Source: Fibrobacteria bacterium (GTDB taxonomy: Bacteria; Fibrobacterota; Fibrobacteria; UBA11236). From it: a stretch of 64,000 bases of DNA. The notes below the pieces were generated by a model that was not told the DNA's origin, did not search any database, and saw only the letters and a list, made by a program, of their open reading frames with translations. Below are positions 1 to 64,000 of the stretch, one piece after another. Position 1 is the first letter of the stretch; each line of letters opens with the position of its first letter. Both the position numbers and the translations under genes were made by a program. Location: the NCBI GenBank assembly GCA_025360005.1, contig JANYDA010000008.1:124001-188000 (forward strand), written 5' to 3'.

Positions 1-126
1 AGATACCCGATGGCGTTCATGCAGGATTCCCGCCGTTGCAAGGTACGGGCATCCCTACATTGTATATACAACGTCCACATCATTCCCCACCCTCTGGGGA
101 AAGGATAGCCGAGTGTCGGAAGTGAT
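1..126. other. Intergenic edge downstream of hisF
   Basis: No gene is visible. A perfect 12-bp palindrome, TTGTATATACAA, lies at 60-71. It could be an operator or promoter element for a gene beyond the left edge, but nothing in the window decides this. Confidence 0.3.
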
Positions 127-903
127 TTAGATTGCAGCACGCACGGGAATCCCCGCGGCGGAAAGTCCGGCCTTGATGGCGGGGATGGCGTAGGTGCCGT
201 AATGCACCATCGAGGCGACCAGGCCGGCATCAGCCCCGCCATTTTTAAAAACGTCGACCAGATGGTCCGGCGTGCCCGCGCCTCCGGAAGCGATGACAGG
301 TACGTCCACGGCGTCGGCGATCATGCGCGTGAGATTGATTTCATAGCCGTCCTTGGTGCCGTCCGCGTCTATGGAGTTCACGCAGATTTCCCCAGCGCCC
401 AAAGTCACCGCCTGTTTGGCCCAGGCTATCGCGTCGATGCCCATGGCCTTGCGCCCTCCTTGCACGAACACTTCGTACCCGGAAGCCAATCCCGGAAGAT
501 CCGTTTTCTTGGCGTCCATGCCAAGGACGATGCATTGGTTCCCAAAAGCCCTGGCCCCTTGGCGGATGATGTCCGGGTTCTGCACGGCCAGGGAATTCAC
601 GCTCACCTTTTCCGCGCCGGCCAGCAATACTTCGCGCATGTCGTCCAGATTGCGGATACCGCCTCCCACCGAAAACGGTATGAAAACCTTGCGCGCCACC
701 GCGCGCACCATGGCTATATCGATGGGCCGCTTTTCCGCCGAGGCCATGATGTCGTAGAACACCAACTCATCCACGCCCTCCCGGTAGTATTTGCTTCCCA
801 TCTCCACGGGATCGCCCAGATCCACATTCTCCTTGAACTTGACGCCCTTGGTAACCTTGCCGTTACGGACGTCCAGACAAACGATAAGGCGCTTGGTCAG
901 CAT
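127..903 (-). CDS. hisF: Imidazole glycerol phosphate synthase, cyclase subunit HisF
   Basis: HisF uses ammonia from HisH to convert PRFAR into imidazole glycerol phosphate and AICAR, joining histidine and purine synthesis in the cytoplasm. The 258-residue protein is a standard (beta/alpha)8 barrel in length. It starts [12 protein letters not shown], with catalytic Asp11, and has the second catalytic Asp130 in GMDAKK. Phosphate-binding loops are visible ([16 protein letters not shown]). I start at the ATG at 903 rather than an upstream in-frame start at 963: family alignment begins here, and this ATG overlaps the hisH stop (ATGCTGA), which implies translational coupling. No hisA lies between hisH and hisF as it does in many his operons. 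Confidence 0.97.
851..866. repeat. Dispersed palindrome GTAAC-N6-GTTAC, exact copy (hisF)
   Basis: GTAAC CTTGCC GTTAC inside hisF. On the coding strand it reads through codons cGT AAC GGC AAG GTT ACc. It is one of four exact copies in the window; see the finding for all 18 sites. Confidence 0.7.
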
Positions 904-1583
904 GGGATGCCCCCCACGATCCCGTCCCACTCGCAGAAGCTTTTCAACAGCCTCAATCCCCACTTCCCGCTTTTCTCCACGTGGAATTGGCAGGCCACCA
1001 GATTGTCCCGTCCTATCACGGAGGCGAAAGTCCTGCCGCCGAACTCGGTTTCCGCGAGCACGTCGCCGCGATCAAAGGGCGTAGGGAAATAACTGTGGAC
1101 GAAATAAAATTCGCTGCCGTCCGGGATGCTTTTGAAAACGGGGTGCGACGGGGATTGGGCCGCATCCGGGGGCGGGTAAGCCGCCAGGGGGGGGTGTTGC
1201 GGGATCATCCTGACCTGGTTCCAACCCATATGCGGGACCTTGGCGCCGGGTACCGCCTTAAAAATGTCCGTCCCGCCGGGGAGGAATCCCAGGCAGGTGG
1301 TCCTGCCGTCCTCCAGGCTCCAGTCCATAATGATCTGGCAGCCTACGCAAATGCCCAGGAACGGTTTGCCGGTGGCCAGGAAAGCCTTCAATACCGGAGC
1401 CAATCCCATCTTGTTCAATTCGTCCATGGCCGAACCCGCCGCGCCCACGCCTGGGAAGATGAGCCTCTCCGCGCCCGCGATGACGGCCGGATCGGAGGAA
1501 ATGACGGACTCCCGGCCCACTTCGGCCAGGGCCAGTTGCACGGAAGTGAGGTTCCCGGCTTTATAATCGACGATGACTATCAT
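897..1583 (-). CDS. hisH: Imidazole glycerol phosphate synthase, glutaminase subunit HisH
   Basis: HisH is the class I glutamine amidotransferase that hydrolyses glutamine and passes ammonia to HisF. The triad is visible: nucleophile Cys79 in GICVGCQ, and His201 and Glu203 in QFHVEKSG. The oxyanion-strand region [11 protein letters not shown] is present. At 228 residues it is longer than usual (about 200). The excess is a Pro/Ala-rich insert near residues 131-147, just before the SEFYFVHSY strand. The gene overlaps hisF by 7 nt and follows bioB by about 50 nt on the same strand, so it probably shares a transcript with bioB. The Val-Gly in GICVGCQ, where Leu-Gly-Met is commoner, is conservative. 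Confidence 0.96.
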
Positions 1584-1632
1584 GTTGTTGCGTGCGGGTA
1601 GGTGCGGGCAGATGCGAGCCGCGACTCAAAAC

Positions 1633-2709
1633 TTACTTGGCCGACCTTGCCTGCCGGGATGTCAAGGTGACGCGATCCACCAACGGAACGGCGCCGGTCT
1701 CGGTATCTTCGCCTACGATGGCAAAGCCCATGTCGCGGATCATTTCACGATCCTGTGAACCGGGCTGGCCTTCCGTGGTCAGGTAGTCGCCCACGAAAAT
1801 GGAATTGGCCGCGTATAGGCCCAGCGGTTGCAGGCTGCGCAAATGCAGCTCCCGGCCTCCGGCGATACGGATTTCCGCGAAGGGATTGATAAGGCGGAAC
1901 AAAGCCAGGATCTTAAGACAATAGACCGGGGTCAACTCTTCGCGATGGCCCTGCGGCGTGCCTTTGAAAGGGATGAGGAAATTCACGGGAATGGAATCGA
2001 CGCCCAGCTCGCGCAGGCGGTAGGCCACGTCCAGCACATCTTCGCGGGTTTCCCCCATGCCAAACAACGCGCCGCTGCAAGAGGAAATCCCGGCCTCGCG
2101 CACTTTGCGCACCGTGTCCAGTCGATCCGAGAAGCCATGGGTCGAGCAGATTTCCCCGTAATGCCTTTCGCTGGTATTCAGATTGTGGTTGTAGGCGTCC
2201 ACGCCGGCATCGTTCAAGGTATCCGCCTGGCCGTCCTTGAGCAATCCCAGGCAAGCGCATAGCTCCAATTGGGGAAAGCGCTCCTTGACGCGGCGCACCG
2301 CCGCCGCCACGCCGGCCACATCCTTGTCCGAAGGGCCGCGCATGGAAGCCACCATGCAAAGCCGCGCGGCTTTGTTGGCCACCGCCTTCTCCGCCGCCGC
2401 CTCCACTTCCTCCGCCGTCATCAGCTTGTACTTCTCTACGGGCACGTCGGAAATGCTGGACTGGGAACAATAGCCACAATCTTCCTGGCAAATGCCGCTT
2501 TGGATATTCACCAGGTAATTGAGGCGGACCATTTTGCCGAAGGCGGCATGGCGCACCTTAAACGCCGCCTGCATCAGGGTGAGAATGTCTTCGTCGGGCC
2601 AATCCAGGATGGACAACGCTTCCTCCCGGGACAAATCCTCGCCCGCCAGGCTCCTTTCGGCCAAATCATTGGCATTGAGGTTTGGGGCGATGATGGGGAG
2701 CATGTCCAT
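1633..2709 (-). CDS. bioB: Biotin synthase BioB
   Basis: BioB is the radical SAM enzyme that inserts sulfur into dethiobiotin in the last step of biotin synthesis. The radical SAM cluster motif is C74-x3-C78-x2-C81 (CQEDCGYCSQ). The downstream core (YNHNLNTSERHY, SCSGALFGMGET, PVNFLIPFKGTP, RIAGGRE) is that of BioB, and 358 residues is a normal length. Two in-frame Met codons lie 6 nt apart at the start; the outer one is used. No other biotin gene is in the window, so the neighbours (hisH downstream, a small membrane protein and putA upstream) do not form a pathway operon. A NifS-like cysteine desulfurase at 9.6 kb could supply sulfur for its auxiliary cluster, but this is inference. Confidence 0.97.
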   Translation of the reverse strand: MDMLPIIAPNLNANDLAERSLAGEDLSREEALSILDWPDEDILTLMQAAFKVRHAAFGKMVRLNYLVNIQSGICQEDCGYCSQSSISDVPVEKYKLMTAEEVEAAAEKAVANKAARLCMVASMRGPSDKDVAGVAAAVRRVKERFPQLELCACLGLLKDGQADTLNDAGVDAYNHNLNTSERHYGEICSTHGFSDRLDTVRKVREAGISSCSGALFGMGETREDVLDVAYRLRELGVDSIPVNFLIPFKGTPQGHREELTPVYCLKILALFRLINPFAEIRIAGGRELHLRSLQPLGLYAANSIFVGDYLTTEGQPGSQDREMIRDMGFAIVGEDTETGAVPLVDRVTLTSRQARSAK

Positions 2710-2760
2710 GGAGCCTGCCTTTGCAAAGCCCCTAAATATAGGAATGATCGGGAAATCCCC

Positions 2761-3186
2761 TCAGGGAGGCGGCAGGGTAATGCCGAAACGGGCCGCCTGG
2801 GCAAGGATCCGATGGGCCCTCGCCTCGTATTTGTCGCGAACCCCGTCTTCCAGCATACGCAATCGCCGCTGCAATTCGGAGAGTTTCCGCTTCACCTCAT
2901 CCTGGTTTTCCCGCATCAGTCCGGTGCCGCCGAACCGGTTGGGCGTGGACAGGATGCGCAAGCCCCTCGATATATCGGAAAAGAGGCCATCCAAATCCCG
3001 ATGCAGATTCCCCCGCACGGTTCCTGGTTGGCCTCCTCTGCTGCTGCGGAAGGCAAACCAAGTCAGCGCCAGCCCCAAGCCGGCCAGCAGAAAAACCCCG
3101 AACAGGGAAATGGAAGGTTGCATATGCACGTGCTTTAGACTCCGCCGGATGAGGTCCGGTAACCGGATAGCGTGCAAATAGCGCAT
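2761..3186 (-). CDS. Hypothetical single-pass membrane protein
   Basis: No family recognised. One membrane segment is visible (about residues 27-46, LFGVFLLAGLGLALTWFAF), followed by a basic linker and a charged helical region (residues 90-130, ENQDEVKRKLSELQRRLRML) likely to be a coiled coil. The predicted topology is a short N-terminal anchor with a cytoplasmic helical tail. An internal Met at residue 22 (ATG at 3123) would give a 120-residue protein starting just before the membrane segment. Neither start has a convincing ribosome binding site, so the start is uncertain. It lies between putA and bioB on the same strand with gaps of about 45-50 nt. Confidence 0.55.
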   Translation of the reverse strand: MRYLHAIRLPDLIRRSLKHVHMQPSISLFGVFLLAGLGLALTWFAFRSSRGGQPGTVRGNLHRDLDGLFSDISRGLRILSTPNRFGGTGLMRENQDEVKRKLSELQRRLRMLEDGVRDKYEARAHRILAQAARFGITLPPP

Positions 3187-3230
3187 CGGAGGAGACCTGA
3201 TTCCCGGGTCGGCTCAAAGTCCGGAATGGG

Positions 3231-6200
3231 CTAGGTCTGGATATCGGGAGTGAATCCGTGCCGCATGGTGTTTTCCGTAATGCAGTAAGGTTCGGAAAAG
3301 TGGAGCAGATAGCCGGGGCCGCCGGCCTTGGTTCCCAGGCCGCTATGGCCGAAGCCGCCGAAGGGCTGCCGCTCCACCAAGGCGCCCGTCGATCCGCGGT
3401 TGATATACAGGTTGCCGACCCGGAAGCGGGCATAGGCCGCTTCGATATGGCTGGGGCTGCGCGTGAAGACGCTTCCGGTCAATGCGAAAGGGGTGGCCGC
3501 CGCGACCACCAGTGCCTGGTCGAAATCCGCCGCTTTGATCAAGGCCAGCACCGGCCCGAACAATTCCTCTTGCATCAAACGATGGCGGGAATCCGCTACC
3601 GCGAAGATGGCGGGGCCCACGTACTGACCGCCCTCCGGCGCCGCCCCCCGGTAGAGCAAGTCGGCTCCCGTCCCGGGATCCGCAATGACGCCTTCCAAAC
3701 GCTCCCGCGACTCCGCATCGATGACGGGTCCCAGGTCGCAGGCGGGGTTTTCCGCGGAAGTGATCGTCAAACTCCGGCAGGCCGCCACCAGCCGTTCCGT
3801 GAAGGCCCGGTAGACATCGCCCACGACAATTACGCGCGAGCAGGCGGAGCATTTCTGGCCCGCGAAACCGAAGGCGCTACGTAACACTCCGGTTACTGCA
3901 TCGTCCAGATCAGCATCGTCGTCGATAATGATGGCGTTCTTGCCGCCCATTTCGCAGACCACGCGCTTGAAGCGCGCCTGCCCCGGCCGCAGCGCGGAGG
4001 CCTCCCTGAGGATGCGCGCGCCCACGGCCAGGCTGCCGGTGAAGGCGATCTGGGCGATGCCGGGATGGGCCACCAACTTTTCTCCCACCGTTTCCCCCAA
4101 GCCGGGAAGGAACTGCACCGTTTCCCTGGGGAAACCCGCTTTTATCATCGCCTGATATAATAGGTAGGCGGTGGCGCTGCTCTGTTCCGCCGGCTTGAGA
4201 ACGATGGGGTTTCCAGCCACCAGCGCCGCCACCGCCATGCCGCAGAGAATGGCCAACGGAAAATTCCATGGCGCGATGATGGCGGTGGGACCGCGACCCT
4301 GGTAATACATGGTGTTCAATTCTCCCGGGGCATGGCCTTGGTTTCGCGGCGCGAGTTCGCCAATGGCTTGGCGCGCATAATAGCGGCAGAAATCCACCGC
4401 TTCGGCCACGTCCAGATCCGCTTCCTGCCAGGGCTTGCCCACTTCCAGGGTTTGCAGGGCGGCCAGCCGCACGCGATCCGCCAAGAGGATATCGGCCAGC
4501 TTTTCCGCCAATCCGGCGCGTTCCCGCAAAGCACGATCGCGCCAGGCGGGATAAGCCTTTTCCGCGGCCGCGGCCGCGCTGTCCGCCTGGGCCCCGGAAG
4601 CGGCAGCCACATGCGCGATGAGAAGCCGTGAATCATTGGGGGAATACCGCTCGCGCGCATCCGGAGCCGTCTCTTCCCTGCCGTCGCGGACCACGGGCAC
4701 CCGTATCGGCAGGCATTTTTTCCATTCCGCGATCGCTCCGGCATACCCGGCGCGGGAGGCGGCCAGAGCAAAGTCCAGGCGCGGGCAATTGCGGAACGGC
4801 GTGCCCGGATCCCCAGGTATCATGTCGGTTACGTCCGCGGCGAACCGGGAGGGAATGGCCGAATCCGATTGCGTCCGCGCCGGGGCGGATGGCGACTCGC
4901 TCGCCGCGGGCGGCGCCAGCAGGGCCGCGATATCTTCACCCTCATGGTAGCTTTGGCGCAGGAAGCCGGAGTTGGAGGTGTTCTCAAGCAAGCGTCTTAC
5001 CAGGTACGCCATGCCCGGGAGCAGCGCTCCCACCGGAGCATAGACTCGCAGACGATGTCCGCGGGCGCGCAATACCTTCCGCTCCGGTTCTGCCATGCCA
5101 TACAGCATCTGGATCTCATAAGCGTCGGCGGGGACCCGCAGTTCCTCCGCCACCGCCAAGGCGTTCACCAGGGAGCGGAGGTTATGGCTGCCGAATGCGG
5201 GAGCCAGATGCCGATGGTTCAGGAGCAAAGCCCGCGTGAGGGATTCGTACTGCGCGTCCGTGGCGGCCTTGCTGGTGAGCACCGGGCAAGGCAGGCCCCA
5301 TTGCTTGGCCATGGTCACTTCATAGTCCCAATAGGCGCCTTTAACCAGGCGCACCGTTATGGGCGCGGCGCGTTTCTTCGCCAAGGCGAGCAGGCGCTCC
5401 AGATCGGCGGGAGAGGATTTCAAATAGGCTTGCACCACTATGCCCACATGCGGCCACCCGGCCAAGTCGGGGTGGGAAAGTACCTCCTCAAACAGATCAT
5501 AGGTGATGCCGTGCAACTGCCAGTTTTCCAGATCCACGTTCAGGAAAACATTTTTCTCCTTGGCCAGCAGGAACAGAGGCAGCACCTTTTCTTTGAGCCT
5601 GGCCACACATCCGCCGGTGTTGACGGGATCCAAGCGGCCGTCCAGGGCGGAAAGCTTCAGAGAAACGTTGGCGACGGGGATGGGACCTAGATGATTCCGC
5701 CCCAACACCGCATCTTGGGGCCAGCGTGAGACTTCCACCGAGAGCGATGCTATCAATTCCCGATAGCGGGCCAGATAAGCCTCCGCCTCCGGTTCGCTTA
5801 AAGTCGCTTCTCCCAATAGGTCCGCGGTGAATCCGATGCCCTGGCCATGCAGCTTGCGCAAAAGCGGAATGGCTTGGGCGGCATCATGTCCCAGGATGAA
5901 GTTCTCCGCCATGTTGACCACGTTGCGCTTGATGACTTCCACGGCCACCATGCCGGTGATGCCTCCTGAAGCGGCCTTCAGGGCGGCATTCAGGACCGTG
6001 GGTAATTGCCGGCCGGGCCGCATCAGGTAATCGCGCATGTGCAGCCAAACCTGTTTTCGGGATTGCAGGACCGGCAACACGTCCACCAAGCGAAACAGAT
6101 CCACCCGGAAAGAAGGGTCTTGCATCGCCCATTCCAGAATGCGGCCCTGCCAGAAATCCTTGTTGAAAACGCCCGGCACCTCGCCTTGCATCTCCCGCCA

Positions 6201-6269
6201 CACGGCTTTTCCCAATTTCAGCACTTGCGCATTGAGATTGTCGGACGGGGAGTGGGAGGAATCGGGCAT
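3231..6269 (-). CDS. putA: Bifunctional proline dehydrogenase / delta-1-pyrroline-5-carboxylate dehydrogenase
   Basis: PutA oxidises proline to P5C with FAD and then glutamate semialdehyde to glutamate with NAD. The N-terminal half (about 70-455) is the proline dehydrogenase barrel: KLSALDG, VRLVKGAYWDYE, QMLYGM, and the substrate-binding helix ending RRLLENTSNSGF. A Ser/Pro-rich linker follows (about 455-490). The aldehyde dehydrogenase half has IIAPWNFPLAI, FTGSLAVG, general base Glu773 in CEMGGKN and nucleophile Cys807 in GQKCSACSR. It lacks the N-terminal ribbon-helix-helix DNA-binding domain of autoregulatory PutA, so it should be purely catalytic. An AAGGGAAAT ribosome binding site precedes the ATG. 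Two copies of the 16-bp dispersed palindrome lie inside the gene (3881-3896 exact, 4817-4832 near). Confidence 0.95.
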   Translation of the reverse strand: MPDSSHSPSDNLNAQVLKLGKAVWREMQGEVPGVFNKDFWQGRILEWAMQDPSFRVDLFRLVDVLPVLQSRKQVWLHMRDYLMRPGRQLPTVLNAALKAASGGITGMVAVEVIKRNVVNMAENFILGHDAAQAIPLLRKLHGQGIGFTADLLGEATLSEPEAEAYLARYRELIASLSVEVSRWPQDAVLGRNHLGPIPVANVSLKLSALDGRLDPVNTGGCVARLKEKVLPLFLLAKEKNVFLNVDLENWQLHGITYDLFEEVLSHPDLAGWPHVGIVVQAYLKSSPADLERLLALAKKRAAPITVRLVKGAYWDYEVTMAKQWGLPCPVLTSKAATDAQYESLTRALLLNHRHLAPAFGSHNLRSLVNALAVAEELRVPADAYEIQMLYGMAEPERKVLRARGHRLRVYAPVGALLPGMAYLVRRLLENTSNSGFLRQSYHEGEDIAALLAPPAASESPSAPARTQSDSAIPSRFAADVTDMIPGDPGTPFRNCPRLDFALAASRAGYAGAIAEWKKCLPIRVPVVRDGREETAPDARERYSPNDSRLLIAHVAAASGAQADSAAAAAEKAYPAWRDRALRERAGLAEKLADILLADRVRLAALQTLEVGKPWQEADLDVAEAVDFCRYYARQAIGELAPRNQGHAPGELNTMYYQGRGPTAIIAPWNFPLAILCGMAVAALVAGNPIVLKPAEQSSATAYLLYQAMIKAGFPRETVQFLPGLGETVGEKLVAHPGIAQIAFTGSLAVGARILREASALRPGQARFKRVVCEMGGKNAIIIDDDADLDDAVTGVLRSAFGFAGQKCSACSRVIVVGDVYRAFTERLVAACRSLTITSAENPACDLGPVIDAESRERLEGVIADPGTGADLLYRGAAPEGGQYVGPAIFAVADSRHRLMQEELFGPVLALIKAADFDQALVVAAATPFALTGSVFTRSPSHIEAAYARFRVGNLYINRGSTGALVERQPFGGFGHSGLGTKAGGPGYLLHFSEPYCITENTMRHGFTPDIQT
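3881..3896. repeat. Dispersed palindrome GTAAC-N6-GTTAC, exact copy (putA)
   Basis: GTAAC ACTCCG GTTAC inside putA, upstream of the aldehyde dehydrogenase Glu codon. It forces GTA and TTA codons that are uncommon in this GC-rich gene. Confidence 0.7.
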
Positions 6270-6476
6270 ATTTCCCTTTTTTTCCAGCGGGTTCGAGATT
6301 AGTCTATTAAATTAAACCTGCCGGCGTCAGGGGTGTTATCATTCTGATACTGGGGACGGAACAATGCCATTCCCTGGCACGTCCAAGTTAATAGTAGCGG
6401 ATCTGGCGAAGTTTTTCGTTATGTACCGCAAGGCAGCCCGCAGCCGCCCATCGTCACCAAATCGCAAGGAGATCGC
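6270..6476. other. Divergent intergenic region putA / lipoprotein
   Basis: This 207-nt region must carry the divergent promoters of putA and the lipoprotein gene. It holds an AT-rich stretch near 6300-6320 (ATTAGTCTATTAAATTAAAC) suited to a -10 region for putA. A TGGCACG sequence at 6375 resembles a sigma-54 -24 element but lacks a -12 GC. Confidence 0.35.
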
Positions 6477-7967
6477 ATGCGACCCGTCCCCAAATACTTT
6501 TTGCTGGCCTCTTTGGCCTCCACTCTCGCAGGCCTTACCGGTTGCGTACTGGGATCCGACAACAGCGGATCCACCCCCGTGGACGTGAAAGGCTCCAATA
6601 CCTCTGACAGCCTGGCAACCGCCAACCTGGAAACCAATGTGTCCCGGATGAACAACCTGGGCCAGTTCAAGTATGGGAAAGAGGATCTGACTGATCTGCG
6701 CAACTCGCACGCGGAATTCGCCGATGCGGTGCGCCTCAATCCGGGCAATAATAAAGCGCAGTTGGGCCTGGCCCTGACCGGCGTTTTGTTGGCGGGCCAA
6801 TCGGATCATCTGGCATCCGTGATCAACCAGACTTTGGATTCCAAGTCTCCCTTCGATACCCGCCTTACCCAGGGTGCGCCCCTGGCGCGCGCTGGCGTCT
6901 TGCGCAAAGTGGCGGCTGCCTCCACCCTGCCGGAATTCCATGTCATCCAGGACGCTATCGCGGATACGTTGTTGCCGGCCCTGGAGGAGGCCATGGTCCA
7001 CCTGGATAAGGTTTACCAGGATCCTTCCTTCAGCATGACTTTGACAATCGACGGCGAATCCCGCGAACTGGATCATGCGGAAGCCGGGATCCTGCTGGCG
7101 GGCGTGCATGCCATCCACGGCCTGCTCACCTTGTGGCTGGCGCGCGACATCGACGTCGATTACCAGGGCTCTTACGATTACCTCAAGTCCTTCGCCAATC
7201 TGGATACCATCTCCGATTTTTCCCAGCTCACCCAGACGCAGAAAGACGATTTCAACAAGGCCGCCGCCATCCTCGCCCCCACCTCTCCCTTCCTCACCGT
7301 ACGCCCCGCCTGGGCGGCCAGGCTTGCGGCCGTGGACGGAGAAATCAAATCCGCGCTGGCCACCTTGAAAGAGGCGGTAGCCTCCATCGACCATGAAACC
7401 GACCCCCAATCCGACGACTTGATCCATATCTGCGGCCTCAATGAAACCGGATCCTGCATCGACCGCGGCGATTATGCCCAAGGCGGCAAATACATCGACA
7501 CCGCTATCAAATACATGGCGCAGCCCTACGCCCTCGGCATTCCCGGCATCGACACCACCATCATGGTGGATTTTTCAGCCTATTTCAAGGTCCAGGATTA
7601 CAAGAAAATGCTCCCCTATTACGGTTTCTACGATGCCAATGTCTGGAGCGAAGAAAAACCCGTCCTGTATTTCACCAATGCCAAGGGCCAGATCACCGGT
7701 AATATCAAGACCTTGGTCCGCATCGCCAAAGACGCCGATTCCCTGGGAACTCCCGTGGCCCAAGTGGTCGCCCAGTACCGCGCGGTCATCCACTTCCAGG
7801 ATCCCACCTTCCAGGGATTCCTCCCCGGCGCCACCGAAGACGGGATTTGGAACCTCATTCTCAAACAAGCGCAGCGGAACCAAACCGTAGTCGCCTACAC
7901 GGGATTGGAAAAGCGCGCCGTCTCCACCATGGGTCCGGGTTTCGCGCTCGGACTGATAGGCAAGTAA
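6477..7967 (+). CDS. Predicted lipoprotein, function unknown
   Basis: No known family recognised. The N-terminus is a lipoprotein signal: Arg/Lys, a hydrophobic stretch and the lipobox LTGC with the modified Cys at residue 23, followed by VLGSDNS. The mature region opens with a helical section resembling tetratricopeptide/lipoprotein repeat folds (ADAVRLNPGNNKAQLGLALT) and is otherwise mixed, with many Asp and no obvious catalytic motif. A GGAG ribosome binding site precedes the ATG. A strong intrinsic terminator lies 35 nt after the stop. The next gene starts 9 nt downstream, so the two probably form an envelope pair whose second member is attenuated. Confidence 0.75.
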   Translation: MRPVPKYFLLASLASTLAGLTGCVLGSDNSGSTPVDVKGSNTSDSLATANLETNVSRMNNLGQFKYGKEDLTDLRNSHAEFADAVRLNPGNNKAQLGLALTGVLLAGQSDHLASVINQTLDSKSPFDTRLTQGAPLARAGVLRKVAAASTLPEFHVIQDAIADTLLPALEEAMVHLDKVYQDPSFSMTLTIDGESRELDHAEAGILLAGVHAIHGLLTLWLARDIDVDYQGSYDYLKSFANLDTISDFSQLTQTQKDDFNKAAAILAPTSPFLTVRPAWAARLAAVDGEIKSALATLKEAVASIDHETDPQSDDLIHICGLNETGSCIDRGDYAQGGKYIDTAIKYMAQPYALGIPGIDTTIMVDFSAYFKVQDYKKMLPYYGFYDANVWSEEKPVLYFTNAKGQITGNIKTLVRIAKDADSLGTPVAQVVAQYRAVIHFQDPTFQGFLPGATEDGIWNLILKQAQRNQTVVAYTGLEKRAVSTMGPGFALGLIGK

Positions 7968-7976
7968 ATCCGGCCG

Positions 7977-9512
7977 ATGCCTTTATGGCGCATCTTTTGG
8001 AGAGGCGGGCCCAATGCCCGCCTTTTTCGTTTCCCCGCTTCCCTTGCGCCGGCTTGGCTGGCGCTGACGCTTTGCCCATGCGGCAATGCCATGGAAAATC
8101 CATTGCAATCCATCCTGGGCCTGGACTATCAAAGCCAATTGTGGATGCCCATCAGGCCGCCGGATCCGGATACGGCAAAGCCCAAGCTTTCCGCGGCCAT
8201 GGCCCTCGATCATCAGGACCTCGTCCATAAGACGGGAAGCTTCGCTTACGATCACGCGGAAACCATATCCTCGCTGACCTTGGCGAGCTCGGCGATTCCC
8301 GGCCTGGACGTCCGCTTCGCCCTGGAACGCTCCCGCCGCCTGATGGCCTTCGGCGATTCCTCATCCGGGATCGGCGCCGGCGGCACCGGCATGGATTGGA
8401 ACGGCTCGGTAACCTACCTGTTAACCCCCTGGATGGTTCCCACCCTGAGCGTGGGCGGGGACTCCCACACTTCCCACCTCAGCGCCTTGGAGGAACTCGC
8501 TTTCGCCGGCGCCGCCCCGTGCGGATTGGCCTGGTCGGCGGCGATCGGAAGGAAAAGCCTGGACTACCCCGTAACCTTGAAGGTACCTGACTATGAGCCC
8601 ATCTCCTTGCCTGTCCAACTCCGGCAGGATTTCCGCGAACTGGGCCTGCGCTTCCATCCGGGACGGTGGGACGCGGCCTGGCGCGGACGCTGGACCCAAT
8701 CGCGCTATCCCAAGGTGCTGCCGGAGGGCTACAGCCTGGCGGATAGCGGCAGCGGCTGGAAGCATACGGGGAGTATCGCCTACGACGGAACATGCGCCGC
8801 AAGCGGATACCGCATTTCCATGGCCGGGGATATTGCGTACGGCGGCAGTGCTTTCCGGGGAGCCAATCGCAGGGGGGAAGGCATCTATGTATTCAGTTAT
8901 CAGGAAAACATCCGCAAATCCTATAGCCTGCGCGCCGATTTGCTTTCGCTGCGCCACCGTTGGGAATGGGGCGCCTTCGCAGGGGGCGGGGAATCGGAAT
9001 ACGATGCGGTAAGGCCGGACGTGCCGTTCAACCGCCACTTCTGGGATCGCAACGGGGCCATCGATTCCTATCAGGGCGGGTTGCTGGGCGTGTTCAACGA
9101 CGAAACCTGGCTGTTCAACGGGGCCGCCTATCTGGCCCAAATCGGCGCAGGCCCATGGGCCGCGACCAGGCTGGCGGGATGGTATGGGCGCTTGGGCTTG
9201 GGCTACCATTACCTGCTTCTCCAGTCCAACGGCCATCTGACCAAAAGGCAAACCTCATTCCTGCTGGCTTATCAGGAGGAGAACATCGACCGGGTCAATC
9301 CGGAAATCCGGGCCCATGTACTGACGCCGGAATTGCGCTTGGAAAAATCCTGGAGACGCGTGAAATTCTCCGCGACGGGAACGCAGGCCCTGCCTGTCAG
9401 GGTCAGCGTAAAAAGGGAAAATGGATCGGCGGGATCGGGTTCATCCGGAACGGGCAGCCGGTATTCGGGCGGCACTCTTGCCAGGTTGGAAGCGGGCTGG
9501 ACCCTGCCCTGA
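7977..9512 (+). CDS. Predicted exported, possibly outer-membrane beta-barrel protein, unknown
   Basis: No named family recognised. The N-terminus reads as a signal peptide (ARLFRFPASLAPAWLALTLC, then a GNA cleavage-type site before residue 39). The mature part has many alternating aromatic/polar strands (WSAAIGRKSLDY, WKHTGSIAYDGTC, FQLGLGYHYLLL-like segments), as in outer-membrane barrels, and ends LARLEAGWTLP. The start is uncertain: the ATG at 7977 lies upstream of a terminator hairpin (8003-8027) that would then form codons 9-17, while the next in-frame ATG at 8091 would remove the signal peptide. I keep 7977 because of the signal peptide. Two near copies of the dispersed palindrome occur at 8409 and 8571. 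Confidence 0.65.
   Translation: MPLWRIFWRGGPNARLFRFPASLAPAWLALTLCPCGNAMENPLQSILGLDYQSQLWMPIRPPDPDTAKPKLSAAMALDHQDLVHKTGSFAYDHAETISSLTLASSAIPGLDVRFALERSRRLMAFGDSSSGIGAGGTGMDWNGSVTYLLTPWMVPTLSVGGDSHTSHLSALEELAFAGAAPCGLAWSAAIGRKSLDYPVTLKVPDYEPISLPVQLRQDFRELGLRFHPGRWDAAWRGRWTQSRYPKVLPEGYSLADSGSGWKHTGSIAYDGTCAASGYRISMAGDIAYGGSAFRGANRRGEGIYVFSYQENIRKSYSLRADLLSLRHRWEWGAFAGGGESEYDAVRPDVPFNRHFWDRNGAIDSYQGGLLGVFNDETWLFNGAAYLAQIGAGPWAATRLAGWYGRLGLGYHYLLLQSNGHLTKRQTSFLLAYQEENIDRVNPEIRAHVLTPELRLEKSWRRVKFSATGTQALPVRVSVKRENGSAGSGSSGTGSRYSGGTLARLEAGWTLP
8003..8027 (+). terminator. Intrinsic terminator overlapping the next gene's 5' end
   Basis: A perfect 8-bp GC-rich stem (AGGCGGGC, 8003-8010, with GCCCGCCT, 8016-8023) has a 5-nt loop CCAAT and runs into a T-run (8023-8027). 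It sits 35 nt after the lipoprotein stop, where a terminator is expected, yet inside the signal-peptide coding region of the following frame. Confidence 0.8.
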
Positions 9513-9576
9513 GGTTCCGGCGGCCAAGGCTCCCGGACCGTAATGACCAAAAAACATGGTACCAGAAATAATGGTG

Positions 9577-10737
9577 CTATAAGCCGCGCAGGGAAGCGGC
9601 CGTTTGGGCGACCATTTCCGCGCAGGGGATGATCTCCGCTTCCGTGTTGCCGAACCCCAAGGAGAAGCGCAGGGAGGAGGACGCAGCCTCCTTGTCCCTA
9701 CCCATCGCCAACAAAACATGGGAATATTTGACGGATCCGGAAGCGCAAGCGGAGCCCGCCGATACGGCGATCTCCCGCATGTCCAATCCCATCGCCATCA
9801 AATCCGCCTTACACCCGGGCAGCGTCACGTTCAAGGTATTCGCCACTCTGGGCGCTTCGGCCGAGTTCACGATCAAGCCGGGAATCCGGGCCTGCAGGGC
9901 AAAAGCCAAGGCATCCCTTAGCGCTCCCAGGCGGATCCGTTCTTCCGCGCCGATGCGCGCCCACACTTCCGCCGCTTTCCCGAACCCGACTATGCCCGCC
10001 ACGTTCTCCGTGCCGCCGCGCGTCTCCCTTTCCTGCGGGCCGCCCAGAGCCAAGCCTTGCAGCGGCGTCCCTTTCCGCACGTACAAAACTCCAATCCCTT
10101 TGGGCCCGTTGATCTTATGGGCGGAGAGGGCCATGGTATCCACCTGCCATGCGCGCGGACAAATCTCCGCGAATTTCCCCAGCGCCTGCACGCCGTCGCA
10201 ATGGAAGCGTATCCCGCGCCCGCGCAACAACGCGCCCATCTCGGCGATGGGTTGGATAGCGCCGGTCTCATTGTTGGCCGCCATTACGGTTACCAACCCC
10301 GTATCCGCACGCAAGGCCTTTTCCACCGTTTCGGTCCGCACAACTCCATCGGCTCCCGGATCGATCCAGGTGACGTCCCAACCTTCCGCCGCCAATTTCC
10401 GGATCGGCTCCAGCACGGCAGGATGCTCGAAGGTGGCTGCCACCAGATGACGCCCCTTCAGCCGGCCGGAAGCGGCCGCGCCCAGGATGCCCAGGTTGTC
10501 CGCTTCCGTTCCCCCGCTGGTGAAAAGGATTTCCGCCGGGTCCGCGGCGATGAGCGTTGCCAGGGCCTCGCGCGCATCTTCGACCAACCGGCGCGCTTCC
10601 CTTCCGGCCCAATGCAGGCTGGAGGGATTGCCGAAGCCGGGCGCCCCGCCGACGGCTCCCAAAACCGGCATCATGGCTGCGGCCACCTCCGGATGCAAAG
10701 GCGTGGTGGCGTTATGATCGAAATAGCATCTGGGCAT
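9577..10737 (-). CDS. Cysteine desulfurase, NifS/IscS family
   Basis: This is a PLP enzyme of aminotransferase class V that removes sulfur from cysteine for Fe-S cluster or thiocofactor synthesis. Visible motifs are the start YFDHNATTP, TSGGTEADNLG, NNETGAIQPI, the PLP lysine in SAHKINGPKG, and the active-site loop SAGSACASGS that carries the persulfide cysteine. At 386 residues it has the usual length. No IscU, NifU or IscR gene is adjacent; the next gene upstream is the MetX-MetW fusion, 43 nt away on the same strand. That pairing fits sulfur amino-acid metabolism, but a dedicated partner cannot be named, so I give no symbol. Confidence 0.93.
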   Translation of the reverse strand: MPRCYFDHNATTPLHPEVAAAMMPVLGAVGGAPGFGNPSSLHWAGREARRLVEDAREALATLIAADPAEILFTSGGTEADNLGILGAAASGRLKGRHLVAATFEHPAVLEPIRKLAAEGWDVTWIDPGADGVVRTETVEKALRADTGLVTVMAANNETGAIQPIAEMGALLRGRGIRFHCDGVQALGKFAEICPRAWQVDTMALSAHKINGPKGIGVLYVRKGTPLQGLALGGPQERETRGGTENVAGIVGFGKAAEVWARIGAEERIRLGALRDALAFALQARIPGLIVNSAEAPRVANTLNVTLPGCKADLMAMGLDMREIAVSAGSACASGSVKYSHVLLAMGRDKEAASSSLRFSLGFGNTEAEIIPCAEMVAQTAASLRGL

Positions 10738-10780
10738 GGTCGGATTCGGACGGAGCAGAACGGGATGCGCCTCTCCGGGC

Positions 10781-12613
10781 CTAATTTCCTTCGGAGATGC
10801 GGGCGATGACGAATTCCGAGCCCAGGTTGGGGCGGCCCAGGCCCAGGAAGAGTTTGGAGAGGAAGGTTCCGCCCAGGTACAGGATCTTCTCGATGCGGAT
10901 GCCTTCGCGGGAGCAAAGCAGCCGGAAATCGTCCAGGCTGAAGAGGTGGATATTGGGCGTATCGTGCCAGTTATAGGGTAACGCCTCGGATACGGGCATC
11001 ACCCCTGAGGCCAGCAGGGAAAGCCGGTTCCCCGCATAGGCGAAATTGGGGAAGGCGACTATGCCCTTGCGCGCCACCCGCAGCATCTCTTTAAGGACCA
11101 ATTGGGGCTTCTTCACTTCCTGCAAGGTGCGGTTGAGGATGGCATAGTCGAAAGCCCCGTCACCGATAAGGGATAGCCCCCGGTCCGCGTCGCTTTGCAG
11201 CACCGGCACGTTCTTGCGCAGGCACTCTACCACATGGTCCAGATCGATATCGATCCCGATGCCGGTGACCGCGTGGCTCTTGTACAGGCTGTCGATCAGC
11301 CCGCCGTCCCCGCAACCGATATCCAGAATATGGCTGCCGGGCTCCACCAGTGAGGCCAGCGATTGCAGATCCTGCGCGGCCCCGAATTCATGGGCCGGCA
11401 CCGCTTTCTCCTTGCTCCCGGACTTACCGGAACCATTGTCGAAGGCGGGTTTTTCCAGGAAGCCGTGGATGACCTGGGAAAGGTTGGCCACTTCCAGGAG
11501 GAAGGCATCGTGCCCATACGGCGATTCCAATTCCACCAGCGAGACGATCTTCTTCTGACCCAATAGCACCTTGCCCAGTTCGCGCGTCTGCTCCGGAAAA
11601 AACAGCCAATCCGAGGAGAGGGCCACCAGCAGGAATTCCGCCCGGGAAGGCGCGAATGCTTTGGCCAGGGAGCCGTGGCGGGCGACCAGATCGAAATGAT
11701 CCATAGCCCAGGTGATGTGCAGATAGGAATTGGCGTCGAAGCGGCGGACGAATTGCTCGCCCTGATGGTTCAGATAGCTCTCCACCTCGAAGCCGGTCTC
11801 GAAACGGGATTCGTTCCAATCCTCTTTGCGGTTGCGCCCGAACTTCTCGTGCATGGAGATGGCGGACAAGTAGGTCAGATGGCCTATCATGCGCGCATAG
11901 GAAAGCCCACGCGCCGGGATGGCCCCGTCCGCGTAGAAATCCCCGTTGCGGAATTCCGGATCGTTGACGATGGCCTTGCGGCCGATGATCTCGAATCCCA
12001 GGGCCTGGGCGGAAAGGCAGGCCGCCGCCGCGATGCAGATGCATTTGCGCACCTTGTCCGGATACGCCGTGCTCCATTGCAACGCCTGCATGCCGCCCAT
12101 GCTCCCGCCCACCACAGCTTCCAGGACTTCGACCCCCAATTGCAGCGACAAGAGGCGCTGCACGCTCACCATGTCCTCCACGCTGATCTTGGGGAACGCG
12201 GATCCGTACGGGAGGCCGGTACCGGGATTGACGGATCCGGGGCCCGTGGTGCCTTTGCATCCGCCCAGCATATTGGAAGCGATCACGAAATAGCGGTTGG
12301 TGTCGATGGCCTTCCCCGGGCCTATCATATCATCCCACCATCCCACGCGATCCTTGGCGCGTTCATAGGCGGCATTGTAGCCGGCCGCATGCGCGTCCGT
12401 GGTCAGGGGCGAGCAGATCATCACCGCATTGCTCGCGGCCGCATTCAGCGTGCCGTAGGTTTCATAGGCGACTTCGATCGCCTTCAGGGTCAGGCCGGAT
12501 ACCAGCCGAAAACCTTCCGGAGGCAAATCCAGTTTCATGATGCGGGTTTCCACCGGCATCATTTCCCCATTCCCGGCCGGATTCGGCTTGGGGGTATCCG
12601 CCTGCGACGGCAT
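10781..12613 (-). CDS. metX: MetX homoserine O-acyltransferase fused to MetW
   Basis: The N-terminal part (about 1-390) is an alpha/beta-hydrolase homoserine O-acyltransferase: YETYG, CSPLTTDAHAAG, the nucleophile elbow GGSMGGMQALQW (Ser171), Asp335 in SSDWLFFP and His368 in GHDAF. After a Gly/Ser/Lys linker (about 392-405), the C-terminal 200 residues are MetW: SAM-binding HILDIGCGDGGLI, then the NRTLQEVKKP and FPNFAYAGNRLSLL blocks. MetX acylates homoserine in methionine synthesis. MetW is usually a separate gene next to metX. Acyl donor (acetyl or succinyl) cannot be settled by eye. AAGGA precedes the ATG. The divergent 108-nt region to mutM is too short for most SAM riboswitches and none is visible. 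Confidence 0.95.
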   Translation of the reverse strand: MPSQADTPKPNPAGNGEMMPVETRIMKLDLPPEGFRLVSGLTLKAIEVAYETYGTLNAAASNAVMICSPLTTDAHAAGYNAAYERAKDRVGWWDDMIGPGKAIDTNRYFVIASNMLGGCKGTTGPGSVNPGTGLPYGSAFPKISVEDMVSVQRLLSLQLGVEVLEAVVGGSMGGMQALQWSTAYPDKVRKCICIAAAACLSAQALGFEIIGRKAIVNDPEFRNGDFYADGAIPARGLSYARMIGHLTYLSAISMHEKFGRNRKEDWNESRFETGFEVESYLNHQGEQFVRRFDANSYLHITWAMDHFDLVARHGSLAKAFAPSRAEFLLVALSSDWLFFPEQTRELGKVLLGQKKIVSLVELESPYGHDAFLLEVANLSQVIHGFLEKPAFDNGSGKSGSKEKAVPAHEFGAAQDLQSLASLVEPGSHILDIGCGDGGLIDSLYKSHAVTGIGIDIDLDHVVECLRKNVPVLQSDADRGLSLIGDGAFDYAILNRTLQEVKKPQLVLKEMLRVARKGIVAFPNFAYAGNRLSLLASGVMPVSEALPYNWHDTPNIHLFSLDDFRLLCSREGIRIEKILYLGGTFLSKLFLGLGRPNLGSEFVIARISEGN

Positions 12614-12721
12614 GTCCAGTTCCTTCCCGCATCAAGGAGGACGGGGCCTGGGGCCTTATCCTCCGCTACTTTTGGTATGTTGTAAAACTCAAATTTACAT
12701 TTTAAAAGGGCTCGGCGACCC

Positions 12722-13627
12722 ATGCCAGAACTACCGGAAGTGGAAACCATCGTCCGCATGCTGCTTCCCAACGTGGAAGGGAAGCGGATCGAAACCGCGG
12801 AATTGCGCCTGGGGCGGATGCTGTTGGATATGGACCCGGGAAATTTTTCCGCGGCGCTCAAGGGCCAATCGATTGACCGCATCTTAAGGCGCGGCAAATA
12901 CATCGTTATGGAACTGACGGAATGCGCGCTGGTGATCCATCTGGGCATGACCGGCCAGCTCACCTTTTCCCCCGCGGACTACGTGGAGAATGCCGGATTC
13001 GTCCGCACGGTCACTGGCATGCAGAAGCCCAAGGGCGTGCATCCGGTGGACAAGCATACGCATCTTATCCTTTGGCTGGGCAATGGCGAACGGATCCTTT
13101 TCCGCGACCCGCGTACCTTCGGAAAGATCTTCCTGGTGCCGGCGCGCGAATGGCCCAAGCATCCGCGCCTGAGCATATTAGGCGAGGAACCATTGCAACT
13201 GCGCATCAAGCCCTTTCTGGAAACCCGTTTCCCCGCCGCCAGCGCGCGTCCCGTCAAGGCCCTGCTGCTGGATCAATCCTTTCTGGCCGGAGTAGGCAAC
13301 ATCTACGCGGACGAAGCGCTGTTCCGGAGCGGCATCCATCCCCAAACGCCCGTGCGCAACCTCAAGGAGCCGGAACGCGTACGCCTGCTGGAAGCGGTCA
13401 AGGAGGTCTTGCGCAAAGGCATCCGCAACAGCGGCACTTCCTTCTCCGATTACCGCAAACCGGACGGGACCGCAGGCTCCAATCAGGAAAAGCTGCAAGT
13501 GTACGGCCGCGGCGGGGAGCCTTGCCGCAAATGCCGGACCCCGTTGCGGAAATCCCTGGTAGCCCAGCGCGGGACCGTCCATTGCCCGGTATGCCAGGCG
13601 AAATCCGCGGCGCGCCGAAAATCCTGA
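12722..13627 (+). CDS. mutM: Formamidopyrimidine-DNA glycosylase
   Basis: MutM (Fpg) is a bifunctional DNA glycosylase/AP lyase that removes 8-oxoguanine and formamidopyrimidines. The start is diagnostic: after Met removal, catalytic Pro and Glu lie in MPELPEVETI. RRGKYIV carries the conserved beta-hairpin lysine. VGNIYADEALF is the helix-two-turn-helix DNA-binding motif. The C-terminus has the zinc finger C-x2-C-x16-C-x2-C (CRKC ... CPVC). Length of 301 residues is slightly above usual (270-290), with an extra stretch near FSPADYVENAGFVRTVTGMQ. It is transcribed divergently from metX-metW. Confidence 0.96.
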   Translation: MPELPEVETIVRMLLPNVEGKRIETAELRLGRMLLDMDPGNFSAALKGQSIDRILRRGKYIVMELTECALVIHLGMTGQLTFSPADYVENAGFVRTVTGMQKPKGVHPVDKHTHLILWLGNGERILFRDPRTFGKIFLVPAREWPKHPRLSILGEEPLQLRIKPFLETRFPAASARPVKALLLDQSFLAGVGNIYADEALFRSGIHPQTPVRNLKEPERVRLLEAVKEVLRKGIRNSGTSFSDYRKPDGTAGSNQEKLQVYGRGGEPCRKCRTPLRKSLVAQRGTVHCPVCQAKSAARRKS

Positions 13628-13641
13628 AGCCGGACCTCTTA

Positions 13642-13657
13642 GTAACCCGCATGTTAC
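13642..13657. repeat. Dispersed palindrome GTAAC-N6-GTTAC, exact intergenic copy
   Basis: GTAAC CCGCAT GTTAC, 15 nt after the mutM stop. It is the only copy outside a gene. Confidence 0.7.
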
Positions 13658-13660
13658 CCA

Positions 13661-13675
13661 CGCGGGATGCCCGCG
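13661..13675. terminator. Hairpin after mutM
   Basis: CGCGGG-ATG-CCCGCG forms a 6-bp stem just past the palindrome at 13642. It has no T-run, so it is at best a weak or Rho-assisted 3' end. Confidence 0.3.
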
Positions 13676-13862
13676 CCGCCTCCCGGGCCCCGTCCCCCAT
13701 GGCCGCCCGGGCCGCCGCCTACTGCCTTTCCCCTGCTCCGTCAAGGGGAAAATCCCGCCCCGTACCGCTTATTTCCGTTGGCCGCAAACCCTATAACGGG
13801 TATATTCCCGCAAAGGCATTTAACCCCTGGACAAACTTCAGGGCGGAAAGCATACTAGGGAA

Positions 13863-14201
13863 ATGAGCAACGGGAACGTTGAAAAAGCCATCCTCGCCGA
13901 AATGGGGAAACCGCGTAGCGGACTCATCGATCGCGTGACTAGGCACAACCAGATCCTGATGCACAATTACAAGCAATCCGTGGCCCGAAGCTGCGAATGC
14001 CAGTTGTTGGGATGCCCCCGGAGCTTCTCGATCATTTTGGTTCCCAACCAGGTCCTGTATCCTAAATATTGCGAAGCCCATCGCAGCGAGTTCCGCCGCC
14101 AGAATTTCCTGCGTGGATTCTCCGGCCAGCCCGCAGTCTATCGCGTGGAAACCTTCCGGGTGCTGACTGAACCCGAATCGCCCCCCTCCACCGGCGCCTG
14201 A
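13863..14201 (+). CDS. Hypothetical Cys-rich protein, possible zinc-binding
   Basis: No family recognised. The 112-residue cytoplasmic protein has a basic helical N-terminus and a Cys cluster: Cys44 and Cys46 in SCECQLLGC, Cys51, then Cys69 and His72 in KYCEAHRSEF, an arrangement that could bind one zinc ion. The region after it (RRQNFLRGF) is basic, which would suit nucleic-acid contact, but this is speculation. AGGGAA precedes the ATG. The downstream acyltransferase-like gene begins 6 nt after the stop, so the two are probably cotranscribed. Confidence 0.6.
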   Translation: MSNGNVEKAILAEMGKPRSGLIDRVTRHNQILMHNYKQSVARSCECQLLGCPRSFSIILVPNQVLYPKYCEAHRSEFRRQNFLRGFSGQPAVYRVETFRVLTEPESPPSTGA

Positions 14202-14207
14202 AGCCCA

Positions 14208-14846
14208 TTGCGGAAATTGCTCCTGAGTCTGGGCTGCCTGTGGTTGCGGACTTTGAGGGTATCCTGGAAATGCGAAACGACAGCTCACGCATCGGCCTTG
14301 CCGAATCCGGCCCTGCCCGCGCCGGCTCTGCCGGACAAGGCCGTCATCCTGCTCTGGCATGAGCACCTTCCCGTCTGCATCCGCGCTTTCGCCGGGTTGG
14401 GCATCCATGTGCTGATCTCGCGCAGCAACGATGGCGCCTGGGCGGCGGAAGCCTGCGAACGGTTCGGCTTTCGCGTCCACCGGGGATCTTCCTCGCGCGG
14501 ATTCATGGAAGGCATGCGCGCCCTGGCCCGGGCCATGGAAGCCGGCACCGCATTGGCGGGGATGGCATTGGACGGGCCGCGAGGACCCCGGCGGGCGGTC
14601 AAAGCGGGTTCCCTTTGGTTGGCCCGGAGCGCGGGAGCGCCGGTGATACCCGTGTGGGCGGAAGCGGCGCCCGCCTTCCGGTTGAAATCCTGGGATCGCA
14701 GCGTGATTCCCTTGCCCTTCGCCAAAGTGGTGATCCATATCGGTCCGCCGGTCTTTCCATCCACAACGGAAGAGTTGCAGAAAGCGATGGCGGACGCCGA
14801 AAATAGCGCGCGATCCGCCGAGGACTTGGCGACCGCGAAATCCTAG
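14208..14846 (+). CDS. DUF374 / lysophospholipid acyltransferase-like protein
   Basis: Matches the DUF374 pattern within the lysophospholipid acyltransferase superfamily: WHEHLPV (the HX4D-like block), RGSSSRGFMEGM, and MALDGPRGPRRAVKAGSLWLA, followed by GAPVIPVW. These align with acyltransferase motifs I-IV. A role in adding an acyl chain to lipid A or a phospholipid is plausible for the family; the substrate is unknown. The N-terminus LLLSLGCLWLRTLRVSW is a short hydrophobic or amphipathic anchor. The start is a TTG without a clear ribosome binding site, 6 nt after the previous stop, suggesting translational coupling. Confidence 0.75.
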   Translation: MRKLLLSLGCLWLRTLRVSWKCETTAHASALPNPALPAPALPDKAVILLWHEHLPVCIRAFAGLGIHVLISRSNDGAWAAEACERFGFRVHRGSSSRGFMEGMRALARAMEAGTALAGMALDGPRGPRRAVKAGSLWLARSAGAPVIPVWAEAAPAFRLKSWDRSVIPLPFAKVVIHIGPPVFPSTTEELQKAMADAENSARSAEDLATAKS

Positions 14847-14926
14847 CCACCGTGCCTTAACGCCATCGCCGGAGCGCCCTTTCCCCGCCTTTTTTTATAT
14901 TCCCAGCCTTTCCCCCGGAGGTCGCC

Positions 14927-15571
14927 TTGCTCCCTTTCGTCACCATGGTCGCTTTCGACGTGGAAACCACCGGCCTCGATCCCGATAAAGAGGAACTCAT
15001 CGAAATCGCCGGCATCAAATTCACCTTTGAAAAAAGGGACGGGAAACTTGTGACGCGGGAGCTGTCGCAATACAGCAGCTTGGTAAAGCCGGGAAAGCTG
15101 ATTCCCGAGGACGCTACCCGCGTCAACAACATCACCAATCAAATGGTGGAAAATGCCCCGGAGCTGAAACCCGTGCTCACCGCTTTTCTCCGTTTCTGCG
15201 GTCTCAGTTCCATCCTGGTCGCCCATAACGCATCTTTCGATGCCGCCTTCCTGGGCAAGGCCATCCGCAAACAAGGCCTGGTGATGCCGCAACATCCCAT
15301 CATCGACAGCCTGAAGTTCATCCGTAAAATCATGCCGGAATACGCTTCCCACAAGCTCAGCGAAATCGCGCGTAAGCTCGGCGATCAAACGGGCATTGCC
15401 CTCAGCAAGGGCGAACTCCATCGCGCCACCTACGATTGCCATATCCTCAAGGAAGTCATGTGCGCCTGCCTGCGTAAACGTTACCAGGACAAGGATCTGG
15501 CCATGGACCAAGCGGTCAAATCCTTCGAGAGCGTGCACGGCGCGCCCTTGAGCTTTGTCCAGTTCGCCTGA
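14927..15571 (+). CDS. DEDDh 3'-5' exonuclease (DNA polymerase III epsilon-like)
   Basis: A DnaQ-type exonuclease. Motif Exo I is FDVETTG (Asp10, Glu12), Exo II is HNASFDAAFL, and Exo IIIe is HRATYDC with the general-base His and the last Asp. The 214-residue protein is one domain, with no polymerase or UvrC fusion, so it may be a proofreading subunit or a stand-alone repair/RNA-trimming nuclease. I start at TTG 14927 because GGAGG lies 7 nt upstream; an ATG at 14945 would leave only MVAFDVETTG. The gene stands alone between the acyltransferase-like gene and a 345-nt gap. Confidence 0.9.
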   Translation: MLPFVTMVAFDVETTGLDPDKEELIEIAGIKFTFEKRDGKLVTRELSQYSSLVKPGKLIPEDATRVNNITNQMVENAPELKPVLTAFLRFCGLSSILVAHNASFDAAFLGKAIRKQGLVMPQHPIIDSLKFIRKIMPEYASHKLSEIARKLGDQTGIALSKGELHRATYDCHILKEVMCACLRKRYQDKDLAMDQAVKSFESVHGAPLSFVQFA

Positions 15572-15916
15572 CGGGATCCGAATCCTTTCCGCTCCGCATC
15601 CCACCTGCCGCTCCCGCCCGGCACTTCCCCCGGGATTTGTTTGCCAAGACGTTACACAAGCGGGCAAATCAGCGTCTAAGCTTTCGCTATGCCATCGTTT
15701 CCCAAAGGCGGGATGAATCGCTTTGCCTGGCAATCGGCCGGAAAAGGTAAGGAATTGGGGGAATTGGTGTGTAGACAAAGCGCAAATTTGCAAATATACC
15801 GCCTAGATCTCATTTTAGCCTGAGAAAAAAAATATTTATTTAGTTTTACTCCACCTACCCAGGTAAAGCAAGACCCAGTCCGAAGAAGGGCGTGCTCTTT
15901 GCTAAAAGGAATAGAG
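15572..15916. other. 345-nt gap upstream of TPR gene
   Basis: No gene seen. A weak stem (TTTGCC ... GGGCAAA, about 15639-15668) encloses GTTAC. From 15785 to 15850 the sequence is much more AT-rich than the surroundings (e.g. AAAAAAAATATTTATTTAG), suited to the promoter and 5' leader of the TPR gene. No riboswitch or RNA gene recognised. Confidence 0.4.
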
Positions 15917-18643
15917 ATGACAATCCGCAACCGCCGCGGTAAGCTCCTCAGGACCGTTTTGCTCATCAGCCTCCTGATGGCGTCCGCGGCTTTAGGCGAA
16001 ATCGCGCCTGTGGTGGCGGAGGATGCAACCCGGTCCGCCGAGGCTTTGCTCCTGGACATCAAACCCGTCCTGTCCCACAACTATGCCGGTATCGATACTT
16101 CGGCCTTGCTGGCCCGCATCCAGGAACGGCAGAAGTGGGGTGAAAAGGACGAACGCCTGAGCGAAGCCGAGGGTATTCTGCATTGGGATCGCGGCGATGA
16201 GCATTTGGCTATGCCCTGCTTCAAGAGCCTGTCCCATCCCAGCTCTTTGGCTATGGGACTGATGGCGGAAGGCTTGCTGAGCAACGGGGACCGTTACGAA
16301 GCCGCCGGTTGGTTCCTGAAATCCGCCCGCATGGCTAAACAGAGCGACCCTTTCGCCATCGCCATGTTCAAGCGCTATCTGGAAATCAAGCCCGGGGATG
16401 CCCAGGTGGATTTGCAGTTGGCGGCTTGCCTGGAAGAACAACTTCAATATCCGGAAGCCGCGGGCATCTATTGGAAGCATGCGGATATCATCGTCAAGAA
16501 TCCTCAGACCGCCTTGCGCGTGGGCTCCCTGCTGGTATCCCAAGGAAAAGCCAAGGACGCTGCAACCCTGTACCAGCAAGCCCGGGCGGCGCATCCGGAA
16601 GCCAAAAGCCTGAGCGTGCGCTTGGCGGAGACCGAGGAAATCCTGGGACTGAAATTGGAAGCCGCCCAAGCTTGGTCGGACGCATGGCTCCTGGATCCGG
16701 CCGATTCCGCGGCGCGAAATCGCGCTGTGGCCCATCTTGAAAGCGCCGGCTCAGAAGGCGCGGCTGCCTTGAAAACACTTTTGGAAAAAGCCTTGCGGTT
16801 TGACAGCGCATCCGCGCCCATGCACTTCAAGCTCGCCGTCCTCCTGCTGCAAGCCCAGGATAAGAAAGCCGCTTATGCCCACCTGGAGAAAGCTTTAGGG
16901 GCATCCCCCGGCAATCCCACTTATCTGGCGCGCTTGCCGGACGCCGTGGAAGGCGATACCCTGATCCTGAGGCATTTTTCAATGCTCCGGGAGAAGTATG
17001 AGAAGGAAGGCGCCTCCATGCGGCTGGCTTTGCAGGTGGCGCGCGGTTTCAGCCTCCTCGGCGATAAGCCCAACGCCTGCCGCGCCTGGAACCAGCTCTC
17101 GACCATAGCGCCTAAGGAACTGGAAGGCCGCCGTGATGCGTTCCTGGATTTGACCGTTTGCGGCGATCCCGCCTCCCTCATGTTGGCCTCCATCATCGGC
17201 GACAAATACCTAGTCACGGGGTTCGATCGCGAGGCCGCCCGTTCCATGGTGCAAATCGCCATGCGCCTGAAGGATTTTCCCAAAGCATCCGGCTATGCCA
17301 AACGCCTGGTGATGGAGGCGCCGGAAGACGCCCCCATGGCCCTCAACGCCGCCAAGGCCATGCTGGACGCGGGCCGCGGGGAAGAAGCCAAGGAAGTGCT
17401 GGCCGCCATCGCGCAGCATGCCTCCAATCCGGAAGCCTCCATGCTCTTGGGACGGATCTATTACTCCGCCAAGGACTATCCGCATGCCGCAGAACAGTTC
17501 CTGGTCGCCAGGGAAGCCTTCCCGGACGCTATGCGCCTGCGCGGGGATTGCCTCGCGGAGCTCAAGAACTTTGAAAGCGCGGCCGCCGAATATGAATCCC
17601 ATTATGCCCGCAGCGGAGACGGGGAATCCTTGCGCGCCGTGGCCCGCATGTACCGTGAACTGCATTTCGATGCCAAGGAAGAAGAAGTCCTGGAAACCCT
17701 GGCCGTCAAGGGGTGGGCGGGAGATGAGGAAAAACTCCGCATGGCCGGCTTGGCCTCCGCCCAAGGCCAGAACGCCAAGGCCATGGGCATGTATGATGAA
17801 TTGTTGGGCAGCCGCACTTCCTTGCCCGCCGGGGACGCCTGGTCGGAAGCGGCCCTTCTGCTGGGGTCACAACAGGCCCGGGACGGAAAGCTGGATAAGG
17901 CTATCCGCGTGCTGGCCATGGGACTCCATTCTCAGCCCGCTTCCCTGTCGCCCCAGATCAGAGCCGAGGCATGGAACCGCTTGGGCGAATGCTTGGTGGA
18001 AAAGCAGCAACTGAAAGAAGCCCTTTCCGCCTACGAAGCCGCGCTGTCCGCGGACAGCCTATCGGGCGAAGCCGCAGGGGAACTCCTGCGGGTTTCCAAA
18101 AAACTGGATGCGAAAAAGGAAATGGGCGACGCTTACCGCGCCATGTATCGCGTGGATCCGGCGAACGAAGAGGCCAATGCATTCCTGGCCCCGGCCGCCC
18201 AGGCCGCGCGCGAATACAAGGAAGCGGCCGCGCACTATCGCCGCTTGGCCCATTATCATCCCAAGGACGCCAAAATATGGGAAAACCTGGGTAACGCTTT
18301 GGCCATGATTCCGGATTTGGAGACGGCCAGTACCGCGCTCCAAAGCGCTATCGATTTGGGGGCCCAATCGGATGAGGTGTATATCAACCGCGCCCGCGCG
18401 TACCGGATGGAAGGCTCCAAGGATATGGCGGCGTCCATCCTGGAGTTCCTGCTGAACCGCAACCCCCACGATTACTTGGCCATGCTGTGGTCCGCCAAGT
18501 TCGCGGAAGAGGATGGGAACCAGCAAATGGCCTTGGAACTCTTCAAGAAATCCGCGCGACTGTCCGCTCCCCGTTCACCTTGGCCGGAACTGCTGAATCA
18601 AGGGGTTCGGGAAGCGAAAGTCACCACCTCCGCCGAGGACTGA
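15917..18643 (+). CDS. Exported tetratricopeptide-repeat protein
   Basis: A 908-residue protein with a signal peptide (basic TIRNRRGKLLR, hydrophobic VLLISLLMASAALG, cleavage near residue 27) and then almost continuous TPR-like helical repeats. Examples are PEAAGIYWKHADII, AHLEKALGASPGNPTYL, AAAEYESHYARSG, AYEAALSADSLSGEA and YRRLAHYHPKDAKIWENLGN. No catalytic domain is visible. It is likely a periplasmic scaffold. I use ATG 15917, which has AAAAGGAATAGAG upstream, rather than the TTG 18 nt earlier. It precedes lspA by about 80 nt on the same strand. Confidence 0.8.
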   Translation: MTIRNRRGKLLRTVLLISLLMASAALGEIAPVVAEDATRSAEALLLDIKPVLSHNYAGIDTSALLARIQERQKWGEKDERLSEAEGILHWDRGDEHLAMPCFKSLSHPSSLAMGLMAEGLLSNGDRYEAAGWFLKSARMAKQSDPFAIAMFKRYLEIKPGDAQVDLQLAACLEEQLQYPEAAGIYWKHADIIVKNPQTALRVGSLLVSQGKAKDAATLYQQARAAHPEAKSLSVRLAETEEILGLKLEAAQAWSDAWLLDPADSAARNRAVAHLESAGSEGAAALKTLLEKALRFDSASAPMHFKLAVLLLQAQDKKAAYAHLEKALGASPGNPTYLARLPDAVEGDTLILRHFSMLREKYEKEGASMRLALQVARGFSLLGDKPNACRAWNQLSTIAPKELEGRRDAFLDLTVCGDPASLMLASIIGDKYLVTGFDREAARSMVQIAMRLKDFPKASGYAKRLVMEAPEDAPMALNAAKAMLDAGRGEEAKEVLAAIAQHASNPEASMLLGRIYYSAKDYPHAAEQFLVAREAFPDAMRLRGDCLAELKNFESAAAEYESHYARSGDGESLRAVARMYRELHFDAKEEEVLETLAVKGWAGDEEKLRMAGLASAQGQNAKAMGMYDELLGSRTSLPAGDAWSEAALLLGSQQARDGKLDKAIRVLAMGLHSQPASLSPQIRAEAWNRLGECLVEKQQLKEALSAYEAALSADSLSGEAAGELLRVSKKLDAKKEMGDAYRAMYRVDPANEEANAFLAPAAQAAREYKEAAAHYRRLAHYHPKDAKIWENLGNALAMIPDLETASTALQSAIDLGAQSDEVYINRARAYRMEGSKDMAASILEFLLNRNPHDYLAMLWSAKFAEEDGNQQMALELFKKSARLSAPRSPWPELLNQGVREAKVTTSAED

Positions 18644-18724
18644 AATCCTCATGGAGCCGGTTTCCGCCTCACTTCCCCCTCTCCCCTGGCCCCATTGCCG
18701 ATGGGTCGCTATATTATTGCCATC

Positions 18725-19264
18725 ATGGAACCATTTCCGCATAACCGCTCCGCCTTCCATATCGGCCTGCACTGGCTGCTGCTATTGACTTTGTTGCTTG
18801 CCGGTTGCCGGGCGGATCAAGCGTCCAAGAGGTGGGCCCGGCTGGAGTTCCGCGACAAGCCCGCGCTGACCCTGGTTCCCAAGCTCCTGGAGTTCCGCTA
18901 CGCGGAAAACCGCGCCATCGCTTTCAGCATGTTCCACACCCTACCGGACAAAACTCGCACGCCCCTGATCCTGGCCTTGACCGGTTTCGCGCTTATCGCA
19001 CTGATGATCTTGATCTGGAAACTGCGGCACCAAGGCTTGATGCAACTATTCCCGCTCTCCCTGATCCTGGCGGGCGCCCTCGGCAATCTCCAGGACAGGT
19101 TAGCGCACGGATACGTCGTCGATTTCGTGCATGTGCATTGGCAGGGGATCTGGAGCTTTCCCATCTTCAATCTGGCCGACTCGATGATCACGGTGGGCAC
19201 GGCACTCTTGCTGGTTGGGTCCCTGCTCAAGCCTTCCAAAGCCCCGCACACCCAAGCGGCCTGA
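18725..19264 (+). CDS. lspA: Lipoprotein signal peptidase II
   Basis: LspA cleaves diacylglyceryl-prolipoproteins at the lipobox. Motifs are DQASKRWA after TM1, ENRAIAFSM, the catalytic Asp in [15 protein letters not shown], and the second catalytic Asp in [14 protein letters not shown]. Four membrane segments are visible. The first ([11 protein letters not shown]) itself resembles a lipobox, which is odd but lies directly before the conserved DQ motif and so is probably coincidental. The start is uncertain: ATG 18725 is chosen, with ATG 18701 and TTG 18695 upstream in frame, and no clear ribosome binding site. The lipoprotein encoded at 6.5 kb is a likely substrate. Confidence 0.92.
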
Positions 19265-19308
19265 TCCCAATGGGGATCCCGGCACATTATACTCGGGAAG
19301 CAAGCACG

Positions 19309-19334
19309 AAAAAAAACCGACCCTTGCGGACCGG
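19309..19334 (-). terminator. Intrinsic terminator of rpmB
   Basis: On the minus strand, CCGGTCC-GCAA-GGGTCGG (7 pairs including two G-U) is followed by eight T. It lies about 65 nt past the rpmB stop, in the convergent gap with lspA. The opposite strand ends in CTTTTC and may also stop lspA transcripts weakly. Confidence 0.7.
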
Positions 19335-19397
19335 CTTTTCAATTGGACTTTCCCAGTTTTTCGGCTTCCCTGCTTCCCTGTAAAAGGGACCGGGATA

Positions 19398-19634
19398 TCA
19401 ATCGGCTTTTTGCAGCTCCGACACCTGCTTCAGAGCGGCTACGATGCCGTTCTTGGCGATGAAGCGGAGACCGGCCCCGCTGACTTTCAGAGTGACCCAG
19501 CGCTTTTCTTCCGGGATCCAGAAACGCTTCTTGTGCAGGTTGGGCTGGAAAAACTTCCGGGTATGGTTCATGGCATGGGAAACCTGGTTGCCCTTTTGCC
19601 TTCTCTTGCCAGTGACTTCACAAATGCGGCTCAT
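19398..19634 (-). CDS. rpmB: 50S ribosomal protein L28
   Basis: Bacterial L28, 78 residues: [30 protein letters not shown] and the C-terminal [20 protein letters not shown] match the family along its length. The first Cys is present but not a complete C+ zinc pair. It stands as a single gene with its own AT-rich upstream region (minus strand TTTTATTATATTTT near 19672-19685, a likely -10) and an intrinsic terminator. The usual partner rpmG (L33) is not visible here. Confidence 0.96.
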
Positions 19635-19751
19635 GAAAACCTCGTCTTAAACGGTAAAACTTAGGCGGGAAAATATAATAAAACCGGTTGGAAATGCCAG
19701 CAGCGCGGACTTTTCTCCCTCGTGAAAGGCTCGAGACCCACCCGCTCCCCG

Positions 19752-20810
19752 TCAAAACCCCATTTTTCGTAGGATCTCCGCTACACCGGTGGCGGGTACG
19801 GGCCGATAAGGCTTGGCTGTGAGGGCATCCATCTCTTCGCCAATGTCCAGGCGCAGGAGTTTTGCCAGGGGAACTTCCCGGCCCTGTTCCCGCTGCTCCA
19901 GCACGGCTTTCAGCAATTGGAACTCGTCGAAATCCCGCCGGCCCATAAAGAGCACGGGCTTACCTTGCACTAGGCATTCCACCACCAGGCCATAGCCCAG
20001 CTTTCCCAACACCAGATCGCAGGAGGCATTCAGATCCGCATAGCGGAAGGATAAATCCTTCTTGAGATAGCGATAATTGTTGGGCGCCCCTCGCAAGGGA
20101 TATAGGCCCATGAACTCCCAATCGCCGAACTCGGCCAGGCGCGCCCAGTCCACGCCCTCCAAACCGAAACTTCCGATATAGATGAGGCACCATTTCTTGC
20201 GGGCATCCAGCCCGAACCTGTCCGCGAAGTCCCGGCGCCGGGACTGGCCGGGCCGGCTCAACATTCCCGCGGCCTCCACCGGCCAGGAAGCGTTCCCTGT
20301 CATATGCGGATAGATGCGGATATGCCTCTCGGCCATGGCATAATCGGCGCGCATGCGCGCCAGCATCCCCAGGTAACGCGGATGTTTCGCCACGTAAGCG
20401 GCATAGATGTCCAGCCAGGTGAAATTACACAGGCTCCAGGCCGGCACGCCGGCGGCCTTGGCGATGGGGAAAGCCAGAGGCGGCGTATCGCCGATAACGA
20501 GTTCGGCCCCGCTTTCGCGCAGCCAGGGCGAGTAATGGGCGATGGCCTTGTCGCGGCCCGCGTCCAGTTCCGCGTAGCGCGCCAGCGTCGCCTCCACGTC
20601 CACCTCCACGGTATCGGTTTGCAGGCAGCCGCAATCGATCTCGCAAGGGATGACGCGGCACTGGCGATGGATTTCGTCCCGGAAGAAATCGGCCGGGATG
20701 GAAGTATAGACGTCCACCTCCACCTCGCCCGGCAGGGCTTCGATGAGGGCGGCATTGCGGACTGCATGACCGAAGCCGTGGCCGCTCAGGAAAAATGCGA
20801 TTTTCTTCAT
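19752..20810 (-). CDS. GT-B-fold glycosyltransferase, MurG/family 28-like
   Basis: The N-terminus KKIAFFLSGHGFGHAVRNAAL is the nucleotide-sugar glycosyltransferase glycine/His loop seen in MurG-like and related predicted transferases. The C-terminal half has DLVLGKLGYGLVVECLVQGKPVLFM, the acceptor/donor-site helix typical of GT-B C-domains. No signal peptide or membrane segment is visible, so it is cytoplasmic. Substrate unknown. It resembles the group whose N-terminal domain is fused to sugar kinases (L-arabinokinase-like) in plants, but no kinase domain is present. It lies downstream of ispH (gap 50 nt) on the same strand, within a run of envelope-related genes. Confidence 0.75.
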   Translation of the reverse strand: MKKIAFFLSGHGFGHAVRNAALIEALPGEVEVDVYTSIPADFFRDEIHRQCRVIPCEIDCGCLQTDTVEVDVEATLARYAELDAGRDKAIAHYSPWLRESGAELVIGDTPPLAFPIAKAAGVPAWSLCNFTWLDIYAAYVAKHPRYLGMLARMRADYAMAERHIRIYPHMTGNASWPVEAAGMLSRPGQSRRRDFADRFGLDARKKWCLIYIGSFGLEGVDWARLAEFGDWEFMGLYPLRGAPNNYRYLKKDLSFRYADLNASCDLVLGKLGYGLVVECLVQGKPVLFMGRRDFDEFQLLKAVLEQREQGREVPLAKLLRLDIGEEMDALTAKPYRPVPATGVAEILRKMGF

Positions 20811-20860
20811 GGGGGCGTGACCGTATGCGCGGCTTTAGGCTGAAAGGCGGAGGGCCGCCT

Positions 20861-21796
20861 TCACGGGACCGAGTTGAGGATTTCCGGGAGGGAGAAGTGG
20901 ACGTTCTCTTCCAGGATCACGTAGTCCTCCGCAGTGGTGCCCGGGAACTCTCCTTGGATCCATTTGACCACGTCTTGCACCAGATCCTCAGGCGCCGAGG
21001 CCCCGGAAGAGATGCCAACGTTCTCCACTTGCTCCAGCCATTCCCGTCGCATGTCCGCCGGACCGTCGATAAGGTAGGAGGGCTTGCCCATGCGTTGTCC
21101 CAGCTCCCGCAGGCGGTTGGAATTGGAACTGTTGGCTGAACCGATCACGATGAGGATGTCCACCAGCTTGGCCATATCCGTCACCGCTTGCTGGCGGTTG
21201 GTGGTCGCATAGCAAAGGTCGCCTTTTTCCGGACCCTTGATGAGCGGAAACCGCTGCTTGAGGGCCTGGATGATATCCTTGGTCTCCTCGATGGAGAGGG
21301 TGGTCTGCGTGGTATAGGCGAGGCCTTCCTCATTCACCTTCTGGAGCTTCCAGACATCGTCCGGGCGCTCTACCAGGATCATCTGTCCGTCGGGAAGCTG
21401 GCCCATGGTGCCCACCACTTCCGGATGCCCGGCATGGCCGATGAGGATGATCTGCAATGCGTTTTTGTTATGGCGCTTGACCGCGGAATGCACGCGCTTG
21501 ACGAGCGGGCAGGTTGCGTCGATGGTAAGCAGCTTGCGGCTGTCCGCCTCCGTATATACGGCGGTGGGAACTCCGTGCGCGGAAAAGATGGCTACCGAAT
21601 TGACCGGTACTTCTTCCAGCTCTTCGACGAACACGGCTCCCTTTTCCTTCAGCCTTGACACAACGGCCTGGTTGTGGACGATTTCATGCCGGACGTACAC
21701 GGGAGCGCCGAACCGCTCAATGGCTTTTTCGACGATGCTGATGGCCCTTTGCACCCCGGCGCAAAAACCACGCGGGGATGCCAGATAAATTTTCAC
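20861..21796 (-). CDS. ispH: 4-hydroxy-3-methylbut-2-enyl diphosphate reductase IspH
   Basis: IspH makes IPP and DMAPP from HMBPP in the last step of the MEP isoprenoid pathway, using a [4Fe-4S] cluster. The three cluster cysteines are Cys12 (PRGFCAGV), Cys96 (DATCPLVKRVH) and Cys195 (GDLCYATTNRQ). The proton-donor Glu126 in GHPEVVGTM and the SSNSNRL substrate motif are present. I start at the GTG at 21796 (311 residues, family length), with AGGGAACAAAG just upstream. A longer in-frame opening to 21913 would overlap waaA and adds no conserved sequence. No other MEP gene is in the window. Confidence 0.96.
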   Translation of the reverse strand: MKIYLASPRGFCAGVQRAISIVEKAIERFGAPVYVRHEIVHNQAVVSRLKEKGAVFVEELEEVPVNSVAIFSAHGVPTAVYTEADSRKLLTIDATCPLVKRVHSAVKRHNKNALQIILIGHAGHPEVVGTMGQLPDGQMILVERPDDVWKLQKVNEEGLAYTTQTTLSIEETKDIIQALKQRFPLIKGPEKGDLCYATTNRQQAVTDMAKLVDILIVIGSANSSNSNRLRELGQRMGKPSYLIDGPADMRREWLEQVENVGISSGASAPEDLVQDVVKWIQGEFPGTTAEDYVILEENVHFSLPEILNSVP

Positions 21797-21863
21797 CTTT
21801 GTTCCCTTGTCTTCCCGGAATGCGCGAGCTCTATACAAGCCTTGTGCGAGCCTTCTGCAAGCA

Positions 21864-23198
21864 TCAAACTCCCGCGACCGTCCCGGCCTTAACATTCGGG
21901 TAGAAAGTAACAAATATCATCCGTCCGCCGTCCGCCAGGGCCGAATCCAGGCGGCCTTGGAAGTCTTCCAACAGGGCGGCGCAAGCGATCCGGATCTCCG
22001 GTCCCGGCAGTCCGCAGGTTCCTATCCGGATGGGATCGCCCAAAACTTCCGCTATCCCGCGATCCCGCAGAAGCCCGGCCCATGCCTCCTGGTTTTCCAG
22101 GTTGGGTCCTAGGTAGATCTTCGCCCCGGCTGCCACGGGCTCCCAAAGATTATGGCAACCGGCCCGGACGAAGCTTCCGCCCACGAAGGCGGAATGGCAT
22201 TGCCGCAGGAGCGGGCCCACCAGACCCAAGGAATCCACCAAGAGATGGCGTGCGTTCGGATCGCGGCTGTGGTCTGCGAATCCCAGCGGTTCCAATAAGC
22301 GGCGGAAAGCCCGGACCTGGGACATGTGCCGCGGGAAAACCATGAGGCCGAAACGTTGTCCGAGCAAAACGAGCCCGGGCAGCAAGAGATGGAGTTCGGA
22401 TAAGTGCAGGGAAACGAAGGCGAAGCGTTGCGCAATCGGCAAAGGCGGCGGAAACGACGGGGATGATGATCGGAACCGGGGATGCGCACCCGTTTCCGTT
22501 AAGGCGGCGTCCAGGTAATGGGCCGCCTTGAAGTCGAATCCGGTGAGAACGTCCACCTTGGTCAGCGCGCGGAAACGTTCACCATCGGATTCCGTTTGCG
22601 TCTGGATCCAGGCCAACTCGTCCAACAGCCTTGCTCCTATTGATCCGAAACGCCGATACCGCGCGGCCGCCTTGGCTGTAATACGCGCGGAGACCAGTAC
22701 GATCTTCAGGCCCCGCGCGCTGCAGGCGGAAAGGTAATGCGGCCACAACTCCATCTCGTACAGGCATAAGCCACGCACGCGGTAGCGCTCAAGGAATCGC
22801 GACACCACGGCGGGGTGATCCAAAGGTGCCATGCAAGCCCGCATCCTCCGCGGGTAGGGTCCTTCCCTTGTCGCGAACGAGCGGCATTGTTTTTCCAGGA
22901 AGTCCGTCCCGGTAGCCGTGGTGGCCGTGAGGACCAGGCTCTCCGCTTCAACCAGGGAAAGAGCGAATGCCCACATGCCTTTGGCTTCCCCCAGGGACGC
23001 GCAATGCAGCCAAAGCGCCGGGGCGGCTTCAGTCCCGGACCCTCCTTCCGCGAACCGCTCAGTAACCCGCCAGTTACGGGGAAGGATCCCCCGGCCCAGG
23101 GAAACCCTCAAGAGTCCATCCAAACCGGCCAGCAACCTCACCGGCGGCAGGAGCAACCGCCAGCCGTATCGATAGGCCGCCAGGAGGAAAAGCCTCAT
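21864..23198 (-). CDS. waaA: 3-deoxy-D-manno-octulosonic acid transferase
   Basis: WaaA (KdtA) adds Kdo from CMP-Kdo to the lipid A precursor at the inner-membrane face. Visible are the N-terminal hydrophobic anchor (RLFLLAAYRYGWRLLL), WLHCASLGEAKGM (usually GE in the acceptor site), the LYEMELWPHYL block and the C-terminal CMP-Kdo site GGSFVRAGCHNLWEPVAAG. Sequence between is more divergent than in model proteins. The start at 23198 overlaps the upstream gene's stop (ATGA), so translation is coupled. It shows the organism makes Kdo-containing LPS or lipid A. It carries an exact copy of the dispersed palindrome at 23062. Confidence 0.9.
   Translation of the reverse strand: MRLFLLAAYRYGWRLLLPPVRLLAGLDGLLRVSLGRGILPRNWRVTERFAEGGSGTEAAPALWLHCASLGEAKGMWAFALSLVEAESLVLTATTATGTDFLEKQCRSFATREGPYPRRMRACMAPLDHPAVVSRFLERYRVRGLCLYEMELWPHYLSACSARGLKIVLVSARITAKAAARYRRFGSIGARLLDELAWIQTQTESDGERFRALTKVDVLTGFDFKAAHYLDAALTETGAHPRFRSSSPSFPPPLPIAQRFAFVSLHLSELHLLLPGLVLLGQRFGLMVFPRHMSQVRAFRRLLEPLGFADHSRDPNARHLLVDSLGLVGPLLRQCHSAFVGGSFVRAGCHNLWEPVAAGAKIYLGPNLENQEAWAGLLRDRGIAEVLGDPIRIGTCGLPGPEIRIACAALLEDFQGRLDSALADGGRMIFVTFYPNVKAGTVAGV
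23062..23077. repeat. Dispersed palindrome GTAAC-N6-GTTAC, exact copy (waaA)
   Basis: GTAAC CCGCCA GTTAC inside the 5' part of waaA. A related copy with one half-site change lies 302 bp away at 23364-23379 (GTAAC CCGCAA GTAAC). Confidence 0.7.
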
Positions 23199-23803
23199 CG
23201 CGGGACAATCGCCAGCAGCCACAGGACCAGCGCGCCCGCGGCGCAGTTCGCCAGGTTGGCTCCTTGACGTTTCCAGGTCTGCGCCCATCCCGCCGGGCGG
23301 AACTGCCCTGCCGGAGCCGATGCAGGCCCTCCGGAATGGCGCGGCTTCCCCAACCACATCGGGGTAACCCGCAAGTAACCCAGGTACGCCTCGCCCCAGG
23401 TAGCGGCCAGGTATCGCTCTTCCGTGCGGGCCAGAGCGTCATGGTGCGCGAACGCGAACGCGAACAACAGCGCGGCGGCCCAGAGCGGGAGGCAGTTCGC
23501 GAAAAGGATCAATCCGGCCACGCCTATCAGGTTGGAAAGATAAAGCGGATGCCGGCTGAAACGATAGGGCCCTCCCAAGGCGAGAGCGCTTCCCGCCAGC
23601 CGGCTCAGGTTGCTGTGCCCGGGGATGAACCGGCCGGCATGGAAGCGGAACCAGGCTCCCGCAGCCACCACGGCCAACCCGGCCGGAGCGATGGGTTGAT
23701 CGGAGCGCCAGCGGGCCCAGGCCAGCGCCGCGAACAGGATGGCCAGGATCCAACCGCGCCAGGCGAATTGCCTTTCCGCCAAACGCGTGCCCCGGCTTCC
23801 CAT
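23195..23803 (-). CDS. Isoprenylcysteine carboxyl methyltransferase-like membrane protein
   Basis: A 202-residue polytopic protein with the ICMT/phospholipid-methyltransferase core: GPYRFSRHPLYLSNLIGVAG, then EERYLAATWGEAYLGYLRVTP. The RHP and EE motifs bind SAM and close the active site in this family. Bacterial members methylate unknown, often lipid, substrates. I start at the ATG at 23803 because GGAGGA lies directly upstream and the membrane core follows; a longer frame to 23995 would overlap the ABC gene. It overlaps waaA by 4 nt and follows the ABC exporter by 14 nt, so the three form one operon. Confidence 0.8.
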   Translation of the reverse strand: MGSRGTRLAERQFAWRGWILAILFAALAWARWRSDQPIAPAGLAVVAAGAWFRFHAGRFIPGHSNLSRLAGSALALGGPYRFSRHPLYLSNLIGVAGLILFANCLPLWAAALLFAFAFAHHDALARTEERYLAATWGEAYLGYLRVTPMWLGKPRHSGGPASAPAGQFRPAGWAQTWKRQGANLANCAAGALVLWLLAIVPR

Positions 23804-23817
23804 TTCCTCCGCGGACC

Positions 23818-25434
23818 TCACGTCGTCGCTTCCAAGGTTTCCGCTTCCAGCCGCAATGTCCGCGAACAGAATTCCCCCAGGAAAGGCTCGTGGGAAACCA
23901 GCGCCGCCCCGCGGGTTTTTTTCCCGGGAATGGGCCGCCGCCAGAATTCCAGCAAGTCCCCCAGTATCCGCTCGCGATCGGACGCGGTCAGCCAAGTGGT
24001 GGGTTCATCGACCAGCAGGTATGGTGCGGAGGAAGCGAAAGCGCGCGCCAGGCACAAACGCTGACGCTCACCGCCCGATACGCCATGCGGGCTCGCGGGC
24101 TTGGCGAGGATCCGTTCCAGTCCCAAAATCCCATCCAGCACCGCCCAGTCTTCCGGGTGCTCTCCGGCAAAGGCGGCCGCCCAGCTTTCCCAATCCGGAT
24201 CCAGAAACACCTTTTGCGGAAGGTAGGCGACCGCCGCGCCGCCCCAATCCGCGGGCACCAGAATGCGGCCGGAGTCCGGCGTCTCGATGCCCGCCAAGAG
24301 CTTCAGCAAGGTGGATTTGCCTGCGCCGTTGCGGCCGGAAATCCAGGTGAGCCCGCCAGGGTCGATTTCACCGTCCAGCCCGGCCAATACGGGAACGCCC
24401 CCGCCGCCATGATACCCGAAGCGAAGCGAATCCAGCACGATATACCCGTTCCCGGAAGCCGGGCGGGGCGCCCGCATGGGGAAAGCCTCCAGGGTAGCTT
24501 GCAGGTTACGAAAGGAATCCCAGGAACCGGCTCCCAGCAGATAGATGGGATAATTGCGCGCCCATTCCCGGATGGGCCGGTACAGCAGCAGCACCAGCGC
24601 CCCGAACGGCATCAGCAGTATCCCATTCCCGGCGGCGCCCCGCCCCCCGGCGGCCCAAGCCAGCGCGGCCAGAGCCAGAAAGAAAAACCATTCCAGCGCG
24701 GGCGGGAAAACCGCCTTGGCCGTTTCCCACGCATGCGTTCGCAAGGAATACCGGGTCATCCCATGCCCCAGCGAACCCGAAACCTCCGCCAGCCTCCCGT
24801 TCCCGGCCGCGGATTCCAGGCCCTCCGCGAAGCGTTCCAGCGCCAGGGAAACTTCCGCCTTGGATGTGCTCCAGCGCCCGCCCGAGGAAGCCAGCATCCC
24901 CGCGCGCAAGCGGCTGGCCAGCAAGGCGGGAACAGCCAATGCCAATGCGCAGGCGGCCAGCCTCCAGGAGAACAGGAACAACAGCGGAGCCAAGACCAAG
25001 GTGTTGGCCAGCGCGGCCATGCAGCGGAAGCCGGCGCCGATCCCTTGTCCCAAATCTTCCATGCGGTTCCCAAGCACGGTCACAAGGGTGTTACGCCAGG
25101 GCTCGCGATAGGCCGGAAAGGCCCGTTCGGCCACCAGATCCAAAAGGCTTCCACGGAGAGTCCCCAGCCAGGCAAACAAGGCTCGCAACTCCAGGCGCGT
25201 GGATAGGAACTGGGCCAGCGTACGCAACGTGACCACCCCAGCCATAACCGACAAAGGCCCGGCCCAACCATGCCAGCCCTTCCCCAGCATGGCTGACTTG
25301 GCGATCAGGATGAATGCGCCTTCCAAAGCGCCGATCAAAAGATTGAGAGCGAAGAGAAGGACGAGTAGGGATTTCCTGCGGACGGAAAAAGCGCGAAGCA
25401 ACATCGGGTGAAAAATAAGTTGAAATGCTTTCAT
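23818..25434 (-). CDS. ABC exporter, fused membrane and ATPase domains
   Basis: A half-transporter of 538 residues. The N-terminal membrane domain (about 1-300) has about six segments (LLVLLFALNLLIGALEGAFILI, VLAPLLFLFSWRLAACALALAV, WFFFLALAALAWAAG). The nucleotide-binding domain has Walker A SGRNGAGKST, Q-loop AYLPQKVFL, signature VSGGERQRL, Walker B YLLVDEPTT and the switch His in LVSHEP, so it should be active. It resembles the type used for peptide or lipid export; substrate unknown. It heads the operon with the methyltransferase-like gene and waaA, hinting at an envelope lipid. It carries two near copies of the dispersed palindrome (24494, 25079). Confidence 0.85.
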   Translation of the reverse strand: MKAFQLIFHPMLLRAFSVRRKSLLVLLFALNLLIGALEGAFILIAKSAMLGKGWHGWAGPLSVMAGVVTLRTLAQFLSTRLELRALFAWLGTLRGSLLDLVAERAFPAYREPWRNTLVTVLGNRMEDLGQGIGAGFRCMAALANTLVLAPLLFLFSWRLAACALALAVPALLASRLRAGMLASSGGRWSTSKAEVSLALERFAEGLESAAGNGRLAEVSGSLGHGMTRYSLRTHAWETAKAVFPPALEWFFFLALAALAWAAGGRGAAGNGILLMPFGALVLLLYRPIREWARNYPIYLLGAGSWDSFRNLQATLEAFPMRAPRPASGNGYIVLDSLRFGYHGGGGVPVLAGLDGEIDPGGLTWISGRNGAGKSTLLKLLAGIETPDSGRILVPADWGGAAVAYLPQKVFLDPDWESWAAAFAGEHPEDWAVLDGILGLERILAKPASPHGVSGGERQRLCLARAFASSAPYLLVDEPTTWLTASDRERILGDLLEFWRRPIPGKKTRGAALVSHEPFLGEFCSRTLRLEAETLEATT

Positions 25435-25525
25435 GAGTTCGCCTAGGTTTTTTTGATGATTTCCAAATCGGCGTTTCAGAATGAAACCATTCCACTATAA
25501 ATCTCACATCTTTTCGCGGAGAATC

Positions 25526-25554
25526 TTGAATTCATTGAAAAAAGCCTCTATATT
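25526..25554 (+). promoter_or_regulatory. Housekeeping promoter of groES-groEL
   Basis: A -35 TTGAAT (25526-25531) is separated by 17 nt from a -10 TATATT (25549-25554). Transcription would start near 25561, immediately before the CIRCE operator, the usual arrangement for HrcA repression. Confidence 0.65.
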
Positions 25555-25565
25555 ATCGCCCAAAC

Positions 25566-25592
25566 TTAGCACTCGGGTTGAGCGACTGCTAA
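25566..25592. promoter_or_regulatory. CIRCE operator (HrcA binding site)
   Basis: TTAGCACTC - 9 nt - GACTGCTAA. The left arm is the exact consensus and the right arm differs at one base from GAGTGCTAA. It lies at the expected transcription start of groES. HrcA, encoded downstream at 27.9 kb, should bind here. No second CIRCE is visible before hrcA or dnaK. Confidence 0.93.
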
Positions 25593-25644
25593 AAACCAAC
25601 TTTTCCGTTAGTCAATCAATCATCAATTCATCAAGGAGAGAACC

Positions 25645-25929
25645 ATGAACGTGAAGCCTCTAGCCGATCGAGTCCTAGTAGAAGCCCTGGAAGCCGCGGA
25701 GAAAACCGCCGGCGGCCTGTATGTTCCGGACACCGCCAAAGAAAAGCCCCAGAAGGGCCGCATCGTGGCCGCGGGTCCGGGCAAGGCTTCGGATGCCGGA
25801 ACCCTCATCAAAATGGAAGTCAAAGTGGGCGACACCGTCCTGTACGGCAAGTACTCCGGCACGGAAGTCTCCGTGGAAGGCAAAGAGTACCTGATTATGC
25901 GCGAAAGCGATGTACTCGCCGTCATCTGA
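25645..25929 (+). CDS. groES: Co-chaperonin GroES
   Basis: A 94-residue GroES that caps the GroEL folding chamber. It starts [21 protein letters not shown], has the mobile loop region ([18 protein letters not shown]), the [13 protein letters not shown]-like roof strand region and ends [20 protein letters not shown] precedes the ATG. CIRCE upstream implies HrcA control. It is followed after 133 nt, with a hairpin in between, by groEL. Confidence 0.98.
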
Positions 25930-25949
25930 AACCGCTTCGCGGTTTCTTT
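25928..25949 (+). terminator. Hairpin between groES and groEL
   Basis: GAAACCGC-TTC-GCGGTTTC (8-bp perfect stem, 25928-25946) begins at the groES stop codon and is followed by TTTC. It could be a partial terminator or an RNA-processing site that sets the GroES:GroEL ratio. Confidence 0.5.
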
Positions 25950-26032
25950 CAGAATCGCAAAGCGGTTCCGGGGAGTTGCCAATGAAGTTTTCGGATCCCC
26001 GGATCCGATGGATCCGATCGATTTTTTAATGA

Positions 26033-27715
<1,683 letters not shown>

Positions 27716-27788
27716 TTCCCGGGGCCCGGTTCCGCCGGGACCTTCCCGCATCCTCGTATGCGGGAAATCATAAGCCTCGATAATCCGT

Positions 27789-27822
27789 CCCCTGGCGCTT
27801 CCAAGGCGCCAGGGGATTTTTT
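27789..27822 (+). terminator. Intrinsic terminator after groEL
   Basis: CCCCTGGCGC and GCGCCAGGGG form a perfect 10-bp stem with a 7-nt loop, followed by A and TTTTTT. It separates the groESL transcript from hrcA. Confidence 0.92.
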
Positions 27823-27882
27823 GGTTAAAGCAGCCCGTTTTTTTCCTGATCAGAACGCATCTTTTCCCCCGGGATCCGGATA

Positions 27883-28935
27883 GTGGACATACCCTTGAAC
27901 CCCAGGCAGAAGCAGGTCTTGACCGCCATCGTCGATCACTATATCGTCAAGGCGGAGCCGGTATCCTCCAAGGTTTTGAGCGTGAATCCATTGCTCCAGG
28001 CCAGCAGCGCCACCATCCGCAACACCATGGCGGAACTGGAAGACATGGGGTTCGTGGAACAGCCGCATACCTCCGCGGGCCGCACCCCGACCGATCGCGG
28101 TTATCGCACCTATGTGAACGAATTGATGCAGGCGGAACCCTTAAGCGCGGAACAACGCCAATCAATCGAAACGGAAATCGAGGCGAGCGACGAGGAGCAG
28201 GAGCTGATGGCGCATACCGCCGGCGTCCTGGGACGTTTGACCCAACAATTAGGCGTGGCCGTATCCCCTTCGGTAGAAGAATCTCTTTTCAAAAACCTTT
28301 CCCTGGTCCCCTTGGATCAGAACCGGGTTATGATCGTCCTTTCCGTTTCGGAAACGGTATTCCGGACCACCTTGGTGGATTCCGGAATCGACACATCTAT
28401 ATACCGCCTTGAATCCATTGCTCGACGTATAAGCGAGCGCATGCAGGGCAAACCCGTTTCATTTTTGAACAGTTTGCTTCGGAATCCGAAAGAAAGTTCC
28501 GCCTCTGAGGAGGAGCAAAAAGCGTTCAGCTTCTTCGATCGTTCCATTTCGAAACTCTTTAAGGCACAGAAGCATGATGAAGTGCAGATATCTGGAACGA
28601 AAAACATATTTTCCAGGGTAGACTTCGAGAAATTAGAGGATATGGAGTCTATTCTAGACCTTTTGGACTCCAAGATGGCTCTGGTACATTTCTTGCGCCA
28701 GAGACATGAAAAAGAAGGGGTCCATGTCACTATCGGAGATGAGCATCAGGAAGGGCAAAAGCTGCGGTCGGTTTCTATCGTCACCTCGGCTTTCAGCTTG
28801 GGCGGCGCGCACGGGATTATCGGCGTGATCGGCCCCAAACGCATGCCTTATTCCAAGCTCATTTCCATTGTCGATCACACCGCCAAGGCCTTGAACCGCA
28901 AAGATGGCCGGAACAAAGCCGACACCGGAAAGTAA
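27883..28935 (+). CDS. hrcA: Heat-inducible transcription repressor HrcA
   Basis: HrcA represses chaperone genes by binding CIRCE. The N-terminal winged helix has LNPRQKQVLTAIVDHYI and SSATIRNTMAELEDMGFVEQ, then PHTSAGRTPTDRGYR, the family signature. The dimerisation and GAF-like domains follow, ending with VTSAFSLGGAHGIIGVIGPKRMPYSK. The start is a GTG at 27883 with no strong ribosome binding site. It is the first gene of hrcA-grpE-dnaK-dnaJ; grpE starts 13 nt downstream. The middle part (28440-28640) is noticeably lower in GC than neighbouring genes. Confidence 0.96.
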   Translation: MDIPLNPRQKQVLTAIVDHYIVKAEPVSSKVLSVNPLLQASSATIRNTMAELEDMGFVEQPHTSAGRTPTDRGYRTYVNELMQAEPLSAEQRQSIETEIEASDEEQELMAHTAGVLGRLTQQLGVAVSPSVEESLFKNLSLVPLDQNRVMIVLSVSETVFRTTLVDSGIDTSIYRLESIARRISERMQGKPVSFLNSLLRNPKESSASEEEQKAFSFFDRSISKLFKAQKHDEVQISGTKNIFSRVDFEKLEDMESILDLLDSKMALVHFLRQRHEKEGVHVTIGDEHQEGQKLRSVSIVTSAFSLGGAHGIIGVIGPKRMPYSKLISIVDHTAKALNRKDGRNKADTGK

Positions 28936-28948
28936 GCGGACGAAGATT

Positions 28949-29530
28949 ATGTCAGAAACACAAGGCTTTACGGCATCCGAGGAATCAGACGTGGAAAACC
29001 AGAATACCCAGAATCAATCCACCGGCACCGATGAGGGCGGCGGCAATGCCGAAAGCTCGGAACGGGAAAACGGCAAGGAGTACGCCAAGTTGGCGGAAGA
29101 GCTACAGGACACCAAAGACAAGCACCTGCGTTTGCTGGCCGAGTTCGAGAATTTCCGGCGCCGCACCGTTAAGGAGAATTTCGAGCTGATCGGGTCCGCC
29201 AACGCCAAGCTTTTGGCCAAGCTGACGGACGTGCTGGACGATTTCAACCTGGCTTTCGATCCCAAGCACAAATCCGATAAGCTGGAAGACGTGGAAAAAG
29301 GCATGCGCCTAATCTTCAACAAGTTCAAGAATCTGCTCGCGGACGAAGGCCTCACGGAAATCGATCCCGCCGGCGCGGAGTTCGACCCCAACCTGCATGA
29401 CGCGCTGATGCAGCAGCCTAGCGACACGGTCGCGGAAAACCACGTGAGCCAGGTTTTAATGAAGGGTTACAAGGCCAAGGATAAGATCCTCAAGCACGCG
29501 AAAGTCATCGTATCTACGGGCAAGCCTTAA
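28949..29530 (+). CDS. grpE: Nucleotide exchange factor GrpE
   Basis: GrpE releases ADP from DnaK. The 193-residue protein has an acidic, disordered N-terminus (TASEESDVENQNTQNQ), the long dimer helix (DTKDKHLRLLAEFENFRRRT) and the beta domain ending HVSQVLMKGYKAKDKILKHA. I start at the ATG at 28949, 13 nt after the hrcA stop; an upstream in-frame ATG at 28904 lies within hrcA and adds no conserved sequence. Confidence 0.95.
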   Translation: MSETQGFTASEESDVENQNTQNQSTGTDEGGGNAESSERENGKEYAKLAEELQDTKDKHLRLLAEFENFRRRTVKENFELIGSANAKLLAKLTDVLDDFNLAFDPKHKSDKLEDVEKGMRLIFNKFKNLLADEGLTEIDPAGAEFDPNLHDALMQQPSDTVAENHVSQVLMKGYKAKDKILKHAKVIVSTGKP

Positions 29531-29569
29531 ACGGGCCGGCCGCAAAAAAGTTTTTGAAAGGGCAATATC

Positions 29570-31507
29570 ATGGGTAAGATCATCGGAATCGACTTAGGCA
29601 CCACCAACTCCTGCGTAGCGGTCATGGAGGGCGGCAAGCCTACCGTGATCCCGAACGCGGAGGGCCATCGCACCACCCCGTCCATCGTGGCTTTCACCAA
29701 ATCCGGTGAACGCCTGGTGGGCCATGTGGCCAAGCGCCAGGCCATCACCAACGCGGAACGCACCGTGTATTCCATCAAGCGCTTCATGGGCCGCGTGGGC
29801 AATGAAGTGGGCGCGGAACGCTCGCGCGTTCCCTACAAGGTGGTCGGCGCTGCCGCCGAACCCGTGGCCGTGGAAATCGACGGCAAGAAATTCACGCCCC
29901 CGGAAGTCTCCGCCATGGTGCTGCAGGCCATGAAGAAGATCGCAGAGGATTACCTGGGCGAAGCCGTGACGCAAGCCGTTGTCACCGTGCCCGCTTATTT
30001 CAACGATGCGCAACGCCAGGCCACCAAGGACGCGGGCAAGATCGCGGGCCTGGAAGTGCTCCGCATCGTGAACGAACCCACCGCCGCGGCGCTTGCCTAC
30101 GGGTTGGACAAGAAGAAGAACGAGACCATCGCCGTGTACGACTTGGGCGGCGGTACTTTCGATATCTCCATCCTGGAGATCGGCGACGGCGTGTTCGAAG
30201 TGAAGTCGACCAACGGCGACACCCACCTGGGCGGCGACGATTTCGACCAGGTCATCATCGACTGGATCGCGGCCGAGTTCAAGAAGGACAACGCCATCGA
30301 CCTGCGCAGCGACAAGATGGCCTTACAGCGCCTGAAGGAAGCGGCCGAGAAGGCCAAGATCGATTTGTCCGGCAGCGCCAGCACCACCATCAACCTGCCG
30401 TTCATCACCGCGGACGCCTCCGGTCCCAAGCATCTGGACCTGACGCTCTCGCGCGCCAAGTTCAACCAGCTGACCCAGGCCCTGGTCGACAAGAGCATCG
30501 AGCCTTGCGCCCAAGCCCTGAAGGACGCGGGCAAGAAGAAGGAAGACATCGACGAGGTGATCCTGGTGGGCGGTTCCACCCGTATCCCCGCTATCCAGGA
30601 CAAGGTGAAGGAATTCTTCGGCAAGGAACCGCATAAGGGGGTGAACCCCGATGAAGTGGTGGCCGTGGGTGCCGCCGTGCAGGCGGGCGTTTTGGCCGGC
30701 GACAGCGCCGTCAAGGACGTGCTGCTCTTGGACGTGACCCCGCTTTCCTTGGGCATCGAGACCCTGGGAAGCGTCATGACCAAGCTCATCGAACGCAATA
30801 CCACCATCCCTTCCCGCAAGAGCCAGGTGTTCTCCACCGCCGAGGACAACCAGCCCGCGGTATCCATCCACGTGCTCCAGGGCGAACGGGAAATGGCGCG
30901 CCACAACCGCACCCTGGGCCGCTTCGAGCTGACCGGCATCCCGCCGGCGCCCCGCGGAATGCCCCAGATCGAGGTCACCTTCGACATCGACGCCAACGGT
31001 ATCGTGCATGTTACCGCCAAGGACAAGGCCACCGGCAAGGAGCAGAAGATCAAGATCGAAGCCTCTTCCGGCCTTTCGGACGATGAGATCCAGCGCATGG
31101 TGAAGGAAGCCGAAGCCAACGCCGAGACCGATAAGAAGGAAAAGGAAAAGGCGGAGGTCAAGAACCAAGCCGAGCACATGATCTACAGCACCGAGAAGCT
31201 CATCAAGGAGCATGGCGACAAGATCTCGGCGGAAGACAAGTCCGCCGTGGAAACCGCCGTGGCCGACCTGAAAAAGGTGCAGGGCTCGGAGAACCTGGAA
31301 GAGGTGCAAGCCGCCATCAAGAAGGTGGAAGAAGCCTCCCATAAGCTGTCGGAAGCCATGTACAAGGCCGCCGCCGAGAACGCCCAGGCCTCCGGGGCCC
31401 AGGGCGCGCCTGGCGCCAACCCGGGAGCCGATGCCGGAGCCCAAGGTAAGGGCGCCAAGGGCAAGGACGACAGTGCCGTGGACGCCGATTTCGAAGTCGT
31501 GGAGTAA
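29570..31507 (+). CDS. dnaK: Chaperone DnaK (Hsp70)
   Basis: A 645-residue Hsp70. The ATPase domain has [13 protein letters not shown], the phosphate loop [13 protein letters not shown] and [11 protein letters not shown]. The linker [15 protein letters not shown] leads to the substrate-binding domain, and a Gly/Ala-rich tail ends in [16 protein letters not shown] precedes the ATG. A near copy of the dispersed palindrome lies at 30999-31014, even though this gene is otherwise strictly codon-biased. Confidence 0.99.
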
Positions 31508-31687
31508 TAATCATCGTCGCGAGCGGCTTGCCCGCGTGGGCGGCCGGCTTTCCCCGCGGCGATGTCGAAACGGGCCGATAGGCTGCAGCGGGCCATTCGG
31601 CTCGCTTCTTGTTTTCCGGGACGCGGGGAGATTATTTCGCCCGTCATGATATCGTAAGGTTTGTGGCAACGCAGTGAAGGAATGGAA

Positions 31688-32806
31688 ATGGCGAGCAAGC
31701 GGGATTATTACGAGATATTAAGCGTCACCAAGGATGCCGATACAGGCGCCATCAAGGCATCGTACAAAAAGCTGGCCATCAAGTACCATCCGGACAAGAA
31801 TCCCGGCGACAAGGAAGCGGAAGAGAGGTTCAAGGAAGCCGCCGAAGCCTACGGCGTTTTATGCGATGAGAAGAAACGCGCGCAATACGATCGTTTCGGC
31901 CACGCAGGCGTGCAGGGCGGCGCAGGCGGCGGAGCCGAAGGCTTCAGCAATTTCGAGGACATATTCAGCGCCTTCGGCGATATTTTCGGCGGTAATTTCA
32001 CCGGTAGGCAAGGCGGCGGACGCGGCCGATCCGGGCCTCCGCGCGGCCAGGATCTGCAGATCTCCCTGACCGTGACATTGCCGGATGTCTCGGCGGGCGT
32101 GACCAAGAAGGTCAAACTCAAGCGCTACAACAAATGCGGAACCTGCGCGGGCCAAGGCGGCACGGGTAAGCAGGTCTGCAACGTTTGCGCCGGGCAAGGC
32201 CAGGTGCGACAAGTGCAAAGTTCTTTCTTCGGGCAAATCGTCAATGTGACTACTTGTCCGGAATGCCAAGGGATAGGATCCCTGATCAAAGCCAAATGCG
32301 CCAACTGCCACGGCGGCGGCCGCATCCAGGAAGAAGTGACGCTCTCCATCGACGTGCCTCCCGGCGTGGAAGAGACCAATTACCTGACTTTGCGCGGCGA
32401 AGGCCATGCGGGCCCCCAAGGCGGCCCTAGCGGTGATTTGATCGTGGCCATCAAGGAGGCCGAGGACGATTTTTTCGAGCGGCGCGGAGTGGATTTGTAC
32501 AGCCAGGTGGAAGTCCCCTATACTACGGTAGCCTTGGGCGGAGACATCCGCGTGCGGACCATCGACGGCGAAGTGGATCTGAAGATCCCTTCCGGCACGC
32601 AAAGCGAAAAACTGATGCGCCTCAAAAGCAAAGGGTTGCCGGACATCAATGGCCATCAGCGCGGCAGCCAGTACGTAAAGCTCCACGTGCATACGCCGGA
32701 TAACCTCTCGGCCAGGGAAATCGAAGTATTAAGGGAATTGGAAAAGGTCCAGGAGCAGGATCATCCCAAGTCGTTCTTCCAAAAAGCGAAGACTTTTTTC
32801 ACATAA
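31688..32806 (+). CDS. dnaJ: Co-chaperone DnaJ (Hsp40)
   Basis: DnaJ delivers substrates to DnaK. The J domain has the HPD tripeptide in KYHPDKNPGD. A Gly/Phe region (GGAGGGAEGFSNFED) follows, then four CxxCxGxG-type zinc repeats (CGTCAGQG, CNVCAGQG, CPECQGIG, CANCHGGG). The spacing between the first two is shorter than in E. coli. The C-terminal domains end with SARE-type sequence. I start at the ATG at 31688, preceded by AAGGA; an in-frame TTG at 31661 is less likely. The gap to dnaK is 180 nt with no visible terminator. Confidence 0.97.
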   Translation: MASKRDYYEILSVTKDADTGAIKASYKKLAIKYHPDKNPGDKEAEERFKEAAEAYGVLCDEKKRAQYDRFGHAGVQGGAGGGAEGFSNFEDIFSAFGDIFGGNFTGRQGGGRGRSGPPRGQDLQISLTVTLPDVSAGVTKKVKLKRYNKCGTCAGQGGTGKQVCNVCAGQGQVRQVQSSFFGQIVNVTTCPECQGIGSLIKAKCANCHGGGRIQEEVTLSIDVPPGVEETNYLTLRGEGHAGPQGGPSGDLIVAIKEAEDDFFERRGVDLYSQVEVPYTTVALGGDIRVRTIDGEVDLKIPSGTQSEKLMRLKSKGLPDINGHQRGSQYVKLHVHTPDNLSAREIEVLRELEKVQEQDHPKSFFQKAKTFFT

Positions 32807-32856
32807 CGGGAACTGGCGGCTTCCGCTCGAACGGATGCCGCTTGGAAAGCGACGAT

Positions 32857-34353
32857 ATGAAGATTTTCATACTCGACAACGACCCGGCCCTCAAGAAAGA
32901 GGTGTTCGACAACTGGTCGATCCCCAACACGGAAATCATGGAAAGCAGCGGCGGCCAGAACGCCATCAAGTTGCTGACCCAGGGCGGCATCAGCGCCATG
33001 TTCCTGGCCACGGAATTCCTAACCATCGACAACCTCGATATCCTCGATCTGGCCAAGGAGAACAATCCCGGCATCGAGGTTTTCATCCTGACCAATGTCC
33101 GCGAGACCCAAAAGGCGGAGTCGGCGGTGCAGCGCGGGGCGCATTCCTTCCTGATCAAACCCGTCAATGTAAAGCTGTTGGAAAGCTTGGCGGCCAAGGC
33201 CCTTAACCATTCCCTGACGCGCAAAAACGTGCGCGCGTTAGAGGAGCGTTACCTGGAAGACCTGCTGGGATCCTCTCCCACCATGAAGAAAATCCTGAAG
33301 ACTGTGACCAAGGTGGCTCCCACCAACAGCACCATCCTGATTTCCGGCGAGAGCGGCACGGGCAAGGAATTCATGGCCAACATCGTGCACCGACTCAGCA
33401 GCCGGAGCGATGAAAGCTTCGTGGCCGTCAATTGCGGCGCCATTCCGGAAACCCTGGTGGAATCGGAGCTTTTCGGTTCTCGCAAAGGATCCTATACCGG
33501 TTCCATCGCCGATCGGAAAGGCCTTTTTGAAATGGCCGACAAGGGAACATTGTTCCTGGATGAGATCGGTGAACTCTCGCTGCAAACCCAGGTAAAGCTG
33601 CTGCGCTTCCTCCAGGAAAAGGAAATCCGCCGCGTGGGCGACAACGAGAACAAATACGTGGACGTGCGCGTGATCGCCGCATCCAACAAGGATTTGCACA
33701 AGGCCATCGCCAACGGCTCCTTCCGCGAGGATCTCTATTACCGGCTCAGCATTTTCCACTTGACCCTGCCGCCCTTGCGCGATCGCCGCAGCTCCATCCC
33801 CGGTTTAATCCGCACCTTTGTGAAGAAGTATTCGGCGCAGAACAAGAAGCAGATCAACGGCATGGCCAAGAGCGCCGAGGCTTTGCTGATGAACTACGAC
33901 TATCCCGGCAACATCCGCCAGTTGGAAAACATCGTGGAACATGCCGTGGCCTTGTGCGAAGGCGAAAACATCGTGCTGGAAGATCTCCCGGAATACCTGG
34001 TAAAGGCGCAAGGCGGACCGGTCATGTTCGCGCTGCCGAAGGCGGAGGATTCCATCGTCCCGGGCAATCCCAATTCCCTGCTGACCCTGGCCGAGTTGGA
34101 GAAAAACTACATCCGCAAGGCGCTGGAGATATGCCATAAGAACCATACCGAGGCCGCTCGTCGCTTGGGCATTTCCCGTTCTACCCTGTGGCGCAAACTC
34201 AAGGAGCACGGCATAGAGGAGGCGGCCGCATCGCCCACATCCGCGGTTCCGGCTCCCAGCGATGCTCAAGCCGTTTTGGAATCCGAAGCCGCGACTGATG
34301 CATCCGCATCCCGGAACGGACCCGCCTCACCCGAATCGGCCCCGGTGCCATAG
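32857..34353 (+). CDS. Sigma-54-dependent transcriptional activator with degenerate receiver
   Basis: An NtrC-type activator (498 residues). The N-terminal receiver-like domain (1-120) keeps the acidic pocket (LDNDP), a switch Thr (FILTNVRE) and Lys (FLIKPVN), but the phospho-acceptor Asp is replaced, by Ala51 in AMFLATEFL by my alignment. The AAA+ domain has Walker A GESGTGKE, Walker B GTLFLDEIGE and R-finger-type sequences. The sigma-54 contact loop is GSYTGS instead of GAFTGA. A Fis-type HTH (EAARRLGISRSTLWRKLKEHG) is near the C-terminus, followed by a Pro/Ala/Ser tail. I start at the ATG at 32857 (GGAAAG upstream). It follows dnaJ by 50 nt, so it is likely in the chaperone operon. A sigma-54 promoter lies just downstream. 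Confidence 0.93.
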   Translation: MKIFILDNDPALKKEVFDNWSIPNTEIMESSGGQNAIKLLTQGGISAMFLATEFLTIDNLDILDLAKENNPGIEVFILTNVRETQKAESAVQRGAHSFLIKPVNVKLLESLAAKALNHSLTRKNVRALEERYLEDLLGSSPTMKKILKTVTKVAPTNSTILISGESGTGKEFMANIVHRLSSRSDESFVAVNCGAIPETLVESELFGSRKGSYTGSIADRKGLFEMADKGTLFLDEIGELSLQTQVKLLRFLQEKEIRRVGDNENKYVDVRVIAASNKDLHKAIANGSFREDLYYRLSIFHLTLPPLRDRRSSIPGLIRTFVKKYSAQNKKQINGMAKSAEALLMNYDYPGNIRQLENIVEHAVALCEGENIVLEDLPEYLVKAQGGPVMFALPKAEDSIVPGNPNSLLTLAELEKNYIRKALEICHKNHTEAARRLGISRSTLWRKLKEHGIEEAAASPTSAVPAPSDAQAVLESEAATDASASRNGPASPESAPVP

Positions 34354-34469
34354 GGCTTCTTTACCAAGGTTAGATTCGGACTTCGACCTTTCCTCCCAGG
34401 ATGACAACCCGAGCGCTGTCGGTTTTTCTTTCATTCATATGTTTTGTTTGGCAACCTCCTTGACCGGAA

Positions 34470-34485
34470 GTGTCAGAAATGACAC
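34470..34485. promoter_or_regulatory. Palindromic upstream activator site
   Basis: GTGTCA-GAAA-TGACAC, perfect 6-bp arms around 4 nt, lies about 65 bp upstream of the sigma-54 -24 element. Position and symmetry fit an enhancer for a Fis-HTH activator, most simply the one encoded just upstream. Confidence 0.7.
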
Positions 34486-34548
34486 AGGCACCGGGAAGCA
34501 ACCGGCCCCAATTGCCCGGGATTGGCATGTGTTCAGCCTGTTAACTAG

Positions 34549-34564
34549 TGGCACTTGGATTGCT
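34549..34564 (+). promoter_or_regulatory. Sigma-54 promoter
   Basis: TGGCAC-TTGGA-TTGCT matches the -24/-12 consensus, with GG and GC separated by 10 bp as required. Transcription would start near 34575, giving an approximately 16-nt leader with AAAGGA before the ATG at 34591. Confidence 0.85.
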
Positions 34565-34590
34565 TAAATAAATGGATGAAAGGAATCCAT

Positions 34591-34773
34591 ATGCAACCCA
34601 AATTCCAAGACAACCGAGCCGTCAATCTGGAAAAGGCGCTATCCCAGGATTTCATTCCCATGTTCGGCGGTCGCCCGCTGCGGAGCGCCAAGATAGGACG
34701 GGATGATTCCCTGGACCTGAAAATAATCCTGAACACCACCAGGGATGTAGAAGAGTTCCTCTCCAAATACTGA
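34591..34773 (+). CDS. Small 60-residue protein under sigma-54 control, unknown
   Basis: No family recognised. The protein starts MQPKFQDNRAVNLEK and has a central FIPMFGGRPLRS turn, a charged GRDDSLDLK stretch and a helical end DVEEFLSKY. It is soluble, with no membrane segment. AAAGGAATCCAT precedes the ATG at ideal distance; a longer frame from 34555 would begin inside the promoter and is rejected. It is the only gene served by the sigma-54 promoter before a converging gene, so it is the likely effector of the activator upstream. Its link to heat shock is inferred from position only. Confidence 0.75.
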   Translation: MQPKFQDNRAVNLEKALSQDFIPMFGGRPLRSAKIGRDDSLDLKIILNTTRDVEEFLSKY

Positions 34774-34804
34774 TGCGCCCTAACCGGATTGCCTGTCTTC
34801 CCTT

Positions 34805-34825
34805 CCGCGCCCGATGCGGGCGCGG
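34805..34825. terminator. Hairpin between converging genes
   Basis: CCGCGCCC-GATGC-GGGCGCGG, a perfect 8-bp GC stem, abuts the guaB stop and follows the 60-residue gene. There is no T-run on either strand, so termination strength is unclear. Confidence 0.45.
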
Positions 34826-36346
34826 CTAGGTATCATCGTCGAATTTGGATTCGACTTGGATGATATTCGAGGTACCGCCTTCTTCGATGGATTGCTCCGA
34901 GACCAAGGTCAGTACCGCGTTCCGGGTGAACTCGGAGAGGGTTTTCGATCCCAGATTGCACATGGTGGCGCGCATCTTTTCCAACGTCAACCCCAGCACC
35001 TCATTCACGGAACCGACCACGGGCACATATCCGTCCACGCCCTCCTCGAAATGCAGGCGGGTGGCCCCCTTTTCATCCTGGTACCGCTGCCAATTGCGCG
35101 CACGGTTGGAGCCCTCGCCCCAATAAGGTTTATAGATGCGGCCCTTGATGGACACGCGCGGGGTGGGGCTTTCGTCGGTCATGGCGAAATAGCGGCCCAT
35201 CATCACAAAGTCCGCCCCCATGGCCATGGCGATGATGATTTGGGTATCGTTGGCCAGCCCCCCGTCCGAACAGATGGGTACGTACACGCCCTTTTCCCTG
35301 GCGTAACGGTTGCGTTCCTCGACCACTTCCATCAATGCGGAAGCCTGCCCGCGCCCGATGCCTTTTTGTTCGCGCGTAATGCAGATGGATCCGCCGCCGA
35401 TGCCGACCTTGACGAAGTCCAGCTTGGCCTCTTCGACCAGGTAGCGGAAGCCTTCCGCGGAAACCACGTTGCCTCCTCCCACCACCACCTTCTCGCCGTA
35501 TTTCTCCTTGACCCACAAGGAAGCTTCTTTCTGGAATTCGGAAAAACCGTCCGAAGAATCGAAGGAGAGGATGTCCACGCCCGCGTCCACCAGGGCCGGG
35601 ATGCGTTCCTTATAATCATGAGTGTTGATTCCGGCCGCCGCCACCAGGCGCTTGCGGGAGTCCAGAAGCTCCAGGGGATTGTTGATGTGATCAACGTAAT
35701 CCTTCTTGAAGACCAGTGAATCGAGGCGGCCATCCGCTTCCAGCACCGGGAGCGCTTCCTTCTTATGCTTGTAGAGGAGGTGGTTGGCCTCCTTGAGGGT
35801 AATGCCGACCAAGCCGTGGATCACCTTGTCCTTGGGAGTCATGTAGCCCTGTACCTTGGAGGCCAGATCGTCCTCGAACTCCCAGAAATCCTTGTCGGTG
35901 ATGATGCCCATGAATTTGCCGGTGCTGCTGCCGTCTTCCGTGACGGGCACGGTGGAGTGTCCGGTTTTCTTCATCATGTCCAGTAGCTCCTGCAGGCTGG
36001 CGCTGGGCTTAACGTTGGAGTCGCTGCGGACGAAGCCGGCCTTGTGCGATTTGATCTTGGCGATCATGGCGGCTTGCGACTCGATGGATTGGGAACAGAA
36101 CACGAAGGCGACGCCGCCCTGGCGGGCCAGCGCGATACCCATTTCCGGGCCGGCCACGGCTTGCATGCTGGCGGAGACCACGGGAATATTGAGGCTGAGG
36201 CGGCTGGCTTCGCCGATTTTATGGCTGGCGACGGGCGTGGCCAGGGAAACGTTCCTGGGCACATGTTCCTTCCGGGTCAACCGGGGAATGAGCAGGTATT
36301 CGGAGAACGTGCGGGAGAGATCGTCTAGTATTTTGGCCATGTCCAA
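34826..36346 (-). CDS. guaB: IMP dehydrogenase
   Basis: GuaB oxidises IMP to XMP, the committed step of GTP synthesis. The barrel is interrupted by two CBS domains (about residues 110-230, e.g. TGHSTVPVTEDGSSTGKFMG and KKEALPVLEADGRLDSLVF). The catalytic loop is VGIGGGSICITREQKGIGRGQ, with the nucleophilic Cys. CSDGGLANDTQI and MMGRYFA are the nucleotide-binding blocks. The GGGSICITREQKGIGRGQ version is the subtype seen in some anaerobes and protozoa rather than the E. coli form. It lies downstream of a PfkB kinase on the same strand (gap 98 nt), a plausible purine operon. Confidence 0.95.
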   Translation of the reverse strand: MDMAKILDDLSRTFSEYLLIPRLTRKEHVPRNVSLATPVASHKIGEASRLSLNIPVVSASMQAVAGPEMGIALARQGGVAFVFCSQSIESQAAMIAKIKSHKAGFVRSDSNVKPSASLQELLDMMKKTGHSTVPVTEDGSSTGKFMGIITDKDFWEFEDDLASKVQGYMTPKDKVIHGLVGITLKEANHLLYKHKKEALPVLEADGRLDSLVFKKDYVDHINNPLELLDSRKRLVAAAGINTHDYKERIPALVDAGVDILSFDSSDGFSEFQKEASLWVKEKYGEKVVVGGGNVVSAEGFRYLVEEAKLDFVKVGIGGGSICITREQKGIGRGQASALMEVVEERNRYAREKGVYVPICSDGGLANDTQIIIAMAMGADFVMMGRYFAMTDESPTPRVSIKGRIYKPYWGEGSNRARNWQRYQDEKGATRLHFEEGVDGYVPVVGSVNEVLGLTLEKMRATMCNLGSKTLSEFTRNAVLTLVSEQSIEEGGTSNIIQVESKFDDDT

Positions 36347-36444
36347 ATTTAGTAACGGCCCGAATATTTTGTCAGGATTCCCCCTTTTCCCGAAATGACG
36401 GAAATAGAGGGGCCGGATCGACGGTTCCCGTCAGACCACCGCCG

Positions 36445-37440
36445 TCAGCGGAGGGAGGCTGCCAGGTCCGTCCGGTATTGGTGGACGCGTTTCCAACCCG
36501 CATCGGGAATGACCGCGCCCATCACCTGCACCACTTCGCTGCCTACCTTGCAACCCAGCCTGGCTGCATTCTCCAGGCTCAGGCCTTGGGTCAACCCGAA
36601 CAGGAATCCGGAAGCCCAGAGATCGCCCGCGCCGGTGGTATCGATGGCCTTGACCAGTTGCGCTTCAACCTTGTGGCGGCTTTTGCCCTGCGCCACCAAA
36701 ACGCCGTGCTTGCCGAGTTTGACCACGGCGGTTTCCACTTTGCCGGCCAGGATCTCCAGGGATTCGCTTTCGCCCTTGCCGGTATAGGCCTTGGCCTCGT
36801 CCTCGTTGGCGAGTACGATGTCCACGGAGCCGATGATCTCGTTCAGGAAATCCCGGCAGATTTCCACCACTTGGTAGGAGCCCAGGTCCAGGACGATTTT
36901 GGCTTTGGCCTGCTTTGCCACCGCGATTATTTTCTCGACCACGGGGCGATTGAAAAGCAGGTAGCCCTCGAGATGGACCATGCCGACATCGGCCAAATCC
37001 GCCAGGGTGACATCGTCCGGGGTCAATTGGGAAGAGGCTCCCAGATAGGTGAACATGGTGCGTTGCGCATCCGGCGTGACCACGGAGAGAACGCGCCCGG
37101 TGGGCATATCCGAAAAGCGGATGCGGTGGTCGACGCCGGCCTTGAGCAAACCGTCCAGGAAGGCCTTGCCGAGCGTGTCCTTACCGAGCCGGCCGATCAT
37201 GCGGGCCTTGCCGCCCAGATTGCCGATGCCGACGATGGTGTTGCAGGCCGAACCGCCAGGCACCATTTTTAATGGTGCTTGGGTGGATTTCAGGGCCGAA
37301 TCGATGGCGTCCAACTCCACCAGGGTCATGCCGCCTTTGGCGGATCCCATCCGGGCGACGAATTGATCCTGCTCTTCCACGAGCAAATCCACCAATGCCG
37401 CACCGACTCCCGCAACCCATGGATTCCGGTCAGAACTCAT
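36445..37440 (-). CDS. PfkB-family sugar/nucleoside kinase (adenosine kinase-like)
   Basis: A 331-residue ribokinase-fold kinase. The N-terminal substrate motif is PGGSACNTIVGIGNLGGKARMIGRLGKD; the C-terminal ATP and catalytic-base motif is AIDTTGAGDLWASGFLFG with the catalytic Asp. The 'GGSACNT' block and overall layout resemble adenosine kinases, and proximity to guaB supports a purine role, but the substrate is not proven. I start at the ATG at 37440, which has AAGGAG 5 nt upstream; a longer frame to 37518 adds no conserved sequence. Confidence 0.88.
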   Translation of the reverse strand: MSSDRNPWVAGVGAALVDLLVEEQDQFVARMGSAKGGMTLVELDAIDSALKSTQAPLKMVPGGSACNTIVGIGNLGGKARMIGRLGKDTLGKAFLDGLLKAGVDHRIRFSDMPTGRVLSVVTPDAQRTMFTYLGASSQLTPDDVTLADLADVGMVHLEGYLLFNRPVVEKIIAVAKQAKAKIVLDLGSYQVVEICRDFLNEIIGSVDIVLANEDEAKAYTGKGESESLEILAGKVETAVVKLGKHGVLVAQGKSRHKVEAQLVKAIDTTGAGDLWASGFLFGLTQGLSLENAARLGCKVGSEVVQVMGAVIPDAGWKRVHQYRTDLAASLR

Positions 37441-37708
37441 CCCTACTCCTTGTATGCGGATCCCGGAAATCAAGGAATCCGTTTCGTATCGGGACAAAAG
37501 TAGCAATTCGGCCAGCAAAGCTAATGGTATGCCAAGGAGCTACGCCCGGTACTGTAACTATCGCGCGAAGTTTTACCGGGGAGAAGGACTTCAAGCGGAA
37601 AACGGGATCGCGAATATAATATCATAGGCCAGTCAACCCGCACCCGGGAACCCGCTATCCGTCTTTTCGATCTCCGGGAGCCCATGGTCAGGAAAGGTCC
37701 CTTTCGGA

Positions 37709-39064
37709 ATGTCCGAAACCTTATTGCGTCGTCTCTCCCTGTGTGCGCTGTTATGCATGGGGATGAGCCTTGCGTCCCCGCGGGACGTGCAAAGCCCAGT
37801 CCCGGCGGTGCAAAGCACTGCGGGGCCGGCTGTGGAAGACACGGGCGCACAAAGTGGGAATGCCCAAAGCACCGACCCACATGCCCAGCCGCAGCTCCCG
37901 GCCCGCGCAGCGGAAATTCCCACCGATGAAGATCCCGGTTCCAGCGATGGGCCGGCGGCCATCCTGGAGTTGTCGGATTCGATCTTGGTCGCGCATGCGT
38001 GGGAAACCTTGTTCCCGGACTCGGCGGCGCCCGGAGGCGAGTACCAGATTCTGATCCCTTCGGGCCCCATGCTTTCCAACGGAAGAGGGTTATCCAATTC
38101 GGCTTTTCTCTTGCGCAACGGCACGCAAGCCGGTCGGCTGGACCGATCCGCGTGGGAAGCCCTATCGGCCGAAGCGTCCAAGCGTGGCGAGGCGGGTTGG
38201 GCGGAGGAGGTGGAAGGCCCGGAACAGCGGGAAGTCCCCTTGCTATGGCGCGCGCTGAAATGGGACCGGGCATCCTTGCTGCGATGGACCGAGTGGCCGG
38301 CCGGTTTCGCGGCGGGCATCGGTTCTTCGATGAGCACCATCCAGGCCTCGAAACCCCAGTACCAACGGGATATCGATTTCGCCTGGACCCAGAAACCCTA
38401 CGGCCATTTTCCGATAGGGCTGGAACTGCATCGCAGCCAATTCGGCGGCGGCCTCTCGCGATTGGGTCTCACCGTGGCGGACACCGCGGGCGGCAAACAG
38501 GGCAGCGGTAAGGAACCGGATTTCTGGGGCGACGCATATTGGTGGTGGGCCGTCTCCGCGGGAGTGCCGGGCCTGCGGTACACCTTGGCTTTGGCGAACC
38601 AGCCTTTGCCGCGGTATTACTGGCTGGACCCCGCTTCGGTCGCCGCCATACGAGAACACAAACAGGGCAGGCTGGTGAGCCAATGGACCGGCCCGACCCT
38701 GCAACGCCAGGGTAACCTGTCGCATACCCTGGATGCGCGCTTGGGAATCGTCCGCTACGGCCTCCACTTCGATACGGATGCCTACCGCGTTCCCGTCCAG
38801 ACGGTGGGCCTGGACGATTTGCCCGCGCTGTTCGGCACTTGGGGCGGCGGCCTTATCATCGCTTCGGACATTCTGGCGACCCATTTCTGGTTGGATATCC
38901 CCGATCTGGCCCTCAAGCTGGGCGTTCCGCAAGCTTATCCCTCCCGATTCCGCATCGCCTTCCTCCACTTCGACATTGCCTACCGTGACACCAGGAATTT
39001 CTGCCTGGGCGTATCGGTGCGCGTGCGCGTGGAGAATCCCATTATGAATAGACCCGGAGCCTGA
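37709..39064 (+). CDS. Exported protein of envelope operon, unknown
   Basis: No family recognised. An N-terminal signal peptide (LLRRLSLCALLCMGMSLAS) is followed by a low-complexity Pro/Ala/Gln/Ser linker (about residues 25-75), then a region of alternating strands rich in Trp/Tyr (DAYWWWAVSAGVPGLRYTLAL, FDIAYRDTRNFCLGVSVRVRV) that looks like a beta-barrel or beta-sheet outer-membrane domain. It is the first gene of a four-gene run; the next starts 1 nt after its stop. It is likely the outer-membrane or periplasmic component of a complex with the channel proteins downstream. Confidence 0.7.
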   Translation: MSETLLRRLSLCALLCMGMSLASPRDVQSPVPAVQSTAGPAVEDTGAQSGNAQSTDPHAQPQLPARAAEIPTDEDPGSSDGPAAILELSDSILVAHAWETLFPDSAAPGGEYQILIPSGPMLSNGRGLSNSAFLLRNGTQAGRLDRSAWEALSAEASKRGEAGWAEEVEGPEQREVPLLWRALKWDRASLLRWTEWPAGFAAGIGSSMSTIQASKPQYQRDIDFAWTQKPYGHFPIGLELHRSQFGGGLSRLGLTVADTAGGKQGSGKEPDFWGDAYWWWAVSAGVPGLRYTLALANQPLPRYYWLDPASVAAIREHKQGRLVSQWTGPTLQRQGNLSHTLDARLGIVRYGLHFDTDAYRVPVQTVGLDDLPALFGTWGGGLIIASDILATHFWLDIPDLALKLGVPQAYPSRFRIAFLHFDIAYRDTRNFCLGVSVRVRVENPIMNRPGA

Positions 39065-39065
39065 C

Positions 39066-40193
39066 ATGAACACCACTCCCAATTTCAGATTGTCGGAAGA
39101 TCCGCTCCAGCAGGCGCGCAGGGCGCTGATACGCATCCGCAAGCTGGCGCGCAACTCCGCTTTCGTGCCCATCCCGGTGATCGCCTTGGCGGCGTGCGCC
39201 TTCTTCAAGTACGAACTCCATTGGTATTCCAACCCGTTCCTGGCCGTCATCTTCGCCATCTTCACCACGGGGCAGATCATGGCCGTGTTCCAGATGCGAC
39301 GGGTGCTGGCGGGCGTGCGCAGCACCGGCAAATCCATCATGGTGCTGGCGGAGGCGGGCGATGAACCCGATCTGCCGGTGGTGCGGGGCAAGCTATTGGA
39401 AAACGCCCCTCCCGGCCACATGCGCGATTTGCTGCTGCGCTGGATTGAGCTGGGCATGCGGGGCGAGACTACCGGATCCGAATCGCTGCTGAACAACGCT
39501 TGGGACCGGCGTGCCCACGCGGATAACAGTTCCGTTTCCCTCCATGTCTCCATGAATCGCACCACCTTGAAGCTGGGCTTCCTCGGCACGTTGTACGGAC
39601 TCATCCTCACCTTTCCGCCCATGCAGCGCGCGGTGATGGGCCTTTCCGACAGCGACGGCGAGCTGCGCTTCATCAAGGACATTTCCCTGGCTATCGATGG
39701 CGACGAGTTCGCCATCGCCGTGACGCTGGGGGCCACGGCGCTTTCCGTACTGATAGAGCTGGTGACCATCCAGATCCTGGAACGGGCCCTGGGCGGCTTC
39801 GACATGGTGAACAGCCATATCAACGATTGGAACCTGACACGCCTGCAACCCTGGGTGAAGAAGCGCTACGGCGTGGAAGCGCGCCAGCGCCAGGCGGTGG
39901 AATCGCAGGCCGTACTGGAAGCCAAGATGGCGCGCGTGCACCATGAGATGGACGCCAACCTGGGTCGCGCCCTGGAGGCCATCGCGCGCACCACCAAGCA
40001 ACTCGATCAACTGGGCATGGTGCAAGCCGCCGTGGGCCGCCGCATCGCGGAACTGGTGGAATACGAAAAGCAGTATCGCGGCTTCATCGAATCCAAGACC
40101 GCGGCGGTGGCGCCGCTACCGCCCCACAACCTGGATACGGGCCGCTTGGAGACCAGCCACATTGACAACGCTCATCTGGAAGACGGGCTGTGA
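39066..40193 (+). CDS. MotA/TolQ/ExbB-family proton channel protein
   Basis: A 375-residue inner-membrane protein with four membrane segments: FVPIPVIALAACAFF, LAVIFAIFTTGQIMAVF, and the conserved pair TTLKLGFLGTLYGLILTF and FAIAVTLGATALSVLIELVTI. The GFLGTLYGLI block matches the TolQ/ExbB signature GLLGTVxGI. A long C-terminal cytoplasmic helix follows (VEARQRQAVESQAVLEAKMARVHHEM). The large loop between TM2 and TM3 is usual for the family. With the small single-span partner encoded by the next, overlapping gene it should form a proton-driven force generator. Confidence 0.8.
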   Translation: MNTTPNFRLSEDPLQQARRALIRIRKLARNSAFVPIPVIALAACAFFKYELHWYSNPFLAVIFAIFTTGQIMAVFQMRRVLAGVRSTGKSIMVLAEAGDEPDLPVVRGKLLENAPPGHMRDLLLRWIELGMRGETTGSESLLNNAWDRRAHADNSSVSLHVSMNRTTLKLGFLGTLYGLILTFPPMQRAVMGLSDSDGELRFIKDISLAIDGDEFAIAVTLGATALSVLIELVTIQILERALGGFDMVNSHINDWNLTRLQPWVKKRYGVEARQRQAVESQAVLEAKMARVHHEMDANLGRALEAIARTTKQLDQLGMVQAAVGRRIAELVEYEKQYRGFIESKTAAVAPLPPHNLDTGRLETSHIDNAHLEDGL

Positions 40194-40744
40194 GCTTCCG
40201 GCGGGGCCGCGGAGGCGCGGCGCGCGTGGAAATGGGCGAAGCCATCTCCTTCGAGGATGTGCTCACGGTGATGACGGTGCTATTGCTTCTCCGCCTGGTC
40301 TTCATGGTACCGTTGGTGAACCTGGACAAGGCCAAGACCATTTCGGCCCGGGCGGACAAGTACTGGTCTTCGCAAGCGGACTATGTACTGAGCCATTCCG
40401 GCGATTCCGCACGCGCGCAGCCCTACCGCAACGCGTTCGGACTGGAAGGCAAGCGCGCCATGGTGAGCGAAACCGGCAGCGGTAAGAACGTTTTCCTGGA
40501 AGCCGCCACAGCGGACAGCAACCTCACCGTGCTGCGGCACGACCTGGGGGACGGCAGCTTCATCGCCATGAACGTGCAGGGACGCGGCCATGCAGTCAGC
40601 TTCCGGCGCGGCAAATTGATCTGGAGCAAGGAGGAATCCGAGTGGTTCCCGGCATCGGACAGCGTGGATTACGGGACCAGGCCGGAAAGCAAGGCCATGG
40701 AAACGCAGTTCCGGGAATGGACGAAGGGGAGACGGGGATATTGA
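40190..40744 (+). CDS. Single-span inner-membrane protein, ExbD/TolR-like partner
   Basis: A 184-residue protein with a short basic N-terminus (SFRRGRGGAARVEM), an Asp-containing lead-in and one membrane segment (VLTVMTVLLLLRLVFMVPLV), then a periplasmic domain. The layout fits ExbD/TolR/MotB stator partners. The canonical Asp within the membrane span is not clearly placed: Asp24 lies just before it (SFEDVLTVM). The periplasmic part has no OmpA-like peptidoglycan motif. The GTG start overlaps the channel gene's stop (GTGA), strongly suggesting paired expression. The family assignment rests on topology and neighbour more than on sequence. Confidence 0.6.
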   Translation: MSFRRGRGGAARVEMGEAISFEDVLTVMTVLLLLRLVFMVPLVNLDKAKTISARADKYWSSQADYVLSHSGDSARAQPYRNAFGLEGKRAMVSETGSGKNVFLEAATADSNLTVLRHDLGDGSFIAMNVQGRGHAVSFRRGKLIWSKEESEWFPASDSVDYGTRPESKAMETQFREWTKGRRGY

Positions 40745-40747
40745 TGG

Positions 40748-43267
40748 GTGGGTGGGAAGAGAAAACCGATTTCAAAAATCGAAAATTTTAAAATGAAAAT
40801 TGAAAATTGTAAGACGAAGAAAAAAAGGAGCGGCACACTAGCAGCGCTCAAAATGCGATTGGGTCTTTCCCCCAATTTGCATTTTGCAATTTTCAGTTTT
40901 CAATTTGCAATCTCTTTCCTTTTCCTGTTCTATGCATCGACGGCCTCCGCCAAAAACGGTTCGGAGCCTCTCAATCATTACGGCCTCACCGCCTTGCAGG
41001 ACACCTCAATCGGGGTGAAGCTGATGGGCCGGTTCAAGGCCAAGGGGCAGCCCGTTTTCCTTATCCATGATCCCAACCTGGGATTGATGCAGGGGGACAT
41101 CATGCGGTTCCAGGACAAGGCCGTGCTGGTGGACGCGGACGTATGGCAGACGTTGAACGATGAGGGGGCATTGGGACGCCTCAAAGTAGCGCCGGTGCTA
41201 CGGGTGCAGGCCAAGGCATCCGAGGCCATCTGGGAGACCCGCTCCAAACTGGTAACCGGCCAGCGGGAGAAAAAAGCCTACCTGCTGGGCGGGGAGCTCC
41301 TGAAAATCCTGGAGGAAACCTTCGGCGGGATCCCGTCCCGCCAGCAGATGACCATCGTGTTCGACGGCAACAGCCTTATCCTCCTGGCTCCCGATGAGTT
41401 CCTGGATCAGTTGAAATACTCCACGGTTCGTCGCGTCCCTCCGGCAGGCAAGCCCCAATTCGTGTCGCCGCCGCCGGGAAAGATATTCGCCGGATTGCCT
41501 TTCCATTGGCAAGCCTGGGCGGCCGATCCCGCGGAACCCGCCGGCATGTTGCGATACTCGCTTTTCGGCGAATTGCCGAAAGGGTTGGCATGGGATGCGG
41601 CCACGCATGCCCTGCAAGGCGCGCCGGAGGCGGATGGCGAGTGGCGTTTGACTGCTGAAGCGCGCAACGCTTCCGGGATGTTCGATACCATCGGGTTCAC
41701 TCTCAACGTGCGTCGGAACGTTCCGCCCGCATTGGCCCATCCTCCCAAGCCCGTGGCCGTGGCCGGCCAGATGTGGAATTACCGGGCGGAAGCGGTGGAT
41801 CCCGATCATGAGGGATCGCAAATACGAATCTCCGCCGTCACGCTGCCGGCCGGAATGGAATACGATTCCTTAGGGCACCAGTTCCGCTGGTATCCGAGCG
41901 ACAGCCTTTCCGGACGAAGCCTGGAATTGACGGTGCGCCTGGAAGACCAGGCCGGAGGCAGCACCGATAGCTCCTTTACCATCAAGGTGATTCCGGCCTC
42001 GGACATGCTCTGGAGCGAAGGCATCAAGCCCTCGCTGCCTTGGGACACCCTCAAGCAGGGGAAAACCTATGCCTGGGAAGCGGGCGCGTCGGCCATGGCC
42101 TGGGCGCAACAAGGCATCACCCTGGCCGGCATCTCCGGCCCCGATTCCACCACCTTCAGCGCGGGCGCCTTGGCCCTCAAGCCCATGTCCGCAGGCCTTT
42201 GCTCGCTGATCTTCGCGTTCGACGTGCAGGGCAAAAGAGTGGAGCAGACGGTAACATTGCCGGTACGTCCGGACGCCGCGCCGCGCTTCGCCAGCGAGTT
42301 GGGGGTCTGGCGGCTGCGCACGGGGGAACCTGCAAGTTACCGTCCCGTGGCCGTTGACGCGGACGGCGATCCCGTTTCCCTGGCCGCGGAAACGCAGGAC
42401 CCCAGGCTGGAATGGGAAGGGAACCGGCTGCTGCTCAATCCTGAGCTCCCGGGCACCTATGCGGCTCGCTTGATCGCCTCCGATCCGGCCGGGCATGCAT
42501 CCGCGCAATGGGTGGCCTACAAGGTGGAACCGGCCGATCGGCCCACCACCTGGTTCCTGGAGAACCGCATCCAAGGCGGCATCAGCACCTGGACCCTGGC
42601 GGCCGACTTCGGCACGGGGCGCATCGGACTATTCACCCCCAGCCTGGATCGCATCGGGGTCAAGGGCGTCAGCGGAGCCCGCTTCTGGCCTTACCTGTTC
42701 TTCGGCGGCAACTTGCTGGGCCGCGAGAACGAAAAGATCGGCCGACGCCTATGGGTGGACGCGGGCGTCACCATGCGCATGCCCGATTCCAAGGTGGCCA
42801 CCGGAGGCCTGATGGGGCGCATCCTGGGGGAATGGACCTTTCCGGGCGAGGCCTTGGGCAAGATCGAATTCGAAATGCAAGGCCACGTAAACCAGGCGAT
42901 CGTGGTGGCGGATACTTCCAACCTGCATGTCATATACGGGGACGCCATTCTGGAATTCGCGCAGAAGTTCTCCTCAGTCGTGGACGGCATCATCAAGGAA
43001 GCCACTGCCAGGGACAATATGGTCCTCTTCACGCGTTTGGAAGGCTGGAGCCGTTTGGGCGCGGGCTTCTGGGCCGGGCCGGGGCTCTGGCGGGAAGAGA
43101 TGCCCAACGATCATCGCTACTTCCAGCGCATCGGCGGCGGCCTGCGTTACCAAGCGCGGCTGGGCGATGCCATCGCGTCCAACAGCCTCCGCGCCGGCTG
43201 GGGCAGCGGCGGCGCCGGCTGGACGGTGTATTGGACGGGGCGCGTCTCGATCAACTCCCCGTTCTGA
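40748..43267 (+). CDS. Large exported protein with Ig/cadherin-like repeats and barrel-like C-terminus
   Basis: No named family for the whole protein. A hydrophobic signal (LHFAIFSFQFAISFLFLFY, then ASTASA cleavage) lies unusually far in (about residues 44-68) because an AT-rich inverted repeat encodes the first part. The middle holds Ig/cadherin-like repeats with putative calcium-type motifs (AEAVDPDHEGSQI, VAVDADGDPVSL, LPAGMEYDSLGHQFRWYPS), as in bacterial adhesin 'putative Ig' domains. The C-terminal 230 residues (WFLENRIQGGISTWTLAADF to YWTGRVSINSPF, aromatic last residue) look like an outer-membrane barrel. The start is uncertain: GTG 40748, ATG 40793 or ATG 40853. Last gene of the channel operon. 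Confidence 0.7.
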   Translation: MGGKRKPISKIENFKMKIENCKTKKKRSGTLAALKMRLGLSPNLHFAIFSFQFAISFLFLFYASTASAKNGSEPLNHYGLTALQDTSIGVKLMGRFKAKGQPVFLIHDPNLGLMQGDIMRFQDKAVLVDADVWQTLNDEGALGRLKVAPVLRVQAKASEAIWETRSKLVTGQREKKAYLLGGELLKILEETFGGIPSRQQMTIVFDGNSLILLAPDEFLDQLKYSTVRRVPPAGKPQFVSPPPGKIFAGLPFHWQAWAADPAEPAGMLRYSLFGELPKGLAWDAATHALQGAPEADGEWRLTAEARNASGMFDTIGFTLNVRRNVPPALAHPPKPVAVAGQMWNYRAEAVDPDHEGSQIRISAVTLPAGMEYDSLGHQFRWYPSDSLSGRSLELTVRLEDQAGGSTDSSFTIKVIPASDMLWSEGIKPSLPWDTLKQGKTYAWEAGASAMAWAQQGITLAGISGPDSTTFSAGALALKPMSAGLCSLIFAFDVQGKRVEQTVTLPVRPDAAPRFASELGVWRLRTGEPASYRPVAVDADGDPVSLAAETQDPRLEWEGNRLLLNPELPGTYAARLIASDPAGHASAQWVAYKVEPADRPTTWFLENRIQGGISTWTLAADFGTGRIGLFTPSLDRIGVKGVSGARFWPYLFFGGNLLGRENEKIGRRLWVDAGVTMRMPDSKVATGGLMGRILGEWTFPGEALGKIEFEMQGHVNQAIVVADTSNLHVIYGDAILEFAQKFSSVVDGIIKEATARDNMVLFTRLEGWSRLGAGFWAGPGLWREEMPNDHRYFQRIGGGLRYQARLGDAIASNSLRAGWGSGGAGWTVYWTGRVSINSPF
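40790..40906. repeat. AT-rich inverted repeat (MITE-like) in the 5' end of a gene
   Basis: A 23-nt left arm (40790-40812) and right arm (40884-40906) are inverted copies matching at 20 of 23 positions, built from AAAATTG/CAATTTT units, with 71 nt between. The surrounding 40770-40925 is far richer in A/T than flanking genes. It contributes codons for the leader of the gene at 40748. Confidence 0.7.
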
Positions 43268-43323
43268 ACATTCCGTTGCGAACTTGGACGCGGGCGGCCG
43301 ATATGGAACGCCGTTAGGCTTCG

Positions 43324-44166
43324 CTATTGGCGCTTGCGGTATTCGTCGAGGCTGATGAGCTTGCCCTTGGCCTTGCGCTTCATCTCGCTGGCGTGTTCCA
43401 GCTTGTCCTTTTCGTCCTTGGTCAGCGAGCCCATGCCCGTCTGGGAAATCTTCTTGAGGATGGGATCGATGTCGACCATCACCTGGCCCAGTTCCTCTTC
43501 CGATTTGCGCACCGCTTTCTGCATTTTCACCGCCTTGCGGTTCTTCCAGCGCGACAGCGTCTCCGCGCCGCGATGTTCGAATTTGAAATACAGCCAGGCG
43601 AACAAGGCTCCGCCCAGATGGGTGATATGGGAAATGTGGTCGTTGGCCATGATGGAAAGCAACTCCACGGCCGCGTAGATGATCACGGCGAAACGCGCCT
43701 GCATGGGGAACAGGTAAAGCACCAGGAACTCCTGGGTGGGGAAGAATTTGGCGAAGGCGAACATGAGACCGAAGATGGCTCCGGAAGCGCCGACCACGGA
43801 AGAATAATTCCCTGTGATGGACGCGAAGGCCAGCGAGCAGAATCCGGAGAATATGCCCGTGCTGATGTAGAACCACCAGAATTTCCGCTCGCCGAATTCT
43901 TCCACCAGGGGCGAGCCGAACATCCAGAGCATGAGCATGTTGATGATGATGTGGAAGAAGGGCGCGTTGAGATCATGGACGAACAAGTAGGTGACCAGGC
44001 GCCAGACTTCCAAGCCGTGGATGGTGCGCAAGGGATCGAGCTGGAGCCAGGGATGGATATAGGCGCCCCGGCTGATGAGATCGAGCAGGAAAACCGCGGC
44101 GTTGGCGATCAGCAGGATCCTTATCGCTCGCGGTAAGGTTCCGTTGGGTGTGAATCCGTATGCCAT
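43324..44166 (-). CDS. Rhomboid-family intramembrane serine protease
   Basis: A 280-residue polytopic protein. Catalytic Ser128 lies in VVGASGAIFG and catalytic His183 in HITHLGGALFAW. The oxyanion-side HxxxN motif is His72-Ile-Ile-Ile-Asn76 (FHIIINMLMLW), so it should be an active protease. After about six membrane segments a long charged cytoplasmic tail (residues 200-280, RKSEEELGQVMVDIDPILKK) is unusual and resembles the tail found in some FCB rhomboids. It is the last gene of the leftward comEA-pilM-pilN-rsmD-coaD run. Confidence 0.88.
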   Translation of the reverse strand: MAYGFTPNGTLPRAIRILLIANAAVFLLDLISRGAYIHPWLQLDPLRTIHGLEVWRLVTYLFVHDLNAPFFHIIINMLMLWMFGSPLVEEFGERKFWWFYISTGIFSGFCSLAFASITGNYSSVVGASGAIFGLMFAFAKFFPTQEFLVLYLFPMQARFAVIIYAAVELLSIMANDHISHITHLGGALFAWLYFKFEHRGAETLSRWKNRKAVKMQKAVRKSEEELGQVMVDIDPILKKISQTGMGSLTKDEKDKLEHASEMKRKAKGKLISLDEYRKRQ

Positions 44167-44211
44167 CTCAGTATTTTCCGAATTTATCCGCTTGGATTGC
44201 GACGGGCCCGG

Positions 44212-44724
44212 CTACTTTTTAGGCGGCTTGGCCGGCCGTTTGGGATGTGTTCCCGTTTTCTTGCGAAGCTTGGCTTCCACCTCGGCGGGAACGAACTCCG
44301 ATACCGATCGCCCCAGGGCCGCGATCTCGCGGATGACGCTGGAATTCAAATAGGTGTATTGTTCGCTGGGCATCAGGTAGACGGTTTCGCAGCCGGAATC
44401 GAGCTTCTTGTTCATCAACGCCATTTGGAATTCGTATTCGAAATCGCTTACGGCCCGCAGGCCCCGGATCACCACCTTGGCGCCGAAGCGCCTCAGGCAA
44501 TCCACCGTGAGCCCTTCAAAAGAGGAAACATGCACGTTGGCCAGATGGGAAGTGCATTTGCGGATCAACTCCAAGCGCTCCGCCAATGAGAACAAGGTGG
44601 TCTTGCGCACATTCACGGCCACCACCACATGCACGTCCTCGAAGAGCAACGCGGCCCGGCTGAGAATATCCAGGTGGCCGTTCGTGATCGGATCGAACGT
44701 ACCCGGGTATATCGCTTTTACCAA
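44212..44724 (-). CDS. coaD: Phosphopantetheine adenylyltransferase
   Basis: CoaD joins ATP and 4'-phosphopantetheine in the fourth step of coenzyme A synthesis. The nucleotidyl-transferase signature TFDPITNGHLDIL is N-terminal and the ISS-type motif is YLNSSVIREIAALG. The C-terminal 15 residues (KKTGTHPKRPAKPPKK) are an extra basic tail. I start at the TTG at 44724, giving MVKAIYPGTFDPI, because GGAGGGG sits at the right distance; an in-frame ATG at 44742 is the alternative. rsmD lies upstream on the same strand, a frequent neighbour pair in bacteria. Confidence 0.95.
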   Translation of the reverse strand: MVKAIYPGTFDPITNGHLDILSRAALLFEDVHVVVAVNVRKTTLFSLAERLELIRKCTSHLANVHVSSFEGLTVDCLRRFGAKVVIRGLRAVSDFEYEFQMALMNKKLDSGCETVYLMPSEQYTYLNSSVIREIAALGRSVSEFVPAEVEAKLRKKTGTHPKRPAKPPKK

Positions 44725-44811
44725 ACCGGCCCCTCCGTTCAACGGGCGCGTCCAGGCGCCCGCTTTTCATGCTGCGCCCATCGCCTGTATCGGCCGCATC
44801 CGCGGCGCAAC

Positions 44812-45390
44812 CTAAATATACTTCGTAAAAAAAGCCAAACCCGATTCCCCGTACTTCTTCAACTTATCCGCTTTATCCAACCAGGCGGGAGGATTACGGG
44901 AAGGAAACTGGACGATACCGGTTCCGCCTTGGACCAAAAGGCCGGAAACCTCGTCCCGCAAGCGGGAAAAATCGTCATCGAAGGGGGGATCGGCAAAGAC
45001 GAAATCGAAAGTGCGGCCTTCCTCCCGCATCCGGCGGCAAAATGCCATCACGTCCGCGCGGATGGGAAGCGCCTTGCCCCCCTCCCCGGCTTGGTCGGTT
45101 GCGTCGGCGTCCCGTCCCAGCACGGTTTTGCAGTTCGCCTTCAGCAGCAGCCAGGATTGCGCATGGTTCTCCACCAGGTAGGCCTCGGCGGCGCCCCGGC
45201 TCACGGCTTCCAGGCCCACCGCCCCCGATCCGGCGTAGAGATCCACGAAGGCGGCGCCGGACACACGCTCTCCCAAGGAACTGAACAAGGCCTCGCGGAC
45301 TTTTCCGGAGGTGGGACGGATGATCTGGGCGCGCGTATCCGTTTGCAGCTTACGGCCGCGATAGAATCCGCCTGTAATGATAACGCCCAT
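44812..45390 (-). CDS. rsmD: 16S rRNA (guanine(966)-N(2))-methyltransferase RsmD
   Basis: RsmD methylates G966 of 16S rRNA. The N-terminus ITGGFYRGRKLQT and RPTSGKVREALFSSL, the SAM-binding motif DLYAGSGAVGLEAVSRGA and the catalytic DPPF (FVFADPPFDDD) are all present. 192 residues is a normal length. A loop after LKANCKTVLG (about 20 residues, Asp/Gly-rich) is longer than usual. It lies 45 nt after the pilN-like gene and 87 nt before coaD. Confidence 0.95.
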   Translation of the reverse strand: MGVIITGGFYRGRKLQTDTRAQIIRPTSGKVREALFSSLGERVSGAAFVDLYAGSGAVGLEAVSRGAAEAYLVENHAQSWLLLKANCKTVLGRDADATDQAGEGGKALPIRADVMAFCRRMREEGRTFDFVFADPPFDDDFSRLRDEVSGLLVQGGTGIVQFPSRNPPAWLDKADKLKKYGESGLAFFTKYI

Positions 45391-45435
45391 CAGCGCGCGC
45401 CGGGACCGGAGGGTTCACGATCCATGGCGGCGGGC

Positions 45436-46374
45436 TCAGGGTTGCACGTATGCGAGGATATCCATATCGGCGACGACCTTTTCATCCCCGCTCGCGTGCA
45501 GGGCGAACTTGATGAAGCCGAGGTTGGATTTCCCTTCGTGGAGTTCCGACAACAAATCCTGCATCTGCTGAAAATTGCAATCGGCCGAAGTCTGGTAGAC
45601 CATCTTATTGTTCTTGTCCGAACGGGACGTATTGACGAGATGCGGTTCCTTAAGGCGGATGCCCAGCCCGGCGGCAATCATCTTAAGCTGCTTGAATTCC
45701 TGTTGCAGGCCGGTCTTGGCGATGATGTGGTTGGGTGGGATCTTGATGTCCGTGAGCGGGTATTTCACGGAGACGAAGAAGGAGAACTCCTTGCCTTTGC
45801 CGTGCGTTCCCGCCGGTACGTTCATGCCGACCCTTACGCTCGCGCCGGCCAGCCCGGCCAATCCTTGCTGAAAGCGCTGCAGGTTCTGATCGTCAGCGGC
45901 CAAGCCGTGTACGTAGAAATCCCCCGGAGGCGTGAAGATGAAATTGGCGAACCCGACGTCGGGAGGCGTTATGGCCTTGATATCCCTGAGCACGCGGTCG
46001 GCGGAATAGTATTGGTATTCGATCTTTCCGGAAGGGACCATTCCGGAATAAGTGGGAGCGATCTGTTCCTTGATCTGATCCTCTTGGATATCGCGGACCG
46101 TTTCTTCCACGGCCTGCCCGGTGACCGCCTTGGGCTTGGGATGGGGCTTGGCCGGGACCGGCGCGGGCGAGGTAGGCGCCGTTTCCGCCACTTCCTTGCG
46201 CGCCAGCAGTCCCCCGAACAGGGACGGAAATTGAAGGACCGCGATAACGATCACGGCGACCAGGATGAAGCCACCCAGGATCAGAAAAGGCTTCTTGCCG
46301 CGGGCGCCGGATTCGTCGAGGATGAAGGGAGCGGCCTGGGGCTCCAGGGGCTTGAGCAGGTTGATCCGGATCAT
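45436..46374 (-). CDS. PilN-like type IV pilus/secretion assembly protein
   Basis: A 312-residue protein that begins MIRINLLKPLEP, the PilN hallmark that binds PilM, then has a single membrane segment (PFLILGGFILVAVIVIAVLQF), a Pro/Ala/Lys linker (PAPVPAKPHPKPK) and a periplasmic domain of about 210 residues resembling PilN/PilO ferredoxin-like folds. The membrane-proximal coiled coil of PilN is short. The periplasmic part may combine PilN and PilO roles, since no separate pilO is nearby. I start at the ATG at 46374, 1 nt after the pilM stop; an upstream in-frame start at 46416 lies inside pilM. Confidence 0.78.
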   Translation of the reverse strand: MIRINLLKPLEPQAAPFILDESGARGKKPFLILGGFILVAVIVIAVLQFPSLFGGLLARKEVAETAPTSPAPVPAKPHPKPKAVTGQAVEETVRDIQEDQIKEQIAPTYSGMVPSGKIEYQYYSADRVLRDIKAITPPDVGFANFIFTPPGDFYVHGLAADDQNLQRFQQGLAGLAGASVRVGMNVPAGTHGKGKEFSFFVSVKYPLTDIKIPPNHIIAKTGLQQEFKQLKMIAAGLGIRLKEPHLVNTSRSDKNNKMVYQTSADCNFQQMQDLLSELHEGKSNLGFIKFALHASGDEKVVADMDILAYVQP

Positions 46375-46375
46375 G

Positions 46376-47314
46376 TCAGCAGTCTCCCCGCCGACGCAGG
46401 GCCAGTCCCACCGCACCCGCGCATTGGGGGGCGGAAGGTTGGAATACCGCGCTTTTCTCCGGACTCAGGGCGAAGGTGATTTCCTTGAAAGCGTTCAAGT
46501 GGGTGACCTCGGAAGGCAGGTTCGCTTCCAGCATTTCGCGGAACTCATTATCCAAAGCCAAGTCCCCGCACAGGAAGATCTGATCCACCCCGCTCCAGGA
46601 ATCCTGGATCCGGTCCAGGGCATTGCGGATCTGGTTTACCAAGCCCAGCACCAATTCCGCCTTGGTTTCCGATCCGGAAGTCATGAAGGCGGCGTCCACC
46701 AGCATGCTTTCAAAACCCAGGAACTGGCCGTTTTGGGTGCGGATGCATTTGATGACGTTGGAATCGGCTTTTATGAGGAAGGTTTTCAAAGGAAGTTTTT
46801 CCGGGTAATTCGCCTCAAACACGTTCTGGGCCGCGAAAACATCCAGGTCCAGGATGGCCAGATTGCAGCCGCTTTGCCCCATAATCCGCTGGAAGCGCTC
46901 CACCTCGGCGCGGCGGAAAGCCGCCACCAGGTAGTTGCGGGCGGTTTCGTCCAGGTTGGGGCCCAGCGATTGGTAGTCCAAGAGGTATTCCTCAAGCGGA
47001 TGGATAAGGTATTGCTCCATCTCCCATTGGATGGCATCGATGATATTGTCTTCCGAGTTGGGGATTTCGATTTGGCGGATAACCGCGTTCTCACCGGACA
47101 TGGCGGTGACAAGGTCCGCATCCGAATCGGAAACATGCTTGGAAATGCTGTGTTTCACCTGCTCCACCAGATATGCGTCGTCATCCCAACGGGCCGCGTC
47201 CAACGGCTTGATGGCCACGGTGGAGATTTGGTTTTCAGCGGGTAGGAATTCGACCAACTTCAGGTAAGAGCGGCTCAATTCCAGAGCCACCACGCTTGAG
47301 TTTTTTTTGGCCAT
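46376..47314 (-). CDS. pilM: PilM-like actin-fold assembly protein
   Basis: PilM is the FtsA-like cytoplasmic ATP-binding protein that anchors the N-terminus of PilN. Visible features are VALELSRSYLKLVEF (phosphate-1-type loop), VIRQIEIPNSEDNIIDAIQWEMEQYL (the PilM 'PxxE' region) and YLVAAFRRAEVERF, followed by LDLDVFAAQNVFEANYP and FLCGDLALDNEF. Length (312) is normal. Close linkage to the PilN-like gene supports a type IV pilus, type II secretion or DNA-uptake inner-membrane platform. Secretin, pilin and ATPase genes are not in the window. Confidence 0.85.
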   Translation of the reverse strand: MAKKNSSVVALELSRSYLKLVEFLPAENQISTVAIKPLDAARWDDDAYLVEQVKHSISKHVSDSDADLVTAMSGENAVIRQIEIPNSEDNIIDAIQWEMEQYLIHPLEEYLLDYQSLGPNLDETARNYLVAAFRRAEVERFQRIMGQSGCNLAILDLDVFAAQNVFEANYPEKLPLKTFLIKADSNVIKCIRTQNGQFLGFESMLVDAAFMTSGSETKAELVLGLVNQIRNALDRIQDSWSGVDQIFLCGDLALDNEFREMLEANLPSEVTHLNAFKEITFALSPEKSAVFQPSAPQCAGAVGLALRRRGDC

Positions 47315-47321
47315 AGCGTAA

Positions 47322-47879
47322 TTATAATATTAAAAAGGGCCTCAGCTTTTCCAGCTTTTTCTCCCCTATCCCCTTGACCTGCAACAAGTCTCGCATGTCC
47401 CGGAAGGGTCCGTGGCTTTTCCGGAACTCCAATATGGCGCTCGCCGTTTTTTCACCGATGCCTTTTACATGGGTCAATTCGGCGGAGCCGGCGCGATTAA
47501 GGCTCACTTTCCCCGTGAATGCGGACTTTCCCGGGTTGGAGAGCGCATGCGGCGGCTCATGCAGGCCTTGTCGCGTTCCTGTTCCCGACGCGATTACGGC
47601 GGCATTGCTTAAGGAATCATTGACCCCAAATCCGGTTCCAGAGGAATCGACAGAAGCGGAGGCGAACCCGGGTAGCGGACCGGCTGCTCCGTTTGAATCC
47701 ACCCGGGTCAAGGCGGCCAGGGAATCCGATGGGGATAACGCGGCCGCGGAAGCCTGGAAAATCGGATCCGGATAAGGGCCGATACGGACTGAGGCGCGTC
47801 GATAGGCTTTGATCCCGGAACCGGCGGCCAGAAAGGACAGCGTAAGGGCCAAATAACCTTTTTCGGTTTTGCTGAGCAT
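47322..47879 (-). CDS. ComEA-like helix-hairpin-helix protein
   Basis: Starts with a membrane anchor (KGYLALTLSFLAAGSGIKAY), then a long low-complexity Ser/Ala/Gly region (about residues 35-115), and ends with the ComEA DNA-binding domain: VSLNRAGSAELTHVKGIGEKTASAILEFRKSHGPF, then LLQVKGIGEKKLEKLRPFL, two HhH motifs. ComEA captures DNA in the periplasm during natural transformation. The gene is 7 nt upstream of pilM and so probably cotranscribed with it, which suggests this pilus-type platform serves DNA uptake. I start at the ATG at 47879; a GTG at 47927 is possible. Confidence 0.85.
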   Translation of the reverse strand: MLSKTEKGYLALTLSFLAAGSGIKAYRRASVRIGPYPDPIFQASAAALSPSDSLAALTRVDSNGAAGPLPGFASASVDSSGTGFGVNDSLSNAAVIASGTGTRQGLHEPPHALSNPGKSAFTGKVSLNRAGSAELTHVKGIGEKTASAILEFRKSHGPFRDMRDLLQVKGIGEKKLEKLRPFLIL

Positions 47880-47979
47880 GCCGGAAAAATAAATCGGCCG
47901 CCATGGCGCCGCAGTGCGACGGAACACGGTAGGCGCGAGAGCGCTGCGATCGCGAAGAGCCGCCGTTTAAGAAGGGTGA

Positions 47980-48924
47980 TCAGGCCCGCATGCAGGCCAG
48001 AAGCGGTTTGTAGTCGCGCCCGTCGGCGGCGCGCAACGCTTCCGCATACCGCGATCGCGAAGCGCGGACGGAGTCTCCCGCCGCAGCGCCCCAGCTAAAG
48101 CGCGGACGGCCGAAAACGCGGGTGGCCAGCAGATCGGCCAGCAACCTGGCCAGCCTACCGTTGCCTCTATCGAAGGGACGGATCGACCATAAACGATGGT
48201 GGAAACGGGCGCATGCCTCATCCGGTGCGTAAACCCCGGCCTTGACCCAATGGCGCACGTTTTCGCAAAGCTCCAGGACACGGTCCGGGATCTCCCGGGG
48301 CGGGGCCCCGCGATCGGAGCCGCCGAGGCGGTAGCTTCCCGCGCCTTTCCAAACCGATGCGAACATCCTGCCGTGCAATTTCCGGATCCATCTTTCCGAA
48401 GGCCATGGTTTCCCGTCATTCGCGAAGGCCCATGCCTGGGCCGCCCCGATGGCCTGTGACTCCCAAAGATGCAATTCCCCCCGGGTGGAGAGATGGGGTA
48501 AACGCAATCCCGCGGATGCCGCCGCGGAAAGCGGCACGTGGGCCTGCTCCGGATCGAAAAGATCCGGACCGGTAGCCGGGATGAAATCCGGATTGTGGGC
48601 TTGGGTTTTGCGCCGCAAGGTTTCTTGCAAGGACCCGGCTCTCGGAATGAGAGCATAAACCAATTTGCATCCCATGGCCTCGGCAGCCCGCTCGAGTACC
48701 TTAAGCGTAATGGCACCCGTGATCTCGTTCTTTTCCATCTCGACCACGCGCGGGGGTTGCACCCCCAATCGCCGGGCCGCTTCCACGCCGGTAAGGCCCA
48801 GTCCGGAGCGGATGGCCCGCAGCCACCCATGGACGGGGCGCAGGGTATCCGCCAACGGTTTCAATTTGGCCAGCGATCGATCCAGTTGCTCCCTTGCCTG
48901 CATGGATTTATGGCGTTCCGGCAA
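47980..48924 (-). CDS. Fused MmyA-MmyB (HTH + Fic) 'mobile mystery' protein, catalytic His replaced
   Basis: Residues 1-100 match mobile mystery protein A: GWLRAIRSGLGLTGVEAARR, RLGVQPPRVVEMEKNE, then AITLKVLERAAEAMGCKLVY. Residues 115-314 match mobile mystery protein B, a Fic-type protein: LSTRGELHLWESQAI, LHGRMFASVWKGAGSYR, ARFHHRLWSIRPFDRGNGRLAR. The Fic motif HPFxxGNGR reads RPFDRGNGR: Arg249 replaces the catalytic His; the CGT codon is one transition from CAT. The two parts are normally separate neighbouring genes. The start is a TTG with AAGGGG 7 nt upstream; ATG 48903 is the alternative. It is divergent from the vWA gene. Confidence 0.85.
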   Translation of the reverse strand: MPERHKSMQAREQLDRSLAKLKPLADTLRPVHGWLRAIRSGLGLTGVEAARRLGVQPPRVVEMEKNEITGAITLKVLERAAEAMGCKLVYALIPRAGSLQETLRRKTQAHNPDFIPATGPDLFDPEQAHVPLSAAASAGLRLPHLSTRGELHLWESQAIGAAQAWAFANDGKPWPSERWIRKLHGRMFASVWKGAGSYRLGGSDRGAPPREIPDRVLELCENVRHWVKAGVYAPDEACARFHHRLWSIRPFDRGNGRLARLLADLLATRVFGRPRFSWGAAAGDSVRASRSRYAEALRAADGRDYKPLLACMRA

Positions 48925-49097
48925 GCTTTTCCCCTTAACTTTACTTTATGAATATTAAGCTTATCCTTAATTTTGTGCAATTGATATTAAGGGAATATAT
49001 GGCTAGCGATCTTCCAGTCTTCGGATGGAATCGGATTCCCGCGGTCCCGGTCGCAAGGTGGCGATACCTTATCATAAATCGGAAGCGAGGGCAGTTT
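48925..49097. promoter_or_regulatory. AT-rich divergent control region with inverted repeat
   Basis: This 173-nt region serves the MmyA-MmyB fusion and the vWA gene. It is AT-rich around 48935-49000 and contains CCTTAAT-N14-ATTAAGG (48965-48992) plus another CCTTAAC at 48933. These repeats are candidates for autoregulation by the MmyA-type HTH. This is inference from symmetry and position. Confidence 0.5.
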
Positions 49098-51746
49098 ATG
49101 AAGAATCACCCGGATCATAACCCTTCCCGACCCGCGATCGCGACCTGCCGCCGGGCCGGGATCCTCCCTTTTCTTCTGCTGGCGACCGCGCCCGTTTTCG
49201 CGCAGGTAAAATCGGATTGCAGTCTGCGCGGAGCGGATACCGTTTTGACCACGGGCGTTACCGTCAAACGTTGCCTGGATCTGGGCGCCCTCAACGCCGA
49301 GACCGTGGTCATCCCCGCCAACGTTACCCGCATCGATAATACCGGGTTCTCGCTCTGCGAAAGTTCGGAGCAATCGGGAGGGCAGGCGGACATCGTCTAT
49401 GTCATGGATCAATCCGGCAGCATGGGCATCAACTATGCGTGGATCTCCCCGGACATGCGGGACACGCTGTTCCTGGAATCGACCGGCGGATGCAAAAACC
49501 TGAGCAATGCGGACGCCAAGGGTTTCGGCACCATCACCATCCCCAACGATGCGGGCACGCGCCAAGTGCCGCTCCTCAATCCCGCCAAGCTGCCTACCGG
49601 TTGCTCCTCGCCTTCCGGCGATCCTTATACCCAGCGCGGCATCGCCTTCAAGCAGGCCATCGATTTCCAAGCCGCGCGAGCGCCCGGTTCCACCGCCGGC
49701 TACGTAGGCTTCGCCGAGAGGGTCATCAATCCGGTCCGCCCTTTGACGTTGAACATCCAGGCCAACATCAACCGCATCAAGGCCGCCATCGCTCCCGGCC
49801 TTAATCCCAATACCAACTACCGGGATCCCCTGGACACGGCCAAGAAATGGCTGCTGACGCCCGCCCTATCCCCCAACCCGGCCAAGGCGGTGATCTTCCT
49901 TTCGGACGGGTTGCCCAGCTATCCTAAGGGCCAGGAGGACGCCTACCTCAACGTCTTGAGCGCAACCTATCCGCAAACGCCCGGCGTCATGCCGCCGGTA
50001 TACGGCATCTTCATGGGCAAGCCCTCCGCCGATACGGCCAAGCTGAGCGACTTATCCAAGCGCACCGGCGGCATCTTCTTCCTCATCCCTCCCTCGCGGC
50101 CGGACAGCCTTAAAGCCGTGGTGGAAAAAATCCTCAACGTGATATTGCGCCAATACCAGCCGAACACGGCGGTGGTGACCAACAACAGCGTCGCGCCCAC
50201 GCAGGTGGGAAGAGCCGGCGCCAATGACTTCGCGCGGCAGCCGGACGGCCATTGGCTGATGAACCTGGACAAGCCGGTGGGACTGGCGGCGCGCGGGGAC
50301 AATGCCATCGGTTTGAAGACCGAGTTGCTTGATGTCAACAGCGGCATCCTGAAACCCAACGCCATCGCGTTCACGCTGAGCACCACGGGACCGGACATGT
50401 CCACCAATGCCAATCTTCCCGGAACCCAGTTCAGCGTCTCTTGCGTGGACCTACCGCCCGCCATCAATCCGGTCAAGGTCGCCTACATCAAGGATACGGA
50501 CGGGGACGGGGCGGGGGACAAGGTGTTTTTCGTGTTCACAAGCCCGCTCGCGGCATTGCCGGACTCCATCTCGCCCATCTTCTGGAACCAGGCCGGTCTC
50601 AACGGCAAAAGCGCCAAAGGGCGATTGTCCTTCCTCATCGCCAGCGGCAACACCGTCGTCATCGCCGATTTCACGGCCACGCCCTTTCCCAAGGGCCTGA
50701 CCTCGGTTCCGGACGGCGGCCTGCCGGTGGGAGTGTTGCCCCCGGGCGGGGTATTCCTTTCGCAACGCCCCTTGATCCAGGATTCCATCGGCCCCATCCT
50801 GATATCGGGCCTGATCAAACCCTTCGACAATTCCAAGCTGCAATCCGGATCGGACCTGAACCTGGATACCCTCATCGTTACCGCCTCGGAGGGATTGCGC
50901 ACCGGGACCGATTGGACTACGCTCCTGCTCTGGTCCAAATCCGTGGACGGCAAATGCACGGACTATGAACATGCCCTGCCCGTGGTGCCCCAGGGACAGC
51001 CCGGCCACGACGGCGGTTCCCGTACTTTCACGATGCTGGTCCCTACCGGCACGGGCACGCCTTCGCCGCTGGCGGGGGACTGCGTCTACCTCAATACGGC
51101 AGGCGCCTACACGGATCTCAACCGCAATCTCCCGCCCAGCTATGGAATTCCGCTGGACGGGAATGCGCCGCCCAGGAAAATCGAATTGTTCCGCGGATAT
51201 CCGCCCGTGGTGGGCATGTCTCCGGATAAACCAGGATTTGTGGTCGTCACCAACGATCCCCGCAAAGGCGACGATAAAGACTACTCCAGCAGGAACGCCG
51301 CGGGCAAGTACATCACCACCTGGGTGCCGCCCTACGGATACGTGGCGGGAACGGATTTCCAACCCGTAATACCGGACATCCGTACCGCCCCCACGGGCAC
51401 CGAATCGCAAACCGATGCGCTGTTGCCGATTGGGATCAGCACCATCCAGGTGGTCTCCACCGGCAAGTACATCGCCGACATCAGCATTTACGACAATGAC
51501 GGCGTCTTTGTGCGCAAGCTGCGGCAGGCATTCGGTTTCCACGGTGAGCTGAACAACCGCAACCGTATTTCCAACCGCGGACTGGTAAGCTACCTGGTAT
51601 GGGATCTGAGGGACGCCCATGGCCAGAAAGCCGGCCAAGGCGTTTACGTATGGAAGGTCACCTTCCGCTTCGATCAGGGCAAACAGGAAATCCAGTACAC
51701 CAAGACCGGGGTGGTGCGCGCGCCGGGTTGGGGTCTGGTGCATTGA
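49098..51746 (+). CDS. Exported von Willebrand factor A protein with FlgD-like C-terminal domain
   Basis: An 882-residue secreted protein. Signal peptide: basic start, then ILPFLLLATAPVFAQ. The vWA domain has an intact MIDAS (DIVYVMDQSGSMG at about residue 100), a later VIFLSDGLPSYPKG strand and GYVGFAERV. The middle has beta-rich repeats with a calcium-type loop (DTDGDGAGDKVFFVF). The C-terminal 110 residues (IADISIYDNDGVFVRKLRQ ... LVWDLRDAHGQKAGQGVYVW) match FlgD/Ig-like domains at the ends of secreted proteins in FCB bacteria. I start at the ATG at 49098 (GAGGGC upstream); an earlier in-frame start at 48948 is in the promoter. Likely a surface adhesin or complex component. Confidence 0.82.
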   Translation: MKNHPDHNPSRPAIATCRRAGILPFLLLATAPVFAQVKSDCSLRGADTVLTTGVTVKRCLDLGALNAETVVIPANVTRIDNTGFSLCESSEQSGGQADIVYVMDQSGSMGINYAWISPDMRDTLFLESTGGCKNLSNADAKGFGTITIPNDAGTRQVPLLNPAKLPTGCSSPSGDPYTQRGIAFKQAIDFQAARAPGSTAGYVGFAERVINPVRPLTLNIQANINRIKAAIAPGLNPNTNYRDPLDTAKKWLLTPALSPNPAKAVIFLSDGLPSYPKGQEDAYLNVLSATYPQTPGVMPPVYGIFMGKPSADTAKLSDLSKRTGGIFFLIPPSRPDSLKAVVEKILNVILRQYQPNTAVVTNNSVAPTQVGRAGANDFARQPDGHWLMNLDKPVGLAARGDNAIGLKTELLDVNSGILKPNAIAFTLSTTGPDMSTNANLPGTQFSVSCVDLPPAINPVKVAYIKDTDGDGAGDKVFFVFTSPLAALPDSISPIFWNQAGLNGKSAKGRLSFLIASGNTVVIADFTATPFPKGLTSVPDGGLPVGVLPPGGVFLSQRPLIQDSIGPILISGLIKPFDNSKLQSGSDLNLDTLIVTASEGLRTGTDWTTLLLWSKSVDGKCTDYEHALPVVPQGQPGHDGGSRTFTMLVPTGTGTPSPLAGDCVYLNTAGAYTDLNRNLPPSYGIPLDGNAPPRKIELFRGYPPVVGMSPDKPGFVVVTNDPRKGDDKDYSSRNAAGKYITTWVPPYGYVAGTDFQPVIPDIRTAPTGTESQTDALLPIGISTIQVVSTGKYIADISIYDNDGVFVRKLRQAFGFHGELNNRNRISNRGLVSYLVWDLRDAHGQKAGQGVYVWKVTFRFDQGKQEIQYTKTGVVRAPGWGLVH

Positions 51747-51817
51747 CGCCGGCGGCCAAGCAACCCATGGGTTAAAAACCTGGGTGGGTAAGGGCGTATG
51801 CGCAAAGGCTGCCGCCG

Positions 51818-52273
51818 TTAGGCGGGGCTCTCCGGCGATGGATTCAAGCGCGTAAACCCGATAAAGGACACGTTGGGAAAGCGCAATCCCCGCGCAGAGG
51901 CGTTGGCCGCCATCTGCCCATGATGGTGGAACCCGTGAGTGAACACGTGCATGAGCATATCCTCGATCCTGGATCTTCGCGGTGTGCCGTCGATCATCCG
52001 ATAGTCGATTTCCCGATCCAGGTCCCCGGCCAGGATTTCCTGGAATCCCTTCCGGTTGGCCTCGTTGATGGCCGGCATGGCTTCCACGGCCCGCAGTATG
52101 AAAGCATCCGGGACATATTCGCGCTGCGATACCCTGTCGATCCAGATGCTTTGCGAATTGAGGATATGGCTTGCCAATAGGAGCGATTTCGCGTCCGCGT
52201 TACCGGGCTCACGCAACCACGCGATGGTCGCTTCATTGGCCCAATCCATCTGATCCATGCAACGTGCGAGCAT
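51818..52273 (-). CDS. DinB-family protein
   Basis: A 151-residue four-helix protein of the DinB/YfiT superfamily: MDWANEATIAWL, His in LLLASHILNSQSIWIDRV, and the paired metal-site region HVFTHGFHHHGQMAAN. The three His ligands are present. Many members are metal-dependent transferases for low-molecular-weight thiols; others are damage-inducible and uncharacterised. I start at the ATG at 52273, which has AGGAGAGGAAGT upstream. It converges with the vWA gene and stands alone. Confidence 0.88.
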   Translation of the reverse strand: MLARCMDQMDWANEATIAWLREPGNADAKSLLLASHILNSQSIWIDRVSQREYVPDAFILRAVEAMPAINEANRKGFQEILAGDLDREIDYRMIDGTPRRSRIEDMLMHVFTHGFHHHGQMAANASARGLRFPNVSFIGFTRLNPSPESPA

Positions 52274-52389
52274 ACTTCCTCTCCTGTTTCCTTTTTTCAA
52301 AAAGTATGTATCCCGGCCGAGCGATACCGGTCGAAGTTTCGGGTTAAATAAAATACTATTAAGGTTTTAACCTGAAAACAGGAGTCACC

Positions 52390-53961
52390 TTGCTCAATTC
52401 CCCTTTTCTGGAAACGATCATCTGCATGGTTTTCGTCTTCGGGATGTTCAGCGCGCTGGCGTCGCTATTGCATGAAATCCAATCCCAATATTTCGGCAAC
52501 CGGGGGATTTTCCTATACCGGGCAATCCAACGCATGCTCACCGACGGCGCGGACGAAACGCAATCGTTTTCCTTTACGGACGGCATCACGGGTTTTTTCT
52601 GGCGCGGTATCAAATTATTCTCCATGCCCTTGGTAGTGGTGATATTCCAGCTCTCCCGCCTGATGAAAAACATATTGGGACCGAACCCATCGGCCATCCC
52701 CCCTGCCGGCGCGTCCAAGCCAGGCAGCCCCGATTTGGTGGCGAAATTCTTCGCCAGCAATCTGGTCAGATACATGGGCAAGGGGGATTCCAAAACCCCT
52801 TCGTACATCAGCAAGGACACCTTCGTCACCGCATTGCTGGAAATCACCGGCTTCAAACAGTATCCCCGGGATGCCGGCGAGCTGGCCCAATTCAAAACCG
52901 CCGAAGGGCTGCCCGCAAGCGTCGCGGGCGTTATGACTTCCCTGGTCCAGGAATCCTTCAGCACGCCTTCGGAGGCTCTGGGCGGCGAAGCCATTCAGGC
53001 CGCGCGCGAGCGCAAGTTCCGCGAATTGCTGGCGACCTGGTACCAGGACACCATGGACCGGGCTACGGGGTGGTACAAACGGGACGTGAACCAATGGCTT
53101 TTCTGGTGGGGCTTGCTCATCGCCCTGGTTTTCAACGTGGATACCATACGATTGTTCCGCCACTTCATGAACGACGCGGATACGCGCCAGATAGTCATTT
53201 CCCAGGCCTCCCATTTCGATGCGAAACCGGCTGCGGAAAAAGCCAAGCTGCTGCCGGGAACGGATTCGTCCCATATCCCGCTGGATACCCTGCAAGCGCG
53301 CCTGATGGGAATGATGAACAATGAAATCAAGGGCTTCGACACCACCCATGTCTTCGGATGGTCGGTGGTCAAAAAAACGCGCGCCGATACGGCCAAGCTC
53401 AAGGCGAAACGCGATTCCCTGGACAAGCTGGCGGGCAAGAAACTCGCTCTGCAACTTCTGCTCAAGAATTCCTACGACTCCATTCAGGCCGCTTTGGAAT
53501 TCCGTAGCCTGGTCGGCGACACCATGGATCAGGTGGCGCTTGGCGCGCCTGCCAAAACGCCGCCGCCTAGGGATACCGCCCGGGAAAACAAAGCCAAGAA
53601 GGAAAGATCGGATACGCTCGCGAGCGTCTGGAAAAAGCAGCGCGCGAGCTTGGAGGCCAAAGCCATCTCGGAAAAGCAAAAGATGGCCGACTCCGCCAAA
53701 TCGGCTTCCAAGGTCCTGGACAGCCTCAATGCGATGGAGAAGGCGGCGAAAGATATTAAAGGGTGCGCCTGTTCGTGGCTTCCCTGCATTCCCGGTTTCC
53801 TGGCGAAGTTATGGGCAGGACTTCCCGGCATGATCCTGACGGCCTTGGCCATTTCCTTCGGAGCGCCGTTCTGGTTCGACCTATTGACATCCTTGTTCAA
53901 ACTGCGCGGAGGCGGAGGGCCCCGACTGACGGGCGTTAAGCCGGATGAAAAAAAATCCTGA
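52390..53961 (+). CDS. Multi-span membrane protein, unknown
   Basis: No named family. Membrane segments are at the N-terminus (LETIICMVFVFGMFSALASLL), about residue 80 (IKLFSMPLVVVIFQLSRL), about 238 (WLFWWGLLIALVFNV) and the C-terminus (LPGMILTALAISFGAPFWFDLLTSLFKL). A long charged helical region at about 325-460 (RADTAKLKAKRDSLDKLAGKK, ARENKAKKERSDTLAS) is probably a coiled coil. The start is a TTG with AGGAG 7 nt upstream. The layout, four spans around a soluble helical domain with a WYQDTMDRATGWYKRDVN motif, suggests a structural inner-membrane protein. It converges with the histidine kinase gene. Confidence 0.7.
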   Translation: MLNSPFLETIICMVFVFGMFSALASLLHEIQSQYFGNRGIFLYRAIQRMLTDGADETQSFSFTDGITGFFWRGIKLFSMPLVVVIFQLSRLMKNILGPNPSAIPPAGASKPGSPDLVAKFFASNLVRYMGKGDSKTPSYISKDTFVTALLEITGFKQYPRDAGELAQFKTAEGLPASVAGVMTSLVQESFSTPSEALGGEAIQAARERKFRELLATWYQDTMDRATGWYKRDVNQWLFWWGLLIALVFNVDTIRLFRHFMNDADTRQIVISQASHFDAKPAAEKAKLLPGTDSSHIPLDTLQARLMGMMNNEIKGFDTTHVFGWSVVKKTRADTAKLKAKRDSLDKLAGKKLALQLLLKNSYDSIQAALEFRSLVGDTMDQVALGAPAKTPPPRDTARENKAKKERSDTLASVWKKQRASLEAKAISEKQKMADSAKSASKVLDSLNAMEKAAKDIKGCACSWLPCIPGFLAKLWAGLPGMILTALAISFGAPFWFDLLTSLFKLRGGGGPRLTGVKPDEKKS

Positions 53962-53980
53962 GCGGACGGCCGGGGCGCCC

Positions 53981-53994
53981 CCGGGATATCCCGG
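53981..53994. terminator. Palindrome between converging genes
   Basis: CCGGGATATCCCGG, a perfect 14-bp palindrome, lies between the stops of the membrane protein and the histidine kinase. It has no T-run; possible bidirectional 3' end. Confidence 0.3.
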
Positions 53995-54000
53995 CCCGAT

Positions 54001-56187
54001 TCAAACCACCGGCTCCGACACAGCCAGCGCACGCGCACGGTCCAGGGTTTTCCGCACCAATTGGGTCAAGGCCGCCGGCGTAAACGGCTTTTGCAGAAAG
54101 AGGATCCGTTCGTCGCGGATACCGGAGATCAAAGTCGATTCCTCGTTGTACCCGGAAATGAAAATCTGCGGCATGCCGGGACGCCGGAGCTTGAGGGTTT
54201 CGCCCAAGGCGTGTCCGCCCATTTGGCTCATTACCACGTCGGTGATAAGCAGGTGAATAGGCCCAGGGTAACGGTCGGAAACCTCCAAGCCCTCCACGCC
54301 GTTACCCGCCACCAGCACATGGTAACCTATCTCTCTCAACACCTTTTCCATGAGGCCCAATACGACCGGTTCATCCTCTACCAGGAGGACGGTTTCACTG
54401 CACCGGGAAGCGCTGACGGCAACGGGTACCGCCGGGACCGGTTCGATACAGGGAAGCGCGGCCGGAAAAATGAGGTTGATCCTCGTGCCTTTGCCCACCT
54501 CGCTGAACACCTGGATATGCCCGCGATGCTGTTTGACAATGCCGTAAGCCATGGACAGGCCCAGACCCGTTCCCTTGCCCACGGCCTTGGTGGTATAGAA
54601 GGGCTCGAAGAGATGCGTCTTCACGACCTCATCCATGCCGTGGCCGTCATCGACGATGGAGCATTGGAAATAGTTGCCGGGTTGCAGGCCCTCATGGTCT
54701 TCGCAGGCGATATCACCCAGCAGTCCGCTATGGTCGGCTTCCAAGATGACCAGCGGCACCGTCTTCATGCGCAACGTTCCCCCATCCGGCATGGCGTCGC
54801 GGGAATTGATGGCCAGGTTGACCAGCACCTGTTGGATGTGCATCGGATCCACATTCACGAGACAGGGGCCGGCGTGCAACTCCACCTGGAAGATGATATT
54901 CTCGCCCAAGGTGCGCCGCACGATGGATACCATTTCCTGCACTACGGAGTTCAAGTCTAGGACCTTGGAAGTCAGGATCTGCTTCCGGCTATAAGAGAGG
55001 AGCTGGCTGGTCAAGGAGGCCGCGCGTCCGCCGGATTTCCCTATCTCCTCCAGGTACCCGTATACGGTTTCCTTGGGGCTCGTCACCGCCAAACCCAATG
55101 CGGCATAGCCGTTGATGGCGGTCAAGAGGTTGTTGAAGTCATGGGCGATGCCGCCTGCCAGCCGGCCTATGGCTTCCATCTTCTGGCTTTGCCGCAATTT
55201 CTCCTCGCTGAGATGCAGCGCCTCCTCTGACTTTTTACGCTCGGAAATATCCCCTACCCCGTATACGGCACCGGTTACCCGGCCGGCGCTGATCACGGGG
55301 GATTTGGAATAGCGCACGGAAATGGGTTTGCCGTCGGCGCGCATGAATGTATCCTCGCCCACTTCCACGCTGGCGGCGCCGAGCAGGTTCCCCAGGCCGC
55401 TGGACCCCAAGCGCGAATCCCTGGTATGATGCTGGGGATGCGTGGCTTGGTGCAAGGTCTTGCCGATCATGTCCTCCGCCGTCCATCCGAACATCTTTTC
55501 CGCCGCGGGATTCATGAAATGGATCCGGCCTTCCACGTCGGTCAGGAAGAGCGCTTCGGAAGTGTTGTCGGTGATGGATTTGGTGAATTCGAAATGGTAA
55601 CGCAATTGCTGATTGCGCACCAGCAATTGCACCTCCGCTTTCCTCCGCGGCGTCAGATCCAGGAAAGTGACCACCGCGCCTTTCAAGAAACCATCGAAAG
55701 GAGTGAGCGGCTTGGCGGCGAGCAAAAGGCTGAGCGATGTCCCGTCCTTGCGGGTATGAACCGCTTCCAGCCCGTTCAAAACGGCGCCTTCCAGCACTTT
55801 TCGGATCGAGAACCGTTCCGGACCCTGATCCCTTACAAGGTCCTCCGGATCGAGGAGATCCAGCGGAAAGACTTCATTGAAATGGCGGCCTACGGGATTC
55901 TCCTGGAACAATTCCCCCACGGACGCGCTGGCCAGCAAAATCACCCCGTCGCTATCCAGGAAAACGGTAGCGCCTACCGAATGCTCGATGATGGAATCCA
56001 CCAGGACATCAATGCTTTTCAGCGGGAAGACCTGCTCACCGGCCGAACTTTGGATCATCAAGGCATCGGCCTTGCCGGCCCTGATGGAGTCGAGCGCGTA
56101 ACGCGTTTCCCGAAGCTGATCACGGGTCCAATCCAATTCCCGTTGCAGTTGCCCGGGATCGTCTCCGGGGTTGGCATGCGTCTCCAT
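54001..56187 (-). CDS. Hybrid histidine kinase (PAS-PAS-HisKA-HATPase-REC)
   Basis: A 728-residue soluble hybrid kinase. An N-terminal coiled coil leads to a first PAS-like region (about 65-185) and a second PAS (about 200-325, [24 protein letters not shown], with [19 protein letters not shown] linker). HisKA has phospho-acceptor His349 in [16 protein letters not shown]. HATPase motifs N ([14 protein letters not shown]), G1 (DDGHGM) and G2 ([13 protein letters not shown]) follow. The C-terminal receiver has Asp650 in [13 protein letters not shown]. No membrane segment is seen. It follows kaiB by 6 nt, so it is in the kaiC-kaiB operon and is the likely output kinase. Confidence 0.93.
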
Positions 56188-56193
56188 GCGGCG

Positions 56194-56529
56194 TTAACCT
56201 ACGGCCTTGCGCTGGATGTTCAGGCCCAGCAGCACTTGCTCGGAGTCGCTGAGATCGCCGATGATGCGCGCTATGGGGGTCGGCAGGCTGCGTACCAAGG
56301 TGGGTATCGCCATGATCTGATCGGTGCGCGCCCGCTTGGGATGCATGATGAGATCCACCACCTCCAATTCGTAACGGCCCGGCAGATGCTCCTCGCATAT
56401 CTTACGCAGATTGGCTAACGCCGTAAGCGACCTGGGAGTTTGCCCGGCGATGTACAACCGCAGGATGAATTTCTCTTGAGGTTGCCCGGGCTCGGCGTCC
56501 AGGGGGCCTTCCGCCGCGCTATCACGCAT
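56194..56529 (-). CDS. kaiB: KaiB-family protein
   Basis: A 111-residue thioredoxin-like KaiB: ILRLYIAGQTPRSLTALANL, then LEVVDLIMHPKRARTDQIMAI, with IPTLVRSLPTPIARIIGDLS. These match KaiB throughout, including the cis-Pro region and the EVVDL strand. An extra N-terminal acidic/Pro segment (about 20 residues) precedes the domain. The start is the ATG at 56529, overlapping the kaiC stop by 8 nt (ATGCGTGA), so the two are coupled. The order kaiC-kaiB-kinase on one transcript supports a KaiBC system without KaiA. Confidence 0.92.
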   Translation of the reverse strand: MRDSAAEGPLDAEPGQPQEKFILRLYIAGQTPRSLTALANLRKICEEHLPGRYELEVVDLIMHPKRARTDQIMAIPTLVRSLPTPIARIIGDLSDSEQVLLGLNIQRKAVG

Positions 56530-58273
56530 GATCCGGCCTCTCCTTGGACTCGGCCTGGAAATTGGCATCGGCTCCGCCTTGCCGGCGCTGGCCCATGTCG
56601 GACCTGTCCTTGCTCACCTGCTTCTGCTCCGCCTTCTTGATCAGGATATGCCTTTTGAGCTCTTCTTCCTCCGCCATCAGTTCCGCCTGCAAGACCGCCA
56701 CGCGCGCCTCCATCGCCTTGCGCTTGCGGTCCAGCTGCATTTGCTGGGAATTGATTTCCTGATCGAGCAAAAGCGCCGAGGCCTTTTCCTTGCTTTCCTG
56801 GGTCAGCCGCTGCGAGCCCGCCAAAACGCCGCCGGGGCCGAGGTAGACTTTCTGGAGATGGACGCCGTTGTCGGTAAGCTGGAACTCGCGGATCTGGTTG
56901 GAGTGGGCCATGCCGCGGGATTTGAGAACGTAAAGGCCGCGATTGCGTTCGCCGCCGGACTCGATGTTCCGGACCAGCAGCCAGGTGTCGATGAGGGAAG
57001 AGATGCCGATCTCGGTGGCTTCGGAAGCGGCATCGGAAGTGAGGTTGCCGAAGAAGGTGGTGATCTGCAGGGTCTTGAGATGATCGATGAGGCGGACCAG
57101 GATGGAATTGATTTCCGCGGCCGATCCCATGGAAATGAGGTTGGAGATGGGATCGAGAATGACCAGGTCCGGTTGGAACTCCCCGATCAGGCGCATGATC
57201 TGCACCAAGTGCATCTCCAGACCGTGCAGGGACGGACGGGAGGCATGGAACTGCAGGATCCCCTTGTCCAGCCATTGCTCGAGGTTCAAGCCGATGGAGC
57301 GCATGTTGCGCTTGATCTGGGCGGGCGATTCCTCAAAGGCGAAATACAGGCAGCGATTCCCGCTGCGGCAGGTGGCGTCCGCCAGGATGCAGGAAAGGCT
57401 TGTCTTGCCGCTTCCCGCCCCGCCCGAGACCAGGATGGTGCTGCCGCGGTAATAGCCCTTGCCTTCCAGCATCTCATCCAGCTCGGCGACCCCGGAAGAG
57501 ATCCGCACGTCGGATACTTCATGGTTCAGCCCTAAAGCGGAGAGGGGCAGGACCGAAATCCCATGATCGTCGATCAGGAACGGATATTCGTTGGTGCCGT
57601 GCACGGAGCCGCGGTATTTGACCACGCGCAAGCGGCGGGTGGAAAGCTGATCGATGACGCGATGGTCGAGTATAATGACGCAATCGGAAACGTATTCTTC
57701 CAGGCCCTGCCTGGTGAGCCGGCCTTCGCCGCGCTCGGCGGTGATGATCACGGTCAATTCACGCTCTTTGAACCACCGGAAAAGCCGGCGTATTTCATCG
57801 CGCAAAAGGCCGGGATTGTCGAAGCCGCTGAAGATGGTTTCCAGGGTATCCACCACTACGCGTTTGGCCCCTATGGCGTCGACCGAGGACTGCAGGCGGA
57901 TGAACAGCCCTTCCAGATCGTAGGCGCCGGCCACGGCGATTTGGCTGCGGTCGATATGGACAAAGTCCACGATAAGCTTGTTGGTCTCTTCCAGCGTCCT
58001 CAGGTCGAAACCCAGCGAGGATACGTTCTTGGCCAAGTCCCCCGCCGTCTCCTCGAAAGCCAGGAAAATCCCCGGCTCGTTATACTCTTGGATGCCGTTG
58101 ACGAGGAATTCCAATCCGAAGATGGTTTTACCGCAGCCTGCGCTACCGCAGATCAAGGTGGGCCGGCCATACGGCAGTCCTCCCCGGGTGATCTCATCAA
58201 GGCCGGAAATGCCGGTGGGCACTTTTCCGAGAATATCCTGGGGGGCGATGGTCGACGTCGGTGCTCTCATCAT
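56522..58273 (-). CDS. kaiC: KaiC-family ATPase/autokinase
   Basis: A 583-residue double RecA protein. CI domain: Walker A GSAGCGKT (43-50), catalytic Glu pair (Glu74, Glu75 in FEE). CII domain: Walker A GGAGSGKTSL and FEESPAQ. At the cyanobacterial S431/T432 autophosphorylation position it has ATEIGISSLIDT (Ser425, Ser426), the KaiC2-type Ser-Ser. After CII comes an extended coiled-coil tail (about 505-560, LDQEINSQQMQLDRKRKAME) instead of a standard A-loop. The start at 58273 is the MM pair; the longer frame to 58366 has no conserved sequence. It opens the kaiC-kaiB-kinase operon, divergent from the GH9 gene. Confidence 0.92.
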   Translation of the reverse strand: MMRAPTSTIAPQDILGKVPTGISGLDEITRGGLPYGRPTLICGSAGCGKTIFGLEFLVNGIQEYNEPGIFLAFEETAGDLAKNVSSLGFDLRTLEETNKLIVDFVHIDRSQIAVAGAYDLEGLFIRLQSSVDAIGAKRVVVDTLETIFSGFDNPGLLRDEIRRLFRWFKERELTVIITAERGEGRLTRQGLEEYVSDCVIILDHRVIDQLSTRRLRVVKYRGSVHGTNEYPFLIDDHGISVLPLSALGLNHEVSDVRISSGVAELDEMLEGKGYYRGSTILVSGGAGSGKTSLSCILADATCRSGNRCLYFAFEESPAQIKRNMRSIGLNLEQWLDKGILQFHASRPSLHGLEMHLVQIMRLIGEFQPDLVILDPISNLISMGSAAEINSILVRLIDHLKTLQITTFFGNLTSDAASEATEIGISSLIDTWLLVRNIESGGERNRGLYVLKSRGMAHSNQIREFQLTDNGVHLQKVYLGPGGVLAGSQRLTQESKEKASALLLDQEINSQQMQLDRKRKAMEARVAVLQAELMAEEEELKRHILIKKAEQKQVSKDRSDMGQRRQGGADANFQAESKERPDHA

Positions 58274-58485
58274 TTTCTCGCTGGAGAAGGGAGACCAGAG
58301 ATCCGGACAGCGGAAAATGGTCGGCCGGTTTTTACCAAACAAGGTTATTGAGGGGCTGGGACCCAAATAAAAAAAGGGTTCCTACAGAGTTTTTCGGGAT
58401 CCTGGGAGAAAGCCTCCCCGCCGCACCAACCCATAGCCCTGCTCCTGCTACTAAGGAACCGTACTTTCTATCCGCAAAGGCCTCA

Positions 58486-60222
58486 ATGCTCTTTTCCCCC
58501 CATACCCAACGTTCGTTCGTACGCGCTCTAGCTCCTCTTGTCCTTCTCACCTCCCTCGCCCTTCCCCGCCTTGCCCCCGCGCAAAGCTTCCCCACCGCGG
58601 ATTATCGCAAAGCCCTATGGATGGCTACGCGTTTCTACGGCGGACAGCGTTCCGGCGCCGGCCCCAACTGGCTGATCATGGACCACAAGAGCGGCAAGGA
58701 CTTCACCGGGGATGCGGACGGCGATTATAGCCTGGCCGGCGGCTGGCATGATTGCGGCGACCACGTCAAGTACGGGCAAACCCAATTCTACAGCGGCTAC
58801 CTCCTGCTCAAGGCCTATTCCGAATTCCCGGCCGGTTTCGACGATTATTACGATGCGAACTATAGCGGCTACCATAATAGCGGCGACTTTACCTGGGAAG
58901 GCGGCCATGGAGGCCCCAACGGCATCCCCGATCTCCTGGACGAGGTGAAATACGCCACCGATTATTTCATCCGCTGCGCCCGCAGCGAAACCGAATTCTA
59001 CAACCAGGTGGGCGAAGGCAACCTGGACCATAAGAATTGGGTGACGTCCGTCCAGATGGCTACTCTGCCCGTACAAGAAGGCGGCCAGATCCGCAAGGCC
59101 TTCAAGAATCCCAACGACGCCTCCATGCCCTCCTTTTGCGGCGCGGCCTTGAGCGTGATGGCGCGCGTGTACCGCAAGTTCGATCCCGCTTACGCGGCCG
59201 CCTGTCTTCAGCATGCGCGCTTCGCGTACGCCTATGCCAAAGCCCATCCCGGCACGGAAGGCACCAAGGACGGCGGCTTCTATCCCGCCAACGCCAAGTG
59301 GCAGGACGACTTCGCCATTCTCACAACGGAACTGTATCGAACCACCGGTGAGGGCGCCTTCCTGGAAGACGCCAAGCGCATGGCCGCCAACGTCACCGAT
59401 CACAACTACAGCCTGTGCTACAACAACAACGATGATCTGGCGGCCTACAACCTGGCCGTGTACGGGCAGGCGGACAAGGCGGATCTGCTGCAGAAAATAG
59501 TGGGCCGCTACAAAGGCAGCGTCACCGCCGCGGGAGTGGGATCCATCGGCGATAATTGGGGACGGTTGCGGTTCCCGATGAACCAGTCCTTTGCCGCGGC
59601 ATTGGCGGGCAAACTCAAAGGCGCTGCGGGAGTGGATCCATTCGCCTATAAGAATCTCGACTACGTGCTGGGCGCGAACTCGGCGGGACAATCCTTCCTG
59701 GTGGGCTTCGGGACCAAGTCCCCGCAAAAACCGCATCATCGCAATATCTATCTCTCCGATGACAATACCGCGAACAAGAACGCCTTGGTGATCCCGGAGC
59801 GGAACCGCCAGGCGGGAATCCTGATGGGCGGGACCTTGAACCCCGGGGAATACAAGGATGATGTCGAGAGTTATGCCTTCACGGAAGGCTGCATCGATTA
59901 TAACGCGGGGCTGGTGGCGAGCTTGGGTTATGTGTTGGCGATGACGGCGCCGGTGGATACCGCGAAGTTCAAGGGCCCGGGTTCGATCGGGATCCGGTTG
60001 CCGCGGAGGGCGGGAGAAGGAAGGCGCGGCGGGGCAATGAGGTTGCGGAGCCGGGATGGCTGGGGAGGAAATGCCCAGGGGGCTGGGAGCGTGGATGGAT
60101 TGGGGCGGTGGCTGGGAGCGATTTCGGCGGAGCGGCAGCCCAAATCCACAGGGTTCCTTTTCGACTTTGCTTCCGAGCGCTCAAGCGGGATCTCGCCGAC
60201 CGGCAAATCCAATCCGGAATGA
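58486..60222 (+). CDS. Secreted glycoside hydrolase family 9 endoglucanase
   Basis: A 578-residue GH9 cellulase. Signal peptide: SFVRALAPLVLLTSLALPRL then APAQS. The mature start FPTADYRKALWMATRFYGGQ is the family's N-terminal helix. Catalytic Asp89 and Asp92 lie in GGWHDCGDHVKYGQTQ (canonical DAGD has Ala; here Cys), and the proton donor Glu467 in YAFTEGCIDYNAG. The HHRN substrate motif is present. No carbohydrate-binding module or linker is visible. After about residue 495 the sequence turns into a low-complexity Arg/Gly/Ser tail of about 80 residues. I start at the ATG at 58486 (AAAGG upstream). Confidence 0.93.
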   Translation: MLFSPHTQRSFVRALAPLVLLTSLALPRLAPAQSFPTADYRKALWMATRFYGGQRSGAGPNWLIMDHKSGKDFTGDADGDYSLAGGWHDCGDHVKYGQTQFYSGYLLLKAYSEFPAGFDDYYDANYSGYHNSGDFTWEGGHGGPNGIPDLLDEVKYATDYFIRCARSETEFYNQVGEGNLDHKNWVTSVQMATLPVQEGGQIRKAFKNPNDASMPSFCGAALSVMARVYRKFDPAYAAACLQHARFAYAYAKAHPGTEGTKDGGFYPANAKWQDDFAILTTELYRTTGEGAFLEDAKRMAANVTDHNYSLCYNNNDDLAAYNLAVYGQADKADLLQKIVGRYKGSVTAAGVGSIGDNWGRLRFPMNQSFAAALAGKLKGAAGVDPFAYKNLDYVLGANSAGQSFLVGFGTKSPQKPHHRNIYLSDDNTANKNALVIPERNRQAGILMGGTLNPGEYKDDVESYAFTEGCIDYNAGLVASLGYVLAMTAPVDTAKFKGPGSIGIRLPRRAGEGRRGGAMRLRSRDGWGGNAQGAGSVDGLGRWLGAISAERQPKSTGFLFDFASERSSGISPTGKSNPE

Positions 60223-60552
60223 TTCCTTGCGTAATGGGAAGCCGGTTGTGCGCCGCATCGCGCGTGCGGCGTGACTACGATGGTATCTTTTTAAGTGAAT
60301 CAATCCGGTGAAGCACAGCGGGGGCGTACCGCTCAATGTGACGCTGGAATTCGATGAACAGATCCAATTTCTGAAAGAAGAGAGCCAGGATCCAAGGCAG
60401 GATTTGTATAAGGAAGCGGAGCCGTGGCGTCCTTATACCGCGGGCATATTTCGTTTGCTTCGGATCCTTTTTCGCGGCCTTGCAGGGCATTCACCTTTGA
60501 ATTGAAAGACCGCCGGGAACTAGATTTCCCAGCCACCCTTTCCCGGAGCCCC
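60223..60552. other. 330-nt gap between GH9 and oxidoreductase genes
   Basis: A 7-bp stem (CGCCGCA 60251-60257 with TGCGGCG 60265-60271) follows the GH9 stop at 29 nt but lacks an adjacent T-run; TTTTT comes about 17 nt later. It may be the GH9 3' end. The rest has short open frames with no recognisable protein; promoter elements for the next gene were not identified. Confidence 0.4.
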
Positions 60553-61260
60553 ATGGACACCGCCCATAAAACCCGACTCCCTTTTTCCCCAGCCGGCGCG
60601 GTCGTACTGGGCGCCACGGGCGCGGTGGGAGGAAACATCGTGCGCGCCCTGATGGAATCTTCCGCCTGGCCGCGAATCGCCACCCTGGGACGGCGTTCCT
60701 TGCCCGCCTGGGAATCCCATGCCAATCGTCTCACCCAGCATATCACTGATGTCCTGGACCCAAAGGCGTACGGCCCTTTATTGGCCGGGCATTCCCATGC
60801 CTTTTGCGCCTTCGGAATCGGCGAGCCTTCCAAAGTGAATCCGGAACGGTTCCAACGCGTGGACATTGATGCCGTGCGCGCCTTCGCGGAGGCTTGCAGA
60901 GCCATGGGCATCCGGCACTTCACGCACATGACCTCGGTGGGAGCCGATCCCACGTCACGTATCCGTTACCTGCGGCTGAAAGGCGGTTTGGAAAAGGACA
61001 TCGAGGCCATGGGTTTCGAGCGCACCAGCCACTTTCGTCCCTCCATGCTCATGACTCCCGTCAACCGGTATGGAATCACCCAGGGGTTCATGCTCAGGGC
61101 CATGCCGGTCTTCGATAATTTCCTGCTGGGAGGTTGGCGGAAGTACCGGGGCATCGATGTCGCGGACCTGGGGAAGGCCATGGTCAGGAACGCGGAGCGG
61201 CCGGGTAAAGCTATCGAAGGTTTAGCGTGGGATGGATTCCGGAAGTTGCTGGAGAGCTAG
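60553..61260 (+). CDS. NAD(P)-binding oxidoreductase, HTATIP2-like atypical SDR
   Basis: A 235-residue Rossmann protein: VVLGATGAVGGNIVRALMES is the dinucleotide-binding turn, FCAFGIGEPSKVNPERFQ the strand 4-5 region, and FTHMTSVGADPTSRIRYLRL plus KGGLEKDIEAMGF carries the Ser...Tyr-x3-Lys-type region with the Tyr at YLRLKG. This is the pattern of the HTATIP2/TIP30-like group of atypical short-chain dehydrogenases. Substrate unknown. I start at the ATG at 60553 (GGAG upstream); a longer in-frame opening to 60424 adds no conserved sequence. A near copy of the dispersed palindrome lies at 60954. Confidence 0.82.
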   Translation: MDTAHKTRLPFSPAGAVVLGATGAVGGNIVRALMESSAWPRIATLGRRSLPAWESHANRLTQHITDVLDPKAYGPLLAGHSHAFCAFGIGEPSKVNPERFQRVDIDAVRAFAEACRAMGIRHFTHMTSVGADPTSRIRYLRLKGGLEKDIEAMGFERTSHFRPSMLMTPVNRYGITQGFMLRAMPVFDNFLLGGWRKYRGIDVADLGKAMVRNAERPGKAIEGLAWDGFRKLLES

Positions 61261-61349
61261 GCGACCCTCATAGCCCTGTTATATGGTTGAGGGGGAGATG
61301 CGGTAAGGGAGGGCCGATATGCCCGGATTGGGGAACGCCTCCCGCGCAT

Positions 61350-62795
61350 TCAAATCCCCCGCGCCTTGCTCAACGCGAGTACAATCTCGGGATCGAACCG
61401 CTTGCCGCTTCCCTGGCGCACCACCTCGATGGCCTCCGCTTCCGTCAGCGCCCCGCGGTAGGGCCTTCCCGATCGCATGGACACGTAGGCATCCGCCACC
61501 GCCAGCAAGCGCGCCAAAGGCGCGATGGCGCGCCCGCGTATTCCCCGCGGCCGGCCGGCGCCGTCGAAGCTCTCCTGGAAATCCTCCAGCACGCGCGCGG
61601 TGGTCTCCAGGCCCGGGATGCTGCTGATGCGTTCGTAGGCCCACGCCGCTTGCGCATGCACGAATTCCAATTCGTCTTCGGCCAATACCTGCCGGTTCTC
61701 CAGCATCTTCTGGGGCACGCGCACCTTGGCTATGTCGTAGATGCGGCAGATGAGGGACCAGCTCTCAGCGGTTTCCGTGGGCCAATTCATCTCTTTCATC
61801 AGGATGCGGCCCAGGGCTTCCACGCGTTCTCCCTTGGCCTCATAGCCGGCGCAGTGTTCGTCCACCATCTGGCCGATGAGGCGGGCCCAGGATTCCAGCG
61901 TCTTGCCGCCTTCGGATAAATCGGGAGCGGCCGGTTTGGGAAACAACCCCAAGGCGCGGATGCCGAGCGCGAAGGTGGCGGCCAATTGGTTGAACACCTC
62001 CAGATCCACCGCATCGTATCCGGGCGCGGGTTTGGCGCGGCGGAAAATGAGCACGCCGTGCAGGGCCGAGCCGACTTCCACGGGCAAGGACAGGTACCAG
62101 GCGCCCGGGCCGCCGGAATCCGAAGCGCCGTCCCCGGGGCCGGCGTCGGTGACTTCCACGTCCACTTTTTCCGCGGTGGAGCGGGCCACTTTAACCAGGA
62201 AGCCGTGTTGGGAAATGCCGTCCGCGTCCGGATAGAGAACCTTGGCGGCGGAGATGGCCGTGTCCGACGAGGGCGAAGCCACCCAATACCAACCGCCGTC
62301 CGATCCGGTGAGGCGGGTGCCCAGCTTGATGACCTTGGTGGACAGCTCATCCATGGAGGCCGCCTCGGCAGTAACGCGCGAGATACTGTGGAGGGAAACC
62401 AGCTTGGAGTAGAGGGTGTTCTCGTCCTTGACGCGCTTGGTGAAGAGGGCCTTGTCCGCGCGCTCGGAGATCTCCTCCAGGTGGAAGGGTTTGACCACAT
62501 AATCGAAGGCGCCGCTGCGGAGGGCTTGCACGGCGGAGTTGTGGGAAGGATTGCCGGTGGTGACGATGACGGGGACGTCCAGGCCCGCATCCTTCATCTT
62601 CTGGAGCAGTTCCAGGCCGGACAGGCCCTGCATGGCGATATCGGTGATGACCAGATCCGTTTGCGCGGCGGCCAGATGGGCCAGCGCTTCTTCGGCGCGG
62701 GTGAAGCCCGTGACTTCGTGCCCCTTCTCGCGGAAGAAGCGCGCGATGATTTCGGTGATGTGGCTTTCGTCGTCGATGATGACCAGACGGGCCAT
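61350..62795 (-). CDS. Response regulator with GAF and degenerate HD-GYP domain
   Basis: REC domain (1-120): acidic pair IIDDESH, phospho-Asp in LVITDIAMQG, Thr in VIVTTGN and Lys in YVVKPFH, so phosphorylation should work. A GAF-like domain follows (about 135-290). The C-terminal domain (320-481) aligns with HD-GYP phosphodiesterases but the metal residues are altered: HD is Tyr353-Asp354 (RIYDIAKVRVP), HHE is FQE, and GYP is GRP (FDGAGRPRG). VADAYVSMRSGRPYRG is retained. It is probably a non-catalytic signalling output. It lies 38 nt downstream of pyrG on the same strand. Confidence 0.85.
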   Translation of the reverse strand: MARLVIIDDESHITEIIARFFREKGHEVTGFTRAEEALAHLAAAQTDLVITDIAMQGLSGLELLQKMKDAGLDVPVIVTTGNPSHNSAVQALRSGAFDYVVKPFHLEEISERADKALFTKRVKDENTLYSKLVSLHSISRVTAEAASMDELSTKVIKLGTRLTGSDGGWYWVASPSSDTAISAAKVLYPDADGISQHGFLVKVARSTAEKVDVEVTDAGPGDGASDSGGPGAWYLSLPVEVGSALHGVLIFRRAKPAPGYDAVDLEVFNQLAATFALGIRALGLFPKPAAPDLSEGGKTLESWARLIGQMVDEHCAGYEAKGERVEALGRILMKEMNWPTETAESWSLICRIYDIAKVRVPQKMLENRQVLAEDELEFVHAQAAWAYERISSIPGLETTARVLEDFQESFDGAGRPRGIRGRAIAPLARLLAVADAYVSMRSGRPYRGALTEAEAIEVVRQGSGKRFDPEIVLALSKARGI

Positions 62796-62833
62796 TTTAC
62801 CTCATTCCGGATTCGCCAAGATCAGCCGGCCGC

Positions 62834-64000
62834 TCATTCCGAAAGAGCGACCTTGACGAGATGGTAGAAGAGCGGGCTGGGCGTGCGCAGGTTGCTGGTA
62901 AGCTCCGGATGGAATTGGGACCCCATGAAGAACTTGTGATCGGGCAATTCCATCACCTGCATGATATTCTCGGTGGGATGCTTGCCGGAAAAGACCAGGC
63001 CCTTCTCTTCCAGGGGCTTGATATAGTCCGGATTCACTTCGTAACGATGGCGGAAGCGCTGGCGCACCATGGTCTTGTTGCCGAAGATCTTGAAGGCCAT
63101 GCTGCCCGATTTGATCTCTACGTCGTGCCCCCCCAGCCGCATGGTGCCGCCCTTGTTGGACAGGTTCTTCTGGCCGGGCAGGATATCGATGACGGGGTGC
63201 GGGACGTTGACACCCTCTTCGCGCACCTCGGTGGTATTGGCATCCTTGAGGCCGGCCACGTTGCGGGCGAATTCCACCACGGCCAGTTGCATGCCGTAGC
63301 AGATGCCCAGGTAGGGGATGTTCTTCTCGCGCACGTATTGGATGACCTTGATCTTGCCTTCGATGCCGCGGTGGCCGAAGCCGCCGGGGACGATGACGCC
63401 CTGGGCCCCTTTGAGCGCGGCCTCCACGCCGGCCGTGTCCGAAAGCTTGGAAGTATCCACCCATTTGATCTCGACCTTGCAGTTGAGATGGGCTCCGCAA
63501 TGCGTCAACGCTTCTACGACCGAGGCATAGGAATCCTCAAGCGTGGTGTACTTGCCGCACAGGGCGATGGTGACCGCCTTGCGGGGGTGGACCTGGTTGT
63601 TCTTGATGTTGCTGACCCAGGTGTCCCATTGGCGCAGGTCCGGGGGCGAATAGATGCCCAAGGCCGTGTGCAGCAATTCCGGCAGGCCTTCCTTCTCGTA
63701 GATGAGCGGGATTTCGTAAACGGAGGCTACGTCTGGACCGGAGATGACCGCGCTGGGCGAGATGTTGCAATAAGAGGCGATTTTCTCCTTGATGGACGGG
63801 CTCAGCAGCTCCGAACAGCGGCCGATGATGATGTCCGGTTCGATGCCTTTTTCGTTGAGCAGGCGTACGGACATCTGGGTGGGCTTGGACTTCTGCTCGT
63901 GCACGCCTTCCGGAACGGGCACGTAGGTAAGGTGGACGTAGATGAGGTTGTCCTCGCCCACGTCCCGCTTCAACTGGCGGATGGCTTCCAGGTAGAATTG
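62834..64000 (-). CDS. pyrG: CTP synthase (3' part, cut by window edge)
   Basis: PyrG makes CTP from UTP, ATP and glutamine. The window holds about the last 388 codons; the reading frame stays open to 64000 (QFYLEAIRQLKRD), and the missing N-terminal part is beyond the edge. The end of the synthase domain (SKPTQMSVRLLNEKGIEPDIII) and the complete glutaminase domain are present, with nucleophile Cys in YLGICYGMQLAVVEFARN and His/Glu in GSQFHPELTS. The upstream neighbour is unknown. Confidence 0.97.
   Translation of the reverse strand, partial: QFYLEAIRQLKRDVGEDNLIYVHLTYVPVPEGVHEQKSKPTQMSVRLLNEKGIEPDIIIGRCSELLSPSIKEKIASYCNISPSAVISGPDVASVYEIPLIYEKEGLPELLHTALGIYSPPDLRQWDTWVSNIKNNQVHPRKAVTIALCGKYTTLEDSYASVVEALTHCGAHLNCKVEIKWVDTSKLSDTAGVEAALKGAQGVIVPGGFGHRGIEGKIKVIQYVREKNIPYLGICYGMQLAVVEFARNVAGLKDANTTEVREEGVNVPHPVIDILPGQKNLSNKGGTMRLGGHDVEIKSGSMAFKIFGNKTMVRQRFRHRYEVNPDYIKPLEEKGLVFSGKHPTENIMQVMELPDHKFFMGSQFHPELTSNLRTPSPLFYHLVKVALSE

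What the first reader, a model, noticed from the sequence alone, without database searches (positions are those of the whole stretch)
37709..43267. Four-gene envelope operon with a proton-channel pair between two large exported proteins
Seen: gaps of 1 nt, an overlap of 4 nt and 3 nt join an exported beta-rich protein, a MotA/TolQ/ExbB-like channel, a single-span ExbD-like partner and an Ig-repeat protein with a barrel-like C-terminus. Knowledge: ExbB/ExbD-type pairs power outer-membrane work using proton flow. Inference: this could be an energised outer-membrane machine (transport, adhesion or gliding) not yet described. Neither exported protein belongs to a family I recognise.
Basis: partly seen in the sequence, partly recalled or inferred. 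Interest (0 to 1): 0.6.

Follow-up and report, generated by a model that had tools for sequence, protein, structure and literature searches.

The report
Unknown proton-powered outer-membrane machine, four genes
Four adjacent genes, always inherited together in a minority of Fibrobacterota, appear to encode an inner-membrane proton motor plus two outer-membrane barrel proteins, one with a long stalk, which would make a new energy-driven machine of the bacterial envelope whose job is still unknown.

Summary
Four abutting genes (A-B-C-D, window 37709-43267, gap 1 / overlap 4 / gap 3 nt) are real. Profiles of A, B and C each hit exactly the same 17 of 168 Fibrobacterota genomes; every one of the 20 copies is an A-B-C-D cluster, in varying surroundings. 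B is a distant MotA/TolQ/ExbB relative (sub-threshold Pfam matches in 14/14 members tested; hhalign 90% to the genome's own ExbB/TolQ set). It keeps both channel threonines (T175, T224) in 20/20. C has one transmembrane helix with an acid at position 22 in 19/19, but its periplasmic domain is not ExbD-like. B TM3-TM4 and the C helix are the most conserved parts of those two proteins. AlphaFold models make A a 12-stranded outer-membrane barrel with a small N-terminal domain, and D an N-terminal domain, four Ig domains and a C-terminal 12-stranded barrel. No curated family covers A or C; D matches only generic Ig models. The genome separately encodes MotAB-, Ton- and Agl-like motors. Best reading: a proton-driven trans-envelope machine parallel to Ton, Tol, Agl-Glt and Por-Gld, probably for accessory outer-membrane transport. 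The motor reading is well supported by sequence, the architecture by models, and the cargo or function is unknown.

The parts
37709..39064 (+). Gene A: exported protein, signal peptide + small alpha/beta domain + 12-stranded outer-membrane beta-barrel
   Evidence: AlphaFold2 model mean pLDDT 78, pTM 0.60, 12 strands; Foldseek hits are outer-membrane barrels/porins; no Pfam/NCBIfam/PADLOC/PHROG match
37952..38296 (+). A, N-terminal alpha/beta domain (residues 82-196), presumed periplasmic
   Evidence: model; periplasmic location inferred
38303..39037 (+). A, predicted 12-stranded barrel (residues 199-443)
39066..40193 (+). Gene B: MotA/TolQ/ExbB-superfamily wheel subunit, four TM segments + cytoplasmic coiled-coil-like tail
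   Evidence: Pfam PF01618 matched by 14/14 members sub-threshold, best 2.4e-4; hhalign 90.3% to own-genome ExbB/TolQ/AglR set; hydropathy
39561..39617 (+). B TM3 with invariant T175 (39588-39590), equivalent of ExbB T148
   Evidence: 20/20 Thr; hhalign register GFLGTL vs GLTGTV; ExbB role from PMC6677748
39714..39770 (+). B TM4 with invariant T220, T224 (39735-39737; equivalent of ExbB T181), S227 and E231
   Evidence: 20/20 each; hhalign register
40190..40744 (+). Gene C: putative axle subunit, one TM helix + small periplasmic beta domain
   Evidence: found in exactly the same 17 genomes as B
40250..40324 (+). C TM helix with conserved acid E22 (40253-40255; 18 Glu + 1 Asp of 19) and invariant D46 just after it
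   Evidence: resembles ExbD TM helices more than most TM-like segments tested
40445..40678 (+). C periplasmic six-stranded antiparallel beta domain (residues 86-163), followed by a C-terminal helix
   Evidence: pLDDT mostly above 85 in this stretch; not recognised by ExbD profiles
40748..43267 (+). Gene D: exported stalk-and-barrel protein
   Evidence: homologues along the whole protein in the same 17 genomes plus one contig-edge copy in G061
40961..41461 (+). D N-terminal domain (residues 72-238), the most conserved part of D; presumed periplasmic, motor-facing
   Evidence: 2.74 bits per column vs 2.19 for the barrel; location inferred
41462..42529 (+). D, four Ig/cadherin-like domains (residues 239-594); one is missing in several relatives (spacer-like)
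42548..43255 (+). D, predicted C-terminal 12-stranded barrel (residues 601-836)
40778..40911 (.). Inverted-repeat element inside the 5' end of D; its right arm encodes the signal-peptide core LHFAIFSFQFAIS

Best explanation
A-B-C-D encode one proton-motive-force-driven trans-envelope machine. B (a ring, presumably five copies) and C (an axle, presumably two copies) form a MotAB/ExbBD-type proton motor in the inner membrane. Protons pass between B TM3/TM4 (T175, T224) and the acid E22 of the C helix. C's periplasmic domain contacts the conserved N-terminal domain of D. D's Ig domains form a stalk across the periplasm, and D's C-terminal barrel anchors it in the outer membrane next to the second barrel, A. 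Motion of C, passed through D, drives opening of or transport through the A/D barrels, most likely for accessory, substrate-specific outer-membrane transport. Shown by sequence: gene order, obligate co-occurrence, B's membership of the superfamily, conserved channel residues. Predicted by model: the two barrels, the Ig stalk, the C fold. Inferred: 5:2 stoichiometry, C-D contact, periplasmic position of the stalk, transport as the output.
For: A, B and C profiles hit exactly the same 17 of 168 genomes and D the same 17 plus a contig-edge copy. All 20 copies keep the order A-B-C-D (position of A in L024) in unrelated surroundings: PfkB/rhomboid, sugar epimerase, MetW, SHMT/dehydroquinase, NfeD. 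Divergence of the four proteins is tightly correlated, r 0.945-0.975. B: PF01618 in 14/14 members, hhalign 90.3% with ExbB/TolQ paralogues in the correct register. The trio reported for ExbBD and TolQR (two Thr + one Asp) has counterparts in all members as two Thr + an acid. B TM3-TM4 (3.43 bits) and the C helix (3.32 bits) are the most conserved regions of B and C. A and D model as 12-stranded barrels; Foldseek hits for A are porins and other barrels. D's N-terminal domain is its most conserved part and Ig number varies. For transport: patchy presence even within a genus, and divergent second copies in three genomes.
Against: B is below Pfam's gathering score and C has no ExbD profile match. 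The conserved C acid is E22, one residue before the position that lines up best with ExbD Asp, which varies (D/E/S/N). A's Foldseek matches are weak and generic (best E 2.6e-4, TM-scores low). The C-D model has pTM 0.40, was run as a read-through fusion, and 8 alignment columns in C were contaminated by D rows. No substrate, partner or phenotype is known, and no recurrent neighbour gene hints at cargo.
Confidence: 0.6

Rival explanations
1. The machine moves or presents surface adhesins (gliding-type or adhesion): D's Ig domains are outside the cell, pushed out autotransporter-fashion, and the B-C motor moves them.
For: Ig/cadherin-like domains are common in adhesins and dominate the Foldseek list. 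A passenger before a C-terminal 12-stranded barrel is the type Va autotransporter layout.
Against: The N-terminal part of D, which would be the exposed tip, is its most conserved part. Only about 7 residues separate the last Ig strand from the first barrel strand in the model, with no helix to thread the pore. No autotransporter profile matched. The genome has separate AglRQS-like sets with one ExbB and two ExbD genes.
Confidence: 0.15
2. A Tol-Pal-like system that holds or constricts the outer membrane.
For: A motor plus outer-membrane anchors with a periplasm-spanning stalk would fit mechanically.
Against: Present in only 17 of 168 genomes, missing from near-complete genomes of genus g2 that has it in two others, and duplicated in three genomes; a core envelope function would be nearly universal. 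No TolA, TolB or Pal counterpart in the cluster.
Confidence: 0.1
3. B-C is an ion channel or sensor that does not do mechanical work; A and D are a separate porin/adhesin pair that merely sits in the operon.
For: C lacks the ExbD periplasmic fold; no direct evidence of B-C to D contact.
Against: Strict co-occurrence and order in 20/20 loci with matched divergence argue for one complex.
Confidence: 0.1
4. The module is a highly diverged copy of an already known system (Agl-Glt or PorLM/GldLM) that profile searches fail to recognise.
For: Agl-Glt homologues have been reported in Fibrobacteres (PMC3169522), and GldM also has a multi-domain beta-rich periplasmic part (own knowledge).
Against: AglR matches PF01618 at 4.4e-18 (PMC3169522), B at 0.15. 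The genome has separate, clear AglRQS-like sets, and A-D profiles find nothing around them. No TonB/GltG-like gene is in the cluster.
Confidence: 0.05

Closest known systems
ExbB-ExbD (Ton) and TolQ-TolR proton motors (PF01618 / PF02472)
   Same: Polytopic B subunit with two channel-lining helices carrying the equivalent threonines; single-helix C subunit with an acid; adjacent genes in the same order
   Different: B has four TM segments and a long cytoplasmic tail and is far below the Pfam cut-off; C's periplasmic domain is a different predicted fold; no TonB, TolA, TolB or Pal partner; two dedicated outer-membrane barrels in the same operon
AglRQS-Glt gliding/spore-coat machinery (Myxococcus, reported also in Fibrobacteres)
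   Same: Proton motor linked to outer-membrane barrel proteins
   Different: One axle gene, not two; no GltG/GltJ-like TonB-type protein; own AglRQS-like sets exist elsewhere in the genome
GldL-GldM / PorL-PorM (type IX secretion, gliding)
   Same: Motor coupled to a chain of beta-rich periplasmic domains
   Different: Here the Ig chain is carried by an outer-membrane barrel protein (D), not by the axle subunit
Flagellar MotA-MotB
   Same: B has MotA-like four-TM topology with a large cytoplasmic loop between TM2 and TM3
   Different: No MotA profile similarity (hhalign 2%, with only two MotA sequences in that profile); no peptidoglycan-binding domain recognised on C
Type Va autotransporters
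   Same: D: exported region followed by a predicted C-terminal 12-stranded barrel
   Different: No profile match, no linker helix, conserved N-terminus

Membership tests
MotA/TolQ/ExbB superfamily (B) | Match to PF01618 at the curated cut-off (22.9 bits) | tested here: not met
   12.3 bits, E 0.15 for B; 14/14 members match at E below 1, best 2.4e-4
MotA/TolQ/ExbB superfamily (B) | Profile-profile similarity over the channel helices | tested here: met
   hhalign 90.3%, 123 columns, correct register
MotA/TolQ/ExbB superfamily (B) | Two channel threonines (ExbB T148/T181) | tested here: met
   T175 and T224 in 20/20; roles from PMC6677748 and PMC12965293
MotA/TolQ/ExbB superfamily (B) | Pentameric ring around a dimeric axle | not testable with these tools
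   No complex prediction available
ExbD/TolR (C) | Match to ExbD/TolR profiles | tested here: not met
   No Pfam ExbD match in any of 14 members; hhalign 4.9% to own-genome ExbD set
ExbD/TolR (C) | One N-terminal TM helix with a conserved acid | tested here: met
   E/D at position 22 in 19/19; helix resembles ExbD helices. Aligns one residue before the ExbD Asp position
ExbD/TolR (C) | ExbD-type periplasmic alpha/beta domain | tested here: inconclusive
   Model shows six antiparallel strands and a C-terminal helix, unlike the ExbD fold as recalled; not compared by program because Foldseek on the fused model returned only Ig folds
Outer-membrane beta-barrel (A) | Signal peptide and closed even-stranded barrel | tested here: met
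   12 strands in the model; Foldseek hits to porins and other barrels; closure not measured
Outer-membrane beta-barrel (D) | Signal peptide and C-terminal even-stranded barrel | tested here: inconclusive
   12 strands in the model, but the Foldseek list is dominated by Ig folds, so the barrel has no independent match
Type Va autotransporter (D) | Autotransporter profile and pore-spanning linker helix | tested here: not met
   No profile match; no helix between Ig4 and the barrel
Ton / Tol-Pal system | TonB, TolA, TolB or Pal component | tested here: not met
   None among the four genes
Agl-Glt | AglR-level PF01618 match, two ExbD-like axle genes, GltG/GltJ partners | tested here: not met
Zorya ZorAB | PADLOC ZorA/ZorB profile | tested here: not met
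   No match

The most novel reading that the evidence does not exclude
A separate class of proton-powered trans-envelope machine, on a par with Ton, Tol, Agl-Glt and Por-Gld: a diverged 5:2-type motor whose axle hands force to an outer-membrane-anchored Ig stalk (D) and a second barrel (A), diversified by whole-module duplication within Fibrobacterota.
Probability: 0.5. Interest if true: 0.75.

Novelty: new variant of a known kind. Interest (0 to 1): 0.6.

Why it matters
Only a handful of ways are known by which bacteria bring energy to the outer membrane. A compact module that holds the motor, the stalk and both outer-membrane barrels in four adjacent genes would be an unusually simple case: force transmission from proton flow to an outer-membrane protein could be studied with four gene products. 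It would also widen the MotA/TolQ/ExbB superfamily with an axle subunit that has a different periplasmic domain, and give Fibrobacterota a testable envelope function.

Tried and rejected
Flagellar MotAB, Ton/Tol, Agl-Glt, Zorya and autotransporter membership: rejected or not met (see membership test). PDB profile searches with the 14-sequence alignments gave only coiled-coil or chance matches for B, C and A. Single-sequence search of all GTDB contigs found only Fibrobacterota relatives; plasmids and viral contigs gave none. Profile search of other phyla was not possible, so restriction to Fibrobacterota is not proven. Weaker D-profile matches (D profile positions about 170-470) in many genomes are generic Ig repeats of larger proteins, not the module. 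Promoter/terminator scan was uninformative. A and D barrels are not detectably related to each other. Flanking genes gave no functional clue. Several attempts at a cleaner fusion alignment of C and D failed; the best one (A10) was used. Literature searches found no description of the module in open-access papers.
Full report
What is there. Four genes on the + strand, A 37709-39064, B 39066-40193, C 40190-40744 and D 40748-43267, are joined by a 1-nt gap, a 4-nt overlap and a 3-nt gap. They lie between a divergent pfkB-family kinase gene and a convergent rhomboid gene. The genome is a Fibrobacterota assembly: contigs carrying the closest relatives are labelled Fibrobacteres/Fibrobacteria.

The module is real and indivisible in the sample. 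Independent profile searches of 168 Fibrobacterota genomes with A, B and C hit exactly the same 17 genomes. D is found in those 17 and at one contig edge in an eighteenth, G061. There are 20 copies, because three genomes carry a second, divergent one, and all keep the order A-B-C-D. Full copies come from six families (f1, f2, f3, f4, f7, f8). The surroundings differ between families, so the unit, not the neighbourhood, is conserved. Pairwise divergence of the four proteins is strongly correlated (r 0.945-0.975), as expected for joint inheritance. Presence is patchy even within genus g2 (two of four genomes), and the module was not found in the Fibrobacter-like genus g4, which makes up much of the sample.

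B and C are most likely a proton motor. Every one of 14 B proteins tested matches the MotA/TolQ/ExbB Pfam family at E below 1 (best 2.4e-4), the window's own B below the curated cut-off. Against a profile of the genome's own ExbB/TolQ/AglR paralogues, hhalign gives 90.3% over 123 columns in the expected register, GFLGTL against GLTGTV and LGATALS against LIATAVG. The literature lists two Thr and one Asp as the proton-path residues of ExbBD and TolQR (PMC6677748, PMC12965293). The matching B threonines T175 and T224 are invariant in 20/20, and C carries an acid at position 22 of its helix in 19/19. B TM3-TM4 and the C helix are the most conserved stretches of their proteins. B has four TM segments and a long cytoplasmic tail. 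C's helix scores among the most ExbD-like of 271 TM-like segments, but the rest of C has no recognisable relation to ExbD.

A and D are outer-membrane proteins by model. A: signal peptide, small alpha/beta domain, 12 strands (mean pLDDT 78), with porins and other barrels as the Foldseek matches. D, folded together with C as one read-through chain because the two genes share a frame: N-terminal domain, four Ig-like domains, 12 C-terminal strands (mean pLDDT 77, pTM 0.40). C in the same model is a long helix, a six-stranded antiparallel sheet and a C-terminal helix. The relative placement of C and D in that model carries no information. Eight columns of C were contaminated in the alignment.

How it probably works. 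D's N-terminal domain is its most conserved part while Ig copy number varies between relatives, which fits a periplasmic stalk with a fixed contact at its lower end better than a surface adhesin. Only about 7 residues link Ig4 to the barrel, too short for an autotransporter-type linker helix. The proposed path of force is therefore proton flow, B-C rotation, D stalk, A/D barrels. Accessory presence and divergent second copies favour a substrate-specific output such as transport over a general envelope role. This last step is inference, and nothing in the neighbourhood names a substrate.

Relation to known systems. The same genome holds eleven over-threshold MotA/ExbB-family matches, among loci that include two MotAB pairs, ExbB-ExbD sets with TonB-like genes, and two AglRQS-like sets with paired ExbD genes (assignments read from the sequences, not scanned one by one). 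The module is therefore not simply this organism's Ton, Agl or flagellar motor. Homologues of Agl-Glt in Fibrobacteres were described in PMC3169522, but B is far from AglR in profile score and the A-D profiles find nothing near the AglRQS-like sets. The fair label is a new variant of the known proton-motor kind, with novel outer-membrane partners.

Limits. No complex prediction, no other-phylum profile search and no phenotype. The barrel assignments rest on AlphaFold models of modest depth (20 sequences for A, about 18 for D).

Noticed in passing
window 40778-40911; also G000 loci L085, L089, L099, L075, L081: A dispersed AT-rich inverted-repeat family (85 matches to a 23-nt arm pattern with up to 3 mismatches, against 0 for the reversed control) sits close to many genes; in D, and apparently in several other exported proteins, a repeat arm is read in frame as the hydrophobic core of the signal peptide (LHFAIFSFQFAIS, LRFSICNFQFAK and similar)..
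   Followed up: partly
L027, L028, L029 (second copies in G002, G004, G005): Divergent second A-B-C-D copies; in L027 and L028 D is followed by a lipoprotein-like gene, and the L027 one has no Pfam match.
   Followed up: partly
B residue 231 (window 39756-39758): A glutamate in the middle of TM4 is invariant in 20/20 B proteins, besides the two channel threonines.
   Followed up: no
L022, L023, L072, L073: B's cytoplasmic tail carries an internal repeat of roughly 60-70 residues in these relatives, so tail length varies between lineages.
   Followed up: no
L081 2801-5598 and L082 5467-8424: Two separate AglRQS-like sets in the same genome: one ExbB gene, two ExbD-like genes and a further gene each.
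   Followed up: partly
L024 (G012) D gene and L073 (G087) C gene: Apparent frameshifts split these genes; probably assembly errors in draft genomes.
   Followed up: no
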